Below, piece after piece: positions 1 through 64,000 of a stretch of DNA of 64,000 nucleotides. Position numbers and translations under genes: made by a program. Under the pieces are notes generated by a model, which was given only the letters and a program-made list of their open reading frames with translations, ran no database searches and was not told the origin of the DNA. Each line of letters starts with the position of its first letter. Positions within the stretch are counted from its first letter, which is position 1. Source of the stretch: an uncultured Litoreibacter sp. (GTDB taxonomy: Bacteria > Pseudomonadota > Alphaproteobacteria > Rhodobacterales > Rhodobacteraceae); assembly GCA_947501685.1 (NCBI GenBank), contig CANMWQ010000007.1, positions 124,001 to 188,000 of the forward strand. Direction: 5' to 3'.

Positions 1-470
1 GACACGAGTTCATGCGCCGCGGGAAACTGCTGCGTGCGTTCTACTACACGGCTCTGCTGGAGAATGACGATTATTCGCCCATTCGCCCGCTTGTCGACTG
101 GCTGAACTACAACGGCTTCACCATGGTCACGAAAGCGGCCAAGGAATACACCGACCGCGAGGGGAGACGGAAGGTGAAGGGCAACATGGACATCGAGCTT
201 TGCGTCGATGCTTTGGAGCTCGCGCCGCATGTGGATCACATCGTGCTGTTTTCCGGGGATGGGGATTTCCGGCCGCTGCTCGAAGCGATCCAACGCAAAG
301 GCGTTCGGGTATCTGTGGTCTCGACCATCCGGTCGAACCCGCCGATGATCTCGGACGATCTGCGCCGCCAGGCTGACAACTTCATCGAGCTCGACGAATT
401 GCGTGACGTAATTGGTCGACCTCCGCGTGAAGACCACAACGAACCAGGGCTTCCCCCCGCCGACAACTAG
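1..470 (+). CDS. NYN domain (LabA/DUF88-like) protein, 5' end cut by window
   Basis: The reading frame is open from base 3 and the first in-frame ATG (base 12) is internal, because homologues have about 40 more residues carrying the first catalytic Asp (FIDGSNL-type motif). What remains shows the PIN-like NYN fold: KVKGNMDIELCVDA with two conserved acidic residues, then VLFSGDGDFRPL with the D-x-D/F motif, then VSVVSTIRS. NYN proteins are metal-dependent RNases; LabA-type members are often called uncharacterised. The C-terminus is short and Pro-rich. Product is cytoplasmic. The family call is strong; the RNA target is unknown. A weak hairpin follows the stop codon. Confidence 0.85.
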   Translation, partial: HEFMRRGKLLRAFYYTALLENDDYSPIRPLVDWLNYNGFTMVTKAAKEYTDREGRRKVKGNMDIELCVDALELAPHVDHIVLFSGDGDFRPLLEAIQRKGVRVSVVSTIRSNPPMISDDLRRQADNFIELDELRDVIGRPPREDHNEPGLPPADN

Positions 471-500
471 GCCACAGAGCCAAGTTGACGTGAAAGAATT

Positions 501-526
501 GAGCAGGGCCTTAAGGGCCCTCTCTT
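501..526 (+). terminator. Possible terminator after the NYN gene
   Basis: GGGCC-TTAA-GGGCCC forms a short GC-rich hairpin about 30 bases after the stop codon, followed by a T-rich stretch (TCTCTT). The T-run is weak, so termination is an inference. The rest of 527-736 holds no convincing gene or site that I can see. Confidence 0.4.
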
Positions 527-736
527 AACGTGCCTCAGGGTCCCACGTAACGAACGCCGCGCATAAGCGCAACGCCTGCGCGCCTGCGCTGCCCGGTTAT
601 CCCGCGCGGAGCCATGACGGTGGCGGCCAAAAACCGGCATCACAAAGCTCGCGACCATCGCACTACTTTTGGCCATAACCCGTCCAAAGCTGCACAAACG
701 ATTCGCCCTGACAGCCCCTCAAACCTCTAAAATCCC

Positions 737-878
737 TAAACCACCCCAATAAACCGCCCCAAAGGTTTTCGCGGCCCCACAATATTCAGAAATATCTAAA
801 CCTTTGATTTAGAACATTTTATCCATAAACATTGGTTTAAGCGTATCTACTCCCGGTTTATAAACCCGGGCCTAAACC
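737..878. promoter_or_regulatory. Cluster of TAAACC/GGTTTA hexamers in an AT-rich upstream region
   Basis: Seven exact copies of TAAACC or its complement lie at 737-742, 750-755, 797-802, 834-839, 855-860, 861-866 and 873-878. The copies at 855-866 abut to make a perfect 12-base palindrome (GGTTTATAAACC). The stretch is far more AT-rich than its surroundings and sits 70-210 bases before the 48-aa gene at 948. This arrangement is what an operator array for a dimeric regulator looks like. The obvious candidate regulator is the LuxR-type protein encoded third in the unit, but no binding is shown here. Confidence 0.5.
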
Positions 879-947
879 TCCGGGCAATTCCGAGGCGCAC
901 ATTTTTGTCCAATTGTGAACGAAATATTCAAGTTACTTAGAGAGTGG

Positions 948-1094
948 ATGAAACCGATGGAGAAAGTAGCAATCATTGTAGGCGCAGCGATCATGATCGT
1001 TGTGATCCCGCTTCAAGCTGCAGAACGCGCTATGGAAGACCGTATCAGTGAAACTCAAACCGCCGTATCCGCGCCAGTGCAGGTGACGCAATGA
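948..1094 (+). CDS. 48-residue single-pass membrane peptide
   Basis: ATG at 948 opens a 48-codon frame beginning MKPMEKVAIIVGAAIMIVVI, a short positively charged N-terminus followed by one hydrophobic segment (about residues 7-22), then a polar tail rich in E, T and Q. Its TGA overlaps the next gene's ATG as ATGA at 1091-1094, the signature of translational coupling. A second in-frame ATG (codon 4, base 957) is possible as start. It is too short for most gene finders. I do not recognise a family. The overlap and the shared promoter region argue that it is expressed with the two genes after it. Confidence 0.55.
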   Translation: MKPMEKVAIIVGAAIMIVVIPLQAAERAMEDRISETQTAVSAPVQVTQ

Positions 1095-1546
1095 GCTTCC
1101 GCGTCTTGTCAACCGCCGCGGCAACCGGGCTGGCCATGATGGCGGGCGCAAGTTTCGCGTCCCCAGTGGACACGGTTGTGTCTCAGCTCCACACAATGGG
1201 TTACGCAAACATCTCCGTGACACGCACGATGCTTGGCCGCGCACGGATCGTCGCCAAGAAAGACAATCACGCCCGCGAAATCGTCATCCACCCCCGCAGC
1301 GGCGAAATCCTACGCGACGCGGTCGATACCGGCCGAGGTTGGACGAATGCTGTCACGCTGGGCAACGGAACGGCAAAATCCGGCGAAACCGGGAACGGGT
1401 CCTCCAACGAAACTGCCAACGGCGGCGGTAACGGAAACGGCGGCGGTGGCGGCAACAGCGGCGGCAACGGCGGTGGCGGTGGCGGCGGTGGCGGCGGCGG
1501 TGGCGGCAATGGTGGTGGGAACGGGAATGGCAACAGCGGCCGCTAA
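1091..1546 (+). CDS. Secreted PepSY-like protein with Gly-rich tail
   Basis: The 151-aa product starts with a signal peptide (MSFRVLSTAAATGLAMMAGASFAS, cleavage likely near residue 23). Residues 25-80 look like a small PepSY-type fold: an N-terminal helix (VDTVVSQLHTMGYANISV) followed by a strand pair (RARIVAKKDNHAREIVIHP, SGEILRD). Residues from about 88 to the end are low complexity, first N/G/T then almost pure Gly with Asn, encoded by GGC/GGT triplet repeats. Expected location is periplasm or cell surface. Triplet repeats can change tail length without a frameshift. The start is fixed by the ATGA overlap with the 48-aa gene. Function unknown; PepSY domains often inhibit proteases or bind ligands. 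Confidence 0.75.
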   Translation: MSFRVLSTAAATGLAMMAGASFASPVDTVVSQLHTMGYANISVTRTMLGRARIVAKKDNHAREIVIHPRSGEILRDAVDTGRGWTNAVTLGNGTAKSGETGNGSSNETANGGGNGNGGGGGNSGGNGGGGGGGGGGGGGNGGGNGNGNSGR

Positions 1547-2072
1547 ACCAAATGTAAGTGATACGGCGACGTTCACTTATACCTTAAGGCTGTCACATCT
1601 TGTGGTGGCCATTTTGGTTGTGCAGGTCGTCTGCGGCGCCTTCTTCATCTTTGACATTTTAAGCTCGATCTTCGGGCTGCGGGCCTCGCCGATCAACTGG
1701 CAACTCCGCGAGCTGATCGAAATAAGCGCAGTGGCAGGTTTGCTCTTGGGCAGCGTGCTGGGGTTCATGGCCCTGCGTCGCACCGAAAACCGAATGCAAA
1801 AGGCCGAAGGTCAGGTGCGTCTCGCCTCCGGAGCCTTCATGGAGGTCGTGGAGGAGCATTATGACCGCTGGGGCCTCACCCCGGCAGAGCGTGACGTGGC
1901 GACCTTTGCGATCAAGGGCATGTCCTTGCAAGAAATCGCCGGCCTGCGGAAGACCTCTGCGGGCACGATCAAGGCCCAAACCAACGCAATTTACCGGAAA
2001 GCCAATGTATCTGGCCGCCCGCAGCTCATGAGCCTGTTTGTGGAGGAGTTGATCGCGAACGATATGCGGTAA
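1527..2072 (+). CDS. Membrane-bound LuxR-type HTH transcriptional regulator
   Basis: From ATG 1527 the product is 181 aa. Two hydrophobic segments (about residues 23-45, LSHLVVAILVVQVVCGAFFI, and 61-80, ISAVAGLLLGSVLGFMAL) are followed by a short amphipathic stretch and a C-terminal LuxR/GerE helix-turn-helix (about residues 112-175: LTPAERDVATFAIKG, SLQEIAGLRKTSAGTIKAQT, YRKANVSGRPQLM). There is no receiver or autoinducer domain. The gene overlaps the 3' end of the Gly-rich gene by 20 bases; a further in-frame ATG at 1509 is an alternative start. A long upstream extension of the frame is only the other-frame reading of the Gly-rich repeats. It is probably a one-component membrane regulator of its own operon. 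Confidence 0.8.
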   Translation: MATAAAKPNVSDTATFTYTLRLSHLVVAILVVQVVCGAFFIFDILSSIFGLRASPINWQLRELIEISAVAGLLLGSVLGFMALRRTENRMQKAEGQVRLASGAFMEVVEEHYDRWGLTPAERDVATFAIKGMSLQEIAGLRKTSAGTIKAQTNAIYRKANVSGRPQLMSLFVEELIANDMR

Positions 2073-2202
2073 GGCACCCCCCAGTCTCCGCATCCCAGTC
2101 TCGGCACCCCAATCTCGGCATCATGGTCCAAAGCACCCCCCAAACACGCTGGACCTGCCATAGGGCAATGATTATCTAGGTCTCAACCACGGAGACCGCC
2201 TC

Positions 2203-3153
2203 ATGTCCAAACCGCCTCTTACCCTCTATCTCGCCGCCCCGCGCGGATTTTGCGCAGGCGTGGACCGCGCCATCAAGATCGTGGAGATGGCCTTGGACAA
2301 ATGGGGCGCGCCAGTCTATGTGCGCCACGAGATCGTGCACAACAAATTCGTGGTCGACGGGCTGCGCGACAAGGGCGCGGTCTTTGTCGAGGAGCTTGAC
2401 GAATGCCCCGATGATCGCCCCGTCATCTTCTCCGCCCATGGGGTGCCCAAGGCGGTGCCCGCCGCCGCCGCCAAGCGCGAAATGATCTATGTCGACGCCA
2501 CCTGCCCGCTGGTCTCCAAAGTCCATATCGAGGCCGCGCGTCACCACGAAAACGGGCTGCAAATGGTGATGATCGGTCATGACGGCCACCCCGAAACCGT
2601 GGGCACCATGGGCCAATTGCCCAAGGGCGAGGTGCTGCTGGTCGAAACCGTGCAGGACGTGGCCACCATCACCCCTCGCGACCCCGAAAAGCTGGCCTTC
2701 ATCACCCAGACGACCCTGTCGGTCGATGACACAATCGACATTGTGGCCGCGCTGCAAGCCCGCTTCCCAGCCATCGTCGGCCCCCATAAGGAAGACATCT
2801 GCTACGCCACCACCAACCGCCAGGAGGCCGTCAAAGCCATGGCCGCGAAAACCAATGCCATGCTGGTGATCGGCGCGCCGAACTCGTCCAACTCCAAGCG
2901 GCTGGTCGAGGTCGGTGCCAAGGCCGGATGCAGCTATTCGCAACTGGTCCAACGCGCCGCAGATATCGACTGGCGCGCACTGGACGGCATCACCTCCATT
3001 GGCATCACTGCCGGGGCCTCCGCGCCCGAGGTGCTGATCAACGAGGTCATTGACGCCTTCAAATCGCGCTACGACGTCACCACCGAAATGGTCGAAACCG
3101 CCGTCGAAAACGTGGAGTTCAAAGTCCCCCGCGTGCTGCGCGAACCCGCCTAA
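2203..3153 (+). CDS. ispH: 4-hydroxy-3-methylbut-2-enyl diphosphate reductase IspH
   Basis: This enzyme makes IPP and DMAPP from HMBPP in the last step of the MEP isoprenoid pathway, in the cytoplasm, using a [4Fe-4S] cluster. The 316-aa length is normal. The three cluster cysteines are visible: C17 in [11 protein letters not shown]101 in [11 protein letters not shown] and C200 in [10 protein letters not shown]. The catalytic Glu region ([14 protein letters not shown]) and the SSNS motif ([11 protein letters not shown]) that binds diphosphate are present. A GGAGA Shine-Dalgarno sequence precedes the ATG. ispE and a polyprenyl diphosphate synthase of the same pathway are found 31-33 kb further on. 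Confidence 0.97.
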
Positions 3154-3253
3154 GCAACGCGGCATTCACGCCTATGTCATAAGACATTTCCTTTGCGTCT
3201 TCGCAGAACTCGTCTAAGACGTTGCGTAACAAATAAAAATGAGAAGCAGGCCC

Positions 3254-4300
3254 ATGTTCGATCAAACCCGCCCAACTGGGCCCACCGTCACATCCGACCC
3301 TTCGGACATGAACGCCCGCGACTGGGTCAAGATCCTTGCAAAATACCGCGATCCAAGCGCGGGCCGCTCCATCTTTGAGCTGGCCGTCACTATTGGCCCC
3401 TTCGTGCTGCTTTGGGCGCTGGCCTGGTGGTCGCTGTCGATCAGCGCGTGGCTCGCGCTGGCCATCTCGGTGGTCAACGCGGCCTTCCTGCTGCGCCTCT
3501 TCGCGATCCAACACGATTGCGGCCACGGCGCGTTTTTCGCCAACCGCACCGCCGATGACTGGCTGGGCCGGGTGCTGGGCGTCCTCACGCTGACCCCCTA
3601 TGACGTCTGGCGCAGCTCGCATTCGATGCACCATTCCGCCTCCGGCAATCTGGATCGGCGCGGCATGGGCGACATCAACACTCTGACCGTGGCTGAATAC
3701 GAGGCGTTGGGCCGCTATGACCGCCTGAAATATCGCCTTTACCGTCACCCCATCGTGCTGTTCGGCTTGGGGCCAGGCTATTTGTTCTTCCTGCAAAACC
3801 GACTGCCGCTGGGCTTCACCAACAAGGCCAAATACTGGGTCAGCGCAATGGTCACCAACGCAGGGATCTTCGCCGCCCTCGGCCTGATCATCTGGTTCGG
3901 AGGCCTGATGCCCGTGCTGATGATCTTCGTCCCTTCCACGCTGCTGGCTGCCACCGCCGGGGTCTGGCTATTCTATGTGCAGCACCAGTTCGAAACCACC
4001 CATTGGGAGGCCGAGGACGACTGGCAAATCCACGAAGCCGCCCTTGATGGCAGTTCGCATTACGTCATGCCAAAGGTGCTGCAATGGCTCAGCGCCAATA
4101 TCGGCATCCACCATGTCCACCACCTCTACAGCCGCATCCCGTTCTACCGCCTCCCCGAGGTGCTGCGCGACCACGCCACGCTGGCCGAGGGCAACCGCAT
4201 GACCATCCCCGAAAGCATCGCCAACGCGCGGCTGCACCTGTGGGACGAAGACAGCAAACGCCTGCTCTCCTTTGCCCAAGCCCGCGCCCGCCACAGTTGA
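3254..4300 (+). CDS. Membrane fatty acid desaturase (acyl-lipid type)
   Basis: The protein has the three His boxes of the membrane desaturase family that bind the di-iron centre: HDCGHGAFF, HSMHHSASGN and GIHHVHHLYSRIP. Hydrophobic segments surround them (about residues 37-75 and 170-235). Length (348 aa) fits DesA-like omega-6/delta-12 desaturases, which introduce a double bond into membrane lipid acyl chains. I chose ATG 3254 because AGCAGG lies just upstream; the in-frame ATG at 3239 has no ribosome site. Substrate position is not decided by sequence. It stands alone after ispH. Confidence 0.9.
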   Translation: MFDQTRPTGPTVTSDPSDMNARDWVKILAKYRDPSAGRSIFELAVTIGPFVLLWALAWWSLSISAWLALAISVVNAAFLLRLFAIQHDCGHGAFFANRTADDWLGRVLGVLTLTPYDVWRSSHSMHHSASGNLDRRGMGDINTLTVAEYEALGRYDRLKYRLYRHPIVLFGLGPGYLFFLQNRLPLGFTNKAKYWVSAMVTNAGIFAALGLIIWFGGLMPVLMIFVPSTLLAATAGVWLFYVQHQFETTHWEAEDDWQIHEAALDGSSHYVMPKVLQWLSANIGIHHVHHLYSRIPFYRLPEVLRDHATLAEGNRMTIPESIANARLHLWDEDSKRLLSFAQARARHS

Positions 4301-4351
4301 GGCTTCACCAGATCCCCTCGTGACATCCCGACGCGGCGTGTTAGGTCTAAC

Positions 4352-4813
4352 GTGATGACGCAAAGCTCTGCAAATCAGATCCCCCCGCCAGCCCTTTATC
4401 TCGGCCTCGCGGGCCTGCTGCCCTTCCTCTGGGCCGCGCTCGGCATCCTTGTCCCGGCCGTCTCCGACGCCACCGTCGCGGCAATCGGCCCGCGCTTCAA
4501 CGCGCCCTATATGCTGATCTCCTACGGCACGGTCATCCTGTGCTTCATGTCCGGTGTGCTCTGGGGTTTCGCGGTCAAATCCGACCGCGTCCTGCCCTAC
4601 ATCGTCTCGACCCTGCCCGCCCTCTGGGCCTTCTTCTCCATCAGCGGCGGGGAACGTCAGGCCACCTCCGCCGTGCTCATCGGCTTCCTGCTGGTCTTCC
4701 TCTTCGATCTGCAATTCGCCGTCTGGCGGCTGACCCCGCCCTGGTGGCTGAAACTCCGCGCCGGGCTCACCGCCATCGTGCTGGCCTGCCTCGCCATAGG
4801 ATTATTCGCATGA
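4352..4813 (+). CDS. DUF3429 family membrane protein
   Basis: A 153-aa protein with five or so hydrophobic segments and the family pattern (ALYLGLAGLLPF near the start, SYGTVILCFMSGVLWGF in the middle, PPWWLKLRAGLT near the end). DUF3429 members are small inner-membrane proteins of unknown function. The stop codon overlaps the next gene's start as ATGA, so it is translated together with the methyltransferase. Confidence 0.8.
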   Translation: MMTQSSANQIPPPALYLGLAGLLPFLWAALGILVPAVSDATVAAIGPRFNAPYMLISYGTVILCFMSGVLWGFAVKSDRVLPYIVSTLPALWAFFSISGGERQATSAVLIGFLLVFLFDLQFAVWRLTPPWWLKLRAGLTAIVLACLAIGLFA

Positions 4814-5412
4814 GTGACGCCAAGACCATCGAGGTCTACAATCAAAAGGCCGCCAGCTACGACGATCTGGTCTCGCGTGATACGCCCGACCAAGACCTGC
4901 AAGCTTTCATCGACGCGGTCACGCCCGGCGGTCATATCCTCGATCTGGGATGCGGCCCCGGCAATTCCGCCGCCATGATGCAGGAGGCCAACCTGACCGC
5001 CGACGCCATGGACGCTTCCATTGAAATGGTCCGCGTCGCCCGCGACAAATACGGGGTCGACGCCAAACAGGCCACTTTCGACGATCTCGACGCGCAGGCA
5101 AAATACGACGGCATCTGGGCCAATTTCTCGCTGCTCCACGCCGCCAAATCCGACATGCCCCGCCACCTCAAGGCCATCCACGCAGCCCTGAAACCCGGCG
5201 GCATCTTCCATATCGGCACCAAGCTCGGTACAGACGCGGAGCGCGACAGCATCGGACGCATGTACAGCTACTATGAAGCCGACGAGCTGCTCGCCCTGCT
5301 CAAAGAGGCAGGCTTCACCCCCCGGCCCCCACGCTTTGGCCGCGACAAGGGCCTGTCAGGCGAAATGGCCGATTTCATCATCGTGCTCAGCGATACCCCC
5401 AAAAATGCCTGA
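4810..5412 (+). CDS. Class I SAM-dependent methyltransferase
   Basis: The 200-aa product has the Rossmann-like methyltransferase motif [16 protein letters not shown] (about residues 41-55), an acidic motif II after MDAS, and the post-I/III region [13 protein letters not shown]...[10 protein letters not shown] typical of Methyltransf_11/25 enzymes. Substrate cannot be read from sequence. The start is the ATG of an ATGA overlap with the DUF3429 gene, and the end overlaps rnhA by 8 bases, so the three genes form a translationally coupled set. Confidence 0.88.
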
Positions 5413-5854
5413 GCTCTTCGCCTACACAGACGGCGCCTGCTCCGGCAATCCCGGCCCCGGAGGCTGGGGCGCGATCCTCATCGCCCGCGACGGAGACACC
5501 GTCCTCAAAGAGCGCGAATTGAACGGCGGCGCGCCCCAAACCACCAACAACCGCATGGAGCTCATGGCCGCCATCAGCGCCCTCGAAGCCCTCGAAAAAC
5601 CCGCCACCCTGACGCTGGTCACAGACAGCTCTTACGTCAAAGACGGCATCACCAAATGGATCTACGGCTGGAAATCCAAAGGCTGGAAAAAGAAAGGCGG
5701 CGAGATCAAAAACATCGACCTCTGGCAACGCCTAGACACCGCCCGAGACCGCCACAACGTCACTTGGGAATGGGTCAAAGGCCACGCCGGCCACCCCGAA
5801 AACGAACGCGCCGATGAGCTGGCGAGAGCAGGGATGGCGCCGTTTAAGGGGTAG
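5405..5854 (+). CDS. rnhA: Ribonuclease HI
   Basis: RNase HI cuts the RNA strand of RNA:DNA hybrids (primers, R-loops) in the cytoplasm. The 149-aa protein contains the catalytic carboxylates D9 ([12 protein letters not shown]), E52 (NNRMELMAA) and D74 ([10 protein letters not shown]), the basic handle region ([17 protein letters not shown]) and the C-terminal [18 protein letters not shown] with the flexible His and last Asp. ATG 5405 gives the usual length; the ORF continues upstream only as a shadow of the methyltransferase, which it overlaps by 8 bases. Confidence 0.96.
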
Positions 5855-5867
5855 GGTGAAAGACAGA

Positions 5868-6095
5868 TTAGCTTTCTTGCCAACTCCGTTTCGGCACCAA
5901 ACACTGTAACAGATAGCGGTCGGAGAGAAGGCCAGCGCTCAATTCAAAATTTTCGTTGAGCTGTGCTTGGACTAGTATCTGTCTAAGCATTGCTTCTACT
6001 CGACAAATCGTTCTTAGTGAAGCGCGAAGACTGGCCATAGGGAAAACGTCTTGCATTTCGGTTAGCGTTGCGATGGGGTCAATAGAAATCGACAT
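5868..6095 (-). CDS. Doubtful small hypothetical protein in AT-rich insert
   Basis: A 75-codon frame on the minus strand, divergent from the DUF262 gene, with no recognised family and no clear ribosome-binding site. It lies in the same AT-richer stretch as the DUF262 gene. Its composition (SMRASLRTICRVEAMLRQIL, mixed helix-forming residues) is protein-like, and in AT-rich DNA a 75-codon open frame is a little less likely by chance than elsewhere. It may also be only the upstream region of the DUF262 gene. Confidence 0.25.
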   Translation of the reverse strand: MSISIDPIATLTEMQDVFPMASLRASLRTICRVEAMLRQILVQAQLNENFELSAGLLSDRYLLQCLVPKRSWQES

Positions 6096-6113
6096 TTAAT
6101 TTGAGGCATTAAT

Positions 6114-7733
6114 TTGGCAGAAAATCAGATTCGAGACCCAAAACCCTCAATCGAGCGAATTGAGTCTTTGGCGCAGCGCGTCTTTGATGGCGACATACTC
6201 TTACCCAAATTTCAGAGAGATTTTGTTTGGAACAGAGACCAAATTTTGAACTTGTTTGACTCAGTTTCAAAAAATTACCCGATTGGTAGCATACTCCTCT
6301 GGCTGAGCAAGCAGCAGCTACGATCAGAAACCAATATTGCCGGTCTGCCATTCAAAGAACGTGAGGAGGAGTATCCGGTCAACTACCTACTCGATGGGCA
6401 GCAACGATTATCCTGCATTTGCGGCGCTCTTTTTTGGGCTCCAAAGGAAAACGATGAAGATAGCATCTGGAATGTAGCGTATGACCTGAAGCAGAAACGG
6501 TTTGTTCATCTAACAACCCTTGATGAACCTCCACTTCATCTAATTCGTTTAAACAAGCTACCAGACGCATCCGCATTTTTCACGCATGTCGCGGCAATCG
6601 AAGCTAACGACGGAGGGGCAGCGCAAGCAGCTGAAGCAAAGCGGTTTTTCAACCTTTTCAAAGACTACTCTATTGCATCAGTTACACTTCATGACATGCC
6701 AATAGACAATGTTGCCCCAATTTTTGAACGGATTAACAGTACCGGCACAAAACTCACAATTGTAGATTTGATGCGAGCCGCCACTTGGAGCGAGGAATTC
6801 GATCTAGTTGATACGATTGATGAAAAGGTTCTCGAAGCTGTTTCGGAAAAGGGATTTGAATCGATTGATCGCAAGGCAGTTCTCCGCGTTCTCTCGTCCG
6901 CATCCGGTTTCTCATTTTCTACGAGTGGAATTGATCGCTTGCGCAGCCGTTCTGCGGAACAGCTCAAATCAGCGGTTCAAGACACAGTTTCAGCTTTTAA
7001 GCTGGCGACTGATTTTCTTCATGACCAACTCAATCTTCCCAACGCGAAAATTGTTCCTTATGTGAACCAGATCGTAGTCTTAGCGGAAGTATTCCGGCGC
7101 AAGCCAGTACTGGACGCAAACGAGGTCCGAAAGCTCAAACAATGGTTCTGGCAAACCACACTGTCCAGTTACTTTAGCGGCTGGAGTTCCGGTCAAATGG
7201 ATACTGACATGGTCGCTATCGAGGATTTTATTTCCGGAAAAACTGAACATATGGAATTTGGGGCAAGTAAACCAAGCGCAAATATTTGGAAGAGTAGAAG
7301 TTTTCGGGCAAATGCCTCGACATCAAAACTATTGGGTCTCCTCCTAACACAAAATGCCCCTTTCGATCTGGTTTCTGGTCAAACTGTCAAGCTTCAAACA
7401 GCCCTCGCATGGCAGAACAACCGGGAGTATCACCACATCTTCCCAAAGGCATTTTTAGCAGGGAAGGGAGTTAAGGCGTCTCAAATTAATTCTCTAGCAA
7501 ATTTTGCGCTTCTTTCCTCAGCATCAAACAAGAAAATCTCGGACCGCCGCCCCTCGGAATACCTGCCTGAATGCGCGGAAGTTCTAGGTGACCAATTTAC
7601 CGCTGTTCTAAGCTCGAACCTTATCTCGAAAGAAGCGTACGAGTATGCACTGGCCGAAGACTACGAACGGTTCATAGATCAGCGAGCAAGCGACTTAAGT
7701 GGCTTCGCAATGTCACTAGCAGGGTGGCAGTGA
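6114..7733 (+). CDS. DUF262 / HNH-like protein (GmrSD-type), probable defence gene
   Basis: The 539-aa product starts at TTG 6114, with GAGG seven bases upstream. The N-terminal half is DUF262 (ParB/Srx-like): LPKFQRDFVWNRDQILNLFD around residue 31 and YLLDGQQRLS around residue 92, the conserved DGQQR motif. The C-terminal part has YHHIFPKAFL (about residues 439-448) followed by NSLANFALLSS and DRRPSEYL, an arrangement like the DUF1524/HNH nuclease half of GmrSD. In known GmrSD, the DUF262 part hydrolyses nucleotides and the HNH part cuts glucosylated-5hmC phage DNA. Codon usage and base composition are clearly more AT-rich than all neighbours, pointing to horizontal transfer. No partner restriction genes are beside it. 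Confidence 0.85.
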   Translation: MAENQIRDPKPSIERIESLAQRVFDGDILLPKFQRDFVWNRDQILNLFDSVSKNYPIGSILLWLSKQQLRSETNIAGLPFKEREEEYPVNYLLDGQQRLSCICGALFWAPKENDEDSIWNVAYDLKQKRFVHLTTLDEPPLHLIRLNKLPDASAFFTHVAAIEANDGGAAQAAEAKRFFNLFKDYSIASVTLHDMPIDNVAPIFERINSTGTKLTIVDLMRAATWSEEFDLVDTIDEKVLEAVSEKGFESIDRKAVLRVLSSASGFSFSTSGIDRLRSRSAEQLKSAVQDTVSAFKLATDFLHDQLNLPNAKIVPYVNQIVVLAEVFRRKPVLDANEVRKLKQWFWQTTLSSYFSGWSSGQMDTDMVAIEDFISGKTEHMEFGASKPSANIWKSRSFRANASTSKLLGLLLTQNAPFDLVSGQTVKLQTALAWQNNREYHHIFPKAFLAGKGVKASQINSLANFALLSSASNKKISDRRPSEYLPECAEVLGDQFTAVLSSNLISKEAYEYALAEDYERFIDQRASDLSGFAMSLAGWQ

Positions 7734-7840
7734 ACAGATTCATAAGCAGGCTTTATTTCACTGGTTACATTCCAATAAAAACTCTTGGTACCCACAAGAT
7801 CATCCCTAAAGAGGCACCACATTCTCTCCACGACCCACCC

Positions 7841-8080
7841 TCACTTCCGATAATGCGTCGGCACCAAAATCAACGCGCCCACCGCGCTGATGATCGCATC
7901 CACCCCCGGAGGCCCAAACGAAATCCCGAACATCACCCGCACCATGAAAAACAGCACCGCGCCGCCCACGGCAATAATAACAGAGGCCAAAACCCCATTA
8001 TGGGTGAACCCGCTGCGCTCGGAGGCATACCCCACCACGCCCGCAATCATCATCGCGCCAAAAAATGCAAAAAACGCCAT
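7841..8080 (-). CDS. GlsB/YeaQ/YmgE-like small membrane protein
   Basis: A 79-aa protein, nearly all of it in three hydrophobic segments with small residues (MAFFAFFGAMMIAGVVGYAS, GVLASVIIAVGGAVLFFMV, GVDAIISAVGALILV). The size and glycine pattern suit the transglycosylase-associated GlsB/YeaQ group of inner-membrane proteins linked to stress response. It follows fmt on the same strand by 95 bases. A TTAACCTTAA motif lies 20-30 bases before its ATG. The family assignment is moderate because the conserved GG motifs are partly diverged. Confidence 0.65.
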   Translation of the reverse strand: MAFFAFFGAMMIAGVVGYASERSGFTHNGVLASVIIAVGGAVLFFMVRVMFGISFGPPGVDAIISAVGALILVPTHYRK

Positions 8081-8175
8081 GCTCTATCTCAACCTCTCAT
8101 TAAGGTTAACGCCCCCGCCGCAGAGCCACATCCCAGCTTCATCTTGGCAAAAATATGCATATCCCACAGCGGCCT

Positions 8176-9075
8176 TCACGCCAACCGCTCGGGCAAGGAA
8201 AACCCGGCCAGAAACGTCTCCACATCCTGCGCCGCCTTGCCAGCCCGTTGCGCCCGGCTGATCTGCACAGCCCCCTCGCCGCAAGCCACAAGAAACCCGT
8301 CCAAAACGGCTCCCGGAGCCCCAGCGCCATCCACAACAGCTGACCCCAAAAGCTTCACCCGCGCGCCATCCACTTCGCACCACGCGCCGGGAAACGGAGA
8401 CAGCCCCCGGATCAACCGATCCACCTCCACCGCAGGCCGCGACCAGTCAATCCGCGCCTCCGCCTTGTCGACCTTGGCCGCATAGGTCACGCCTTCCTCC
8501 CGTTGCACCTGCGGCTCCAACCCGTTCAACCCCGCCAGAACCTCAACGATCTGCGCCGCCCCCAAAGCGGCCAGCCGGTCATGCAAGGCGCCAGTGGTCT
8601 CCGTCGCCCCAATCTGCAAAACAGAACGGCTTAGCACCGGGCCGGTGTCCAGCCCCGCCTCCATCTGCATGATGCAAATTCCGGTCTCCGCGTCCCCCGC
8701 CATGATCGCGCGGTGTATCGGCGCGGCCCCGCGCCAGCGCGGCAACAGGGAGGCGTGAATGTTCAAACACCCATATCGAGGCGCATCCAGCACCGCCTGA
8801 GGCAGCAGCAACCCATAGGCCACCACGACCGCGATATCCGCCTCCAAAGCCGCAAACTCTGCCTGCGCCCCCGCGTCTTTCAATGACACCGGGTGGCGCA
8901 CGTCCAACCCCAAAGCCTCCGCCCGTGCCTGCACCGCCGAGGCGCGCAACGCCTTGCCCCGTCCCGCTGGCCGAGGCGGCTGCGAATACACCGCACAAAT
9001 CTCATGCCCCGCCGCAACCAGCGCGTCCAAAGCCGCCACCGAAAACTCCGGCGTCCCCATGAAGACAATTCTCAT
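8176..9075 (-). CDS. fmt: Methionyl-tRNA formyltransferase
   Basis: Fmt formylates the Met on initiator tRNA using 10-formyl-tetrahydrofolate. The 299-aa product has the N-terminal [19 protein letters not shown] Rossmann start, the folate-site signature [18 protein letters not shown] (about residues 103-120) containing the catalytic N[13 protein letters not shown] pattern, and the C-terminal OB-fold domain that binds tRNA ([12 protein letters not shown] onwards). It is the last member of a run def-def-def-fmt on the minus strand; its ATG overlaps the stop of the preceding gene (ATGA). Formylation and deformylation genes thus sit in one operon. Confidence 0.97.
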
Positions 9076-9563
9076 CTCATCCCCTTCAGCGCTTTCTTGA
9101 TCAGCATTGCCCGCTTGGTGCGGCTCAGATGGTCAAAGAACATCTTGCCGTCCAGATGATCAATCTGATGCTGCACCGAGGTCGCCCACAGCCCCACGAA
9201 ATCCCGCTCTTCTGCCACACCCTCCGCGTTCAGAAATCCCACTGTCACCGCGCGGGGCCGCGCGAGCTTGCCCCAGACGCCCGGCAAATTCGGGCTGCCC
9301 TCCTCATGGGTGCGCATCTGCGCGGAGGCATGCAGGATCACCGGGTTCGCCATCCGCACCGCTTGGCCCCGCCCCTCCGACGCATCCACCACCGCCAGCC
9401 GCTGCATCACGCCCAGCTGCACCGCGGCCAGCCCCACGCCGGGCATGGCGTCCATCGCGGCAATCATCTCGTCCCAGATCGCATGCGTTTCGGGCGTCAC
9501 TGCCTCGACCTCAGCCGCTGCCATCTGCAACCGCTTGTCGGGCCAAGTGAGATACGGCCTCAC
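9072..9563 (-). CDS. Peptide deformylase paralogue with replaced catalytic residues
   Basis: This 163-aa protein is collinear with E. coli Def but all three motifs are altered. Motif 1 reads [10 protein letters not shown] (Pro lost), motif 2 reads EEGSPNLPG so the metal-binding Cys is Ser90, and motif 3 reads QHQIDHLDG so the catalytic Glu is Gln133, while both His (132, 136) remain. In characterised deformylases the Cys is a metal ligand and the Glu is essential, so this copy is expected to lack ordinary activity. The frame is intact and coupled to its neighbours: GTG start overlapping the upstream stop, own stop overlapping fmt. It may bind ribosomes or nascent chains, or regulate. Confidence 0.85.
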
Positions 9564-10009
9564 GCCGCCGCCTCATGATCCAAAATCAACACCCCGTCCA
9601 GATGGTCCATCTCATGGCAGATGCACGCCGCCTCAAACCCCTCGAACGCCCCACGCCGCTGCGCGCCGCTTTCCGAGAGCCACATCACCTCAATCCGCGC
9701 GGGCCGCGTCACCAAAACAGGGCGGTCCGGGATCGACAAACACCCTTCCTCATTCACCTGCACCTCCGCAGAGCGCCACAGAATCTCGGGGTTCACAAAG
9801 GCCATCGGAGAGGCCTCCCCCGCTTTCCACGTCGCATCCATCACAAAGACCCGGCTCATGACGCCCACCTGCGGCGCGGCCAACCCCCGCCCCATCGCGC
9901 CATACATCGTCTCAAACATATCCCCGATCAGCTCCGCATCCACGCCCAAAACCGGCGCGCAGAGCATCCGCAGCCGGGGATCAGGGTCCATCACGATGTC
10001 GCGGATCAC
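9560..10009 (-). CDS. def: Peptide deformylase (second intact copy)
   Basis: Deformylase removes the formyl group from nascent chains using a metal held by one Cys and two His. The three motifs are complete: GRGLAAPQVG, EEGCLSIPD and CHEMDHLDG. Length (149 aa) is a little shorter than usual and the C-terminal helix is minimal ([10 protein letters not shown]). The called start is GTG 10009; a few more residues upstream are possible because no clear ribosome site marks the start. The gene overlaps the next by GTGA and follows the first def by 13 bases. Confidence 0.88.
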   Translation of the reverse strand: MIRDIVMDPDPRLRMLCAPVLGVDAELIGDMFETMYGAMGRGLAAPQVGVMSRVFVMDATWKAGEASPMAFVNPEILWRSAEVQVNEEGCLSIPDRPVLVTRPARIEVMWLSESGAQRRGAFEGFEAACICHEMDHLDGVLILDHEAAA

Positions 10010-10022
10010 GCGCAGGCCCGGT

Positions 10023-10541
10023 TCAGGCGCGGGCGCGTTCGCGCTTCAGCTTGACCATCTTGCGGGTGATCAGCTGGCGCTTCAGCGGCTTGAGGTAGTC
10101 AATAAACAGCTTGCCGTCCAAATGGTCGATCTCATGCTGTACGCAGGTCGCCCAAAGCCCGCCAAAGGTCTCTTTCTGCGCGTTCCCATCCACATCCATC
10201 CACGCCACGGTCACATCCGCAGGCCGGGTCACGTCGGCAAATTGGTCGGGGATGGACAGGCACCCCTCCTCATAGGTGTTCAGCGCGTCGGAGACCTCAA
10301 CCACCTCAGGGTTCAGCATCACCAAAGGCCGCGGGGTGGCCCCTTCTTCCTTGACGCAATCCAGAACAATCATCCGGCTCAGCACCCCCACCTGCGGGGC
10401 CGCCAGCCCAATGCCGGGCGCCTCATACATCGCGTGCAACATGTCATCCGCCAGCGCCCGCAGCGCGTCAGAGCTGTCAGTCACAGGGGCAGAGACCTTC
10501 TTCAGGCGCGGGTCGGGATGGATCAGGATAGGCAAGGTCAT
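10023..10541 (-). CDS. def: Peptide deformylase (canonical copy)
   Basis: A 172-aa deformylase with all hallmarks: GIGLAAPQVG, EEGCLSIPD and VQHEIDHLDG (metal ligands Cys and two His, catalytic Glu), and the basic C-terminal helix RQLITRKMVKLKRERARA that in other deformylases helps ribosome docking. It is first in the def-def-def*-fmt series and is probably the housekeeping enzyme. The start MTLPILIHPDPRLKK is typical of the type I family. Confidence 0.96.
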   Translation of the reverse strand: MTLPILIHPDPRLKKVSAPVTDSSDALRALADDMLHAMYEAPGIGLAAPQVGVLSRMIVLDCVKEEGATPRPLVMLNPEVVEVSDALNTYEEGCLSIPDQFADVTRPADVTVAWMDVDGNAQKETFGGLWATCVQHEIDHLDGKLFIDYLKPLKRQLITRKMVKLKRERARA

Positions 10542-10632
10542 AAAGCTTCATGTAGGACAAGGCCCCCGGTTTCGCAATCTCTCTTGCAGCCGCGCCGCGT
10601 CCCGCTAGGTTGACCCCAAAGGAGAGACCACC

Positions 10633-11802
10633 ATGAGCTTTGACACCCCACCCGACCGCCGCGGCACGCATTGTGTGAAATGGGACGCGATGGAGGCGAT
10701 CTATGGCGTCTCCCCCCAGGACGGCATCTCGATGTGGGTCGCAGATATGGAGTTTGAGGCCGCCCCCGTGATCCAGCAGGCCGTGCAAGACATGGTCGAT
10801 CACGGCGTCTATGGCTATTTCGGCGATGACAGCGAATACCGCGCCGCGATCTGCTGGTGGATGGAAAACCGCCACGGCTGGACGGTGGACCCGGACGCGA
10901 TTTTTACCACCCATGGTCTGGTCAACGGCACCGCCATGTGCGTCGACGCCTTCACCAAGCCGGGCGAGGCGGTGGTGCTGTTCACACCTGTGTATCACGC
11001 CTTCGCAAAAGTCATCAAAGCCGCAGGCCGCAGCGTCAACGAATGCGAGATGACCCTCGAGAATGGCCGCTACGAAATGGATTTCGACGCTTATGACGCG
11101 CAGATGACCGGCAATGAAAGCATGGTCATCCTCTGCTCGCCCCACAATCCCGGAGGCCGCGTCTGGACCAAAGCGGAGCTGCAAGCCGTGGCCGCTTTCG
11201 CCAAACGCCACGACCTGATCCTCGTCTCTGACGAGATCCACCACGATCTTGTCTTCTCCGGCCAGACCCATATCCCGATGGCGAATATCGCGGGCATCGC
11301 CGACCGGCTGGTGATGATGACGGCGACCACCAAGACCTTCAACATCGCAGGCTCCCACTCGGGCAATGTCATCATCGAAGACCCCGACCTGCGCGCCACG
11401 TTCGCCGCCCGCATGGCCGCCCTCGGCATGTCGCCCAACTCATTTGGCCTCTTCATGGCCACCGCCGCCTATTCGCCCGAAGGGGCCAAATGGGTCGACG
11501 CCTGCGTCGCCTATATCGAAGAAAACAAGACACTTTTCGACGAAGGCATCAACGCCATCCCCGGCCTGAAATCCATGACTTTGGAGGCCACCTATCTGGC
11601 CTGGGTCGACTTCTCCGGCACCGGCATGAGCAAGGAAGAATTCTCCACCCGCGTGGCCCGCGATGCAAAAATCGCCGTCAATGCCGGCCCCACTTTCGGC
11701 AAGGGCGGAGACGCCTTCCTCCGCTTCAACATCGCCGCCCCCCGCGCCCAGATCAAGGACGCGATCCAGCGCATGCAAACCGCCTTCGCCGACCTGCAAT
11801 AG
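10633..11802 (+). CDS. patB: MalY/PatB-type PLP-dependent C-S lyase/aminotransferase
   Basis: A 389-aa fold-type I PLP enzyme. The family start DRRGTHCVKWDAM and ISMWVADMEFE (substrate-binding region) mark the MalY/PatB group, which cleave cystathionine or other S-substituted cysteines to pyruvate, ammonia and a thiol. PLP residues seen: SPHNPGGRVW (Asn), SDEIHHDLVF (Asp with Tyr/His region), and Lys234 in TATTKTFNIAGSHSG; the C-terminal Arg is in FLRFNIAAPR. AAAGGAGAG lies before the ATG. It faces the def cluster divergently. In marine bacteria such lyases may act on methylated sulfur amino acids, but the substrate here is an inference. Confidence 0.88.
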   Translation: MSFDTPPDRRGTHCVKWDAMEAIYGVSPQDGISMWVADMEFEAAPVIQQAVQDMVDHGVYGYFGDDSEYRAAICWWMENRHGWTVDPDAIFTTHGLVNGTAMCVDAFTKPGEAVVLFTPVYHAFAKVIKAAGRSVNECEMTLENGRYEMDFDAYDAQMTGNESMVILCSPHNPGGRVWTKAELQAVAAFAKRHDLILVSDEIHHDLVFSGQTHIPMANIAGIADRLVMMTATTKTFNIAGSHSGNVIIEDPDLRATFAARMAALGMSPNSFGLFMATAAYSPEGAKWVDACVAYIEENKTLFDEGINAIPGLKSMTLEATYLAWVDFSGTGMSKEEFSTRVARDAKIAVNAGPTFGKGGDAFLRFNIAAPRAQIKDAIQRMQTAFADLQ

Positions 11803-11803
11803 G

Positions 11804-11862
11804 CTTTCCATGTTCAAAAATATCCCGGGGGACGGAGCACAGCGACGGGGGGCAGAGCCCCC
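11804..11862. repeat. Dispersed 28-base intergenic repeat followed by a GC hairpin
   Basis: CTTTCCATGTTC, two variable bases, then AAATATCCCGGGGG (11804-11831) recurs at 20071-20098 with two mismatches. Immediately after, GGGGGC-AGA-GCCCCC (11848-11862) forms a hairpin abutting the stop codon of the LacI gene. It sits between the convergent patB and LacI genes and may serve as a bidirectional terminator. Confidence 0.6.
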
Positions 11863-12887
11863 TACTTGAATCCACGCGTGGTTCCGCGCACCACCAGTTC
11901 CACGTCGCACCTGACCCGAATAAGCTCGGGCGTCTCGGTCGCCACAGCGGCCACGATCTGCTCCCCCGCAATGCGCCCTATGTCTTGCGCCGGGATATGC
12001 ACCGTGGTCAGCCCCGGCTCCATCTCCAGTGAGCCCTTGAAATTCCCGATCCCCACCACCGACAGGTCTTCGGGCACGGCCACGCCCAGTTTCAGGCAGG
12101 CATAGACCGCCCCCTGTGCAATCACGTCATTGCCGCAAATCAACGCCGAAGGCACGTCGCCCGAGGTCAGCAATCCCGCAACCGCCTCCTTGGCCTGCGC
12201 AATGGAGTAGGGAGACTCCATTTGCCACCGCTCCGGCACCTCCAACCCCGCTTTCCGCAGCACGGCCCATGCGCCATCCAGACGCCCCTGCGCCCGGTCA
12301 TTGCCTTCGGTGGCGGGGAAAATCAGGCCCACCCGCCGGTGACCCAGCCCCACAATATGCTCCGCCGCCATCTCACCGGCGGCAAAGTTTTCCGCCCCCA
12401 CGCAGGACACGAGCGACCGCGCGTCATGGTTCCAGATCGCCACGCAGGGCACACCCTGCTGCGCGATCAGCTGATAGGTCTCCGCGCTATGGGCCAGCCC
12501 GATAAGGGCAATCCCGTCCACGCGGTGCTCCAGCAATTTACGCAGCACGCCATATTCGCGGTCCAGATCATAGCCATGCGAGGTCATCAGGATCGTGAAC
12601 CCCGCCGCCTCAACGCTGTCGGAAAAGCTCTGCACCACTTCGGCAAAAATCGCGTGGTTAATCGTCGGCACAATCAGCCCGATGGTCCCTGAGCGCTTGC
12701 CATGCATCGCTTGCGCCGCGCGGTTGCGAATATAGCCCAGCCGCGCAATCGCCCGCTCGATCTTCTTGCGAGTCGCAGGGTTCACCAGATCGGGATGGTT
12801 GAAACAGCGCGACACCGTCGAGGCCGAGACCCCCGCCGCCCGCGCCACATCCACAATATCCGCCTTACCCGATTGTTTTACCGCCAC
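11862..12887 (-). CDS. LacI family transcriptional regulator (SauR-like position)
   Basis: The 341-aa protein has the LacI DNA-binding helix-turn-helix at its N-terminus (IVDVARAAGVSASTVSRCFN, then ATRKKIERAIARLGYIRN hinge), followed by a periplasmic-binding-protein-like effector domain (GTIGLIVPTINHAIFAEV to the end). It starts at GTG 12887 with GGGAG in front. It is divergent from tctA, and an almost perfect LacI-family operator lies between them, so it very likely controls the tctABC-aldehyde dehydrogenase-ligase operon in response to that operon's substrate. The sulfoacetate operon of Cupriavidus also has a LacI-type regulator (SauR), which fits the reading of this locus. Confidence 0.92.
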   Translation of the reverse strand: MAVKQSGKADIVDVARAAGVSASTVSRCFNHPDLVNPATRKKIERAIARLGYIRNRAAQAMHGKRSGTIGLIVPTINHAIFAEVVQSFSDSVEAAGFTILMTSHGYDLDREYGVLRKLLEHRVDGIALIGLAHSAETYQLIAQQGVPCVAIWNHDARSLVSCVGAENFAAGEMAAEHIVGLGHRRVGLIFPATEGNDRAQGRLDGAWAVLRKAGLEVPERWQMESPYSIAQAKEAVAGLLTSGDVPSALICGNDVIAQGAVYACLKLGVAVPEDLSVVGIGNFKGSLEMEPGLTTVHIPAQDIGRIAGEQIVAAVATETPELIRVRCDVELVVRGTTRGFK

Positions 12888-12912
12888 AAAACAGCTCCCA
12901 AAGATGCATTTA

Positions 12913-12926
12913 TGAAAACATTTGCA
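12913..12926. promoter_or_regulatory. LacI-family operator between regulator and tctA
   Basis: TGAAAACATTTGCA matches the LacI-family operator pattern TGnAAnCGnTTnCA at every fixed position except one (A for G in the central CG). It lies 26 bases upstream of the regulator start and about 63 bases before tctA, in an AT-rich stretch. A larger inverted repeat ATGAAAA...TTTTCAT (12912-12918 and 12933-12939) encloses it. Confidence 0.7.
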
Positions 12927-12988
12927 ATACTATTTTCATCCCCTAGCCTGAAGTCAATGAATGGCCAAAAGGGTTTGGGAGGACCTTG

Positions 12989-14500
12989 ATGGAATTTCTC
13001 TTGTATTTCGGCGACGTCTTCACGCCCCTCAATTTCGGGCTGTTGTTGCTGGGCACGATAGGAGGGTTGATCTTGGGTGCCACGCCGGGGCTGTCGCCCA
13101 CAATGGCCGTGGCTCTGCTGATCCCATTCACCTTTCAACTGCAAGCCGCCCAAGGCCTGATCCTGCTGGGCGCGGCCTATACCTCCACCGTCGCAGGCGG
13201 CGCGGTCTCCGCGATTCTGCTGAAAATCCCCGGCGCGCCCGCCAATATCGCCACCACGCTCGACGGCCACACGATGGCGCAGAAAGGCGAAGGGGCCAAA
13301 GCCCTGCAAATCAGCTTCCTCGCCTCCGCCGTCGGTGGCGTCTTCGGCGTGTTGCTCCTCATCTTCCTCACGCCAGTCCTCGCACAATGGGCCCTCGCCT
13401 TCGGCCCCTCCCACCTCTTCTGGCTCGCCATTCTTGGCGTCACCGTGATCGGCTCGCTCGACTCCAAATCCGTGGTCAAAGGCCTGCTCTCAGGCTGCAT
13501 CGGGCTGTGGCTGGCCACCATCGGCTTTGACGACATCATGGGCGCGCAGCGCTTCATCTTCCACCCCGCGCTCGGCGGCGGCATCAACATCATCGCGGCC
13601 CTCATAGGCCTTTTCGCCATCCCGCAGGTCATCACCATGTTCGCCAAGGGCCGCAAAGGCGACGGCGCGGAAGTCCTGACAGTCCAGAAGCATCCCATCT
13701 CCGGCGCGTTCCGCGAACTCTTCCGCAACAAACGGGCGCTTGGCATCGGCACGGCCATCGGCTCCATCATCGGGCTGATCCCCGGCGTCGGTGGGCAGAT
13801 CGCGGGGCTTGTCGCCTATGACCAATCCAAAAAATTCAGCCCCGAGCGCGAGAAATTCGGCACCGGCCACCCAGAAGGCGTCATTGCCGCCGAATCCGCC
13901 AATAACGCCATGGTCGGCCCCAGCCTCGTCCCGCTGCTGACCCTCTCCATACCCGGCTCCCCCACCGCCGCCGTCCTGCTCGGAGGCCTCCTGATCCACG
14001 GCATCTTTCCCGGCACCGATCTCTTCGACAACCACCCTGACGTCGCATGGACCTTCATTAACTCGATGCTCATCGGCCAGATCCTGATGTGCATCTTCGG
14101 GCTTTACGTCGCAGGCCTCGCGGCACGCGTCGCCCAAGTGCCGCAATCCGTCATGGCCGCCGTCGTTCTCGGCCTCGCCGTCTTCGGCAGCTATTCGGTG
14201 CAAAGCTCGATGGGTGATGTCTACGTCATGGCCGGACTTGGCGTGATGATGTATTTCCTCGAACGCTTCGGTTTCTCCGCCGCACCCTTGGTGCTCGGCC
14301 TGATCCTCGGCCCCATCGCGGAGGCCAACTTCATCCAAGGCTCGATGATCGCCAATGCCACAGACGGGCTCGGCCCCTATTTCCTCGGCGGCACGCTGAA
14401 CATCTTCCTGATCTCCGTCGTCATCGCGTCGATCCTCTACTCCGCCTACATGGAGCTGCGCACGCGGCGCTACACCTCGAAAGAGGAGATCCTCGGATGA
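12989..14500 (+). CDS. tctA: Tripartite tricarboxylate transporter large membrane subunit TctA
   Basis: TctA is the 12-TM channel of TTT uptake systems. The 503-aa product is nearly all hydrophobic with the family glycine/proline signatures GATPGLSPTMAVALLIPFT near the start and GLIPGVGGQIAGLVAYDQSK near the middle, plus the conserved SIPGSPTAAVLLGGLLIHG. GGGAGG is placed six bases before ATG 12989; a TTG three bases earlier is less suitable. It is first in an operon with tctB (ATGA overlap), tctC, an acylating aldehyde dehydrogenase and an acyl-CoA ligase, so the imported carboxylate is probably activated to a CoA thioester. Confidence 0.95.
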   Translation: MEFLLYFGDVFTPLNFGLLLLGTIGGLILGATPGLSPTMAVALLIPFTFQLQAAQGLILLGAAYTSTVAGGAVSAILLKIPGAPANIATTLDGHTMAQKGEGAKALQISFLASAVGGVFGVLLLIFLTPVLAQWALAFGPSHLFWLAILGVTVIGSLDSKSVVKGLLSGCIGLWLATIGFDDIMGAQRFIFHPALGGGINIIAALIGLFAIPQVITMFAKGRKGDGAEVLTVQKHPISGAFRELFRNKRALGIGTAIGSIIGLIPGVGGQIAGLVAYDQSKKFSPEREKFGTGHPEGVIAAESANNAMVGPSLVPLLTLSIPGSPTAAVLLGGLLIHGIFPGTDLFDNHPDVAWTFINSMLIGQILMCIFGLYVAGLAARVAQVPQSVMAAVVLGLAVFGSYSVQSSMGDVYVMAGLGVMMYFLERFGFSAAPLVLGLILGPIAEANFIQGSMIANATDGLGPYFLGGTLNIFLISVVIASILYSAYMELRTRRYTSKEEILG

Positions 14501-14961
14501 CCACTCTGCCCCGTTTCCAGCACATGATCGGCTCCGGCATCGTCGCAGCCGTCGGCGTCTGGGTCACCTATATCAGCTACACCGCTACGCCGTCGGAGGC
14601 GTTTCTCTTCCCCCGCCTGATCGCCACCGTTTTCGTGGTGCTGGCCCTTTGGACCTTCGCCAAAGCCTGTCTGGGCTGGACCAAAGTTGGCAATGGCATC
14701 ACGCCCACGCAGGTCAAGAACCTCGCACCGGGGCTGATCGTGGCACTGGTTTACATCTTCTGGGCGGCGAAGGGCCTCGGCTTCTACACCGCCACCGCAA
14801 TCGCCTTTTTCATCCTGCTGAGCCTCTATGACCCCGCGCCCCACGGGCAGCTAAGATCATGGCTCAAGCGCCTCGCAATCACGGCGGTCTTCATGGCCGT
14901 CATGTACGGTCTCTTCGCGAAACTGCTGACGGTTTACACACCGCGAGAGATTTTCTTCTGA
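14497..14961 (+). CDS. tctB: Tripartite tricarboxylate transporter small subunit TctB
   Basis: A 154-aa protein with four hydrophobic segments (about residues 10-28, 37-58, 75-105, 122-142), the normal topology of the TctB/DUF1468 small membrane subunit. It carries the usual EAFLFPRLIA motif near residue 29. Sequence conservation in this family is low, so position carries weight: it overlaps tctA by ATGA and is followed by tctC 47 bases on. Confidence 0.9.
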   Translation: MTTLPRFQHMIGSGIVAAVGVWVTYISYTATPSEAFLFPRLIATVFVVLALWTFAKACLGWTKVGNGITPTQVKNLAPGLIVALVYIFWAAKGLGFYTATAIAFFILLSLYDPAPHGQLRSWLKRLAITAVFMAVMYGLFAKLLTVYTPREIFF

Positions 14962-15008
14962 ACCGCAACAGCGGCAGATTTCACCATTCCTAGGGAGGAA
15001 AACAACCA

Positions 15009-15977
15009 ATGAAAAAACTACTCGCAGGGGCCGCAATCGCCCTGATGAGCCTGACCGGAGCGACCTTCGCGGACGGCCATGCCAACTATCCCGAACGCCC
15101 GATCATGATGATGGTCAGCTACGGCGCAGGCGGGGCCACCGATTTTCAGGCCCGCATCGTCACCATGACCGCAGGCAACGAGGACGCGCTCGGCATGCCC
15201 ATCGCCATCCTCAACAAACCCGGCGCAGGCGGCCGCGTCGGTTGGAACTGGCTCGCAGGTCAGGCGGAAGCCGATGGCTACACGCTGGGGGCCTACAACA
15301 TCCCACATTTCATCGCGCAATCCATCAAAGGCGGCGTGGAGTATTCCCGTGACAGCTTCGAGCCCATCGCCAACTGGGGCGCAGACCCGGCCGTTCTGGT
15401 TGTGGGCGCTGACTCAGAGTTCAACACGATGGAAGACGTCGTCGCCTTCGCAAAGGAAAACCCCGGCAAGCTGACCACCTCCGGCGCGGGCCTCTTCGTA
15501 GGCCACCACATCGCAGCGCTGCAAATGGAGAAAGCCTGCGACTGCAAAATGGCCTATATCCCCACCAAAGGCGGCGGGGCCGCAGCCATGAAAGCCGTGA
15601 TCGCGGGCGACGTGATGGCAGGCATCAACAACCTGTCGGACGCCTTCCGCGCGCGTGAGGCGGGCAACGTCAAAATCCTCGGCGTCGCCGATCTGGAGCG
15701 CAACGACTTCCTGCCCGACGTCCCCACCATGATGGAAGCAGGGCTCGACGTGGACAATTCCTCCGTCAACTTCCGCGGCGTGATGGTGCCCAAAGGCACG
15801 CCGCAAGGCATCATCGACAAGCTGGCCGCCACGGTGCCCACCATGTTCGAAAACAGCCGCGTCACCAGCAAGATGAAAGCAGGCGGAAGCCCGATGCACA
15901 TCATGACCCGTGACGAAGTCCTCGCCATGTGGGAGAAGCGCGAGCAAACCCTCAAAGAGCTGCTTGCAGGCCTCTAA
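15009..15977 (+). CDS. tctC: TTT substrate-binding protein TctC (Bug family)
   Basis: A periplasmic solute receptor of 322 aa with a signal peptide (MKKLLAGAAIALMSLTGATF, cleavage near A21-D22). The Bug-family features are present: YPERPIMMMVSYGAGGATDFQARI near the N-terminus, the NKPGAGGRVGWNWLA loop that contacts the ligand carboxylate, and PDVPTMMEAGLDV near the C-terminus. TAGGAGGAAAA is a strong ribosome site. Two adjacent Cys (CDCK, about residues 178-180) could form a disulfide. The ligand is not readable from sequence; the downstream genes suggest a short acid such as sulfoacetate. Confidence 0.93.
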   Translation: MKKLLAGAAIALMSLTGATFADGHANYPERPIMMMVSYGAGGATDFQARIVTMTAGNEDALGMPIAILNKPGAGGRVGWNWLAGQAEADGYTLGAYNIPHFIAQSIKGGVEYSRDSFEPIANWGADPAVLVVGADSEFNTMEDVVAFAKENPGKLTTSGAGLFVGHHIAALQMEKACDCKMAYIPTKGGGAAAMKAVIAGDVMAGINNLSDAFRAREAGNVKILGVADLERNDFLPDVPTMMEAGLDVDNSSVNFRGVMVPKGTPQGIIDKLAATVPTMFENSRVTSKMKAGGSPMHIMTRDEVLAMWEKREQTLKELLAGL

Positions 15978-15987
15978 ACCCAACGAT

Positions 15988-16013
15988 CCCCACCCTCCCG
16001 TAGGGTGGGGTTT
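15988..16013 (+). terminator. Hairpin between tctC and the aldehyde dehydrogenase gene
   Basis: CCCCACCCT-CCCGT-AGGGTGGGG is a perfect 9-base-pair stem followed by only TTTC. With such a short T-run it is more likely an attenuator or an mRNA 3' stabiliser that sets higher levels of the binding protein than of the enzymes, rather than a full stop. Confidence 0.6.
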
Positions 16014-16034
16014 CACCCCACCAAGGACGCCTCA

Positions 16035-17429
16035 ATGACCGACCTCGCCCAAGTCGACGCCATCGTCGCCAGCGCCCGCAAAGCGCAGGCCGCATACGAG
16101 GCAGCCGGGTCCCAAACCCGCTACGACCGCGCGGCCACAGCCGCCGCCTGGGCCATCATGGAGCCCTCCCGCAACGAGCATCTCGCCCAGCTCGCCGTGC
16201 AAACCACGGGCCTCGGCAACGTTCCCGACAAGATCATCAAGAACCACCGCAAGACCCTCGGCCTCATGCGCGACATCAAACATGCCAAAACCTTCGGCGT
16301 CATCTCCGACGACAAGGAAACCGGCATCACCCAGATCGCCCGCGCCATGGGCGTCATCGGCGCCGTGGTCCCCTCCACCAACCCGGCCGCCACCCCCGCC
16401 AACAACATCATCAACGCGCTGAAATGCGGCAACGCCATCGTGCTGTCCCCGTCGCCCAAAGGCGTCCCCGCCTGCGAGGCCCTGCTGGGCTACATCCACG
16501 CCGAGTTCGACAAGATCGGCGAGGACAAAGCCCTCGTCCAGATGGTCCCCGCGCCGGGCAGCAAGGATAAAACCCAGCGCCTGCTGGAAATCTCCGACCT
16601 GATCGTCGTCACAGGGAGCCAGAACAACGTGCGTCGCGCCTACACCTCCGGCACGCCCGCGCTGGCCGTGGGCGCGGGCAACGTCACCGTCATCGTGGAC
16701 GAAACCGCTGACCTGAAAGCCGCTGCCGAAAAGATCACCGCATCGAAAACCTTCGACAACGCGACCTCTTGCTCTTCGGAAAACGCCATCGTCACCGTCG
16801 CCGCGATCCATGATCAATTCATCGAAGAGCTCGCCAAAGCAGGCGGCATCCACGTCAAAGACGAGGCCAAGATCGTCGCCAAGCTCTGGCCCGACGGCCA
16901 CCTCAACCGCTCCGTCATAGCCCAAGACGCCGACAAGATGCTCAAAGCGCTGGGCATGGAAAACTTGGTGCCTGCAGACACCAAGTTCCTTGCCGTAGAG
17001 ACCACAGGCATCGGCCCCGACCACCCGCTCTCAGGCGAAAAACTCTCCCGCGTCGCCGCCCTGTACCGGGCCAAGAATTTCGACGACGCCGTCGCCACCA
17101 CGGCCAAAATCCTTGCGCACCAAGGTGCCGGCCACTCCGTTGGCCTGCATTCCACCGACAGCGCGCGGGCCGAAACGCTGGCCACCGCCGTTCCCACCTG
17201 CCGCGTCATCGTCAATCAGGCCCACACTTTCGCCACTGGCGGTTCCTTCACCAATGGCATGCCGTTTTCGTTGTCGATGGGTTGCGGGTCTTGGGGCGGC
17301 AATTCCATCGACGACAACCTGCATTGGAAACACTTCATGCAGACCACCAAAATCATCCGCGAAATCCCCGCCAACGAGCCGAAACTCGAAGACATCTTCA
17401 GCGACTATTGGGCCGACGCGGGCAAATGA
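16035..17429 (+). CDS. sauS: CoA-acylating aldehyde dehydrogenase, SauS-like (sulfoacetaldehyde dehydrogenase)
   Basis: A 464-aa member of the acylating ALDH family (EutE/AdhE/SauS), which interconverts an acyl-CoA with an aldehyde plus CoA using NAD(P)H. The catalytic Cys is C246 in NATSCSSENAI, and the cofactor motif region VVPSTNPAATPANNIINALK is conserved. AAGGA precedes ATG 16035. It overlaps the ligase gene by ATGA. In Cupriavidus necator SauS reduces sulfoacetyl-CoA to sulfoacetaldehyde, and SauT makes the CoA ester; the same pair, beside a LacI regulator and a transporter, is seen here. The sulfoacetate assignment is an inference from context; other short acyl-CoAs remain possible. 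Confidence 0.72.
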   Translation: MTDLAQVDAIVASARKAQAAYEAAGSQTRYDRAATAAAWAIMEPSRNEHLAQLAVQTTGLGNVPDKIIKNHRKTLGLMRDIKHAKTFGVISDDKETGITQIARAMGVIGAVVPSTNPAATPANNIINALKCGNAIVLSPSPKGVPACEALLGYIHAEFDKIGEDKALVQMVPAPGSKDKTQRLLEISDLIVVTGSQNNVRRAYTSGTPALAVGAGNVTVIVDETADLKAAAEKITASKTFDNATSCSSENAIVTVAAIHDQFIEELAKAGGIHVKDEAKIVAKLWPDGHLNRSVIAQDADKMLKALGMENLVPADTKFLAVETTGIGPDHPLSGEKLSRVAALYRAKNFDDAVATTAKILAHQGAGHSVGLHSTDSARAETLATAVPTCRVIVNQAHTFATGGSFTNGMPFSLSMGCGSWGGNSIDDNLHWKHFMQTTKIIREIPANEPKLEDIFSDYWADAGK

Positions 17430-18916
17430 TCCTGCACCACGACACCCCGCCGCAAGGCACGGTCCGCGACTGGCTCGACCACCGCGCATCTGAGGGCGGA
17501 ACGGCCTTCGTCTTCACCGAAGACTGGTCCACCCTGACATGGGAAGAGCTGCGCGCGGAGGCCGCCCGCATAGCCTCCGCCCTCACCGCCGCAGGCCATG
17601 CCAAAGGCGAAAGCATCGCCGTGATGCACCCCAATGGCCGCGCCGGGGTGGTCGCGCTTTACGCCGCACTCTATGGCGGCTTCCGCACCACGATCATCAA
17701 CCTCGCCGCGGGTCAGGACGCCATCGCCTACGCCCTGACCCATTGCGAGGCGCGCGCCGCTTTTGTGCATGACAGCGTCGCGGAACTCTTCGCCAAAGCC
17801 CGCCCCGAGCACATGGCGCTGCTCGACCCGCAGGCCCCCGGATCAGACACGGAACTGCACGAGATCGCGCCCCAAGACCACGCGCTCCTGATGTATACCT
17901 CCGGCACCACCGGCACGCCCAAAGGCGTGGTCCACACCCAATCGAGCCTCTTGGCAGGCGGCTGGACCACCACCATCGCCCATGCGCTCACGCCCGAGGA
18001 TCGCGGCCTCTGCGTGCTGCCCATCTGCCATATCAACGGGCTCTGCGTGACGCTTATGGGCGCGCTGGTCTCCGGCGGGTCGCTGGCCATGGCCCCAAAA
18101 TTCTCCGCCAGCCAGTTCTGGTCGCAAGCGGGCCACGCAAGCTGCACATGGGCGTCCGTCGTGCCCACCATCATCAGCCATCTGCTGCAAGGCTCAGACG
18201 GCCCCGACAAAAACACGAAGCTGCGCTTCTGCCGCTCCGCCTCCTCCGCGCTGGCCCCCGATGTGCAAACCGCGTTCGAGGCCCGCTTCGCCCTGCCCAT
18301 CGTCGAAACCATGGGCCTGACCGAGACCGCCGCGCAAATCCTGTCCAACCCGCTGCCACCCGGCACCCGCAAGATCGGCTCGCCCGGTACAGCTTACGGC
18401 AACGAGGTTGCCATTCTGGGCCCCGACCTCTCCCCCTGCCCGCCGGAGGTGGAAGGCGAAATCGCCATTCGCGGCCCCAACGTGATGCTCGAATATCTCA
18501 AGAACCCGGAGGCCACGGCCCAGACATTCGCAGGCAATTGGCTGCGCAGCGGAGACCTCGGCCGCATGGATGCCGACGGCTACGTCTTTGTGACGGGCCG
18601 CTTGAAAGAGCTGATCATAAAGGGCGGTGAAAACATCGCGCCGCGCGAAATCGACGAGGCGCTCTATTCCCATGCCGATGTGGTCGAAGCCGCCGCCTTC
18701 GCCCGCCCCTGCGCCAGCTACGGGGAACGGGTGGAGGCCGCCGTCCGCTTGCGTGACGGCTCGCCCCTCAGCGCCGCTGAACTCATCGCGCTCTGCACCG
18801 AAAAGCTGGGCGCATTCAAAACGCCTGACCACGTGTATCTGCTGCCCGAGCTGCCCAAAGGCCCGTCCGGCAAAATCCAGCGCCGCAAACTGACCGAATT
18901 AACCAAATCCAGCTGA
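17426..18916 (+). CDS. sauT: AMP-forming acyl-CoA synthetase, SauT-like (sulfoacetate-CoA ligase)
   Basis: A 496-aa ANL-superfamily enzyme that activates a carboxylate with ATP and CoA. Seen: the phosphate loop LMYTSGTTGTPKGVVHT (about residues 152-168), the aromatic/ATP motif ETMGLTETAAQ, the hinge region SGDLGRMDADGYVFVTGRLKELIIKGGENIAP and the C-terminal catalytic Lys in GPSGKIQRRKL. The true start is ATG 17426, in an ATGA overlap with the dehydrogenase; upstream extension of the frame is a shadow. Co-translation with the acylating aldehyde dehydrogenase implies acid to acyl-CoA to aldehyde. Sulfoacetate is the best guess by analogy with SauT. Confidence 0.7.
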   Translation: MILHHDTPPQGTVRDWLDHRASEGGTAFVFTEDWSTLTWEELRAEAARIASALTAAGHAKGESIAVMHPNGRAGVVALYAALYGGFRTTIINLAAGQDAIAYALTHCEARAAFVHDSVAELFAKARPEHMALLDPQAPGSDTELHEIAPQDHALLMYTSGTTGTPKGVVHTQSSLLAGGWTTTIAHALTPEDRGLCVLPICHINGLCVTLMGALVSGGSLAMAPKFSASQFWSQAGHASCTWASVVPTIISHLLQGSDGPDKNTKLRFCRSASSALAPDVQTAFEARFALPIVETMGLTETAAQILSNPLPPGTRKIGSPGTAYGNEVAILGPDLSPCPPEVEGEIAIRGPNVMLEYLKNPEATAQTFAGNWLRSGDLGRMDADGYVFVTGRLKELIIKGGENIAPREIDEALYSHADVVEAAAFARPCASYGERVEAAVRLRDGSPLSAAELIALCTEKLGAFKTPDHVYLLPELPKGPSGKIQRRKLTELTKSS

Positions 18917-18936
18917 GCACACCTGTCACGACGGGA

Positions 18937-18966
18937 TGTGTACGCTTTGTGTACGGGCTGTGTATG
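18937..18966. promoter_or_regulatory. Three TGTGTA(C/T)G boxes in 11-base phase
   Basis: TGTGTACG at 18937-18944, TGTGTACG at 18948-18955 and TGTGTATG at 18959-18966 repeat every 11 bases, one helical turn, so all three face the same side of DNA. They lie about 125-155 bases upstream of mcl1 and just after the ligase gene. A regulator binding cooperatively is the natural reading. Confidence 0.5.
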
Positions 18967-19091
18967 CCGCATTTAAGGTTAACGGCCCCCGAAAGAAGCG
19001 ATGCCGCGCCGCAGCACTTGCATGAGATCACGTAATATCCTAACCAGATAACCAACCCAAACGTAATTTCCTTACCTAGTGGACCATGCCC

Positions 19092-20048
19092 ATGAGCTTC
19101 CGCCTGCAACCCACACCACCTGCCCGCCCCAACCGCTGCCAGCTCTTCGGCCCCGGCTCCCGCACTGCATTGTTCGAGAAAATGGCCGCCTCCGCCGCCG
19201 ACGTCATCAACCTCGATCTCGAAGACAGCGTCGCCCCCGACGACAAGCCGCAAGCGCGCGCCAACATCATCGAGGCGATCAACGATATTGACTGGCAAAA
19301 CAAGCACTTATCCGTGCGTATCAACGGGCTCGACACGCCCTATTGGTATCGCGACGTGATCGATATTCTGGACCAGGCGGGCGACAGAATTGACCAGATC
19401 ATGATCCCCAAAGTGGGCAACGCCGCCGATATCTATGCTGTAGACGCGCTTGTTACGGCAATTGAAACGGCCAAAGCCCGCACCAAACCAATCGCGCTTG
19501 AGGTCATCATCGAATCCGCCGCCGGCATCGCCCATGTCGAAGAAATCGCCAGCGCCTCCCCGCGCCTGCAAGCCATGAGCCTCGGCGCCGCCGACTTCGC
19601 CGCAAGCATGGGCATGCAAACCACCGGCATCGGCGGCACGCAGGAAAATTACTATATGCTGCAAGGGGATAGCAAACACTGGTCCGACCCCTGGCACTGG
19701 GCGCAGACCGCCATCGTCGCCGCCTGCCGCACCCACGGCGTGCTGCCCGTCGATGGCCCTTTCGGCGATTTCTCCGACGACGAAGGCTACCGCGCCCAGG
19801 CCCGCCGCTCCGCCACGCTTGGCATGGTCGGCAAATGGGCCATCCACCCCAAACAAATCGCGCTCGCCAACGAGGTCTTCACCCCCTCCGAGGCCCAAGT
19901 CACCGAGGCCCGCGAAATCCTCGCCGCAATGCAGCAAGCCAAAGCCAATGGCGAAGGCGCCACCGTCTACAAAGGCCGCCTCGTCGACATCGCCTCCATC
20001 AAACAAGCCGAAGTCATCGTCAAACAATTCGAAATGATCAACGGCTAG
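19092..20048 (+). CDS. mcl1: L-malyl-CoA/beta-methylmalyl-CoA lyase
   Basis: This CitE-like TIM-barrel enzyme cleaves malyl-CoA to glyoxylate and acetyl-CoA and beta-methylmalyl-CoA to glyoxylate and propionyl-CoA, and is a late enzyme of the ethylmalonyl-CoA pathway. The sequence is very close to the Rhodobacter Mcl1 as I recall it, from MSFRLQPTPPARPNRCQLFG to the C-terminus. Catalytic features include the metal-binding Glu and Asp (VIIESAAGIAHVEEI; LGAADFAASMGM) and Arg in FGPGSR. ATG 19092 matches the known N-terminus; ATG 19086 is two codons earlier. It is unlinked in transcription from the ligase operon by a 169-base gap with its own repeat boxes. Confidence 0.93.
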   Translation: MSFRLQPTPPARPNRCQLFGPGSRTALFEKMAASAADVINLDLEDSVAPDDKPQARANIIEAINDIDWQNKHLSVRINGLDTPYWYRDVIDILDQAGDRIDQIMIPKVGNAADIYAVDALVTAIETAKARTKPIALEVIIESAAGIAHVEEIASASPRLQAMSLGAADFAASMGMQTTGIGGTQENYYMLQGDSKHWSDPWHWAQTAIVAACRTHGVLPVDGPFGDFSDDEGYRAQARRSATLGMVGKWAIHPKQIALANEVFTPSEAQVTEAREILAAMQQAKANGEGATVYKGRLVDIASIKQAEVIVKQFEMING

Positions 20049-20070
20049 CCCCCAAGCGCCGCACCCCCCT

Positions 20071-20147
20071 CTTTCCATGTTCGGAAATATCCCGGGGGTG
20101 TGGGGGCTGGCCCCCACGGTTCACGTGTGTGGGGGCTGGCCCCCACG
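20071..20147. repeat. Second copy of the 28-base repeat plus tandem GC hairpins
   Basis: 20071-20098 repeats the element at 11804-11831. It is followed by two identical 20-base units TGTGGGGGCTGGCCCCCACG at 20099-20118 and 20128-20147, each a self-complementary hairpin (GTGGGGGC-TG-GCCCCCAC). They lie after mcl1 and probably act as terminator or RNA-stabilising hairpins. Confidence 0.6.
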
Positions 20148-20219
20148 ACTCAAGTGTGGAACGGGCGGAGCCCCCATATCGCGACGCGCGCCAGCGCGGA
20201 GCAACCCCAAGCTGTGCAG

Positions 20220-20248
20220 TTGTATCATCCGCCGCAAAACGTCATATA
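20220..20248 (+). promoter_or_regulatory. Likely sigma-70-type promoter of accA
   Basis: TTGTAT (20220-20225) and CATATA (20243-20248) are separated by exactly 17 bases and end 25 bases before the accA ATG. Both boxes deviate from consensus at one or two positions. The call rests on spacing and location only. Confidence 0.4.
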
Positions 20249-20273
20249 GAACCAACACGATGCGGAGCAGCCC

Positions 20274-21236
20274 ATGACCAACTATCTCGACTTCGAAAAG
20301 CCCCTCGCCGACATTGAAGGCAAGGCCGAAGAACTGCGCGCCATGGGCCGCCAGAACGAGGATATGGATGTCGAGAAAGAGGCCAAGGCCCTCGATGACA
20401 AGGCCACAAAAATGCTGGCCGATCTGTACAAAGACCTCACGCCTTGGCGCAAATGTCAGGTCGCGCGTCATCCAAACCGCCCGCATTGCAAAGACTATAT
20501 CGAGGCGCTGTTCGACGAATACACGCCGCTCGCGGGCGATCGCAATTTCGCCGATGACCATTCGGTCATGGGCGGTCTGGCGCGGCTCGACGGCGTCCCT
20601 GTGATGGTGATCGGCCATGAGAAAGGCCATGACACCAAAACCCGGATCGAGCGTAATTTCGGCATGGCCCGCCCTGAAGGCTACCGCAAGGCCATCCGCC
20701 TGATGGAGATGGCCAGCAAGTTCGGCCTGCCCGTCATCACACTCGTCGACACCCCCGGTGCCTATCCCGGCAAAGGCGCGGAAGAGCGCGGCCAGTCGGA
20801 GGCCATCGCCCGCTCCACCCAGAAATGCTTAGAAATCGGTGTGCCGCTCATCTCTGTCATCATCGGCGAAGGCGGCTCCGGCGGCGCTGTGGCTTTCGCG
20901 ACCGCCAACAAGGTCGCGATGCTGGAACACTCGATCTATTCCGTCATCAGCCCCGAGGGCTGCGCCTCAATCCTGTGGAAAGACGCGGAAAAAATGCGCG
21001 AAGCCGCCGAGGCCCTGCGCCTGACCGCTCAAGACCTCCACAAGCTCGGCATCTGCGACGAGATCATTCCCGAGCCCACCGGAGGCGCGCAACGCGCCCG
21101 CGACGAGGTCATCAAAACCGTCGGCAAGAAGCTGTCCAAGATGCTCAAAGACCTCTCCAAACATGACAGCGCCGCCCTGATCAAAGCCCGCCGCAAGAAA
21201 TACCTCGATCTGGGCAAAAAGGGTTTGGCGGCCTAG
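20274..21236 (+). CDS. accA: Acetyl-CoA carboxylase carboxyltransferase subunit alpha
   Basis: AccA with AccD transfers the carboxyl group from biotin to acetyl-CoA, making malonyl-CoA for fatty acid synthesis. The 320-aa protein has the family start ([19 protein letters not shown]), the crotonase-like core [22 protein letters not shown], and the oxyanion-hole glycine motif [14 protein letters not shown], then [20 protein letters not shown] lies upstream of the ATG. It is a single gene here; a structured 150-base intergenic repeat follows its stop. Confidence 0.97.
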
Positions 21237-21265
21237 CCCAAAGCTCCGCTAAGCCGGGCCAGCAT

Positions 21266-21415
21266 CTGTCCGTGGAGTGGCGCTGCAACGCCCGTTCGGC
21301 AGCACTTTATGGCTGCCAAGCACATCTTCCGAATATGCGAAGCGCGAAGATGTCAAAAGCGCCAGTCCGCCGGGACGGACAGACGCGGGCCCGGCGCCTT
21401 CGGCTTGAGTCCGGG
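21266..21415. repeat. 150-base structured intergenic repeat, copy 1
   Basis: This stretch after accA is repeated at 51038-51187 after the dehalogenase gene. Conserved landmarks: CTGTCCGTGGAGTGGCGCTG at the left, a hairpin GGCAGC-ACTTTATG-GCTGCC, TGCGAAGCGC, AAAAGCGCCAGTCCGCCGGG, ACGGACAG, and GGCGCCTTCGGCTTGA. CTGTCCGT (21266-21273) and ACGGACAG (21375-21382) are inverted ends of a 117-base core. It contains no credible gene. A mobile non-coding element or structured 3'-UTR element is likely. Confidence 0.65.
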
Positions 21416-21443
21416 CCACTCAGCGCGCCGAACTTCCCCCCTC

Positions 21444-22046
21444 TCACCACATCGTATCCACCGCCCGCGCACCCCAATTGGCGTCATACCCGGCCCCGTC
21501 AAACCCGTCTTTCGCCTCCGCCAGCATGTCGCCCACCGAGGGCAACCCGGCGCTCTCGTCTTTCCCAGCCCACGTCTCGGACCGGATCAGCGCGCGGGCG
21601 CATTGGCTGTAGATCTCGGCGATCCTGATCACGATCACCGAACGCGGATTGCGCCCATCTTGCTCAAACGATCCCACCAGCTCAGTATCCACACTCACCC
21701 GCGCCGTGCCGTTCACCCGCACCACATTATTCGACCCCGGCACCATGAAAATCAGCGACACGCGCCCATCGGCCACGATATTGCGCAATGAATCCATACG
21801 GTTATTCCCGCGCCAGTCGGGCATTGCCAAAGTGCCCGGATCCAGCTCCCGCACCACAGGGCCCACATCGCCGCGCGGGCTGCCATCGGTGCCCTCGGGC
21901 CCTACCGTGCTCAAAACGCAAAACCGGGAAGCCATGATCCACGCGCGGTACATCGGCGTCATCTGCGGCGCGACCTTGATCAAGGACGCCTCGCCGGGCA
22001 TCCCATATAAGGCTTCCAGCGCAGCCACGTCTTCCACAAATTCCAT
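21444..22046 (-). CDS. Pyridoxamine-5'-phosphate-oxidase-like FMN protein
   Basis: A 200-aa split-barrel flavoprotein of the PPOX family (the group sometimes called MSMEG_1061 or DR2398 type). Characteristic pieces are the FCVLSTVGPEGTDGSPRGD strand pair, WRGNNRMDSLRNIVADGRVSLIFMVPG, and VRVNGTARV. These proteins bind FMN or F420 and often have no known substrate. ATG 22046 with GAGGAGG in front is chosen; it overlaps the plsC stop (TGATG), so it is co-translated with plsC. Confidence 0.82.
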   Translation of the reverse strand: MEFVEDVAALEALYGMPGEASLIKVAPQMTPMYRAWIMASRFCVLSTVGPEGTDGSPRGDVGPVVRELDPGTLAMPDWRGNNRMDSLRNIVADGRVSLIFMVPGSNNVVRVNGTARVSVDTELVGSFEQDGRNPRSVIVIRIAEIYSQCARALIRSETWAGKDESAGLPSVGDMLAEAKDGFDGAGYDANWGARAVDTMW

Positions 22047-22792
22047 CACGAAGCCTCCTCAACAGGCCGCACAAAACCGACCTCATCCAACAACGCCTCG
22101 GAGGCCGCCTCGACCTCGCGCTCAAGTCGCTCCAGAAACTCTTCCTTGGGCAGCCCCGCCGGGATGGGCGGCAAAAACTCCACCACCGCCGTCCCCGGTT
22201 TGCGGTAAATCCCGTGGCGCGGCCAGAACACGCCCGCATTCGTAGCCACCGGATAACACTCCGTGCCCATCTGCTCATAGAGCACCGCCGTCCCAATCTT
22301 GTAGGGCCGCTTCACCCCCGGCGCCAACCGCGTGCCCTGGCTGTAAATCACCAGCTGCCCCGGCAGCGCCTCGCCCTTTTTCACATCCGCCAGCATCTTG
22401 GCAATCGCCTTGCCGCGCTTGCCCCGGTTCACCGGCACCGAGCCCAGACGATAGGCATATTGTCCCAGCAAAGGCGCATAAAGCAAAATGGCCTTCATGA
22501 TAAATTTGCCATGCGGGATAGCGTCGAAAATCATGATAATGTCCAGAAACGACTGGTGCTTGGCGGCCACCAAGACCTGATCCGTCGGCGGCGTGCCCCG
22601 CACTTCGCAATGCAGCCCCACCATCCAGGAGGCCAGCCATTTCACAAAGCGGCTATAGGCGTGGCAGGCGGCGACCGCGCCATGTGGGCTGACGATGGTC
22701 CACGGCAAATACAGCAACGAATAAACCAGCATGCCGATATACATCACGATGATAAAGAGCAGCGACCGAACCCATTGAATTGCGTAGCCCAT
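22046..22792 (-). CDS. plsC: 1-acyl-sn-glycerol-3-phosphate acyltransferase (PlsC)
   Basis: PlsC adds the second acyl chain to lysophosphatidic acid at the inner membrane. The 248-aa protein has an N-terminal hydrophobic anchor (about residues 8-32) and the acyltransferase motifs KHQSFLDIIMIF (HX4D), GSVPVNRGKRGKAI (FxNR-like region) and IYSQGTRLAPG (the usual EGTR appears here as QGTR), then KIGTAVLYEQMG and YPVATNAGVFW. The Gln in place of Glu in motif III is found in some alphaproteobacterial members. It lies 12 bases downstream of ftsX. Confidence 0.92.
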   Translation of the reverse strand: MGYAIQWVRSLLFIIVMYIGMLVYSLLYLPWTIVSPHGAVAACHAYSRFVKWLASWMVGLHCEVRGTPPTDQVLVAAKHQSFLDIIMIFDAIPHGKFIMKAILLYAPLLGQYAYRLGSVPVNRGKRGKAIAKMLADVKKGEALPGQLVIYSQGTRLAPGVKRPYKIGTAVLYEQMGTECYPVATNAGVFWPRHGIYRKPGTAVVEFLPPIPAGLPKEEFLERLEREVEAASEALLDEVGFVRPVEEAS

Positions 22793-22804
22793 CTGGGGAC
22801 CTCC

Positions 22805-23710
22805 TTATTTCAGTGCCTTTAACGCCGACAACGCGGCACCTCGCGTGGCCCAGAAGGCCACCATCGCCCCAAAGACCGGGATCAGCAACGGCCAGAGCCA
22901 ATGCAGCCCCTGAAACCCAAGCCCCGTCAGGAACGCGCCCTCTTCAGCGGCGCTGGGCAAAAGCGCAATCGCCAGCATGCCCAGCACGGTGCCAACCGCT
23001 CCGCCGATAAGCGTGCGCAGGGTAAAGCGCCGCACAAAGGCCCGTGCGATATAGATGTCGCGCGCGCCCACCAGCCGTGTCACCCGGATCACCTGCGCAT
23101 TGGCCGCGAGCGCCGCACGCGCCGCCAGTGTGATCATCGCCGCGGTGGACAGCCCGATCAGCGTCATCGCGGCCCAGCCCAGCATCCGCAACCTGTTCGC
23201 GGCCTCGACCAACGGCCTTCGCCAGCGGGTATGGTCATCCAGCACAGCGCCCGGTGCCTCCGCCGCCAGCCGCAAGCGCAGCCCTTCGGCGTCATAGCCG
23301 TCATCCTCTTCGACCACCTCAATGAGCCGCGGGATCGGCAGCGCGTCAATCGGCAGGTCCGGCCCGAACCACGGCTCCAGCAACAGCCTCTGTTCTTCAT
23401 CCCCGAGGATGCGCGAGCGCGCCACGCCCGGCGTCAGCCGCAACACCTCTTGCGCCGCGCGGGTCTGCGCCTCCAGCTCCGCTTCGGGAGCCGAAATACG
23501 CACCGTCGAGGAGCGCGCCAGTTCCGACGACCAGCGCTCCGCCAGCCGCCCCGTGGCGAAAGACAGCGCCAGCGCAAACACCGCCAGAAACGCCATCGCG
23601 CCTGCGGTCGATGTGGTTAACGTGGCGGTAAACCCCGTCGGAGGCACCACCCGGTCCGCTTGCACATCGCCGCGCAGCAGGTCGATCAACGAAGCTAAAA
23701 GCGCCTTCAC
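22805..23710 (-). CDS. ftsX: Cell division protein FtsX
   Basis: FtsX is the membrane half of the FtsEX complex that activates septal peptidoglycan hydrolases. The 301-aa protein has four hydrophobic segments (about residues 35-55, 176-200, 222-248 and 270-293) and an extracytoplasmic loop between the first two (residues about 56-170) with no close conservation, as usual. The VTRLVGARDIYIARAFVRRF sequence before TM3 is the family signature. Its ATG overlaps the ftsE stop (ATGA). Confidence 0.93.
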   Translation of the reverse strand: MKALLASLIDLLRGDVQADRVVPPTGFTATLTTSTAGAMAFLAVFALALSFATGRLAERWSSELARSSTVRISAPEAELEAQTRAAQEVLRLTPGVARSRILGDEEQRLLLEPWFGPDLPIDALPIPRLIEVVEEDDGYDAEGLRLRLAAEAPGAVLDDHTRWRRPLVEAANRLRMLGWAAMTLIGLSTAAMITLAARAALAANAQVIRVTRLVGARDIYIARAFVRRFTLRTLIGGAVGTVLGMLAIALLPSAAEEGAFLTGLGFQGLHWLWPLLIPVFGAMVAFWATRGAALSALKALK

Positions 23711-24384
23711 AGATCCGCCCCCGCCAGCTGCAACTTTCGGTTGGCAATCCTGAGCACCCGCGCCGAGATCTGGTTCTTCGTGGTACGGATCAGGTTCAGG
23801 TCATGCGTCGCCAGCATCACCGATTTGCCCATTTTGTTCAGCTCGATCAGCAATGACATCAGCCGCTGCGACATTTCCCAATCGACATTGCCCGTCGGCT
23901 CATCCGCCAAAATCACGTCCGGCCCCATGATCACGGCCCGCGCCAAGGCCGCGCGTTGGCGCTCCCCGCCGGACAGCTCGGGCGGCAGTTGGTTTTGCTG
24001 ATCGCGCAGCCCGACCCAGTCAATCAGGGATTTGAGGTTCTCCTGCTCCGCCTCCACGTCACGCCCCGCCACGGTCAACGGCAGCGCGATGTTGTCGGCC
24101 ACGCTTAAATGATCCAGAAACCGGCAATCCTGATGCACCACCCCAATGCGCCGCCGCGCCATCGCCACCTGATCACGCCCCAGCTCGCGCACGTCTTGCC
24201 CAAACACCTGCACCAGCCCGGCGCTCGGCGTCAGGTCCATGTAGCACAGCTTGAGAAATGTGGATTTGCCAGACCCCGACGGCCCAGTCAGAAAATGAAA
24301 AGACCCCGGCTGGATACGCAACGAAATCTCGCTGAGCAAATCATCCCCGCCATATGAATAGGCCACGTTGTCGAGTTCGATCAC
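23707..24384 (-). CDS. ftsE: Cell division ATP-binding protein FtsE
   Basis: A 225-aa ABC ATPase. Walker A is GPSGSGKSTFLKLCYM (about residues 35-50), the Q-loop VHQDCRFLDHLSVADNIALP, the signature ELSGGERQRAALARA, Walker B VILADEPTGNVD, and the switch His in MLATHDLNLI. VFGQDVREL and the short length mark FtsE among ABC proteins. It drives FtsX at the divisome. The gene starts the ftsE-ftsX-plsC-PPOX series. Confidence 0.95.
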   Translation of the reverse strand: MIELDNVAYSYGGDDLLSEISLRIQPGSFHFLTGPSGSGKSTFLKLCYMDLTPSAGLVQVFGQDVRELGRDQVAMARRRIGVVHQDCRFLDHLSVADNIALPLTVAGRDVEAEQENLKSLIDWVGLRDQQNQLPPELSGGERQRAALARAVIMGPDVILADEPTGNVDWEMSQRLMSLLIELNKMGKSVMLATHDLNLIRTTKNQISARVLRIANRKLQLAGADL

Positions 24385-24548
24385 TGGCGGGCTGCTCCGG
24401 TTTACGTTTTAGACACAATTAGGCCATAGCAGGACACACTTGCAATCAATCAGAAACACAAACCCTTGGAATAGCACAGCCCAAGGGGTAAGACCGTTTT
24501 ATCGCGGGGAGCGACCTCTGGCCAAGAGGGACGAAGCAAGGGACGAAG

Positions 24549-25400
24549 ATGCGGCTGATTTGCCCAAATTGTGATGCAGAATATGAGGTAGACGGCGACC
24601 AGATCTCTGCGGAGGGTCGGGATGTGCAATGCTCAAACTGCGCCCATACTTGGTTGCAGATGCCCGAGGGATTCGACGACACCGTTGAGCTCGACCCCGT
24701 CGACACCCCCGAAAACACCAAGGTTGAGGCGCAGCCTGCCGTCGATGACGAAGATGTGACCGACGCGGGTTTCGCGCCGCCCGAAGGGGCTGAGACGCCG
24801 CCCATGCGCCGGACCACCGACCCCGATGCGCTGGACGTGATCCATCAGGAGGTGCAGCACGAACTGCGCCACCGCGACGCTGAAACCGGCGGCATCGAAA
24901 CCCAGACCGAGCTTGGCCTCGATCAAGGCAGCTTCGCGCCAACGCCGCCACCACCTGCGCCCGCGCCCGAGATGACGCCACAGTTGCCCTCCGAAACAGA
25001 GACGAAAACGCCGGACGAGACCGCCGACGCGGGTCTGGCTCCCGCCGATCAGCGCAGTGAAGGCAACAAGCGCGAGCTTCTCCCCGATATCGAAGAGATC
25101 AACTCGACCCTCGCCTCCGCCCCGGATCCGGTCTACGACGAGGACGGCAACCTTGATCAAAGCGCCACCAAAGGTGGACGACGCGGGTTTCGGCTTGGCT
25201 TCGGGCTGATGCTGCTGCTGACCGCGCTGATCTTGCTATTCTACGCCTACGCCCCGTTGCTGAAAGAAAACTTCCCGCAAATGACCACGCTGATCGACAA
25301 TCTGGTCCGGGTGATCGACAACCTTAGGCTGGCGCTGGAAAACGCGGCGCAGGGCCTGTTGCAGCTGCTCAACAGATTGCTGGAAGGCTTCGGAAACTAG
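24549..25400 (+). CDS. Zinc-ribbon (MJ0042-type) membrane protein
   Basis: The 283-aa product begins with an MJ0042 zinc ribbon, MRLICPNCDAEYEVDGDQ followed by QCSNCAHTWLQ (Cys pairs at about 5/8 and 31/34). A long acidic, Pro-rich, probably disordered region (about 40-195) follows, and a single hydrophobic segment (FGLMLLLTALILLFYAYAPLL, about residues 215-238) sits near the C-terminus. This layout is common in alphaproteobacteria next to ftsEX; the role is unknown. It is divergent from ftsE. Confidence 0.82.
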   Translation: MRLICPNCDAEYEVDGDQISAEGRDVQCSNCAHTWLQMPEGFDDTVELDPVDTPENTKVEAQPAVDDEDVTDAGFAPPEGAETPPMRRTTDPDALDVIHQEVQHELRHRDAETGGIETQTELGLDQGSFAPTPPPPAPAPEMTPQLPSETETKTPDETADAGLAPADQRSEGNKRELLPDIEEINSTLASAPDPVYDEDGNLDQSATKGGRRGFRLGFGLMLLLTALILLFYAYAPLLKENFPQMTTLIDNLVRVIDNLRLALENAAQGLLQLLNRLLEGFGN

Positions 25401-25405
25401 CGCGC

Positions 25406-25452
25406 CCGTGCTAGATCGGCGCCAGAACCCGTGCTGGAATCGGCGCTAGAAC
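25406..25452. repeat. Imperfect tandem duplication at the 3' end of the TIGR02302 gene
   Basis: CCGTGCTAGATCGGCGCCAG AAC (25406-25428) is followed directly by CCGTGCTGGAATCGGCGCTAGAAC (25429-25452; quoted in pieces here because of length). The second copy covers the stop codon of the minus-strand TIGR02302 gene. It looks like a local duplication in the gap between two convergent genes. Confidence 0.6.
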
Positions 25453-28061
25453 TGGTCGAGCAACCGCTCAAGATAATCCCGCTCAACTTCAGGCCGTTCC
25501 CGCTCCCCGGAGCGGCGGCGGATCTCATCGAGTAACTCCCGCGACCGGCGCTGTGCCAGCTCGCTACCCAGCATGCTTTCATCCGTGGCCGATTGGCCGT
25601 CCAGCCCTTGTTCACGCCCCAACGGGTCGCGTGACTGGTCGCTGGCCTGACCCTGCTGCTCGCCTTGCTGGCCACCCTCTTGGCGGTTCTCGGCCAAGGC
25701 TTCCCCAAGGTTGCGCAGACCCTCGCGCAGCGCATCCATCGCCTCTGATTGCGCGCCCAGCGCCTCAGCGGTCTCGTCATTGCGCAGCGCGTCCTCGGCC
25801 CGGTCCATCGCCTCGCCTGCGCGATCCAGCGCCTCGCGCGCCGCATCTCCGGCTTCCGTTCCGGCACCGGGCAATGGTCCGGCCCGCTGGCGGTTCAACT
25901 CGTCGCGCAGCCGTTCCTGACGGTCCGCAAGCGAGCCGCCTTCATTCTGTTCTTCGCCCTGTTCTTCACCCTGGCCCCGATCTTGGCCTTGGCCTTGATG
26001 GTTTTCGCCCTGCTGCTCACCTTCGCCGCCTTCGCCTTGCTCTTGGCCCGGTTCGCCTTGGCCGCCCTGACCCTCATGGCTCTCGCCACGGCCCTGCCCG
26101 CCATTGCGGCCTTCATTGCCTTGGCTTTCACCCGCCTGCGCGCCCGGGTTGAACTGTTCTTGCAGGTCGCGGAAGGCCTCGTCGCTCAGCCCTTGCTGGT
26201 CGCGCAATGTCTCTTGTAAGCCTTCAATCGCCTGCTCGCCCTCGCCTTGGCCTTGCTGGCCCGGCTGGCCTTGGGTGACCTGCATATTCTCCATCATTTC
26301 CATCAGCTGTTGCAGCAGCGCGGCGGCTTCCTCGTTGCGACCCTCCTGCATCAGCCGCTCGATCTCGTCGAGCATCTCTTGCAGCTGGTCCTGGGTCATT
26401 TCCTGACCCTCGCCTTGCTGCTGCTCGCCCCCCTCCGGCGGGTTCTGGGCCAGCTGCTCCATATATTCGCGCATCGCCTCTTGCAGCTCGCGCATCAGCT
26501 CGGAAATCTCTTCATCGGTAGCACCGTCTTCCATCGCCTGTTCCAGCCGCTGCTGGGCGCGTTGCAACCGCTCCAAAGCATCCGACAGGCGGCCATCTTC
26601 CAGCAGGTTCGCCGCGGCCCAAAGCATCGCCGCAATCTCGTCGCGCTTTTCCTCGGACAGGCCATAGCGCGTGTGAATTTCCAGCCGCTCCAGCGCCCGC
26701 CTGATGGTCAGATAGGCCTGCTGATTGGGAAATTCCTCTTGGGCATCATAGGTGATCGCGCGCAAAATCTGGCTGACCCGCGCCGCGTTCTCACGCGACC
26801 ACAGGATGTCGCGCCGCTGCTCAATCAGCGCAGAGGCAATCGGTTGGAAAAAGCTCCGCCCCGGCAGCGTCGTGTTGATCAGCTCGTCTTCGCTATCCTG
26901 CCCGGTGCCATCCAGCACATCGAGCGAGAAACGCACATTCAACCCCGCCCAAGGATGCTCCGCCATATTCTCGATCAGTAGCTCTGAGAAATTGTCGCGC
27001 CGCCCGGTAAACGGCATCGGCAAGTCCAGCACCAGCGCGGCGCGCGATTCAGGCTCCACGCTCAACCCGTAGCGGCGATCCACCGCGTCCAGATCCAGCG
27101 TGATCGTGGAGGTGCCAGATTCCACCGCATAGTCATCCGACGCATTGAACGGCAGTGTCATCTCGCCATCCGCGCCGCGCTCAATCTCGCCGTCAAACCA
27201 CACTTTGGGCCGCTGATCCGCCCGCGCGGTGATGGCCCAGACCTGCTCCTCAATGCTCAACGTGCCCGATTGCGCGATATCAATGGTGAAGGCCGATTGC
27301 GGCACCTCGGGCGCGGGCTGGCCCGACAGGGTCTCAGCCCATGGAATGCCGCCCACCTGACCGTACAGCCGCATGGTGATTTGGCTACCCACCGGCACCT
27401 CGAATTCCTCGGCGCGCACGTCATTGAGGTAAATCGTCGGCAAAGATGTGTAGGCCGGAGGCTCAACCCAAGCCTCCCAACTTGGCCCCGCAATCACCGC
27501 CTCGCCGGGCGTGCCCGGCAACACACCCTCCGGCGCGCCCAGCCGCCAGATGGAGCCGAACATCACCGCAACCCCGAAAAACAGCAGCGCCGCATAGCGC
27601 AAGGCAAACGGGTCCCGGTCCGAGACCGTCAGGTCCGGCTCCACCGGCTTGGCCGCCTTCAGCGCGCGTTTGGTCCGCGCGATATGCGCCTCCCACACCG
27701 CGCGCGAGGCCTCATCCTCGCCACCAATCGCCATGTCATCAAATGTCGCGGTCAAAGGCCGCCCGGGCATGGAGCCGTCCAGCCGGTCAATCGCATCCGC
27801 CGCGCTGACCCATCTGAAATGCCGCGCCGCGTACCAGACCGCGCCCGCGAAACCCGCCAGAAAGGCCACGCCACCAATCCAGAACACTTCCGCGCTCACG
27901 GAGCTATGCCACCCAAAGGCCAGCACCACGAACAGCGCCAGCAACAGGGTCCACAAAGGCCACAGCCCGCGCACCGCCTGCTCCGCAATCATGCCGAACC
28001 GCGTCAGCCCCAAAGGGTGGCGCAGCGCGTGCAATTCTATCTGCCGGTCATGTTCGTTCAA
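25446..28061 (-). CDS. TIGR02302/DUF4175 family membrane protein
   Basis: An 871-aa protein with two or three N-terminal hydrophobic segments (about residues 33-75 and another near 153-170), a long extracytoplasmic middle, and a C-terminal third that is helical and extremely rich in Q, E and G (QEMLDEIERLMQEGRNEEAA, GQGEGEQ, GQGRGESHEGQGGQGEPGQE). Family members are found across alphaproteobacteria near lysA and are uncharacterised. The low-complexity part suggests a flexible or cell-wall-associated region. It follows lysA by 34 bases and is convergent with the zinc-ribbon gene. Confidence 0.88.
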   Translation of the reverse strand: MNEHDRQIELHALRHPLGLTRFGMIAEQAVRGLWPLWTLLLALFVVLAFGWHSSVSAEVFWIGGVAFLAGFAGAVWYAARHFRWVSAADAIDRLDGSMPGRPLTATFDDMAIGGEDEASRAVWEAHIARTKRALKAAKPVEPDLTVSDRDPFALRYAALLFFGVAVMFGSIWRLGAPEGVLPGTPGEAVIAGPSWEAWVEPPAYTSLPTIYLNDVRAEEFEVPVGSQITMRLYGQVGGIPWAETLSGQPAPEVPQSAFTIDIAQSGTLSIEEQVWAITARADQRPKVWFDGEIERGADGEMTLPFNASDDYAVESGTSTITLDLDAVDRRYGLSVEPESRAALVLDLPMPFTGRRDNFSELLIENMAEHPWAGLNVRFSLDVLDGTGQDSEDELINTTLPGRSFFQPIASALIEQRRDILWSRENAARVSQILRAITYDAQEEFPNQQAYLTIRRALERLEIHTRYGLSEEKRDEIAAMLWAAANLLEDGRLSDALERLQRAQQRLEQAMEDGATDEEISELMRELQEAMREYMEQLAQNPPEGGEQQQGEGQEMTQDQLQEMLDEIERLMQEGRNEEAAALLQQLMEMMENMQVTQGQPGQQGQGEGEQAIEGLQETLRDQQGLSDEAFRDLQEQFNPGAQAGESQGNEGRNGGQGRGESHEGQGGQGEPGQEQGEGGEGEQQGENHQGQGQDRGQGEEQGEEQNEGGSLADRQERLRDELNRQRAGPLPGAGTEAGDAAREALDRAGEAMDRAEDALRNDETAEALGAQSEAMDALREGLRNLGEALAENRQEGGQQGEQQGQASDQSRDPLGREQGLDGQSATDESMLGSELAQRRSRELLDEIRRRSGERERPEVERDYLERLLDQF

Positions 28062-28095
28062 CGCGCAACCTCAGCTGCCGCAGCACGCCATAGCG

Positions 28096-29361
28096 CTACA
28101 GCCATTCGGGGATGATATCTCGATTTATCATCTCGTCAAAGGTGGGCCTTGGCCGGATGACGGCGAATTGATCCCCCTTCACCAAAACCTCCGGGATCAG
28201 CGGCCGCGAGTTATACTCCGACGACATCACCGCGCCATACGCCCCCGCAGAGCGGAACGCGACCAGCCCACCGGGGTCCATCTGCGCCATAACCCGTTGT
28301 TTTGTAAAAGTATCCCCGCTTTCGCAAACCGGCCCCACCACGTCATAGGTCGCAGGCTCCGCGCCCGGAGCGGGCTCCGTCAGCGGAATAATATCGTGAT
28401 ATGCGCCATACATCGCCGGTCGGATCAAATCATTCATCGCGGCGTCCAATATCAGGAAATTCCGGTCCTCCCCCGATTTGACGTAAATCACCTTCGAGAC
28501 CAGCACGCCCGCATTCCCCGCTATCAGCCTCCCCGGCTCAATCTCAATCTCGCAGCCCAGATGGCCGACCTCCTCGCGCACCACCTGCCCGAAGTCGCGC
28601 GGCAAAGGCGGGTCCGCGTTGGAGCGCTCATATGGAATGCCCAGACCGCCCCCCAGATCGAGCCGCGAGATCTCATGCCCCTCGGCCCGCAACACCTCCG
28701 TCAGCTCGGCCACTTTGCGAAAGGCCAGCCGGAACGGCTCCAGATCGACCATCTGGCTGCCGATATGCACGTCGATCCCGATCACCTTCAGCCCCGGCAG
28801 AGCCGCCGCCTGCGCATAAACCTCAACCGCGCGCGAGATCGGGATGCCGAACTTGTCGCCTTTCTTGCCGGTCGAGATCTTCTCATGCGTCTTGGCGTCC
28901 ACATCCGGGTTTACCCGAATGGTCACCGGCACCTCTGCGCCCAAAGACACAGCCACCGAGGACAGCAAAACCATCTCCGGCTCGCTCTCAATGTTGAACT
29001 GCCGGATGCCGCCCGAGATGGCCAAGCGCATCTCCTCTTCGGTCTTGCCGACGCCCGAAAACACGATCCGCTCGCCCGGCACGCCCGCCGCCCGCGCCCG
29101 GCGGTATTCCCCGCCCGACACCACATCCATGCCTGCACCCAGATCGCCCAGCAGCTTCAAGACCGCTTGGTTGGAATTGGCCTTCATGGCGTAGCAAACC
29201 AGATGCTCCATCCCCGCCAAAGCCTCGTTGAACAGGTTGAAATGCCGGGTCAGCGTGGCCGCCGAATAGCAGTAAAACGGCGTGCCCACCTGCGCTGCGA
29301 TATCGCGCAAGGAGACGTCTTCGGCGTATAATTCGCCCTCTTGATACAGAAAATGGTCCAT
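28096..29361 (-). CDS. lysA: Diaminopimelate decarboxylase
   Basis: LysA converts meso-diaminopimelate to L-lysine, the last step of lysine synthesis. The 421-aa product is a fold-type III PLP enzyme: Lys60 in CYAMKANSNQ binds PLP, the HIGSQ motif is in VIGIDVHIGSQM, the glycine loop is LGGGLGIPY, and the second-subunit active-site motif is VCESGDTF. MDHFLYQEGELYAEDVSL is the usual start. It lies 5 bases after the DUF2834 gene. Confidence 0.97.
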   Translation of the reverse strand: MDHFLYQEGELYAEDVSLRDIAAQVGTPFYCYSAATLTRHFNLFNEALAGMEHLVCYAMKANSNQAVLKLLGDLGAGMDVVSGGEYRRARAAGVPGERIVFSGVGKTEEEMRLAISGGIRQFNIESEPEMVLLSSVAVSLGAEVPVTIRVNPDVDAKTHEKISTGKKGDKFGIPISRAVEVYAQAAALPGLKVIGIDVHIGSQMVDLEPFRLAFRKVAELTEVLRAEGHEISRLDLGGGLGIPYERSNADPPLPRDFGQVVREEVGHLGCEIEIEPGRLIAGNAGVLVSKVIYVKSGEDRNFLILDAAMNDLIRPAMYGAYHDIIPLTEPAPGAEPATYDVVGPVCESGDTFTKQRVMAQMDPGGLVAFRSAGAYGAVMSSEYNSRPLIPEVLVKGDQFAVIRPRPTFDEMINRDIIPEWL

Positions 29362-29366
29362 TCAGG

Positions 29367-29693
29367 TCACCGGGTTTTTTCAACGGGTCTTGTGCGCAGG
29401 AAAAGATAGAGCGGCAGCCCGCAGCTCACGCCAATGCAAAACGTGGCCGGGATCGCGATCAGCGCGCTCCAGTTCTTGCGGGTATAAACCTCTGCAATGA
29501 TCCAGATGGTCAGCGCCACGGCCGCAATCGTCAGGTCCCACACCAACCCAGAGGTCGCCGCATTCGCGTGCCACGCCTCCACCATCGCGGATAGCGAGTA
29601 GCCGTTCTCGTTGAACCACGCGATGAACCAGCTCATCGGGTGAATGGTGCCCCAAACGGCAAGGGCGAGGTACATCATGCGCAAAACGGACAT
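29367..29693 (-). CDS. DUF2834 small membrane protein
   Basis: From ATG 29693 the product is 108 aa with three hydrophobic segments (MYLALAVWGTIHPMSWFIAWF, WDLTIAAVALTIWIIAEV, WSALIAIPATFCIGVSCGLP), the DUF2834 pattern. Upstream extension of the frame to 29786 adds a polar, unlikely N-terminus. It precedes lysA by 5 bases and is probably co-transcribed with it. Function unknown. Confidence 0.75.
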   Translation of the reverse strand: MSVLRMMYLALAVWGTIHPMSWFIAWFNENGYSLSAMVEAWHANAATSGLVWDLTIAAVALTIWIIAEVYTRKNWSALIAIPATFCIGVSCGLPLYLFLRTRPVEKTR

Positions 29694-29836
29694 CTTGAAA
29701 CGGGCTTTCTTAGGGGTGCGGACAGCGGTTGCTATCGCAATTCGCGTGTCGGGAAAACCCCAACATTTGGTCACAAACTGGTCCAATTGACACGATCAAA
29801 TGGGCCATAAGTTGGAAATTTGGACAACGTGACGCA

Positions 29837-30802
29837 ATGAAGGCTTTCTTTCAGTTCTCTGTGTTGTATTTCGCAATCGCCATAGGCTTTTTGTTTCTGG
29901 TTCGCGAAGATCCAATGCAGTCTCTGCTCTTCACCTTCTTTTCAACGGTCTCCGACACCTATTTCCTATGGGACAAATGGCCTTACGTCCTCTTGGTGCT
30001 GGCCGGGGGCTGGTGGCTGTCCCGCAAAACCGGTTTGCGGCAGCGCGTCATCCCCACGCTTTACGCGTTTTTCGGCTGTCTGGTGTTCTCGGCCGCGTTT
30101 GGGCTGGTCAAAACGACCTTCCCGCATGTTGTTCCGTTTTACGCCGATCCGATGCTGGCCAAACTCGATGCAAGCCTGCATTTCGGCCACGACCCCTTTA
30201 CCTTGGTGCACAAGTTCTCGGAATTCGTCCCGCCACGGGGGCTTGAGCTGCTCTATTTCGACCTGTGGCTGGCACCCGCTCTGTTCCTGCCTGTCCTGAT
30301 CGCCCTGACCGACACAGACACCAAACGCACAAATCGCTATCTGATCCTCTTTGCCTTCTGCTGGATTGGATTGGGCAACATCCTTGCAATGGCCTTCAGC
30401 TCTGTCGGTCCCGTCTATTACGACCGCCTGTTGGACACCCAGCGCTTTGCCGGGTTGACCTTGGCGCTGGAAAGCTCAGGGCTGAGCACCAGCGTCATGG
30501 GCGGGGTGCAGGAGTACCTCTGGATGCAATACGAGCAAAACGGGCAATCCTTCGGCTCCGGCATTTCGGCCTTCCCGTCGGTGCATGTCGGTGTTGCCGC
30601 CGTTGTGGCCTTCTATCTGGCCGAACGCAGCCGCGTCCTGATGCCCTTCGGCGTCTTGTTTCTGGCCGCAATCACCCTCGCATCCGTCTATAATGGCTGG
30701 CATTACGCGGTGGATGGGTATGTCTCGATCATCGTCATTTCGGTGGCATGGGCGGTCATGACGCGACGCAAAGTCACATTTCCGCGCGTTGTCGCAGCTT
30801 GA
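29837..30802 (+). CDS. PAP2-superfamily membrane phosphatase/transferase (PAP2_3-like)
   Basis: A 321-aa integral membrane protein with about six hydrophobic segments and the PAP2 motifs SAFPSVHVG (about residues 254-262; the S-x-x-x-H acid-phosphatase motif 2) and YNGWHYAVDGY (motif 3, with catalytic His and Asp). The spacing and the lack of a clear motif 1 resemble the PAP2_3/AUR1-like group, which includes lipid phosphotransferases. ATG 29837 is chosen because the earlier part of the frame is unlike a membrane protein start. Substrate unknown; a lipid phosphate is likely. Confidence 0.82.
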   Translation: MKAFFQFSVLYFAIAIGFLFLVREDPMQSLLFTFFSTVSDTYFLWDKWPYVLLVLAGGWWLSRKTGLRQRVIPTLYAFFGCLVFSAAFGLVKTTFPHVVPFYADPMLAKLDASLHFGHDPFTLVHKFSEFVPPRGLELLYFDLWLAPALFLPVLIALTDTDTKRTNRYLILFAFCWIGLGNILAMAFSSVGPVYYDRLLDTQRFAGLTLALESSGLSTSVMGGVQEYLWMQYEQNGQSFGSGISAFPSVHVGVAAVVAFYLAERSRVLMPFGVLFLAAITLASVYNGWHYAVDGYVSIIVISVAWAVMTRRKVTFPRVVAA

Positions 30803-30865
30803 TTGAACCGATACCATTAAGCCGATATGAACGTGCCATTGGGCGCTGAATAAAGGTATGTGCAA

Positions 30866-32512
30866 ATGGCCGAGACGACACGCGAAAGCATGGAATATGA
30901 CGTTGTAATCGTAGGCGCGGGCCCCGCTGGCCTGTCTGCGGCGATCCGTCTCAAGCAGCTCAATGCCGACACCAATGTCGTCGTGTTGGAAAAAGGCTCC
31001 GAGGTCGGCGCGCATATCCTGTCAGGCGCGGTGCTCGACCCTTGCGGCCTTGACGCGCTGCTGCCCGAGTGGCGCGACATGGACAGCCCCATCAAAGTGC
31101 CAGTCAAAAAAGACAATTTCTACATGCTGGGCGAGGCCGGTAAGGTCCGCATCCCCAATTTCCCGATGCCGCCCTTGATGAACAACCACGGCAATTACAT
31201 CGTCTCCATGGGCAATGTCTGCCGCTGGATGGCCGAGGTGGCCGAAGGCATGGGCGTCGAAATCTTCCCCGGCATGGCCTGCTCTGATCTGGTCTTCGGC
31301 GAGGCCGGCGAGGTCAAAGGCGTCGTCGCAGGCGAGTTCGGCATCGAGGCAGACGGCACAAAGGGCGAGGGCTATGAGCCCGGCATGGAGCTGCACGGCA
31401 AATACGTGTTCCTGTCCGAAGGCGTGCGCGGCTCGCTTTCCAAAAAGGTGATCGCGAAATACGACCTCGCCAAGGACAGCGGCCCGCAGAAATATGGCCT
31501 CGGCATGAAGGAAATCTGGGAAATCGACCCCGCCAAACACGCCGAAGGCACCGTCACCCACACAATGGGCTGGCCCCTTAGCAAGAACGCGGGCGGCGGC
31601 TCCTTCATCTATCACCTTGATAACAATCAGGTCTATGTCGGTTTCGTGGTGCATCTGAACTACAAGAACCCACACCTCTTCCCCTACATGGAATTCCAGC
31701 GTTTCAAGCATCACCCCATGGTGGCCGAGCTTTTGAAAGGCGGCAAACGCGTGGCCTACGGCGCCCGCGCCATCACCGAGGGCGGCTTTCAGGCCATGCC
31801 GGAGACCGCTTTCCCCGGCGGCGCGCTTCTGGGCTGTGCCGCAGGCATGGTCAACGTGCCCCGCATCAAGGGCAACCACAACGCCATGCTCTCAGGCAAA
31901 GCCGCCGCCGAGGCCGCGCATAAGGCCATCGCAGAAGGCCGCTCCGGCGACACGCTGGAGGATTACGCATCGGAGGTCAAAACCGGCCCCATCGGCCGCG
32001 ACCTCAAGAAGGTGCGCAACGTCAAGCCGCTCTGGTCCAATTACGGCCTCACGGCCTCCCTCGTTTTGGGCGGCATGGACATGTGGACCAACACGCTGGG
32101 CTTTTCGCTCTTTGGCACGCTGCCGCATAAAAAGAACGACGCCGACGCCACCGAAGCCGCCTCCAAGCACAAGCCCATCGACTACCCAAAACCCGACGGC
32201 ACGCTCAGCTTTGACCGGCTGACCAACGTGTCCTTCGCCTTCACCAACCACGAGGAAAGCCAGCCCGCGCATCTGAAGCTGACCGACCCGGACATCCCAG
32301 TGAACGTCAACCTGCGCGACTATGCGGGCCCGTCGGCGCGCTACTGCCCGGCAGGCGTCTACGAGTTTGTGGGCGACGGCGCGGACACCAAATTCGTGAT
32401 CAACTTCCAGAACTGCGTCCATTGCAAAACCTGCGACATCAAGGATCCGAGCCAGAACATCACATGGACCACGCCGCAGGGCGGGGACGGGCCGAACTAT
32501 CCCAATATGTAG
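30866..32512 (+). CDS. Electron transfer flavoprotein-ubiquinone oxidoreductase
   Basis: ETF-QO passes electrons from reduced ETF (from acyl-CoA and amine dehydrogenases) to ubiquinone at the membrane. The 548-aa protein has the FAD dinucleotide motif DVVIVGAGPAGLSAAIRL near residue 13 and the C-terminal [4Fe-4S] ligands in ARYCPAGVYE and NCVHCKTCDIKDPSQNI. YAMG-type membrane-binding and UQ regions lie between. ATG 30866 is preferred to GTG 30860. It supports oxidation of branched-chain, fatty and ethylmalonyl-pathway acyl-CoAs. Confidence 0.96.
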   Translation: MAETTRESMEYDVVIVGAGPAGLSAAIRLKQLNADTNVVVLEKGSEVGAHILSGAVLDPCGLDALLPEWRDMDSPIKVPVKKDNFYMLGEAGKVRIPNFPMPPLMNNHGNYIVSMGNVCRWMAEVAEGMGVEIFPGMACSDLVFGEAGEVKGVVAGEFGIEADGTKGEGYEPGMELHGKYVFLSEGVRGSLSKKVIAKYDLAKDSGPQKYGLGMKEIWEIDPAKHAEGTVTHTMGWPLSKNAGGGSFIYHLDNNQVYVGFVVHLNYKNPHLFPYMEFQRFKHHPMVAELLKGGKRVAYGARAITEGGFQAMPETAFPGGALLGCAAGMVNVPRIKGNHNAMLSGKAAAEAAHKAIAEGRSGDTLEDYASEVKTGPIGRDLKKVRNVKPLWSNYGLTASLVLGGMDMWTNTLGFSLFGTLPHKKNDADATEAASKHKPIDYPKPDGTLSFDRLTNVSFAFTNHEESQPAHLKLTDPDIPVNVNLRDYAGPSARYCPAGVYEFVGDGADTKFVINFQNCVHCKTCDIKDPSQNITWTTPQGGDGPNYPNM

Positions 32513-32654
32513 GGCCGAACATGTAGGCCAACCCAAGCTGGCCAAATCGTTACCGCAATTTTGTGAACAGGGGCGCGCATGGACAAACCCCCATGTGCGC
32601 CTTACTTTTTAGGCAACGCAATAAAAACCCCATAAACCAGAGCGGTCACCACAC

Positions 32655-34325
32655 ATGTCACTTCGCACCACCACGGCCCTGTTGCTTGCTATCAGCTGCC
32701 TCACCGCGCCGCTCAAGGCGGAGGTCGCAGGCCCCTATCTGGCCGCGCGCCAGGCCAGCCTCGCGTCTGATTACAGCGAGGCGGTGCAATATTTCGCCCG
32801 CGCCGTGGTCGAAGATCCGACCAATCTGGCGCTGCTCGAAAGCGCCGTCATCGCCAATATCGGCGCAGGCAACATGGCCCCCGCAGCCCGCGTCGCCAAT
32901 ACCTATATCGAGGCGGGCGGCACCAATCCAATCGTGGCGCTGGTCAAGAACATGGCCGCCGTCAAAGCCGGTGATTTCGAACCCGCCGCCCAGCCAAACA
33001 CCCAGACCGAAGGCCTTGCGCCGCTTCTGAACGGCCTGCTTGAGGGTTGGGCACTGCTTGGCAAAGGCCAGATGTCGGACGCCACCGCCGCCTTCCAAAA
33101 GGTCGCCGCAGAGGAAGACTTCGCCCAGCTCGCCCATTACCACGAAGCGCTGGCCCTCGCCCAGGTGGGTGATTTCGAAAGCGCCGATCAAATCCTGTCA
33201 GGCGAGCGCAACGGCCCGCTGACGCTCAGCGCGCGCGGGCTGGAAGCCCATGCTCAGGTGCTCGTCCAGCTGGAGCGCTCGGATGACGCGCTGGAATTGC
33301 TCAACCTCGTAACAGAGCCCGGCTCCAACCCCGTCATCGACGCCATCAGGGCCAAGATCGAAGCCGGGGAGGCGTCCGAATACAGCTTCGTCACCACGCC
33401 TCAGGAAGGCGCGGCAGAGGTGCTCTTCACCATCGCCGCCATCTTGCAGGGCCGTGCCGCGCCTGAGCTGGTCTTGATCTATTCCCGCCTCGCCACCGAC
33501 CTGCGCCCCGACCACACGCAGGCGACATTGATGAGCGCGGAGCTGCTTGGCGACATGGACCAGTATAAGCTGGCTGTTGAGGCCTTCTCCGCCCTGCCTG
33601 CCGATGATCCGGCCTTCTTCCTCGCCGAAATGGGCCGCGCCAATGCGCTCTATTCCGACGCGCAGGAAGGCGCCGCCATCGAGGTGCTCTCCGCCCTGTC
33701 GCAAAGCCACCCGGACACGCCCGTGGTCCACGCCGCCTTGGGCGATTATCTGGGCCGTCAGGACCGCGACGCCGAAGCGATCGAGGCCTATACCAAATCC
33801 CTCGACCTGCGCGCCGATGATGATGTCAGCGCATGGCCCGCCTATTACGCGCGCGGCATCATCCATGAGCGCATGGACAACCTGCCCGAGATGGAGGTCG
33901 ATTTCCGCAAAGCGCTCGACCTCAGCCCCAACCAGCCCGACGTGCTGAACTATCTCGGCTACTCGCTGGTCGAACAACAGGTCAAGCTCGACGAGGCCCT
34001 CGCCATGATCGAGACCGCCGTCGCAGAGCGCCCGGAAAGCGGCTATATCACCGACTCGCTGGGCTGGGTCTTCTACCGTCTTGGCCGTTACGAGGAAGCC
34101 GTGGCCCCGATGGAACGCGCCGTGTCGCTCCTGCCCGTCGATCCCATCGTCAACGACCATCTGGGCGACGTGTATTGGAAAGTGGGCCGCAAACGCGAAG
34201 CCGAATTCCAGTGGAAACGCGCGCTGTCCTTTGACCCCGAGGAAAAGGAAGCCGAGCGGATCCTGCGCAAATTGGAAGTCGGCCTCGACGTGGTGCTGGA
34301 AGAAGAAGCCGCGTCCGACCCGTAA
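32655..34325 (+). CDS. Secreted or membrane-tethered TPR protein
   Basis: A 556-aa protein with a signal peptide (MSLRTTTALLLAISCLTAPLKA, cleavage near A22) followed by about ten tetratricopeptide units; clear ones include AALGDYLGRQDRDAEAIEAY, YYARGIIHERMDNLPEMEVD and DSLGWVFYRLGRYEEAVAPM, NDHLGDVYWKVGRKREAEFQ. TPR arrays bind proteins; periplasmic ones in this group often support envelope assembly. The stop is immediately followed by the ATG of ispE with no gap, a common arrangement in Rhodobacteraceae. Confidence 0.88.
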   Translation: MSLRTTTALLLAISCLTAPLKAEVAGPYLAARQASLASDYSEAVQYFARAVVEDPTNLALLESAVIANIGAGNMAPAARVANTYIEAGGTNPIVALVKNMAAVKAGDFEPAAQPNTQTEGLAPLLNGLLEGWALLGKGQMSDATAAFQKVAAEEDFAQLAHYHEALALAQVGDFESADQILSGERNGPLTLSARGLEAHAQVLVQLERSDDALELLNLVTEPGSNPVIDAIRAKIEAGEASEYSFVTTPQEGAAEVLFTIAAILQGRAAPELVLIYSRLATDLRPDHTQATLMSAELLGDMDQYKLAVEAFSALPADDPAFFLAEMGRANALYSDAQEGAAIEVLSALSQSHPDTPVVHAALGDYLGRQDRDAEAIEAYTKSLDLRADDDVSAWPAYYARGIIHERMDNLPEMEVDFRKALDLSPNQPDVLNYLGYSLVEQQVKLDEALAMIETAVAERPESGYITDSLGWVFYRLGRYEEAVAPMERAVSLLPVDPIVNDHLGDVYWKVGRKREAEFQWKRALSFDPEEKEAERILRKLEVGLDVVLEEEAASDP

Positions 34326-35219
34326 ATGATTTCTGAATTTGCCCCCGCAAAGGTTAACCTCACGCTGCACATCACCGGCCAGCGCGCGGATGGATACCAC
34401 CTGCTCGATAGCCTTGTAGTCTTCGTCGATATCGGCGACCGGATCGACATTTTCGAGGCGAACACCCTCTCCCTGACGGTCGAAGGCCCGGAGGCGCAGG
34501 GCGTCCCCGCAGACATGTCCAACTCCATCCTGAAAGCCGCCACCTTTTTCAACCCACAAGCGGAGGGTGCCGCGTTTCTGCTCACCAAGAACCTGCCCAG
34601 CGCCGCCGGGATCGGAGGCGGCTCCGCCGACGCCGCCGCCGCCATCCGGGGGTTGCTCCGACATTGGGAGGCCGACGCTGAGGCGCTGTTTCCCGAAGGT
34701 CTCGACCTTGCAAAACTCTCCGACGCGGAGGCCACCCGTCTTGCCGCCAAAGCAAAAACCTTGGGCGCAGACGTCCCCGTCTGCCTCTTCTCCCACCCCG
34801 CCCGCATGCGCGGCATCGGGGCCGACCTGAGTTTTGTGCGCAACTTGCCGAAACTGCACGCCGTCATGGTGAACCCGCGCGTCGCGGTTTCGACGCCGGA
34901 GGTGTTTAAAGCGATCTCGGTGAAGACCAATCCGGCGATGCCGGAGTTGCCGGAGTTCGAGGATGCCTCCGCGCTGGTCAAATGGCTCGCCGCCCAGCGC
35001 AACGATATGCAGCCAGCGGCCATGTCGCTCTTCCCCGAAATCGGTGAGGTGATCGGACAGTTGGAGGCCCAAGACCACTGCCAGCTCGCCCGCATGTCGG
35101 GATCTGGTGCGACCTGTTTCGGGCTCTTCCCGGATGCCACATCCGCGCAAAACGCGGCCGCGAAAATCGGCTCGGAAAATCCGGGCTGGTGGGTGCGCAA
35201 TTGCTTACTGGGGGGTTAA
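34326..35219 (+). CDS. ispE: 4-diphosphocytidyl-2-C-methyl-D-erythritol kinase
   Basis: IspE phosphorylates CDP-ME in the MEP isoprenoid pathway. The 297-aa GHMP kinase shows the start FAPAKVNLTLHITGQRADGYH with catalytic Lys9, the ATP loop LPSAAGIGGGSADAAAAIRG, the catalytic Asp in LGADVPVCLF, and the C-terminal SGSGATCFGLF glycine motif. The gene begins directly after the TPR stop codon, so it is translated with it. An inverted repeat lies after its stop. Confidence 0.95.
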   Translation: MISEFAPAKVNLTLHITGQRADGYHLLDSLVVFVDIGDRIDIFEANTLSLTVEGPEAQGVPADMSNSILKAATFFNPQAEGAAFLLTKNLPSAAGIGGGSADAAAAIRGLLRHWEADAEALFPEGLDLAKLSDAEATRLAAKAKTLGADVPVCLFSHPARMRGIGADLSFVRNLPKLHAVMVNPRVAVSTPEVFKAISVKTNPAMPELPEFEDASALVKWLAAQRNDMQPAAMSLFPEIGEVIGQLEAQDHCQLARMSGSGATCFGLFPDATSAQNAAAKIGSENPGWWVRNCLLGG

Positions 35220-35238
35220 CAAAACATCGTTCGAAAAA

Positions 35239-35285
35239 TGTACAAAATGGGTTTTGGCCTCAAAACTTTTGCCCCATTTTGTACA
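35239..35285. terminator. 13-base inverted repeat between convergent ispE and the polyprenyl synthase gene
   Basis: TGTACAAAATGGG (35239-35251) and CCCATTTTGTACA (35273-35285) are perfectly complementary, with a smaller nested pair GTTTTG/CAAAAC in the loop. Placed between two convergent genes it most likely ends transcription from both sides; it lacks a long T-run, so an operator or origin-type role is not excluded. Confidence 0.6.
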
Positions 35286-35292
35286 AAACCGC

Positions 35293-36294
35293 TCAGTTGA
35301 TCCGCTCAACCACGTAATCGGACAAATCCGCCAACATCATAGTCATCGGGTGATCCGGCACCCGCTCCAACGCTTTGCGCGCCTTCGCAGCCCAGATAAA
35401 CGCCTCCTCACGCGAGGCCTCCAACGCCCCGTGACGGGCCAACAGCTCAAGGCATTGCTCAAGATCGCCGTCTTCCTGCTTGCCCTTCGCAATGGTCCGC
35501 GTCCAGAATTCCGTCTCCGCCGCATCCGCCTGCGCAATCGCCTTGATCAGCGGCAAGGTCAGCTTCCGCTCGCGGAAATCATCGCCGACATTCTTGCCGG
35601 TGGCGTCAGAAAATCCTCCAAAATCAAGGACATCGTCGACAATCTGGAAACTCACACCCAGCGCGTCGCCATAGGTGAAGAGCGCTTTGACAACCTCCTC
35701 CGGCGCGTCCGCGATCATGCCGCCCACCTCCGTGGCCGCCGAAAACAGCGCCGCCGTCTTGCCCCGCACGACCTTGAGATAGGTCTCCTCCGTGGTCGCC
35801 AGGTCCTGCGCCGCACTAAGCTGCAACACCTCGCCCTCCGCAATCGTGGCGGCTGCATTCGACAGCACCCGCAACACATCCATCCGTCCGGGTTCCGTCA
35901 TCAGTTGAAACGCCCTGGCGAACAAATAATCCCCCACCAAAACACTAGACTGGTTGTCCCACAACAAATTCGCCGAAGGCCGCCCTCTGCGCTTCTCGCT
36001 TTCGTCGACAACGTCGTCATGCAGCAAGGTCGCGGTGTGAATAAATTCAACGGTAGCAGCAAGATAGACGTGATAGGGGCCATCATACCCGCAGATGCCA
36101 GCGCTTGCCAAAGTCAGCATCGGGCGCACGCGTTTGCCCCCTGCATCGACCAAATGCGCGGTCACTTCGGGGATACGCGGCGCATGTTCCGACGCCATCC
36201 GCTCGCGGATCAACGCGTTCACAGCGGCCAGATCATCCGTCAAAGCGGCCGACAACCGGTCATGCGGCTTCGCGCTGGAATTAGGGGCTGTCAC
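35293..36294 (-). CDS. ispB: Polyprenyl diphosphate synthase (octaprenyl/decaprenyl type)
   Basis: This enzyme builds the ubiquinone side chain from IPP. The protein (about 333 aa) has the first Asp-rich motif in LLHDDVVDESEKRRG, the second in QIVDDVLDFGG, the GGKRVRPML substrate site and the KTAALFSAA motif. I prefer the GTG at 36294 (MTAPNSSAKP...) because a AGAGG-like sequence lies upstream and homologues start near here; a TTG at 36315 is the longer alternative. Chain length cannot be set exactly; ubiquinone-10 in this group suggests decaprenyl. Confidence 0.93.
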   Translation of the reverse strand: MTAPNSSAKPHDRLSAALTDDLAAVNALIRERMASEHAPRIPEVTAHLVDAGGKRVRPMLTLASAGICGYDGPYHVYLAATVEFIHTATLLHDDVVDESEKRRGRPSANLLWDNQSSVLVGDYLFARAFQLMTEPGRMDVLRVLSNAAATIAEGEVLQLSAAQDLATTEETYLKVVRGKTAALFSAATEVGGMIADAPEEVVKALFTYGDALGVSFQIVDDVLDFGGFSDATGKNVGDDFRERKLTLPLIKAIAQADAAETEFWTRTIAKGKQEDGDLEQCLELLARHGALEASREEAFIWAAKARKALERVPDHPMTMMLADLSDYVVERIN

Positions 36295-36344
36295 GGTTCT
36301 TTCACCTCTCGACAAAGCGTCAATGCTGCCGTTACTTCGCGGCT

Positions 36345-36560
36345 ATGAAAGAGCTTTTACGCAGCAACGACCCGACCACCATCGCTTTTGCCAAAGCCCT
36401 CCTTGAGGGTGAGGATATAGGCGTGTTTGAAATGGACGTCCATATGAGCGTGCTCGAAGGCTCCATTGGCATAATGCCGCGGCGGCTGATGGTGGTGGAC
36501 AGCGACCTGTTTTTGGCCCGCGCCGTGCTGCGTGACAATGATATCGAGCTGAACGGCTAG
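36345..36560 (+). CDS. DUF2007 small protein
   Basis: A 71-aa protein with the DUF2007 pattern: N-terminal KELLRSNDPTTIAFAKALLEGE, a central VFEMDVHMSVLEG, and RRLMVVDSDLFLARAVLRDN. Such small alpha/beta proteins are described as putative signal-transducing or metal-binding proteins; function unknown. It is divergent from the polyprenyl synthase gene and lies 4 bases before the methyltransferase gene, so both are probably one operon. Confidence 0.82.
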   Translation: MKELLRSNDPTTIAFAKALLEGEDIGVFEMDVHMSVLEGSIGIMPRRLMVVDSDLFLARAVLRDNDIELNG

Positions 36561-36564
36561 CCGC

Positions 36565-37314
36565 ATGGGTTTCGCGCCAGAGCAGCTGTCTCATGACGCG
36601 TTTCTGGGCGATAAACTTGTTATATCTCAACCCCTTGACGGGTTTAGAGCAGCCACAGACCCGGTGCTTCTGGCAGCAGCCTGCCCCGCCAGAACAGGGG
36701 AGAGCGTGCTTGATTTGGGATGCGGTGTTGGCACGGCGGGATTGTGTGTTTTGTCGCGGGTAGAAGTCACTTGCTGGGGACTTGAAGTGCAGCCGGATTA
36801 CGCGGAACTGGCGCGGCACAACGCGGCTCAAAACAATGTGAGCATGCAGGTCGTCACAGGCGATCTGACCGCAATGCCCGCCCCCTTGCGCGACATGAGC
36901 TTTGATCACGTGATCACCAACCCACCGTTTTTCGGAGCCGGAAAGCGCGCCCCCGACGCAGGACGAGCCCGCGCGCGGCAGGAGGACGTGACGCTCGATA
37001 TTTGGATCGACGCAGCCCTCAGACGGCTGAAACCAAAGGGCTGGCTGACCCTGATCCATCGCGCCGAGCGGCTGCCGGAGGTTATCTCAGCGCTTAAAGA
37101 CCGGGCAGGCGGGATAGAAATTAAACCACTCGCCCCGCGCGCAGGCAAAGCGGCCAATCGGTTCATTCTGCGTGCACGCAAGGGCTCTCTGAGCGTCGCG
37201 AAACTGCATAACCCACTGATTTTGCACGAAGGTTTAAATCATGATATTGACGGAGACAGCTACAGCTCCGAGGCGAAAGCGATCCTGCGTCACGGAGATC
37301 TGATCAAATTTTAG
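36565..37314 (+). CDS. Small-domain N-methyltransferase (TrmN6/YfiC-like)
   Basis: The 249-aa product has the SAM-binding motif VLDLGCGVGTAGLCVL and the catalytic NPPF motif in HVITNPPFFGAGKR, which marks N6-adenine or similar N-methylating enzymes. The order (QPLDGFRAATDPVLLAAACP ahead of motif I) is like TrmN6, which methylates A37 of tRNA1(Val). The RNA substrate is not proven by sequence. It follows the DUF2007 gene by 4 bases. Confidence 0.85.
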   Translation: MGFAPEQLSHDAFLGDKLVISQPLDGFRAATDPVLLAAACPARTGESVLDLGCGVGTAGLCVLSRVEVTCWGLEVQPDYAELARHNAAQNNVSMQVVTGDLTAMPAPLRDMSFDHVITNPPFFGAGKRAPDAGRARARQEDVTLDIWIDAALRRLKPKGWLTLIHRAERLPEVISALKDRAGGIEIKPLAPRAGKAANRFILRARKGSLSVAKLHNPLILHEGLNHDIDGDSYSSEAKAILRHGDLIKF

Positions 37315-37410
37315 GCATTTCCGCTGCACCGCCGCGACGGAAAAAGATGACAGGTCCGGCAGGATGTGCTGCACTCAAGGGACATCAACCCAATAAAAAG
37401 GAGAACGCCC

Positions 37411-37575
37411 ATGACGATCAGTTCGCATTTGACGGAGCTGAAGCGGAAACACGAGGCATTGTCGGACCGGGTAGAGGCCGCACAGCAAAGCCCGGGGATC
37501 GACGACCTTTCGATTGTGGAACTGAAAAAGCGAAAGCTGCAACTCAAGGAGCAGATGCAGCGCTTGCAATCCTAG
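37411..37575 (+). CDS. DUF465 (YdcH-like) small protein
   Basis: A 54-aa, highly charged helical protein (SSHLTELKRKHEALSDRVEA, LKKRKLQLKEQMQRLQS) with the pattern of the DUF465/YdcH family. It has a strong ribosome site, AAAAGGAGAA, before its ATG. Family function is unknown; a coiled-coil dimer is likely. It is separated from the methyltransferase gene by 96 bases. Confidence 0.85.
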   Translation: MTISSHLTELKRKHEALSDRVEAAQQSPGIDDLSIVELKKRKLQLKEQMQRLQS

Positions 37576-37699
37576 CGAAACTGGATCGCAAGCTGGCCAT
37601 GACCACCCGATGGAGGTGGTCCTGGCCGAACATCCCCCGATAAAAATCGTCCTTCCGAGGCAGACACCGCGATACCGGCCATTTGGCACTGATCACGCG

Positions 37700-37754
37700 T
37701 TTTGGGACAATTTGGGACAAAATATTTTCTGCCATTCCCCAAATTGTCCCAAAA
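37700..37754. terminator. 17-base inverted repeat between convergent DUF465 and phaB genes
   Basis: TTTTGGGACAATTTGGG (37700-37716) pairs perfectly with CCCAAATTGTCCCAAAA (37738-37754). The left arm contains the tandem direct repeat TTTGGGACAA twice (37701-37720). It lies between convergent genes, 14 bases after the phaB stop, and is probably a bidirectional terminator. Confidence 0.6.
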
Positions 37755-37767
37755 TATTTCGTTAAGA

Positions 37768-38493
37768 TTAGGTCAGGTATTGACCCCCATTTGCCGAGAT
37801 CGTGGAGCCCGTAATGAAGCCCGCATCATCGGAGGCGAGGAACGCAACGGCGCGCGCGATCTCGGAGGCTTCGCCAAGGCGGCCCACTGGGATTTGCGGC
37901 AGGATGACCTCGTTCATCACCTTCTCGGGGATGGTGCTCATCATTTCGGTGTTGATGTAGCCGGGGGCCACGACGTTCACCGTGATGCCCGCGCGTGCAC
38001 CTTCCTGGGCGAGCGCTTTGGTGAAGCCGATATCGCCCGCTTTGGTCGCGGCGTAATTGGCCTGCGCAAACTGGCCTTTTTGCCCGTTGATCGAGCTGAT
38101 GGTGACGATCCGGCCAAACTTGCGCTCACGCATACCGCCCCAGACATTGTGGGTCATGTTGAACACGCCGTTCAGGTTGGTGTCGATGCATTCATGCCAT
38201 TGCTGCGGCGTCATCTTGTGGAAGGGCGCGTCGCGGGTGATGCCAGCGTTATTCACCAGAATATCTACGGGGCCGAGATCACTTTCGATCTGTGCGACAC
38301 CGGCCGTACAGGCCTCGTAATCGGCAACGTTCCATTTATAGGTTTTGATGCCGGTCTCGGCGGTGAAGGCCGCGGCTTTCTCGTCATTGCCAGCATAGGT
38401 GGCGGCGACGTCGCAGCCTTGGGCTTTCAGAGCCGTCGCAATAGCCGCGCCGATTCCGCGCGAGCCGCCTGTTACGAGTGCAACACGTGACAT
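37768..38493 (-). CDS. phaB: Acetoacetyl-CoA reductase
   Basis: PhaB reduces acetoacetyl-CoA to (R)-3-hydroxybutyryl-CoA with NADPH, for polyhydroxybutyrate and for the ethylmalonyl-CoA pathway. The 241-aa SDR enzyme has the cofactor motif VTGGSRGIGAAIA, NNAGITRDAPFHKM, the catalytic Ser-Tyr-Lys in ISSINGQKGQFAQANYAATKAG, and the substrate-site PGYINTEMM. ATG 38493 with GAGGAG in front is the real start; the frame upstream is spurious. It is downstream of phaA with a strong hairpin between. Confidence 0.95.
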   Translation of the reverse strand: MSRVALVTGGSRGIGAAIATALKAQGCDVAATYAGNDEKAAAFTAETGIKTYKWNVADYEACTAGVAQIESDLGPVDILVNNAGITRDAPFHKMTPQQWHECIDTNLNGVFNMTHNVWGGMRERKFGRIVTISSINGQKGQFAQANYAATKAGDIGFTKALAQEGARAGITVNVVAPGYINTEMMSTIPEKVMNEVILPQIPVGRLGEASEIARAVAFLASDDAGFITGSTISANGGQYLT

Positions 38494-38533
38494 AGGTTTT
38501 CTCCTCAATTCTGTTCTGGTAACTTTATTTCTC

Positions 38534-38569
38534 AAAAAAGATAGGTTGCGCAATTTTCATGCGCAACCT
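38534..38569 (-). terminator. Strong intrinsic terminator between phaA and phaB
   Basis: On the minus strand a perfect 10-base-pair stem AGGTTGCGCA/TGCGCAACCT with a 7-base loop is followed by TCTTTTTT. This is a textbook terminator after phaA. phaB, 50 bases further, would need read-through or its own promoter. Confidence 0.85.
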
Positions 38570-38590
38570 GTTTTTCGATGGTCTGCGGGA

Positions 38591-39766
38591 TTAGGGGCGT
38601 TCGACGCACATTGCGACGCCCATGCCGCCACCGATGCACAAAGTGGCGAGGCCTTTCTTGGCATCGCGGCGGGCCATTTCAAAGAGCAGCGTGTTCAGCA
38701 CGCGGCAGCCGGAGGCACCGATCGGGTGGCCGATGGCAATCGCGCCGCCATTGACGTTCACGATGGCCGGGTCCCAGCCCATGTCTTTGTTCACGGCACA
38801 GGCCTGCGCGGCGAAGGCCTCATTGGCCTCGACCAGGTCCAGATCCTCGGGCTTCCAACCGGCTTTTTCGAGGGCTTTGCGCGACGCATAGATCGGCCCC
38901 ACGCCCATGATGGACGGATCAAGACCCGCCGTGGCGTAGGAGACGATGCGGGCCAGTGGCTCGATGCCGCGCTTTTCGGCGTCGTCGGCGCTCATCAGCA
39001 GGGTGGCGGCGGCACCGTCATTGAGCCCAGACGCGTTCGCGGCGGTGACGGAGCCGTCTTTGGTGAAGGCAGGGCGCAGCTTGGCCATGGCCTCCATTGT
39101 GGCGCCGTGGCGGATATATTCGTCGCTATCGACGGTGATGTCGCCCTTGCGGGTTGAGATGACGAAAGGCGTGATCTCGTCGGTAAATTTGCCAGCCTTC
39201 TGAGCGGCTTCGGCTTTGTTCTGCGAGGCCACGGCGAAGGCGTCTTGATCATCACGGCTGATCTGCCATTTCTCGGCGACATTCTCGGCGGTCTGGCCCA
39301 TATGGTAGCCGTTGAACGCGTCCCAAAGCCCGTCGCGGATCATGGTGTCGATATATTTCATATCGCCCATTTTCTGACCCTGACGCAGGGCGGCGGCATG
39401 GGTGCTCATGGACATGTTTTCCTGACCGCCAGCGGCCACGATGGACGCGTCGCCCAGCTGAATATGCTGCGCCCCCAGAGCGACAGCGCGCAGGCCGGAG
39501 CCACAGACCTGGTTGATGCCCCAAGCGGCACTTTCAACGGGCAGGCCTGCATTGACATGCGCCTGACGGGCGGGGTTCTGGCCTTGGGCTGCGGTCAGCA
39601 CCTGGCCAAGAATGGTTTCGGACACTTCGGATTTGTCGATGCCAGCCCGCTCAACCACGGCTTCAAGCACCGCTTTGCCCAGATCATGGGCTGGGGTGTT
39701 GGCAAACGACCCCAGAAAACTGCCCACGGCTGTGCGGGCGGCTGATGCGATTACGACATTGGTCAT
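38591..39766 (-). CDS. phaA: Acetyl-CoA C-acetyltransferase (beta-ketothiolase)
   Basis: PhaA condenses two acetyl-CoA to acetoacetyl-CoA. The 391-aa enzyme shows the start [16 protein letters not shown], the nucleophile Cys in [22 protein letters not shown], the His in [16 protein letters not shown] and the second Cys in [14 protein letters not shown] 39766 with AAGGAA in front is chosen. It forms the phaA-phaB pair with the next gene, split by a terminator. Confidence 0.97.
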
Positions 39767-39898
39767 GAATGTTCCTTTCCGGCGGCTTTGGCCGATTGAC
39801 GATTCTGTCAAGGCGCGCGCATGCGCCTGTCCAATCTGTCGTAACAAGCCTGACGGCACGACGCAAATAGACAGAATGTCATAGGGGAAAGGGGGCGT

Positions 39899-40720
39899 TC
39901 AGGCGGTCCGTTGCTGCTTGATTTCAGGCAGTTTCAACTGCGGCGCACCAAAGAGGTAGCCTTGCAAACAGTCAATTCCGGCGTGGGTCAGATAGTGCGC
40001 CTCCGCCTCGCTCTCCACCCCTTCGGCAACGGTGAACATGTCGAAATGCTGCGCGATGGAGATCAGCGCTTTGGTCAAAACCTGATTGTCCGCGTCTTGG
40101 GAGATGTTCTGCACAAAGTTGCCGTCGATCTTGACGATGTCGAAATAGAAATCCTTGAAATGCCGGAACGCGGTGTAGCCTGCGCCAAAATCATCCAGCG
40201 CGAAGCTGACCCCGTGGACCTGCAACCTGTCCATGAAATCAGAGACGGCATCCGGCACCTCGATGGCGGAGGATTCCGTGATCTCCACAATCAGGCGTTC
40301 GGCCATGGTGGCATCGCTGGCTGCTCCCAAGGCAAAAATCTGTTCCCAGCGAGGGTGGCCGATGGTGCGAGGCGAGATGTTGATCGACAGCCGCAAGCTG
40401 GGGTTTTCCGCCAAGGCGCGGCAGCCAAGTTCCAGCGCGAGGCAATCAATGATCCGCCCTTCGGGCAGAGGTTCAATTGCGGCAATGAAGTCTTTCGCCG
40501 GGATCACCCGTTTGGTGCTGTCGAGCACCCGGATCAGCCCTTCGAAAAACGCCGGGCGCGTGGGGTCAGCGGCCTGCACCACCGGCTGAAAGGCCAGCAT
40601 GACATTGGAGCTCTGCAACGCGTCGCGCACCATCGACAAAATGTTGATATCGCGCTGCTGCACAGCGGCACTCAAAGGGTCGTCAGCATGGGTATGGGGC
40701 ACGGTGTCATCCTCATTCAT
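39899..40720 (-). CDS. EAL domain protein (cyclic-di-GMP phosphodiesterase)
   Basis: A 273-aa cytoplasmic protein, essentially one EAL domain after a short N-terminal part. The E of the EAL motif is kept but as EGL (FFEGLIRV); the metal and catalytic residues follow in SINISPRTIG, LIVEITESSA, ALDDFGAGYTAF, DIVKIDGNFV and TVAEGVESEAEA. No GGDEF or sensor domain is attached. Probably an active phosphodiesterase; the EAL-to-EGL change is tolerated in some relatives. Confidence 0.86.
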   Translation of the reverse strand: MNEDDTVPHTHADDPLSAAVQQRDINILSMVRDALQSSNVMLAFQPVVQAADPTRPAFFEGLIRVLDSTKRVIPAKDFIAAIEPLPEGRIIDCLALELGCRALAENPSLRLSINISPRTIGHPRWEQIFALGAASDATMAERLIVEITESSAIEVPDAVSDFMDRLQVHGVSFALDDFGAGYTAFRHFKDFYFDIVKIDGNFVQNISQDADNQVLTKALISIAQHFDMFTVAEGVESEAEAHYLTHAGIDCLQGYLFGAPQLKLPEIKQQRTA

Positions 40721-40831
40721 CTTGAAGACTGGCCTAGACCACTGGCTCTTTCTACCGGGTTAATATTCCACTTTTGTTCTAATTGTCGTAAACTCGGCGC
40801 GGCAGAACTAACTCATTGAAAGTATGACAAT

Positions 40832-41404
40832 ATGACCGAGAGATGCGGCTGGTGCGGCCTTGAGCCGATTTATGTCGAGTATCATGATACCGAATGGGGC
40901 GTGCCCGAATATGACAGCCGCACCCTGTGGGAGAAGCTGATTCTGGACGGGTTTCAGGCGGGTTTGAGCTGGATCACCATCCTCAAGAAGCGCGACAATT
41001 TCCGCGCGGCGTTTGAAGGCTTTGACCCCAACATTATTGCCGGATGGGGCGAGGCGGAGGTGGAGCGCCTGCTGGGCGACGCCGGCATCATCCGCCACCG
41101 CGGCAAGATAGAGGCCACCATCGGCAACGCGCGGGCCTGGCAACGGATTGAGCAACGCGAAGGGTTTGACACCTATCTGTGGAATTATGTGGACGGCAAA
41201 CCGTTGCAGAACCGGTTCAAGACGCTTGCCGAAGTGCCCGCCCAAACGCCGCTCAGCGTGCAGGTGTCAAAAGACCTCAAGAAAGAGGGGTTCAAGTTTT
41301 GCGGCCCGACGATTGTTTATGCGTTCATGCAGGCCACCGGGCTGATCAACGACCATCTGGTGACCTGCCCGTGCCACGACAAGGTGGCGGCTTTGGCGCG
41401 TTAA
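40832..41404 (+). CDS. tag: DNA-3-methyladenine glycosylase I
   Basis: Tag removes 3-methyladenine from alkylated DNA. The 190-aa protein has the family start RCGWCGLEPIYVEYHDTEWG with zinc-binding Cys and His, the helix-hairpin-helix region GDAGIIRHRGKIEATIGNAR, and the C-terminal LVTCPCHDKVA with the rest of the zinc site. It is convergent with gnd, sharing a TTAA that holds both stop codons. Confidence 0.95.
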   Translation: MTERCGWCGLEPIYVEYHDTEWGVPEYDSRTLWEKLILDGFQAGLSWITILKKRDNFRAAFEGFDPNIIAGWGEAEVERLLGDAGIIRHRGKIEATIGNARAWQRIEQREGFDTYLWNYVDGKPLQNRFKTLAEVPAQTPLSVQVSKDLKKEGFKFCGPTIVYAFMQATGLINDHLVTCPCHDKVAALAR

Positions 41405-42825
41405 AGCTGGCCGCCCCAAGGCCCGTGGAAGCCTTTGCCGTCCTTATCCACCCGCTCGAACCCGTGGGCCCCGAAGAAGTCGCGCTGGGCCTGGATCATG
41501 TTGGCGGTGGAGCGCCCGGTGCGCATAGTGTCGAAATAGGACAACGCGGCGGCAAGCGCCGGGACCTGTAGCCCGTGGGCCATCGCGGTGGTGACGGTTT
41601 TGCGCAAAGCAGGCAGGTTGGCGTTGATCAGCTTGGCAAAATACGGCGCGAAGATCAGGTTGCGCTGAGCATCCTCCGTCAGCGCGGAGGCCATGTCGTT
41701 GAGCATGGCGGAGCGGATGATGCAGCCCTCACGCCAGACCTCGGCGATATCGGCCATGGGGAGGTCCCATTTGAACTCGGCACTGGCGGCGTTCAGCAGC
41801 GCATAACCTTGGGCGTAGCACATGATCTTGCCGACCATCAGCGCCTGTTCCAGATCATCATCTGACAACGCGCCTTCAGGAAGGGCCATGGGGGCGGCAC
41901 CATAAGCCTTTTCGCCTTTCAGGCGTTCATCTTTCAGAGCGGACAGGTTCCGCGCCGCAACAGCCGCCTCGATCACCGGGACGGGTGCGCCCAGATGCTG
42001 CGCCTCGATCACGGTCCAGCGGCCAGTGCCTTTCTGGCCTGCCTTGTCCATGATCACATCGAGCATCGGCGTGCCGCTCTCGTCATCGGCGGCGGCGACC
42101 TTGCCGGAGATCTCCACCAGATAGGATTGCAGCGGGCCTTTGTTCCAGGCCTCAAAAACGCTGGCGCAGGCATCGGCAGACATGCCTTGGCCGTCGCGCA
42201 TGATGCCATAGGTCTCCGCGATCATCTGCATATCGGCATATTCGATCCCGTTATGCACCGCTTTGACGAAATGGCCCGCACCCCCCTCGCCCATCCAAGT
42301 GGCGCAGGGCGTGTCCTCATATTTGGCGGAGATCGCGGTCAGGATATTCGAGACCCGGTCCCAGCCCTCTTTCGGGCCACCGCCCATAATAGAGGGACCG
42401 AAGCGCGCGCCTTCCTCCCCGCCGGAGACGCCAATGCCCAGGAACGGCACGCCTTGCGCCTTGGCATCCGCCGCGCGGCGCTGGGTGTCGCGGAAATTGG
42501 CGTTGCCCGCGTCGATGATCTGGTCGTTCTTGTCCAGAAGCGGGCGCAGCGCCGCGATCTGCTGGTCGACGATCTCGCCCGCAGGCACCATCAGGATGAT
42601 CGCGCGCGGGGCTTTTAGGGAGGCCACAAGCTCTTCAAGCGTGTCGCAGGCGGTGATCTTGTCCGAGAGCTTACCTGCGTCTTTCTTGAACGCATGCGTG
42701 CGCGACGTGGTGCGGTTGAAGACCGAGATGTTGAAGCCATTGTCGGCGATGTTGAGCGACAGCATCGCCCCCATCGTGCCAAGGCCGATCAGGCCGATAT
42801 CCGAGACTGCGTTTTGAGTGGCCAT
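41401..42825 (-). CDS. gnd: 6-phosphogluconate dehydrogenase (decarboxylating)
   Basis: Gnd oxidises 6-phosphogluconate to ribulose-5-phosphate with NADP, a step of the pentose phosphate pathway. The 474-aa protein contains the dinucleotide motif IGLIGLGTMGAMLSLNIAD, the substrate motifs GVSGGEEGARFGPSIMGGGP and GEGGAGHFVKAVHNGIEYADMQ (catalytic Lys), and the C-terminal QRDFFGAHGFER. ATG 42825 (MATQNAVSDIG) is the start; an upstream extension is unsupported. Confidence 0.95.
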   Translation of the reverse strand: MATQNAVSDIGLIGLGTMGAMLSLNIADNGFNISVFNRTTSRTHAFKKDAGKLSDKITACDTLEELVASLKAPRAIILMVPAGEIVDQQIAALRPLLDKNDQIIDAGNANFRDTQRRAADAKAQGVPFLGIGVSGGEEGARFGPSIMGGGPKEGWDRVSNILTAISAKYEDTPCATWMGEGGAGHFVKAVHNGIEYADMQMIAETYGIMRDGQGMSADACASVFEAWNKGPLQSYLVEISGKVAAADDESGTPMLDVIMDKAGQKGTGRWTVIEAQHLGAPVPVIEAAVAARNLSALKDERLKGEKAYGAAPMALPEGALSDDDLEQALMVGKIMCYAQGYALLNAASAEFKWDLPMADIAEVWREGCIIRSAMLNDMASALTEDAQRNLIFAPYFAKLINANLPALRKTVTTAMAHGLQVPALAAALSYFDTMRTGRSTANMIQAQRDFFGAHGFERVDKDGKGFHGPWGGQL

Positions 42826-42881
42826 ATCAGGGGTGTTCCTTGTGAGTGCCCGCAAATTGTTAGGGGTAACATTGGGCGAGG

Positions 42882-44489
42882 TCAAACCAGCCTTTCGCGA
42901 AGCTTGGCGCGGATGATCTTGCCAGTGGTGGTCATGGGCAGGTCCGGGACGAAGGTGATGCGGCGGGGATATTCATGCGCGGCGAGGTGGGTTTTCACAT
43001 GGGCGGCGATGTCTGTTTTGAGGATGTCGCTGGGCGCGTGGCCTTTGGCCAGCACGATGAAGGCCGCGACCACCGCGCCGCGCGTCTCGTCCGGGGCGGC
43101 GACCACGCCTGCGAGGGCCACGGCGGGGTGGGTGAGCAGGCAATCCTCGACCTCGCCGGGGCCGATGCGATAACTGGCAGAGGTGATCACGTCGTCGTCG
43201 CGGGCAAGAAATTTGATGCGGCCTGAGGGGGTCAACTGCCCCTCGTCGCCTGTCAGCAGCCATGTACCATTGGGGGCGTCGACGAATTTGCGGGCGGTGG
43301 CCTCGGGGTTGTTCCAATAGCGCAGGAACATCACCGGTTCGGGGCTGCGCACGGCGATCTGGCCGTCTTGGCCTGTTTCGCAGATGTCCCCCGTTTCGGG
43401 GTTGATCACCGCCACGTCATGGCCCGGCACGGGGAAGCCCATAACGCCGGGCTCGGCGGGCGCGAGGGCGGCGCAGGAGGAGACAATCATGTTGCATTCG
43501 GTCTGCCCGTAGAACTCGTTGATCGTGGTGTTGAAAACTTCCTGCCCCCACGCGATCAGCGACGCTCCAAGGGTTTCGCCGCCACTGGCGACAGATCTGA
43601 GCTGCACCCCTGCGGGGGGTGTTTGCGTGGCCTGCCGCATCATCTTCAGCGCGGTGGGCGGCAAGAAGGCATTGCGGATTTGGTGCTCTGCCATCAGCGC
43701 AAAGGCGGCCTCCGCGGTGAATTTGTCAAAGCGGCAGGCCACGACGGGCACGCCGTGATGCAGCGCGGGCATCAGCACATCAAGCAGCCCTCCGATCCAC
43801 GCCCAATCGGCGGGGGTCCAGATGCGGTCACCTTGTTGAGGGAAGAAATCATGGCTCATCTCGACGCCGGGCAGATGGCCCAGAAGCACCCGGTGGGCAT
43901 GCAGCGCGCCTTTGGGCCGGCCGGTGGTGCCGGAGGTGTAAATGAGGATGGCCGGGTCTTCGGCAGACGTGTCTGCGGGGGTGAACTCTGCGCTCTGATT
44001 GGGCAGTTGGGCGGTCAGGTCATCCGTGGTGAGGATGGTTTTCAGCTCTGGCAGATCGGCGCGAATTTGGGCGACTTTCTGGGCCTCGCGCGGCGTCGTG
44101 ATCAGCACCGTGGCCCCTGCATCTTTGAGCCGGTGCAACAGCGCGTCGGGGCCAAAGAGCGTGAACAGTGGCAAGGAGATCGCGCCCAGTTTCAGGATCG
44201 CGATATGCGCGATGGCCGTGTGCATGCACTGCGGCAATAGCACGCCCACGCGGTCTCCCTTGCGGGTGCTGCGTGCCAGCAGATTGGCGAGCTGGTTGGA
44301 GAGGGTTTTGAGCTGCCCAAAGCTATAGCGCGTGGTGGTTCCGTCCGGGCCTACATCGATCAACGCCAGCGCGTCAGGTGTTTTCTGGGCCGTCTTATCG
44401 CAGATATCGACGCCGATATTGTAGCGCTCGGGGATGGTCCATGCGAACCCGGCGCGGGTCTGCTCAATCGTGTCTTTTGGTGTCAGCAC
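42882..44489 (-). CDS. AMP-forming acyl-CoA synthetase
   Basis: A 535-aa ANL ligase with the phosphate loop ILIYTSGTTGRPKGALHAH, NEFYGQTECNMIVSSC, DEGQLTPSGRIKFLARDDD (hinge) and GKIIRAK with the catalytic Lys near the end. GTG 44489 is the start because AAAGGGGGG lies in front and because the longer frame would run through the katG terminator. The group is close to acetyl-/medium-chain ligases (AcsM-like); substrate not known. Distinct from the SauT-like ligase at 17.4 kb. Confidence 0.87.
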   Translation of the reverse strand: MLTPKDTIEQTRAGFAWTIPERYNIGVDICDKTAQKTPDALALIDVGPDGTTTRYSFGQLKTLSNQLANLLARSTRKGDRVGVLLPQCMHTAIAHIAILKLGAISLPLFTLFGPDALLHRLKDAGATVLITTPREAQKVAQIRADLPELKTILTTDDLTAQLPNQSAEFTPADTSAEDPAILIYTSGTTGRPKGALHAHRVLLGHLPGVEMSHDFFPQQGDRIWTPADWAWIGGLLDVLMPALHHGVPVVACRFDKFTAEAAFALMAEHQIRNAFLPPTALKMMRQATQTPPAGVQLRSVASGGETLGASLIAWGQEVFNTTINEFYGQTECNMIVSSCAALAPAEPGVMGFPVPGHDVAVINPETGDICETGQDGQIAVRSPEPVMFLRYWNNPEATARKFVDAPNGTWLLTGDEGQLTPSGRIKFLARDDDVITSASYRIGPGEVEDCLLTHPAVALAGVVAAPDETRGAVVAAFIVLAKGHAPSDILKTDIAAHVKTHLAAHEYPRRITFVPDLPMTTTGKIIRAKLRERLV

Positions 44490-44528
44490 AGCGCCCCCCT
44501 TTGGACAGACTATGCCGGGGGTTTGCGC

Positions 44529-44566
44529 AAAAGAAAACGGCGCGCGAGCTTGGGCCCACGCGCCGT
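44529..44566 (-). terminator. Intrinsic terminator after katG
   Basis: On the minus strand ACGGCGCG-(14 bases)-CGCGCCGT is an 8-base-pair stem followed by TTTCTTTT, 20 bases beyond the katG stop codon. It separates katG from the acyl-CoA synthetase gene. Confidence 0.75.
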
Positions 44567-44585
44567 CCATATTGTGTGCAGCGGA

Positions 44586-46805
44586 TCAGGCGGCCAGTTC
44601 GAACCGGTCCGCGTCCATCACCTTGGTCCAGGCCTTGGCGAAGTCTTTCACGAAATCCGCATGGGCGTCGTCGCAGGCATAGACCTCCGCCAGCGCGCGC
44701 AGTTGCGAGTTGGAGCCGAAGATCAGATCAACCGAAGTGCCGGTCCATTTGGTCTTGCCGCTGTCGCGATCCACCGCCTCGAACACGTCATCAGTGTCGG
44801 TCTCTTTCCACTCGACGCTCATATCCATGAGAGAGGAGAAGAAATCGGTGGTCAGCTGGCCCGGACGGGTGGTCAGAACGCCGTGTTTGGCCCCGCCCAC
44901 CGTGGCGTTGATGGCCCGCATGCCGCCGACCAGAACGGCCATTTCCGGCCCGGTGAGGCCCAATAGATGCGCGCGGTCTACCAGCATTTCGGCTTGTGTG
45001 CGGAAATGCGGTTTGCCCGCGCCCAGATAGTTGCGGAACCCGTCGGCGCGGGGTTCAAGCACGTCGAAGGAGGCAGCGTCCGTTTGCGCATCCGTGGCAT
45101 CGGTGCGGCCCGGCGTGAAGACCACGTCCACGGGCTGGCCCGCATCCTTGGCGGCCTGCTCCACCCCGGCGGTGCCCGCCAGAACGATCAGGTCAGCCAT
45201 GGAGACCTTCTTGCCCCCGGACGCCTTGCCGTTGAAATCGGCTTGCACCTTTTCCAGAGCGGCCAGCACGGTTTGCAGCTGCGCGGGCTGGTTGACCTCC
45301 CAATCCTTCTGGGGGGCCAAGCGGATGCGCGCGCCATTGGCACCGCCGCGACGGTCGGTCTGACGGTAGGTGGAGGCGGAGGCCCAAGCGGTCTCCACCA
45401 ACTGGTTGACCGGGATGCCTGCGCCGAGGATCTGCGCTTTCAGCGACTTGATATCCGCGTCGTCGATCAGCGGGTGATCCACCTCTGGCACCGGGTCCTG
45501 CCACAGCAGCGGCTCGGCAGGTTTCTCATCGCCCAGACCGCAAACATACGGCCCCATATCGCGGTGGGTGAGCTTGTACCAAGCCTTGGCGAAGGCCTCC
45601 GCGAATGCGTCCGGGTTGGCGTGGAAATGGCGGGAAATCTTCTCATAGGCCGGGTCCATGCGCATCGCCATATCAGCGGTGGTCATCATCAAAGGCACGG
45701 TGTCGCCGGAGCCGTCCACCTGCGGGGCGTGGTCCTTGCCCTCAAGGTCCTTGGCGGCCCAGATATGCGCGCCGGAGGGGGCTTTGGTCAGCTCCCACTC
45801 ATAGCCAAAGAGCACGTCGAAATAGCCCATATCCCATTGCGTCGGGTTGGGGGTCCAAGGGCCCTCAATGCCTGATGTGATGGCGTCCACGCCGCCGCCG
45901 CTCTTGTAGCTCGACAGCCAGCCCAGACCCTGCGCGGCGAGGCCTTCGCCCTCGGGCTCCGGGCCCACGTATTTGTCGGGATCCGCAGCCCCATGGCCTT
46001 TGCCGAATGTGTGGCCACCGGCAACAAGTGCGACGGTTTCTTCGTCATTCATCGCCATGCGGGCGAAGGTTTCGCGAATGTCGCGGCCGGAGGCCTGCGG
46101 GTCGGGATTGCCGTTCGGGCCTTCGGGGTTGACGTAGATCAGACCCATCTGCACAGCACCCAGAGGCTCGGCCAGCTCGCGGTCGCCGGAATAGCGCTCG
46201 TCTGCCATCCACTCGGACTCAGGGCCCCAATAGATGTCATCCTCAGGCTCCCACACATCGGCGCGACCACCCGCGAAGCCATAGGTGTCAAAGCCCATGG
46301 ATTCGAGCGCCACATTGCCGGTCAGGATCATCAGGTCGGCCCAAGACAGCTTGCGGCCATATTTCTGCTTGATCGGCCAGAGCAGACGGCGCGCCTTGTC
46401 GAGGTTGCCATTGTCCGGCCAGCTGTTCAAAGGCGCAAAACGCTGCGTGCCGGAGGTGCCGCCGCCGCGACCGTCATAGGTGCGGTAGGTGCCAGCGGAG
46501 TGCCACGCCATGCGGATGAAAAACGGGCCGTAATGGCCGTAATCGGCAGGCCACCAATCTTGGCTGTCGGTCATCAGCGCGGTCAGGTCGGCCTTGACGG
46601 CTTTCAGGTCCAGCGATTTGAACTCTTCGCCGTAGTCGAAATCCTCGCCCATCGGGTCGGTCTCGGGCGAGTTGTGTTTCAGGATGTTCAGATCAAGCGT
46701 GTTCGGCCACCACAGTTTGTTGCTCATCTTCTGGACGACGGCCGTGACCTCGCGCCCTCCCATCACTGGGCATTTCGCTGCATTATCTGTGGGGTTGCCG
46801 TCCAT
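44586..46805 (-). CDS. katG: Catalase-peroxidase KatG
   Basis: KatG destroys hydrogen peroxide and has peroxidase activity. The 739-aa heme protein has the distal site [13 protein letters not shown] with Arg98, Trp101 and His102 (Trp of the Met-Tyr-Trp crosslink), the proximal His in [15 protein letters not shown], and the duplicated C-terminal domain beginning [21 protein letters not shown] 46805 has AGGAGC in front; a longer frame to 47219 is an antisense shadow of oxyR. It is divergent from oxyR, the usual regulated pair. Confidence 0.97.
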
Positions 46806-46864
46806 TTCGAAGCTCCTGAAGTGGGTGTGAATTGGTAGTCTTGTCCTCTTGTAACGGGTGTTTA

Positions 46865-46879
46865 GAATTAGTTTAATTC
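46865..46879. promoter_or_regulatory. Palindrome in the katG-oxyR intergenic region
   Basis: GAATTA-GTT-TAATTC is a perfect 15-base inverted repeat in an AT-rich stretch, 33 bases before oxyR and 60 before katG. LysR-type regulators bind T-N11-A palindromes of this kind, so it is a candidate OxyR site. Confidence 0.5.
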
Positions 46880-46911
46880 GTATTTTCTGATTGAAGTGAT
46901 AAGTACGCCTT

Positions 46912-47805
46912 ATGAACAGATTGACCCTGAAACAGTTCCGGTACTTCGAGGCCCTCGCGCAAATGGGCCATTTCGGGCATGCCGCAGAGGTCTGCGCGAT
47001 CTCGCAACCGGCTTTGTCCATGCAAATCAAAGAGCTGGAGACCATCCTCGGCAGAGTGCTCTTTGAGCGCGGCGCGCGGTCGGTGTCGCTGACCGCCTTT
47101 GGCGAAGAATTCGCGGTCCGTGCGCGCGACATTTTGCGAAGCGTGGACGAGCTGGAAGATTTGGCCCGCGCCCCGAAAGACGGGCTGAGTGGGCGGCTGC
47201 GGCTGGGTGTGATTCCCACGATTGCTCCCTATTTGCTGCCCGCCATCATAGGCCAGCTGAACAACGCCCATATCGGGCTGGACCTGCATGTGCGCGAGAC
47301 CCTCACCCCAACCCTGATCCAGGAGCTCACGGACGGGCGCATCGACGCGGCCATCGTGGCGCTGCCCGTCTCGGAGCCGTCGCTGGAAGAGGTCGCGCTG
47401 TTCAGCGAGGATTTCGTGCTGGTCCGCCCGCAATCGGACGGCGATCTGGCGGTGCCCAGCCCGGAAAAACTGCGTGAGATGAGGCTGTTGCTGCTGGAGG
47501 AGGGCCATTGCTTCCGCGACCAGGCGCTGTCCTTTTGCAATGCGGCGGCGGCCTCCCCGCGCGAGATGCTGGATGGCAGCTCCTTGTCGACTTTGGTGCA
47601 AATGGTGGGCGCGGGTATTGGCGTCACGCTGATCCCCAAAATGGCCGTCGGCGTGGAGACGCGCTCCGCGCCTGTGAGTGTCGCCACCTTTCCCGCACCT
47701 GGGCCCCAGCGGATGATTGGCATGGTCTGGCGCAAAACCAGCCCGTTAAAGGCGCAATTTGCGCAAGTCGCCGAAATCGTGAAAGGCTGCGCGCCTGTCG
47801 CCTAA
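46912..47805 (+). CDS. oxyR: LysR-type peroxide regulator OxyR
   Basis: A 297-aa LysR-family protein: N-terminal winged helix-turn-helix ([38 protein letters not shown]; quoted for residues 5-42 in outline) and a C-terminal effector domain. Redox Cys residues appear as [13 protein letters not shown] (about residues 199-208), the OxyR pair. Divergence from katG supports the name. It is 45 bases upstream of the dehalogenase gene on the same strand, so the two may be co-transcribed. Confidence 0.9.
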
Positions 47806-47850
47806 GCCCGGTTGCATTCCGGCCCGATCAACCGCAACTTGGCCTCTGAC

Positions 47851-50800
47851 ATGCGGCTCTTTTCCACCAAATCCCGTGCCCCCCATCTGGGCCCCTACCC
47901 CGTCGAGCGGCTGGCCCGCACGGAGGCACTGCCCTCCTTTGAGGACTGCCCGGCCTTTGAAGCACTCAGCTTTGAGCGCCCCGACGCGCCGCAAAACATC
48001 GTTAACGCGATGGGAGAGTATCAGGCGATGCTCGACACCATCCGCGACGGGATTGTGAACCCTGCCACGGCGGACTGCCCGAGCGATCCGGAAGAGCGTG
48101 CGCAGCATATAAAGGCCTTTGGATATTTCAGCGATGCCAGCATCGTGGGTATCTGCGACCTGCCCGACGCGGCCCGGCTCAAGACCCCCATTCGCAATCC
48201 CGGCATCGACGCTTTGGGCGCGGCGTTGCAAACCCGGCAGACCAAAACGCTGGCCTCGGGCATCGACATGATCATGGCAGGGCTGCGCGACAGCATGAGC
48301 GCCCCGCCGCGCGGGATCGAGGCGCACGCCCATGCGATTGTCTTTGCCTACGCCTACCCGCGCGACCCTTGGCCAGACGAGCCCGGCTTCGCGTGGATCA
48401 CTGACGCGCAGGCACAGCGCGCAGCCCTGCGCGCCAACGAGACCGCCTGCGTGATCGGCAACTACCTCCGCGTGTTGGGCTTTGCGGCGAAGTCGCATAG
48501 CGCCACGGCCAGCGACGTGGATTTGAACAGACTGGCGGTGGCCTCCGGGCTGGCGGTGGTGAAAAACGGCGCACTCGAGCACCCGCATCTGGGCACGGGC
48601 TTCGGGCTGGCCGCGATCACCACCAGTTTTGAGATGGCCTGCGACAGGCCCTTGGCTAAGACACAGCCGCGCGGGGCCAGCAAGGGGGCCTCCGCGATGA
48701 CGGGGCCGGGCTTTGCCAAGCGGCGCTACATGGACGGGGCGCACCCGTTTGAAAAGCTCAAACGCGTCAAGGAGCCCACGACCTATATTGACGAGCCCAA
48801 CGTTGCCCGCGTGCCCAAACGCACCGACATGTTCGCCCGCTCGCAATTTGGCGATATGGGCAAGGGCAACCAAAAGGCGGCGACGGGCGGGCATTACGCG
48901 GTGAAAGCAGCACCTTCGGCGGCGCAACGCCGCGCCTTGGGGGCGTTTGTGTTGTTGCAGGACGGCCCTGCGGAAGGCGCGCCCCAAAAGATGGACCCGG
49001 TGACGGCGGCCAAGCAGATCAAGGCGGCGGCGTATTTTATTGGGGCGGATGCGGTCGGCATTTCGCGCTGCCCGGATTGGGCCTGGTACAGCCATGACGC
49101 GCGGGGCGACGTGATTGACCCGCCGCATGATCAGGCGATCTCCATGATCATTGATCAGGGGTTTGAGACCATGGCGGGTTCCAGCGGCGATGATTGGATC
49201 GCGGTGGCGCAATCGATGCGGGCCTATCTGCGGTTCTCCCTGCTGGGGGGCGTGATTGCCAAACAGATCCGGCGGCTGGGCTATTCGGCCAAGGCGCATT
49301 CGGTGATGGATGGCGAGGTGTTGCAGCCGCCGCTCCTGCTGCTCAGCGGCTTGGGCGAGGTCAGCCGCATTGGCGAGGTGATCCTGAACCCTTACCTCGG
49401 GCCACGGCTAAAGTCCGGCGTGGTGACAACTGATTTGCCCTTGGCGCATGACGCGCCGATTGATTTCGGGCTGCAAAATTTCTGCGAAAGCTGCAACAAA
49501 TGCGCGCGCGAATGCCCCTCGGGCGCGATCACCGCCGGGCCGAAGCTGATGTTTAACGGCTACGAGATCTGGAAATCCGACAGCCAGAAATGCACCACCT
49601 ACCGGATTACCACGCCGGGCGGGGCCATGTGCGGGCGCTGCATGAAGACCTGCCCTTGGAATTTGGAAGGCATCTTTACGGAGGCCCCGTTTCGCTGGGC
49701 CGCGATGAACGTGCCGAAACTGGCCCCCGCACTGGCCAAGCTGGACGACATGGCCGGCAATGGCGGGCTGAACGAGGTGAAACGCTGGTGGTGGGATCTG
49801 GAGCTGCAAGAAGACGGCGCGTACCGGCCCACACAGCACGCGGTCAACCAGCGCGATTTGCAGCGTGATCTGGACCTGAAATACGAAGATCAAACGCTGG
49901 CGGTTTACCCTGCGCCACTGGCCCCGCACCCCTACCCCTACCCGTTCGCGATGGACCGCGAGGCAGGCATTGCCGCCTACGAGGCGATGATCCCCGCCGC
50001 TGAATACCGCCGCCGCATGAACGCGGGCGAAATGGACGGGCTGGTCCACCGCTACACCAATGACGCCGAGAGCCCGGTGATCCCGGTGGTGGTCAGCAAG
50101 GTGGAGCGGATGAGCGCCAATGTCACCAAATACGAGTTCCGCCGCGAGGATGGCGGCGACTTGCCCGCATGGCAGGCAGGGGCGCATCTGGACATCGTGG
50201 TGGCGCCTGAATTTCTGCGTCAATACTCCATGTCAGGCGACCCGGCGGACCGCTCTGTCTACCAGATCGGGGTGCTGCGGGAGGATGCGGGCCGGGGTGG
50301 CTCCAAACTGATGCACCGGATTTTCGACGAGGGGCGCAAAGTGTTCATCGCGCCGCCTTTGAACCATTTCCCGGTCGCCGAGGACGCCGCGCGGCATGTC
50401 TTGATGGGCGGCGGCATCGGTGTGACCCCGATGATCGCCATAGCCCATGAGCTGCACGCCAAGGGGGCGGAGTTTGCGCTGCATTATTCGGTGAGCAGCC
50501 GCGACAGCGCCGGGTTTTTGAAGGATTTGGCGCAAGCGCCATGGGCGGACCGGGTGCAGCTGCATGTGTCAAGCGAGGGCGCGCGCGCGGATCTGGGCGC
50601 TCTGCTGGCGAGCTACCGCGCGGGCGACCACGTCTATACCTGCGGCCCGGACCGCTTCATGGACGCGGTGATGGCGGCGGCGGAGGCGGCAGGTTTCCCC
50701 GAAGAAGCGCGCCATCTGGAATATTTCGCCCTGCCCGAGGTGCCCGACTGGGTGAACCATGATTTTGTGCTGAAGCTGGCCAAGTCGGGCAAAACGCTGA

Positions 50801-51024
50801 TGGTGCCCGCAGAGAAATCCGCCACGGATGTGCTGGCGGAGAATGGGATTGCGGTGGATGTGAAATGCTCCGACGGGATATGCGGCGTGTGCAAATGCGG
50901 GCTGATCTCCGGCGAGGTGGAGCACCGGGACTTTGTGCTCTCCAACAAGCAGCGTGAGGGCGAGGTGATCTTGTGCCAATCCCGCGCGGCCCAAAGGGGC
51001 GGCGTGATCGAGGTGGATTTGTAA
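47851..51024 (+). CDS. Self-sufficient reductive dehalogenase (RdhA-FNR-[2Fe-2S] fusion, BhbA/NpRdhA type)
   Basis: From ATG 47851 the product is 1057 aa with no Tat or Sec signal, so cytoplasmic. Residues about 60-540 form two halves of a cobalamin-binding RdhA core (ADAVGISRCPDWAWYSH; LGEVSRIGEVILNPYLGPRL). Two [4Fe-4S] sites follow: FCESCNKCARECPSG (Cys 545, 548, 551, 555) and Cys 581 with CGRCMKTCPW (594, 597, 601). Residues about 745-970 are a flavin/NAD(P)H reductase (FLRQYSMSG, LMGGGIGVTPMIA, YTCGPDRFMD). The end is a plant-type [2Fe-2S] ferredoxin (CSDGICGVCKCG, 1006/1011/1014, and Cys1042). Known BhbA and NpRdhA with this layout remove halogens from hydroxylated benzoates using NAD(P)H and B12. 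It follows oxyR by 45 bases; a TTG at 47812 is a weaker start. No membrane anchor RdhB is nearby. Confidence 0.9.
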   Translation: MRLFSTKSRAPHLGPYPVERLARTEALPSFEDCPAFEALSFERPDAPQNIVNAMGEYQAMLDTIRDGIVNPATADCPSDPEERAQHIKAFGYFSDASIVGICDLPDAARLKTPIRNPGIDALGAALQTRQTKTLASGIDMIMAGLRDSMSAPPRGIEAHAHAIVFAYAYPRDPWPDEPGFAWITDAQAQRAALRANETACVIGNYLRVLGFAAKSHSATASDVDLNRLAVASGLAVVKNGALEHPHLGTGFGLAAITTSFEMACDRPLAKTQPRGASKGASAMTGPGFAKRRYMDGAHPFEKLKRVKEPTTYIDEPNVARVPKRTDMFARSQFGDMGKGNQKAATGGHYAVKAAPSAAQRRALGAFVLLQDGPAEGAPQKMDPVTAAKQIKAAAYFIGADAVGISRCPDWAWYSHDARGDVIDPPHDQAISMIIDQGFETMAGSSGDDWIAVAQSMRAYLRFSLLGGVIAKQIRRLGYSAKAHSVMDGEVLQPPLLLLSGLGEVSRIGEVILNPYLGPRLKSGVVTTDLPLAHDAPIDFGLQNFCESCNKCARECPSGAITAGPKLMFNGYEIWKSDSQKCTTYRITTPGGAMCGRCMKTCPWNLEGIFTEAPFRWAAMNVPKLAPALAKLDDMAGNGGLNEVKRWWWDLELQEDGAYRPTQHAVNQRDLQRDLDLKYEDQTLAVYPAPLAPHPYPYPFAMDREAGIAAYEAMIPAAEYRRRMNAGEMDGLVHRYTNDAESPVIPVVVSKVERMSANVTKYEFRREDGGDLPAWQAGAHLDIVVAPEFLRQYSMSGDPADRSVYQIGVLREDAGRGGSKLMHRIFDEGRKVFIAPPLNHFPVAEDAARHVLMGGGIGVTPMIAIAHELHAKGAEFALHYSVSSRDSAGFLKDLAQAPWADRVQLHVSSEGARADLGALLASYRAGDHVYTCGPDRFMDAVMAAAEAAGFPEEARHLEYFALPEVPDWVNHDFVLKLAKSGKTLMVPAEKSATDVLAENGIAVDVKCSDGICGVCKCGLISGEVEHRDFVLSNKQREGEVILCQSRAAQRGGVIEVDL

Positions 51025-51037
51025 GCCGGATCAGCGG

Positions 51038-51187
51038 CTGTCCGTGGAGTGGCGCTGCACCAGAATTTCGGCGGCACTTTATTGTTGCCAAATACATCTT
51101 CCATCCATGCGAAGCGCGTCTGCATCAAAAGCGCCAGTCCGCCGGGACGGACAGCCGCTGATCCGGCGCCTTCGGCTTGATTTCGGA
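51038..51187. repeat. 150-base structured intergenic repeat, copy 2
   Basis: Second copy of the element at 21266-21415, beginning 13 bases after the dehalogenase stop. The inverted ends CTGTCCGT (51038-51045) and ACGGACAG (51147-51154) are intact. The internal hairpin is GGCGGCA-CTTTAT-TGTTGCC, where two pairs differ from copy 1 but remain pairable through G-U, hinting at selection on RNA structure. Confidence 0.65.
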
Positions 51188-51234
51188 CCTTAAGCACTGC
51201 GTTTTTGATCATGAGATCTCGATATTGATTGCGT

Positions 51235-51249
51235 GAACAAAAAGTGAAC
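51235..51249. promoter_or_regulatory. Alphaproteobacterial LexA box
   Basis: GAAC-AAAAAGT-GAAC matches the alphaproteobacterial SOS operator GAAC-N7-GAAC exactly, 6 bases before the imuA ATG. It implies LexA repression of imuA-imuB-dnaE2 and induction by DNA damage. Confidence 0.85.
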
Positions 51250-51254
51250 ATATA

Positions 51255-51983
51255 ATGGGATGCATGCCCGAAGATTCTCTAGAAAACGCCCGCAAGGGGC
51301 TCAGCTTGTATTTGCCAGAGGCAAAGCCACAGGCCAAAGCGGTGCCTGTGCAGACGATCGCGCTGACCGATCTGTTGCCCGCGCGGCCCTTCGATCCAGC
51401 GGCCACGGGGTTTGCGCTGGCCAGCCTGCCGCAGGGCCGCGAGGGGCCGGTGTTGTGGGTGCAGGACAGGGCGTCTCGGCAAGAAAACGGGCAGGTTTAC
51501 ATGCCCAGCCTGAAAGCGTTCGGCATCACCCGACCCGTGTTGCAGATCATGGTCAACCACCCGCGCGACGTGCTGTGGGCGATGGAGGAAGGGGCCGCGT
51601 GCAGCGCGCTCTCGGCGGTCATAGGGGAGGTTTACGGCGCGCCAAAGGTGCTCAGCTTCACCGCCACGAAACGGCTGGCGCTGCGCAGCGAGGCCTCGGG
51701 CGTGCCGGTCTTCATGATCCGGGCGGGCGATCCAGGCGGTCTAAGTGCGGCGCGGGCGCGGTGGCGCGTGGGCTCCCTGCCCTCGACGGCCAATCCCGAC
51801 AACCGCCAAGCGCCGGGTGCCGCGCGCTGGGACGCGGAGCTGTTTCGCGCGCGCGGGCGGGCTCCGGGGCGATGGGTGGCCACCTATGAGCGAGACGCGT
51901 CAAATAGTCTGCGTTTTCTTCCCCGCGCTGACGATGGAACGCTGGCGCAGGGTGATCAGCACCTATCGCACCGCGCCGGATGA
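51255..51983 (+). CDS. imuA: ImuA, RecA-like mutagenesis protein
   Basis: ImuA is the small RecA/SulA-like member of the imuA-imuB-dnaE2 damage-tolerance cassette; it lacks a full ATP site. The 242-aa protein has PVLWVQDRASRQENGQVYMP in the place of Walker A, then a central RecA-like strand region (RPVLQIMVNHPRDVLWAMEE, SFTATKRLALRSEASGVPVF) and RAGDPGGLSAARARWRVGSLPS. It starts right behind the LexA box. The 3' end overlaps imuB by 98 bases in another frame, more than is usual for an operon. Confidence 0.85.
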   Translation: MGCMPEDSLENARKGLSLYLPEAKPQAKAVPVQTIALTDLLPARPFDPAATGFALASLPQGREGPVLWVQDRASRQENGQVYMPSLKAFGITRPVLQIMVNHPRDVLWAMEEGAACSALSAVIGEVYGAPKVLSFTATKRLALRSEASGVPVFMIRAGDPGGLSAARARWRVGSLPSTANPDNRQAPGAARWDAELFRARGRAPGRWVATYERDASNSLRFLPRADDGTLAQGDQHLSHRAG

Positions 51984-53421
51984 GGCCCTGCCGGTGGTGC
52001 TGTCGCAAAGCGGCACCCATGGCCCGGTGATCTCTGCCCTGAACCAGACCGCCCGCGACCGGGGTATCAGCGCAGGCGACCGGGTGGTCGACGCGCAGGC
52101 CATTCACCCCGACCTGCATGTGGAACCTGCTGACCTGCGCGGCGACGAATTGCTGATGGACCGCCTGGTGCATTGGTCCCGGCGCTGGTGCCCATGGACG
52201 GCGCTGGACGGTGCGGCGGGGCTGGTGCTGGACGTGACCGGATCAGTGCATCTGTTTGGCGGAGCGGAGGCGCTGCTGCGCGACATCTGCCAGCGCTTTG
52301 CGATGCAGGGCCTCAGCGCGCGGGTGGCGATGACGCCCACGCGGGGGGCCGGGCGGGCCTTGTCGCGGTTTGGGCCTGCGGTCAGCCAATGCGGGCCGGA
52401 TGATGTGAGCGCCGCTTTGGCCCCGCTGCCTGTGTCGGCCTTGGGATTGAGCCCCGACACCGCGCGGCTGCTGCACCGGCTGGGGCTGAAAACCATCGGG
52501 GATCTGGCGCAGGTGCCGCGTGTCTCCATGATGCGGCGCTTTGCCAATCTGGCCGCCGCAGACAACCCGCTGATCTTGCTGGATCAGGCTTTGGGGCGCG
52601 TGGCGGAGCCGCTGAACGCGCCGCCTGACCCGCAGCATTTCATGGCCCGCGCCCGGCTGGCGGAGCCGGTGATGGACCCCACACCTTATATGGCCGCCCT
52701 CAGCGAGGATCTGTGCCGCGCGCTGGCCCAAGCCGAGCAAGGCGCGCGGCAGTTGCGGTTGACGATCTACCGCATCGACGGGGAGAGCGTGTCCGTCAGC
52801 CGGGCCACCGCGCGCGCCAGCCGCGACCCGGCGCATCTGGTGCGGCTCTTTGATGATCAACTGAGCAATGTCGATCCCGGTTTCGGTTTTGATCTGATCA
52901 CCCTTGAGGCCACCCGCGCGGAGCCCTTGGCCCGTGTGCAATCTGAGCTGGACGGCAAGCGCAATGCCGACGCCGATCTGGCGGGGCTGCTGGACCGGCT
53001 GACCGCGCGGCTGGGCAAGGAGCGGGTGAGCTGGCCTGTCTCCGAACAGACCCACAAGCCGGAGCGGGTGGCGGGGCGCGTGGCCGCATTGGAGCATCCT
53101 CCGGGTGAGGTGGTGAGCCTGCCGCGCGAGCGGCCCGTGCGGTTGCTGCACCCGGCCGAGGAGGTGCAGGTGATCTATGCGGTGCCGGAGGGGCCTCCGT
53201 CGCAGTTTCGCTGGCGGCGGGTGCTTTACAAAACCGCGCGGTTTGCAGGGCCGGAGCGCATTGCGCCTGAATGGTGGCGTGACCGCCCCGGCACAAGGCT
53301 GCGCGACTATTATAAGGTGGAGGTCGCCCATGGCGGGCGGTTCTGGCTCTACCGCGAGGGGCTGGACGGCGATCAGCGCGGCGGCCCCCCGCGCTGGTTT
53401 TTGCATGGGCTGTTCGCCTGA
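51886..53421 (+). CDS. imuB: ImuB, inactive Y-family polymerase
   Basis: ImuB is a Y-family-like protein without catalytic acidic residues that links DnaE2 to the beta clamp and ImuA. The 511-aa product keeps the fold (QIVCVFFPALTMERWRRVIS start; AGLVLDVTGSVHLFGGAEAL; KTIGDLAQVPRVSMMRRF), but the usual D-x-E motif is replaced, e.g. FPALTMERW. ATG 51886 overlaps the imuA end. Its stop overlaps the dnaE2 start (TGATG), so translation is coupled. Confidence 0.92.
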   Translation: MSETRQIVCVFFPALTMERWRRVISTYRTAPDEALPVVLSQSGTHGPVISALNQTARDRGISAGDRVVDAQAIHPDLHVEPADLRGDELLMDRLVHWSRRWCPWTALDGAAGLVLDVTGSVHLFGGAEALLRDICQRFAMQGLSARVAMTPTRGAGRALSRFGPAVSQCGPDDVSAALAPLPVSALGLSPDTARLLHRLGLKTIGDLAQVPRVSMMRRFANLAAADNPLILLDQALGRVAEPLNAPPDPQHFMARARLAEPVMDPTPYMAALSEDLCRALAQAEQGARQLRLTIYRIDGESVSVSRATARASRDPAHLVRLFDDQLSNVDPGFGFDLITLEATRAEPLARVQSELDGKRNADADLAGLLDRLTARLGKERVSWPVSEQTHKPERVAGRVAALEHPPGEVVSLPRERPVRLLHPAEEVQVIYAVPEGPPSQFRWRRVLYKTARFAGPERIAPEWWRDRPGTRLRDYYKVEVAHGGRFWLYREGLDGDQRGGPPRWFLHGLFA

Positions 53422-56400
53422 TGCCGCAGCAAGAAGGCCACGCCCGCCGGACCTTGGGCGACGAGAGCGCATTCAGATGGCACCCCAAATCGGACTATGT
53501 GGAGTTTGGCTTGGCGAGCTGTTTTTCCTTCCTGCGCGCGGCCTCGGATGCGGTGGATCTCTGCGCCACGGCCAACGTGCTGGGCTATGATTGCGCAGGG
53601 GTCGCCGATATCAACACGCTGGCGGGCGTGGTGCGGATGCACAGTGAGGCCGCGAAGGCCTGCATCCGGCCTCTGATCGGCTCCCGGCTGGTCCTGATCT
53701 GTGGCACCGAAATTCTGGCCTACCCGCAGGACCGCGCCGCCTATGCGCGGCTGTCCACGCTTCTGTCCAAGGGCAAGATGCAAACGGTGGAGGGCGATTG
53801 GCAGGACAAAGACCAGACCCACCTGACGCTGGACATGCTGGCCGCCCATAGCGAGCGCCTGCATCTGATCGTGATGCCGCCCCAGAATTTGGACAGCTTC
53901 GCCGCCGGTCTGCCTCGGCTCTGCAAGGCGCTGCCGGGGATGCGCTATGTCGGCGCGGCGTATCTCTATCGGGGCGATGACGTGGCGCGGATCAACCGGC
54001 TGGATAGGCTGGCGCGGGAACATGGGCTGGCGATCATGGCCACCAATGACGTGCTCTACCACGCGCCGGAGCGCCGCCCGTTGCAAGACATCATGGTCTG
54101 CATTCGTCATGGCACCACCGTGCCAAAGGCCGGGTTTCTGCTGGAGGCCAATGCGGAGCGGCACCTGAAACCGCCCACCGAGATGTGCCGCCTGTTTGCG
54201 CCCTGGCCCCACGCGATCAAAGCCACGCGGGCCTTGGCCGATGAGATTGAATTCGCGCTGAGCGATCTGAAATACGAATACCCCTCCGAGATCGTGCCCG
54301 ACGGGCGCAGCGCGCAGGAAGAGCTGGAGCGCCTGACCTGGGAGGGGGCCAAGACCCGCTACCCGGAGGGCACGCCGGAGCATGTGGTCAAGACGATTGA
54401 GAAGGAATTCGCGCTGATCCGCTCCAAGAAAATCGCGCGGTATTTTCTGACGATCTACGACATTGTCCGCTTTGCCCGCTACGAGGCCCAGCCGCCGATC
54501 CTGTGTCAGGGGCGCGGCTCTGCGGCCAATTCTGCGGTGTGTTTCTGCCTTGGCGTCACGTCGGTGGACCCCAACGAGCATGACGTGCTGTTTGAACGCT
54601 TCCTGAGTGAAGAGCGTGACGAGCCGCCTGATATTGACGTGGATTTCGAGCATGAGCGGCGCGAGGAGGTGATCCAGTATATGTATGCCAAATACGGGCG
54701 GCATCGCGCGGGGCTATGCGCCACCGTGATCCATTACCGCCCGCGTTCGGCAATCCGGGAGGTGGGTAAGGCGATGGGGTTGAGCGAGGATGTGACCTCG
54801 AAACTGGCGGGCACCGTCTGGGGCAGTTTCGAGGCGGAAGTGGCCGACGCGCGCGCAAAGGAAGCCGGGCTGGATCTGTCCGATCCCTATTTGCGCATGG
54901 TGCTAAAACTCGCGCGCCAGATGATCGGGATGCCCCGCCATCTCAGCCAGCATGTCGGCGGGTTTATCCTGACGGAGCGGCCTTTGACGGAGATCGTGCC
55001 GATTGGCAACGGCGCCATGCCGGAGCGCAGTTTTATTGAGTGGGACAAGGACGACATCGACGCGCTGGACATCTTCAAGGTCGATATTCTGGCGCTGGGC
55101 ATGCTGAGCTGCATCGCCAAATGCTTCGACCTGATCGAGGCGCATCACGGCGAGACGTTCGAGCTGGCCACCGTGCCTGCGGGTGACACCGCCACCTATG
55201 ACATGCTGTGCGAGGGCGACAGTCTGGGCGTGTTTCAGGTGGAAAGCCGGGCGCAGATGGCGATGCTGCCCAAGCTGCGGCCGCGCCAGTTTTATGATCT
55301 GGTGATCGAGGTCGCCATCGTGCGCCCCGGCCCCATTCAGGGCGACATGGTGCATCCCTATCTGCGCCGCCGCCAAGGGATGGAGACGGTGAACTACCCC
55401 GCCCCCGGCCCCACCCATCCGCAAGACGAGCTGCTGAAAATTCTGGGCCGCACGTTGGGCGTGCCGATCTTTCAGGAACAGGCCATGAAGATCGCGATTG
55501 ATGCCGCCAAATTCTCACCCAAAGAGGCCAATGAGCTGCGCAAGGCGATGGCGACGTTTCGGTCTCGTGGCACGATTGAGAAGCTGCAGGAAAAGATGGT
55601 CGGCCGCATGACCGCGCGCGGCTATGACCCGGTCTTTGCGGAGCGGTGCTTTAACCAGATCAAGGGCTTTGGCGAATACGGCTTTCCCGAAAGCCATGCG
55701 GCGAGTTTTGCCAAGCTGGTTTACGTGTCGAGCTGGATGAAATGCCACTACCCGGCGGCTTTTGCCTGCGCGCTGCTGAACTCCCAGCCGATGGGCTTCT
55801 ACGCCCCTGCGCAAATCGTGCGCTGCGCGCGGGATCATGGCGTGGAGGTGCGGGCGGTGGATGTGAATTACTCCGACTGGGATTGCACGCTCGAGCCTTG
55901 CGGCGGCGGCTTCGCCCTGCGCCTTGGCCTGCGGCAGGTAGACGGGATGCAGCGGGAGGCGGGGTTGCGGGTGATGGCCGCGCGCGATGCGCCATTCTCC
56001 GATCTGGCGGATCTGAAAACCCGCGCGCGGCTGGATGCAGGCGCGGTGCGGCGGCTGGCGGCGGCGGATGCGCTCCGCTCTATGGGGTTGGACCGGCGTC
56101 AGGCGCTGTGGCAGTCGCAGACGCTGAAAGACGCCCCCGCCCTGCCGATCTTTGAGCATGCCGAGGCCAGCGCTTATGGCCCCGAGCCGGACGTCGCCCT
56201 GCCCGCCATGCCCCGCGCCGAACATGTGGTGGCCGATTACCAGACGCTGCGCCTGTCGCTGAAGGCGCACCCGATGCAGTTTTATCGCCAGAGCCTGCGC
56301 TCTCAGGGGTTTTCAGCCTCCAGCGACTTGGCGCGCATGCGGCATGGGCAACCTGTGTCGCTGGCCGGGCTGGTGTTGGTGCGCCAGAAACCCGGCAGCG

Positions 56401-56741
56401 CCAAGGGCGTGTGTTTCATCACGCTGGAGGATGAAAGCGGGGTCGCCAATCTGGTGATCTGGCCCACGCTGTTCGAGGCCTATCGCCCGGTGATCATGGC
56501 CGCGAGGCTGCTGGTCGTGCACGGTCAGGTGCAAACCGATGGCAAGGTCATTCATGTGGTGGCCAACCGTCTGGAGGATCGCAGCGATCGGCTGGCGGGG
56601 CTGTCTGATATCTCCCTGCCGGGGATCACCACGCGCGGCGACCATCCGACGCATCCACTGCCGAGCCAGGTCGGAGGCCAAGCGGGCCGCACCCATCCGC
56701 GCAATGTCCGGGTGATCCCAAAATCGCGGGATTTTCATTAA
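53421..56741 (+). CDS. dnaE2: Error-prone DNA polymerase DnaE2
   Basis: DnaE2 is the C-family translesion polymerase of the SOS mutagenesis cassette. The 1106-aa protein has an N-terminal PHP domain (YVEFGLASCFSFLRAASDAV), the palm with catalytic acids in PPDIDVDFEHERREEVIQY, the fingers region (SQHVGGFILTERPL), helix-hairpin-helix region and C-terminal OB-fold (VSLAGLVLVRQKPGSAKGVC). The start overlaps the imuB stop. It is the last gene controlled by the LexA box. Confidence 0.95.
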   Translation: MPQQEGHARRTLGDESAFRWHPKSDYVEFGLASCFSFLRAASDAVDLCATANVLGYDCAGVADINTLAGVVRMHSEAAKACIRPLIGSRLVLICGTEILAYPQDRAAYARLSTLLSKGKMQTVEGDWQDKDQTHLTLDMLAAHSERLHLIVMPPQNLDSFAAGLPRLCKALPGMRYVGAAYLYRGDDVARINRLDRLAREHGLAIMATNDVLYHAPERRPLQDIMVCIRHGTTVPKAGFLLEANAERHLKPPTEMCRLFAPWPHAIKATRALADEIEFALSDLKYEYPSEIVPDGRSAQEELERLTWEGAKTRYPEGTPEHVVKTIEKEFALIRSKKIARYFLTIYDIVRFARYEAQPPILCQGRGSAANSAVCFCLGVTSVDPNEHDVLFERFLSEERDEPPDIDVDFEHERREEVIQYMYAKYGRHRAGLCATVIHYRPRSAIREVGKAMGLSEDVTSKLAGTVWGSFEAEVADARAKEAGLDLSDPYLRMVLKLARQMIGMPRHLSQHVGGFILTERPLTEIVPIGNGAMPERSFIEWDKDDIDALDIFKVDILALGMLSCIAKCFDLIEAHHGETFELATVPAGDTATYDMLCEGDSLGVFQVESRAQMAMLPKLRPRQFYDLVIEVAIVRPGPIQGDMVHPYLRRRQGMETVNYPAPGPTHPQDELLKILGRTLGVPIFQEQAMKIAIDAAKFSPKEANELRKAMATFRSRGTIEKLQEKMVGRMTARGYDPVFAERCFNQIKGFGEYGFPESHAASFAKLVYVSSWMKCHYPAAFACALLNSQPMGFYAPAQIVRCARDHGVEVRAVDVNYSDWDCTLEPCGGGFALRLGLRQVDGMQREAGLRVMAARDAPFSDLADLKTRARLDAGAVRRLAAADALRSMGLDRRQALWQSQTLKDAPALPIFEHAEASAYGPEPDVALPAMPRAEHVVADYQTLRLSLKAHPMQFYRQSLRSQGFSASSDLARMRHGQPVSLAGLVLVRQKPGSAKGVCFITLEDESGVANLVIWPTLFEAYRPVIMAARLLVVHGQVQTDGKVIHVVANRLEDRSDRLAGLSDISLPGITTRGDHPTHPLPSQVGGQAGRTHPRNVRVIPKSRDFH

Positions 56742-56838
56742 CCCCCGACCCGAGCGCGGCAATATTCCGACAAAAATAGTCACTTGCCGCAAAATGCGCT
56801 ACTTCACCTAAGGAAACTGCGCTAGGACGGCCCCCGCA

Positions 56839-58494
56839 ATGAAGGTAATCATTCACAAAATGGCGCATCGCAGCTTGATGCTCAGCGCGCTTGCGCTGGC
56901 CGTCTTGTGCCTGCTGCCGCATCTGGGCGTGCTGATCGCAGCGCTCACCGGCACCTCGGAGACGCTGCGCCACCTGATCAATACTGTTTTGGCGGGGTAT
57001 ACGTGGACCACTGCCGTTCTGGTCGTGTTGGTGGGGCTTGGCACCTGCGCCGTGGGCACAGGCGCGGCGTGGCTGGTCACGATGACCGAGTTTCCGGGCC
57101 GCCGCTGGATCGAGATCGCGCTGGTGATCCCGTTGGCCTTCCCGGCCTATGTTCTGGCCTACGCCTACACCCACCTGCTGGACCACCCCGGCATTGTGCA
57201 ATCCACCCTGCGCGCCGTGATGGGATATGGACCACGGGACTACTGGTTCCCCGAGATCCGCTCGCTGGGAGGGGCCGCAATCATGCTGATCCTCGTGCTC
57301 TACCCCTATGTCTACCTGCTGGCCCGCACCGCATTTCTAGGGCAAAGCGCGACTGTATTTCACGCGGCACGCTCCTTGGGCAAAACCCCGATGCAGGCTT
57401 TCTGGCTTGTGTCGCTGCCCATGGCGCGCCCCGCAATTGCCGCCGGAGTGCTGCTGACTGCGATGGAGACCATCGCGGATTTTGGCACGGTGTCCTATTT
57501 CTCTGTCCAGACCTTTGCGACGGGTATCTACACAAGCTGGTTCTCAATGGGGGACCGGGCAGCCGCAGCACAGCTGTCGCTGGGACTGCTGGCCTTCGCG
57601 CTGCTTCTTGCCTTCATGGAGCGGTTCACCCGAGGCAACGCCCGCTACGCGGCGGCCAAGGCGAAAACACCACTGGAGCGGACCTTGCTGAGCGGCGGAC
57701 AAGCGTGGGGCGCTGTCGCCCTGTGCCTTCTGCCCGTGCTGCTGGGAGTTGTGATACCAACGATTGCCTTGATCGTGATGGGCATAGGCTCGGAACAAAA
57801 CCTGCTGAGCACGCGCTATCTGAAGTTCATCTCCAACACGGTGACGCTGGCGCTGATTGCCTCCGGGCTGACCGTACTGGCCGCTATTGTACTGGGCGCG
57901 TTTCAGCGAAGTTTCGGCGGCAAGCTGTCGGAGGCCTCGCTTTACGTGGCACGGTTGGGCTATGCGGTGCCGGGCGGGGTGATCGCGGTGGGGCTGCTGG
58001 TGCCTTTCGCGGCTTTCGACAACGCGCTCGACACCTATATGCGGGCCAATTTCGACATCTCCACGGGGCTGCTCTTCACCGGATCAATCTGGCTGCTGGT
58101 CGGCGCCTATATGATCCGGTTTTTGGCCGCAGCCCTCGGGGCCTATGAGGGCGGGGTCTCCACCATCACCACCAACATGGACTCCGCTGCGCGCGTATTG
58201 GGCAAAGGGGTGTGGGGCGTCATCGGCCGGGTGCATCTTCCGATCCTGACGCCAAGCCTGCTGACGGCGGCGCTGATCGTCTTTGTCGACGTGATGAAAG
58301 AGCTGCCAGCGACACTGATCATGCGGCCCTTCAATTACGACACATTGGCCGTTCAGGCCTTCCGATTGGCGGCGGATGAGCGCCTTGAGGGTGCCGCGGT
58401 GCCAAGTCTGGTGATTGCTGGGATCGGGCTTTTGCCGGTGATCCTGCTGTGTCGTAAGGTCGGCAAGGACGCCGCGAAACTTAACAGCGGGTAA
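56839..58494 (+). CDS. fbpB: Iron(III) ABC transporter permease (FbpB-like)
   Basis: A 551-aa fused two-domain permease with about twelve hydrophobic segments. Both halves carry the EAA-type loop that contacts the ATPase (ARSLGKTPMQAFWLVSLPMA around residue 175; ARVLGKGVWGVIGRVHLPIL around 450). This duplicated structure is typical of FbpB/SfuB iron permeases. The binding protein gene lies downstream in opposite orientation and no ATPase gene is present here. AAGGAAACTGCGC lies before the start region. Confidence 0.87.
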   Translation: MKVIIHKMAHRSLMLSALALAVLCLLPHLGVLIAALTGTSETLRHLINTVLAGYTWTTAVLVVLVGLGTCAVGTGAAWLVTMTEFPGRRWIEIALVIPLAFPAYVLAYAYTHLLDHPGIVQSTLRAVMGYGPRDYWFPEIRSLGGAAIMLILVLYPYVYLLARTAFLGQSATVFHAARSLGKTPMQAFWLVSLPMARPAIAAGVLLTAMETIADFGTVSYFSVQTFATGIYTSWFSMGDRAAAAQLSLGLLAFALLLAFMERFTRGNARYAAAKAKTPLERTLLSGGQAWGAVALCLLPVLLGVVIPTIALIVMGIGSEQNLLSTRYLKFISNTVTLALIASGLTVLAAIVLGAFQRSFGGKLSEASLYVARLGYAVPGGVIAVGLLVPFAAFDNALDTYMRANFDISTGLLFTGSIWLLVGAYMIRFLAAALGAYEGGVSTITTNMDSAARVLGKGVWGVIGRVHLPILTPSLLTAALIVFVDVMKELPATLIMRPFNYDTLAVQAFRLAADERLEGAAVPSLVIAGIGLLPVILLCRKVGKDAAKLNSG

Positions 58495-58510
58495 AGGGGC
58501 CCTTAAAAGT

Positions 58511-58535
58511 AAAAAGGCGCAGCCGAAGCCGCGCC
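58511..58535 (-). terminator. Intrinsic terminator after fbpA
   Basis: Read on the minus strand, GGCGCGGC-TTC-GGCTGCGCC forms a GC-rich stem followed by TTTTTAC, 27 bases after the fbpA stop. It also lies 17 bases after the convergent fbpB stop. Confidence 0.8.
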
Positions 58536-58561
58536 CGTGTAACTCGTTACCCCTCCGAGGC

Positions 58562-59590
58562 CTATTTCCAGCCGACCTCGTTGAATATCTTCTGCGCTAC
58601 TGGGACGTTTTTTGCAACCGCTGAGAGGCTGATTTCGTCCGGTTTGTAGCGTCCAAGCCGCGCAACACTGTCACTTAGGGAAACAGTATCTACGGCTGGG
58701 AACTCATCGTTTCCAGCTGAGAAATACTGCTGTGCCGAATCAGATGCGAGGTATTCCATGAACCTGATCGCATTGTCGCGATTTGGCGCATGGGCGGCCA
58801 CACCACCACCCGACAGGTTCATATGCGCGCCCTCTGCCTCTTGGGCGGGGAAGATCCAACCCACTTTGTCGATCTCGGCAGACAGCCCGTCCACGTCCTT
58901 GCGCAGCGCCCGCGCGAAGTAATAGGTGTTCGCCACGGAGATGTCGCACTCCCCCGAGATGATGGCGCGCAGCTGGTCCGTGTCGCCGCCCTCAGGGTCA
59001 CGCGCAAAATTGGCGACCATGCCTGCCGCCCACTCTTTCGCCGCCCCTGCGCCGTGGTTTTCGATCACAGCCGACAGCAGCGTCTGGCTATAGACATTCG
59101 AGGAGGACCGGTGACAGACCATGCCTTTGTATTTCGGATCCGCTAGAGAGACATAATCCATCGGCGGCTCGGAGACGTCGGCCTTGTCATAGAAGATGAT
59201 CCGCGCACGCTGAGAGAAGCCGAACCACTGGTTATCGCTGTCTTGCAGATTGGCCGGGATACGCTCTTCAAGCACTGCGCTGTCGATGGCTTGCAACACG
59301 CCCGCATCTTTCGCCCGCTCCAGCCGTGATGTGTCCACGGTCAGCAGGATATCGGCGGGGGAGTTGCGGCCTTCGGCCTGCATCCGGGCGATCAGCTCGT
59401 CGGCTTTGCCCTCAATGCGGTTGATGGTGATGCCGGTCTGGTCGGTGAAGTCGGAATAGAGCCGCTCATCGGTGTCATAGTGGCGCGAGGAATAGAGGTT
59501 CAGCTCCCCTTCCGCGAAGGCCGCAAGCGGGCCGGTCAGAAGGGCGACAGAGGCAAGAGCGAGGACAGGTTTCGTACCTGAAAGGGGCAT
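58562..59590 (-). CDS. fbpA: Iron(III) ABC transporter substrate-binding protein (FbpA-like)
   Basis: A periplasmic iron-binding protein of 342 aa with a signal peptide (MPLSGTKPVLALASVALLTG, cleavage near A26). ELNLYSSRHYDTDERLYSDF holds the first Tyr residues, and VANTYYFARALRKDV has the conserved paired Tyr (YY) that coordinate iron in FbpA-type proteins. GGAG precedes the ATG. An Irr-like palindrome lies 23 bases upstream. Gene order is convergent with the permease. Confidence 0.92.
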   Translation of the reverse strand: MPLSGTKPVLALASVALLTGPLAAFAEGELNLYSSRHYDTDERLYSDFTDQTGITINRIEGKADELIARMQAEGRNSPADILLTVDTSRLERAKDAGVLQAIDSAVLEERIPANLQDSDNQWFGFSQRARIIFYDKADVSEPPMDYVSLADPKYKGMVCHRSSSNVYSQTLLSAVIENHGAGAAKEWAAGMVANFARDPEGGDTDQLRAIISGECDISVANTYYFARALRKDVDGLSAEIDKVGWIFPAQEAEGAHMNLSGGGVAAHAPNRDNAIRFMEYLASDSAQQYFSAGNDEFPAVDTVSLSDSVARLGRYKPDEISLSAVAKNVPVAQKIFNEVGWK

Positions 59591-59612
59591 CAGAATCTCC
59601 AGAGTTAAGTAC

Positions 59613-59629
59613 CTTAGTATTTTACTAAG
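59613..59629. promoter_or_regulatory. Irr-like iron-control element upstream of fbpA
   Basis: CTTAGTA-TTT-TACTAAG is a perfect 7-base inverted repeat with a 3-base gap. It resembles the Irr ICE motif TTTAGAA-N3-TTCTAAA in spacing and centre. Placed 23 bases before fbpA, it fits control by an iron-responsive Fur-superfamily regulator. Confidence 0.6.
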
Positions 59630-59686
59630 TAATCAGGTCTGACGGGCATAGCAAGAAAGATGATTAAAACAGTCAGGTAATTTTCC

Positions 59687-60322
59687 TCACTGGTCTGACG
59701 TGACCAGGAATGTCGCCGCACGGCTGTGATGCAGGACCTCGCGGCCATTGGGCAGATCGTTTTCCTCGACCTTCGCCGCGACCGCCTCCGCGTCGAACCC
59801 GAGATCCTCCCAGCGTTGAGACAGCCTGCGGCGCAGCTCCGCCTCAGAGACGTCGATCATCACGGTCAGATCGAACTGCGCGAAAAGCTGGTCCCAAGGC
59901 GCGCGCTCCAGAAGCAGGTAATTGCCTTCCACCAGCAAAAGCTCGACCTCCTGAGGGATGATCGCGGCCCCTGCCCGCGCGACCTCGAGTTGGCGGTCAA
60001 ACAGCGGGATGGCGACTTCAGGCTCTGTATTGGCTTTGAGCCGCCCCAAGAGATGCGCAAAGCCGCCTACGTCGAACGTATGCGGCGCGCCTTTCCGGGC
60101 GCGGTCGCCGCGGGCCTCCAGCACGGCGTCATCATAGTGAAACCCGTCCATCGGGATGATCGCCGCGCGGTTGGGACGGATCTGGTTCAGCTGTTCGGCA
60201 AGCGCCTCAGCCAGGGTGGATTTGCCGCTGGCCGGCGGCCCGGCAAGCGCCACAAGATGCCGCCCGGCGGGCATGTCTTGCAGGTGGCGCGCCAGGTTTC
60301 TGGCGGTTATAGTTTGGGTCAT
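59687..60322 (-). CDS. P-loop nucleoside/sugar kinase-like protein (FrcK/uridine kinase-like)
   Basis: A 211-aa P-loop protein beginning MTQTITARNLARHLQDM with Walker A GPPASGKSTLAEAL (about residues 28-41), the IPMDGFHYDD motif and VEGNYLLLERAPWDQLF, all typical of the uridine kinase/PanK/phosphoribulokinase-like group that includes proteins named fructose transport kinase. The substrate is unknown. ATG 60322 is chosen; the upstream frame has no support. Confidence 0.8.
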   Translation of the reverse strand: MTQTITARNLARHLQDMPAGRHLVALAGPPASGKSTLAEALAEQLNQIRPNRAAIIPMDGFHYDDAVLEARGDRARKGAPHTFDVGGFAHLLGRLKANTEPEVAIPLFDRQLEVARAGAAIIPQEVELLLVEGNYLLLERAPWDQLFAQFDLTVMIDVSEAELRRRLSQRWEDLGFDAEAVAAKVEENDLPNGREVLHHSRAATFLVTSDQ

Positions 60323-60348
60323 GAAACGTCCCGTAAATCCTTGATTTC

Positions 60349-60443
60349 TTATGTTGAACGCTAACGTCACGCCCTCCGCCCCGCTAGGCGAAACCACGCA
60401 TTCCGCAAGCAATCGTCAGACCAACGGTCACATTTCAACATAA
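60349..60443. promoter_or_regulatory. TTATGTTGAA inverted pair in a divergent promoter region
   Basis: TTATGTTGAA (60349-60358) and its exact complement TTCAACATAA (60434-60443) flank 75 bases in the 201-base gap between the divergent kinase and 293-aa genes. A shared repressor site pair or loop is possible. The rest of the gap shows nothing else I can support. Confidence 0.35.
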
Positions 60444-60523
60444 AATGAACAAACTGAGCGGAAAAAACCCCTTGTTAAAATCGGGCCAGTATACAGTTTG
60501 AAACGAGTAAGAGCAGGCAACAG

Positions 60524-61405
60524 ATGACCAAACTAGTCTTCCACCTGGGCGCCCCGTGCCCCAGCTTTGAGCAGCTGACATTCTCGTTGCGCAAGAACAG
60601 CTTCTTGATGAGCGAACGCGACGCGATGATCCGGCGTCCAAGCCAATACAGAACCGCGATTGACAACGCCCTGATGTCACAGAGCCTTGGTCAGTTCACC
60701 GATGCCCACCGCAAAGATCTGTTGCGCAAATTGACCATGGACAAGCAGCACAAACGGGTGCTGCTGTCACATCCAGGCCTGCTGGACGAGCCCGCCAACA
60801 TTTTTCGGGACGGCGTCTTTTACGGCCGCGCCGGGGCGGCCACGAAGGCTCTGCACGACCTGCTGCCCGATAACGAGATCGAGTTCATGCTGACGCTGCA
60901 AAACCCCGTTACGATGGTGTCGGACCTGCTGGCCACCATGCGGTTCACCAGCCGCGCGAAGTTCATGAACGGGCTGCCTCTTGAGGCGGTGCGCTGGTCG
61001 GATGTGATCTCCATGATCCGCAAGGCCAACGGTTATAGCGACATCACCATCTGGGCCCATGAGGAGGCCCCGGTGATCTGGCCAATGATCCTGCGCCATG
61101 TCGCAGACATTGAGAACGACTTAGAGCTGGAGGGTGATCTGGACCTCGTCGCCCCACTGATCGGTGACTACCCCGCAAAACGGTTGAAAGATTTTCTGGC
61201 CAAGCAAACCGACCTGACCCCCGCCGGACGAATGGAAATCATCGAAGGCTTCCTTCGCCGGTTCTTTGACCCGGACGCGGTGGAGCAGGAGATTGACCTG
61301 GACGATATCGATCCGGACGCCGTCGAGGTCATTTCGGATGCCTATGAACTCGACATCGAGCGCTGCAAGTCGATGGAAGGCGTGAAGGTGATCTCTGCCT
61401 TCTGA
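60524..61405 (+). CDS. Conserved hypothetical protein, sulfotransferase-like start
   Basis: A 293-aa soluble protein I do not recognise. It starts LVFHLGAPCPSFEQLTFSLR, which resembles the beginning of the bacterial sulfotransferase/P-loop fold (HIG-x-x-K-x-G-T) but lacks the Lys, so the phosphosulfate loop is missing. The middle (VLLSHPGLLDEPANIF, FMLTLQNPVTMVSDL) is consistent with that fold. The C-terminus is acidic (QEIDLDDIDPDAVEVISDAY). No cysteine-rich or membrane parts. A degenerate sulfotransferase-like role is only a guess. Confidence 0.7.
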   Translation: MTKLVFHLGAPCPSFEQLTFSLRKNSFLMSERDAMIRRPSQYRTAIDNALMSQSLGQFTDAHRKDLLRKLTMDKQHKRVLLSHPGLLDEPANIFRDGVFYGRAGAATKALHDLLPDNEIEFMLTLQNPVTMVSDLLATMRFTSRAKFMNGLPLEAVRWSDVISMIRKANGYSDITIWAHEEAPVIWPMILRHVADIENDLELEGDLDLVAPLIGDYPAKRLKDFLAKQTDLTPAGRMEIIEGFLRRFFDPDAVEQEIDLDDIDPDAVEVISDAYELDIERCKSMEGVKVISAF

Positions 61406-61432
61406 TGCCTGCCATTTCTAAATCGTCAACGG

Positions 61433-61837
61433 CTAGGCCTTATTAGGCTTGGTATCAGGCATATCAGGGATGATCTTATCCTCCTCAGGGGTGCTGAGGG
61501 TGGACCACGTGTCATCGCGCGGCGGCACGGGCGGGGTTTCGCAGGCCCTGCGGTGAATGCTTACCTTGGCGATGAAATTCGCCGAGATCGGAGCGGTCAC
61601 GAAGAGGAACGCCATGATCAGCAGCTCATGCATGGAGCTGTCGCCCAAGCTGTAGGAATGCAGGATCGACGCCAAAAGCAGCATGCCGATGCCAATCGTG
61701 CCCACCTTGGTGGGCGCATGCAGCCGGGTCATGGGATCATTGAACTTCAGCAGCCCGATGGCCCCGACCAGAATGAAGATCGACCCGATAAACAGGCACA
61801 GGGCGGTGGCGTAACTTGTCACGATCTCAACGCTCAT
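61433..61837 (-). CDS. mnhG: Mrp/Pha cation antiporter subunit G
   Basis: A 134-aa subunit of the multi-protein Na+(K+)/H+ antiporter. It has three hydrophobic segments (about residues 8-27, 45-65 and 68-90) and the family motif FNDPMTRLHAPTKVGTIGIG. It closes the operon read D-E-F-G on the minus strand and overlaps subunit F by ATGA. The C-terminal tail is long and polar. Confidence 0.92.
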   Translation of the reverse strand: MSVEIVTSYATALCLFIGSIFILVGAIGLLKFNDPMTRLHAPTKVGTIGIGMLLLASILHSYSLGDSSMHELLIMAFLFVTAPISANFIAKVSIHRRACETPPVPPRDDTWSTLSTPEEDKIIPDMPDTKPNKA

Positions 61838-62121
61838 TCGATGATGTCTCCCCGCAAGATGAACCGCGCCAGCGCCACGGTGGACACAAAGCCGAGCATC
61901 GCGATCAGTAGCGACACCTCGAAGTAAATCTGCACCCCCTGATGGATGCCCAGCACCACGACCAGCCCGATGGCATTGATCACCATCGTGTCCAGCGCCA
62001 GAATCCGGTCGCCGGGCGTGGGGCCCAGCACCAGCCGGACCATCGACAGAAGCTGCCCCAGCACCAGCGTCACAAAGGTCACCACCAGCGCGATATCCAC
62101 GAGGCCGAATGCGTCAGTCAT
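61834..62121 (-). CDS. mnhF: Mrp/Pha cation antiporter subunit F
   Basis: A 95-aa, three-segment membrane protein with the MnhF features RLVLGPTPGDRILALDTMVIN and VALARFILRGD at the C-terminus. It overlaps subunits E and G by 4 bases on each side, so E, F and G are tightly co-translated. Confidence 0.93.
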   Translation of the reverse strand: MTDAFGLVDIALVVTFVTLVLGQLLSMVRLVLGPTPGDRILALDTMVINAIGLVVVLGIHQGVQIYFEVSLLIAMLGFVSTVALARFILRGDIIE

Positions 62122-62618
62122 GAGAAGATCTCCTTCAGGCGGGCCTCGTAGCGGGTCTTGATCAGCTCGCGCTCCGCCTCCGGGTCATCGGTGTGCAGCA
62201 CGTGGACCAGCAGGCTGTGCCCCTCGTCTGACAGGTCTGCCGAGACCGTGCCCGGCGTCAGCGTGATCGTGCCCGCCAGCACCGTAATGGCCTCCGGCTG
62301 AACCAGCTCCAGCGGCACCACGATCCAGGCCGGTTTCAGCTTGGCATTTGGCACCGTCAGCACGATCCATGCCACTTGGATATTGGCCACGATGATGTCC
62401 CACATCACCATAACAATGTAGCTGGCCATCTTGCCGACGCGAAAACCCTTGGGCGTGTCGGGCCACCAGATCGACGTGCCCCACGGGATGATCACCCCGA
62501 GGATCAGCCCGAACACCGCCATCCCTGCTGAGAATTCATTTTGCAGCAGGATCCAGACCACCGCCAAAAGCAAGGTCAGAAACGGGTGCGGCAAGAGCCA
62601 GTAAAACGCGCGGGTCAT
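62118..62618 (-). CDS. mnhE: Mrp/Pha cation antiporter subunit E
   Basis: A 166-aa protein with hydrophobic segments near the N-terminus (about residues 12-45) and the conserved SYIVMVMWDIIVANIQVAWIV and ITLTPGTVSADLSDEGHSLL stretches of MnhE. It lies 1 base after subunit D and overlaps F. Confidence 0.93.
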   Translation of the reverse strand: MTRAFYWLLPHPFLTLLLAVVWILLQNEFSAGMAVFGLILGVIIPWGTSIWWPDTPKGFRVGKMASYIVMVMWDIIVANIQVAWIVLTVPNAKLKPAWIVVPLELVQPEAITVLAGTITLTPGTVSADLSDEGHSLLVHVLHTDDPEAERELIKTRYEARLKEIFS

Positions 62619-62619
62619 A

Positions 62620-64000
62620 CTATTTCTCCTCCGTCTTCGGTTTGCTCAGCTTGCCCGGCGTGTCCACCACCGTGGAGATATAGGGCTCCGGTGCAAAGAG
62701 CTGCGCGGCCATGGTGGTGGTGTAGCCATGCACCTTGCCCGCAAAAACAGTATGCGCAATGAGCATCGCGATCAGCCCCCCGACGGCCACATAGGACAGG
62801 GCGGCAGGGCGCTGGAACGTCTGCCCCGTGGGCTCCACGCTATGGGCCTTCCAAAACAAGATGCTGCCCGCCCGCGAGAACCCGACAATGCTGACAAGGC
62901 TGGAGATCAAAACCACGGCCCAGATCCACACCATCTTGTCTGAATTATAGCCCGCATCAAGCACCAGCAGCTTGCCTAGGAACCCCGACAGCGGCGGCAG
63001 GCCCGCCATGGCGATGGCCCCCACGAAGAACAGCGCCGCCGTGAGCGCGTTGCCGGAGATGGCAGGTTGCGGGGTCAGCTCCAGATTGGCCCGGCCCGTG
63101 CGGACCAGATCGGAGATCAGGAACAGCGTGGCCCCGGCCAGCGTCGAGTGCACGATATAATAGAGCGCCGCGGCGATGCTTTGCGGGGTGAACAGCGAGA
63201 TCGCCACCATCACCATGCCCATCGACCCGATGACGGAAAACGCCACCAGACGGTCCAGCTTCTTGGCCGCCAGCACGCCTGTCATGCCGATGGCCAGCGA
63301 GACCAGTGCGGCGGGCAAGAGCCAGACGTCATGCAGCCCGGAGGTGACCTCCAGATCGGGCGGGAAGACCATCGTGTAGACCCGGATGATCGCATAGGCC
63401 CCGACTTTGGTCATGATCGCAAAGAGGGCCGCGACGGGTGCAGGCGCCTCCGCGTAACTCGACGGCAGCCAGAAATGCAGCGGCACCAACGCGGCCTTGA
63501 TCGCGAAGACCAAGAGCAGCAGCACGGCGGCGACACGGATGCCGACGGTTTCCTCCGGCGTGATCAGCGTCACGCGCTGCGCCAGATCGGCCATGTTGAG
63601 CGTTCCGGTTTCCGCATAGATCGCGCCAAGCGCAAACAGAAACAGCGTGGAGCCGATGAGGTTGAAGAGCACATATTGCAGCCCCGCCTTCATCCGCGCA
63701 TTGCCACCCGCATGGATCATCAACCCGTAAGACGCGATCAGCAGCACCTCGAAAAACACGAAGAGGTTGAACAAATCGCCCGTCAGGAACGCGCCGATAA
63801 TGCCCATCAGCTGGAACTGAAACAGCGCATGGAAATGCCGCCCCCGGTCATCCCAGCCGGAGCCTATGGCATAAAGCAGCACGAACAGCGCCAGCACCGT
63901 TGTGAGCAGGACCATCATGGTGGAGAGGCGGTCCCCAACCAGCACGATGCCGAAGGGCGCCGCCCAATCGCCCAACTGATAGAGCAGCACCGTGCCATCC
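62620..64000 (-). CDS. mnhD: Mrp/Pha cation antiporter subunit D, 5' end cut by window
   Basis: The frame is open to the end of the window and codons continue upstream of the first in-window GTG (DGTVLLYQLGDWAAPF), so this is a partial gene of at least 460 residues. It is homologous to NuoN/NuoM-type proton channels: GLQYVLFNLIGSTLFLFALG, the conserved KAALVPLHFWLPSSYAEAPA with the channel Lys, and TKVGAYAIIRVYTMVFP. The C-terminal hydrophobic helix is followed by a polar tail (TPGKLSKPKTEEK). Subunits A, B, C should lie beyond the window. Confidence 0.94.
   Translation of the reverse strand, partial: DGTVLLYQLGDWAAPFGIVLVGDRLSTMMVLLTTVLALFVLLYAIGSGWDDRGRHFHALFQFQLMGIIGAFLTGDLFNLFVFFEVLLIASYGLMIHAGGNARMKAGLQYVLFNLIGSTLFLFALGAIYAETGTLNMADLAQRVTLITPEETVGIRVAAVLLLLVFAIKAALVPLHFWLPSSYAEAPAPVAALFAIMTKVGAYAIIRVYTMVFPPDLEVTSGLHDVWLLPAALVSLAIGMTGVLAAKKLDRLVAFSVIGSMGMVMVAISLFTPQSIAAALYYIVHSTLAGATLFLISDLVRTGRANLELTPQPAISGNALTAALFFVGAIAMAGLPPLSGFLGKLLVLDAGYNSDKMVWIWAVVLISSLVSIVGFSRAGSILFWKAHSVEPTGQTFQRPAALSYVAVGGLIAMLIAHTVFAGKVHGYTTTMAAQLFAPEPYISTVVDTPGKLSKPKTEEK

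Follow-up and report, generated by a model that had tools for sequence, protein, structure and literature searches.

A predicted self-sufficient reductive dehalogenase of the BhbA/JtRdhA type encoded behind an oxyR-like gene in an uncultured Litoreibacter sp.

A long reading frame in the 64,000-nucleotide stretch of DNA analysed here (the window), from an uncultured Litoreibacter sp., raises the question of which kind of reductive dehalogenase (RdhA) it encodes, how such an enzyme would be driven and when it would be used. The rdhA frame opens with an ATG at 47851, closes with a stop at 51024 and specifies 1057 amino acids. This ATG was favored over an upstream TTG at 47812 because most of 80 relatives align from residue 1 or 2 of the protein. 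The features of the locus are collected in Table 1.

Table 1. Features of the rdhA locus, in positions of the window; domain limits and cofactor sites are predictions.
Feature	Position	Strand	Residues (codons)	Basis
katG catalase-peroxidase, divergent from the oxyR-like gene	44586..46805	-		TIGR00198, 1062.9 bits (cut-off 770.25)
oxyR-like LysR regulator, directly upstream of rdhA	46912..47805	+		best NCBIfam model OxyR; LysR Pfam domains
Spacer from oxyR-like stop to rdhA start, 45 bp	47806..47850	+		
rdhA, reductase-fused (self-sufficient) catabolic reductive dehalogenase	47851..51024	+	1057 aa	
Vestigial duplicated cobalamin-fold domain (NpRdhA equivalent)	47851..48870	+	1-340	alignment to NpRdhA N-terminal half
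Predicted working cobalamin-binding core	48988..49470	+	~380-540; Tyr459 (49225-49227), Lys521 (49411-49413)	
Two [4Fe-4S] sites	49471..49680	+	~541-610; Cys545/548/551/555/581/594/597/601; Arg585 (49603-49605)	
Flavin and NAD(P)H-binding reductase module, phthalate-dioxygenase-reductase type	50080..50730	+	~744-960	
Plant-type [2Fe-2S] ferredoxin domain	50758..51021	+	~970-1057; Cys1006/1011/1014/1042	Fer2, E 1.2e-9

The first-pass annotation had read an RdhA core, a flavin/NAD(P)H reductase and a [2Fe-2S] ferredoxin in one polypeptide, and the domain matches bear this out. NpRdhA (4ras) was the best sequence match, aligning to residues 1-105 and 158-724 (E 7.6e-156), while phthalate dioxygenase reductase (2pia) aligned to residues 744-1049 (E 3.5e-50). 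The protein scored 200.9 bits against the TIGR02486 model 'reductive dehalogenase' (cut-off 160.35), and the Pfam cut-offs were passed by Fer4_7, Fer4_16, Fer4 and Fer2. NpRdhA was also the top fold match of the predicted structure (TM-score on target 0.80, 39% identity), a comparison that the earlier annotation had proposed. The structure model is of moderate quality, with a mean pLDDT of 71.4 and values below 50 across the Fe-S region and some of the core, and therefore backs the fold and not the details. Additionally, a vestigial cobalamin-fold domain appears to be present at the N-terminus, judging from the NpRdhA alignment that starts at residue 1 and a fold match over about 750 columns. 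The match of this domain itself to the RDH model is weak (33.7 bits, G000:C7:172085-172654), and a vestigial role has been described for the duplicated N-terminal cobalamin domain (PMC10463259).

Residues Y426, K488 and R552 of NpRdhA align with Y459, K521 and R585 of the protein studied here, and none of the three varies across the 103 aligned rows. The catalytic Tyr/Lys pair, whose loss the earlier annotation had named as a reason to abandon its reading, is thus retained. The 12 cluster cysteines (eight of the [4Fe-4S] sites and four of the ferredoxin) are equally invariant in the 103 rows; which of the eight would serve which [4Fe-4S] cluster can be proposed from family motifs.

Based on these results, we consider it very probable that the gene product belongs to the BhbA/JtRdhA type of catabolic reductive dehalogenases and works in the cytoplasm as a self-sufficient enzyme. 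The cytoplasmic, NAD(P)H-driven mode of working put forward in the first-pass annotation is probable, given the domain matches and the conserved Tyr, Lys and Arg. In such an enzyme, NAD(P)H would reduce the flavin of the C-terminal module, and from there electrons would reach the cobalamin by way of the [2Fe-2S] domain and both [4Fe-4S] clusters. The reduced cobalt would drive a halide off an ortho-halogenated phenol, with Tyr459 supplying the proton and Lys521/Arg585 assisting. Bromide or iodide would be the most likely leaving halide. Of the earlier proposal that bromine or chlorine is removed, the bromine part is likely, but the chlorine part is doubtful because JtRdhA takes chlorophenols only as competitive inhibitors (PMC10463259). 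Physiologically, the reaction may serve either carbon use or detoxification, and a dehalogenated phenol such as 4-hydroxybenzoate could feed a pobA/protocatechuate 3,4-dioxygenase route.

The rest of the genome holds genes that such an enzyme and route would draw on, and both kinds that the first-pass annotation had suggested looking for were found. For B12 synthesis, profile searches identified CobN (1610 bits) and CobS (178 bits); BluB had no match over the cut-off in the genome (22.9 of 150 bits), which bears on the lower ligand of the cobamide. For ring cleavage, a pobA-pcaC-pcaH-pcaG cluster (3,4-type) was found together with a 3-oxoadipate:acetyl-CoA acetyltransferase, on a different contig from rdhA. 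The fused protein is the only RdhA over the cut-off in this genome. Counting against the preferred explanation, rdhA does not lie amid aromatic-degradation genes, unlike bhbA or the copy in Nitratireductor OM-1.

How widespread is such a gene? Among 394 genomes of the family, 149 contained a match over the cut-off of the RdhA model, and the enzyme class is already described from the marine alphaproteobacteria Jhaorihella, Ruegeria and Pseudovibrio (tree legend, PMC10463259). The find is therefore not unusual for an aerobic marine-type alphaproteobacterium, contrary to what had been supposed; it extends the self-sufficient debrominases by one more clear and complete example, in an alphaproteobacterial family where RdhA genes are common. 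B12-dependent debromination in aerobic marine-type bacteria may thus plausibly be a background activity and not a pollutant-specific curiosity. A single clade of the genus's rdhA genes is rejected (AU p 5.5e-115), so that transfer or replacement of the gene is probable. Across 80 loci, no conserved neighborhood that would name a substrate was found, the largest shared neighbor family occurring at 16 loci and the next four at 15 each. Members of the largest shared families come mostly from Ruegeria loci. An upstream gene was called within 700 bp at 78 of 102 loci by a rough codon-usage gene picker, which places some genes in wrong frames; ten of these 78 were named, as DctM, LysR, a GMC oxidoreductase, a short-chain dehydrogenase, an FAD-binding monooxygenase type, a sulfatase, LamB/YcsF, MarR, GntR and DctP. 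Contexts that vary from locus to locus, together with a gene tree at odds with the genus, point to a mobile trait carried by a single gene.

The placement behind the oxyR-like gene is the only unusual point of the locus, and it offers one testable idea on when the enzyme is used. The first-pass annotation took rdhA for a single stand-alone gene; instead, it follows the oxyR-like gene on the same strand at a distance of 45 bp. The regulator carries a Cys pair that we take to resemble the redox pair of OxyR, and its product is likely a hydrogen-peroxide sensor. A horizontally acquired debrominase could have been recruited as a stress gene into the peroxide regulon of one clade of the genus, where read-through from the oxyR-like gene would co-transcribe it, hydrogen peroxide would raise it along with katG, and the enzyme would remove bromophenols made where haloperoxidases and peroxide act on bromide. 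If true, this would tie halogen removal to oxidative-stress defense. Consistent with the idea, the co-directional spacer contains no terminator-like site, the arrangement and the spacer length are the same in three genomes (RdhA proteins 89-91% identical to the one here), and katG adjoins oxyR at every one of the 18 oxyR loci that the genus yielded. However, rdhA follows oxyR at only three of these 18 loci, and the conservation may be mere inheritance because the three genomes are close relatives. The regulator reached 232.7 bits against the OxyR model and so stayed below its cut-off of 329, other rdhA genes lie beside other regulators (LysR, MarR, GntR), and proximity by itself is no proof of co-regulation. 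Shuffled sequences contained about as many promoter-like and terminator-like sites. On balance, we regard recruitment into a peroxide response as unlikely.

It is more doubtful still that the main substrate is a non-halogenated or otherwise unexpected natural compound, with dehalogenation incidental. Such a role would fit the absence of constant neighbors across the relatives and surroundings that name no pathway, but the active site keeps Tyr, Lys and Arg as in NpRdhA, and the catabolic members characterized so far act on ortho-halophenols (PMC10463259).

A respiratory, energy-conserving reductive dehalogenase is very improbable. The core family is common to both classes, and PceA (4uqu) aligns to residues 450-649 (E 3.3e-31). 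However, no Tat motif was seen by eye at the N-terminus, and among the immediately adjoining genes no rdhB-like gene was found: the oxyR-like gene lies on one side and, on the other, an unnamed frame in the imuA position, followed by an imuB-like gene and dnaE2. The earlier view that an RdhB anchor is lacking therefore agrees with the adjacent genes. N-terminus, neighbors, fused NAD(P)H module and extra N-terminal domain all fit the published description of the catabolic class (PMC10463259). An epoxyqueuosine reductase (QueG, the second type of class III cobalamin enzyme beside RdhA) with an added reductase has next to no probability, and placement with QueG alone, the other outcome against which the first-pass annotation had warned, did not occur: the QueG model (TIGR00276) aligns to residues 479-566 as expected of distant homology but reaches only 26.3 bits against a cut-off of 200, the genome has its own separate QueG (C2:235042, 435 bits), and the protein passes the RDH cut-off with the NpRdhA catalytic residues in place. 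Both of these readings were rejected.

A catabolic, self-sufficient enzyme can be set beside the known systems, and a literature search found no described enzyme closer than those of PMC10463259 and PMC13101508. NpRdhA from Nitratireductor pacificus (4ras, 6zxu, 6zxx, 6zy0, 6zy1) shares the RdhA part and the catalytic residues at 38-39% identity in structural alignments. It lacks the fused reductase and ferredoxin, its match ending at query residue 724 in agreement with PMC10463259; the layout that had been ascribed to BhbA and NpRdhA alike thus holds for BhbA only. From the marine roseobacter Roseobacter sp. MED193, the short RdhA Ros_A3X954 debrominates 2,6-dibromophenol and loses activity on exposure to oxygen (PMC13101508), so oxygen tolerance should not be assumed for the fused form studied here. 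Ros_A3X954 is the shorter of two RdhA proteins in that strain: we rejected the fused MED193 homologue (L018, 70% identity) as the tested protein, since the two Fe-S motifs given in the paper occur in a separate short frame (L158).

JtRdhA (WP_104007082) from the marine Jhaorihella thermophila, which has been produced in an E. coli strain carrying a B12-uptake plasmid, is driven by NADPH, is active with and without oxygen and removes bromine and iodine but not chlorine (PMC10463259). It has a duplicated cobalamin domain, two [4Fe-4S] clusters and a fused PDR module (PMC10463259); this layout and the key Tyr, Lys and Arg are shared with the protein here, a likeness drawn from the published description and not from sequence identity. 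JtRdhA also lacks a Tat signal, and by eye the N-terminus here shows no Tat motif. Among the fusions compared by sequence, the closest tested one is BhbA from Comamonas sp. 7D-2 (plasmid pBHB, NC_021077; L162), which has the same architecture over its full length at 50% identity. The bhbA gene is carried by a conjugative plasmid, downstream of protocatechuate 4,5-dioxygenase genes and close to insertion sequences, whereas rdhA here stands behind an oxyR-like gene.

The protein encoded by rdhA found NpRdhA, the catabolic reductive dehalogenase of Nitratireductor pacificus (4ras), as its top match among the sequences of solved structures (E 7.6e-156), over residues 1-105 and 158-724. For residues 744-1049 the matches are phthalate dioxygenase reductase (2pia, E 3.5e-50) together with the reductase portions of P450 fusion proteins (6kbh, 6laa). 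An AlphaFold2 model based on an alignment of 33 rows (mean pLDDT 71.4, pTM 0.62) was used for a fold search: NpRdhA chains took the first 14 places (TM-score on target 0.78-0.80, 38-39% identity), and the P450 fusions and phthalate dioxygenase reductase came next. The first-pass annotation had described a self-sufficient reductive dehalogenase joining RdhA core, reductase and ferredoxin in one polypeptide; the feature is real, and its anatomy was read correctly. As also claimed there, no rdhB-like gene adjoins rdhA, and no Tat-type N-terminus was seen by eye.

Assignment to the epoxyqueuosine reductases (QueG) alone can be dismissed, as the protein passes the reductive dehalogenase model TIGR02486 (200.9 bits) and scores 26.3 bits against a QueG cut-off of 200; the genome encodes a separate QueG (435 bits). 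Only rdhA exceeds the TIGR02486 cut-off in this genome, the other matches at E <= 0.001 being the protein's own N-terminal part (33.7 bits) and QueG (33.2 bits).

Features of the rdhA neighbourhood
Feature	Position	Strand	Remark
katG	upstream of rdhA	-	
OxyR-like regulator	upstream of rdhA	+	best NCBIfam model OxyR, 232.7 bits, below cut-off 329
rdhA	47851-51024	+	1057 aa
Cassette	51255-56741		unnamed frame in imuA position, imuB-like gene, dnaE2 (error-prone polymerase, 1375 bits)
ABC permease gene	56839		separated from rdhA by the cassette

The available text of PMC10463259 gives Y426, K488 and R552 as key residues of NpRdhA, and these align to Y459, K521 and R585 here. The catalytic Tyr/Lys pair, to which the first-pass annotation had tied its assignment, is present and, like R585, is kept in 103/103 alignment rows, as are eight cysteines of the [4Fe-4S] region and four of the [2Fe-2S] region. 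Besides the window, the alignment covers 80 named loci, 17 from the genus and 5 from plasmids; one contig appears twice, as L003 and L143, so 102 of the rows are distinct. Going by the architecture and by published work on NpRdhA and JtRdhA, electrons would pass from NAD(P)H through flavin, [2Fe-2S] and two [4Fe-4S] clusters to cobalamin, which would then drive reductive halide loss with a proton from Tyr459, aided by Lys521 and Arg585.

At 98.99% completeness (3.32 Mb in 16 contigs), the genome holds both kinds of supporting genes that the first reading had proposed to look for. The cobaltochelatase subunits CobN (1610 bits) and CobS (178 bits) are present, although no BluB, which would supply the cobamide's lower ligand, was found over cut-off in the genome (22.9 of 150 bits at G000:C6:104855-105319). 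A 1218-aa frame at G000:C2:42232-45207 matches the CobN model in two separate segments (289 and 255 bits, below cut-off); going by size and homology, it might encode a magnesium chelatase subunit for making bacteriochlorophyll. For ring cleavage, pobA (668 bits), pcaC, pcaH, pcaG and a 3-oxoadipate:acetyl-CoA acetyltransferase gene form one cluster on contig 2, each above its NCBIfam cut-off. Thus an onward path exists for debrominated 4-hydroxybenzoate; since the cluster is unlinked to rdhA on the map, the pathway is permitted rather than proven.

Enzymes of the rdhA type are ordinary in kind and common in the family. The genome collection contains at least 589 relatives, encoded by 589 of the 594 listed stretches that matched the pattern. 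The TIGR02486 cut-off was passed in 149/394 family genomes, a count pooling fused and short RdhA, versus 0/14 control genomes. Core and reductase share one frame in all of the best-scoring 30 loci from the family search, and some further matches lie in short frames (e.g. 391-480 aa). Counting the window's own genome, 19 of the 21 in the genus show a match at E <= 1e-60, and identity is 63-91% in the remaining 18. At the same threshold, relatives occur on 8 of 72,556 plasmid records, including pBHB, which carries BhbA. Plasmid pOM-1 of Nitratireductor sp. OM-1 (L163:4371-13783) carries an rdhA fusion (51% identity) near pobA, extradiol dioxygenase and aldehyde dehydrogenase genes, and we infer that this cluster serves halogenated hydroxybenzoates.

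The 102-row tree holds 18 genus rows from the 19 genomes with a match (the incomplete copy of G401 was left out), and these sit in four places: 13 form their own deep clade, the window groups with loci L142 and L143, and L127 and L128 are each placed among other genera. A smaller tree of 33 rows under a mixture model, with 12 of those 18 rows included, again gave four places. Forcing the 12 rows together cost 278 log-likelihood units (AU p 5.5e-115), where the constrained group was the taxonomic genus and the test was chosen after the first tree was known. Old duplication with loss may account for this scatter; the simplest reading of the trees is horizontal transfer with replacement.

The katG-regulator-rdhA arrangement is a feature of one small clade. 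The regulator was matched in 18/21 genus genomes (E <= 1e-70) and adjoins katG in 18/18 of these, with rdhA behind it in 3/18. L003, which is the G404 contig read on the opposite strand, is the one locus of the 80 named relatives with katG and the regulator beside rdhA; absence elsewhere is mostly real because 74/80 loci have at least 1500 bases upstream. The regulator-rdhA spacer is 45 bp in the window and genomes G410 and G404, and no terminator-like site was found within it. The oxyR placement is a lineage-specific detail. Downstream in G410 (L113) lie relatives of the cassette's imuA-position frame and imuB-like gene, and in G404 the permease gene directly follows rdhA; the cassette was therefore gained or lost inside the clade. 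A LysR gene, divergently oriented and about 80 bp from rdhA, recurs in many loci of Ruegeria (one neighbour family in 15/80 loci, plus L026:9019-9921) and is a candidate dedicated rdhA regulator.

The words oxyR and katG are absent from the main text of PMC10463259 and PMC13101508, and in the available text of PMC12016517 "reductive dehalogenase" and "OxyR" both occur in the reference list only; the available portions of the literature searched for both terms gave no published account of rdhA beside oxyR. According to the available text of PMC10463259, catabolic RdhAs occur with and without a PDR (phthalate dioxygenase reductase) domain, and homologues are named in Jhaorihella, Ruegeria pomeroyi, Pseudovibrio and Tropicibacter. 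JtRdhA uses NADPH, 1:1, to debrominate and deiodinate ortho-halophenols, in air too, and is only inhibited by chlorinated compounds (PMC10463259). A debrominase of Roseobacter sp. MED193 that loses activity on oxygen exposure is described in the available text of PMC13101508. This enzyme, Ros_A3X954, is the strain's short second RdhA (L158) and not the homologue of rdhA; MED193 carries a fused RdhA (L018) as well, and this one is not among the enzymes tested in that text. Enzyme class, marine alphaproteobacterial home and mechanism are already in print, and the window's protein adds one new member to that class.
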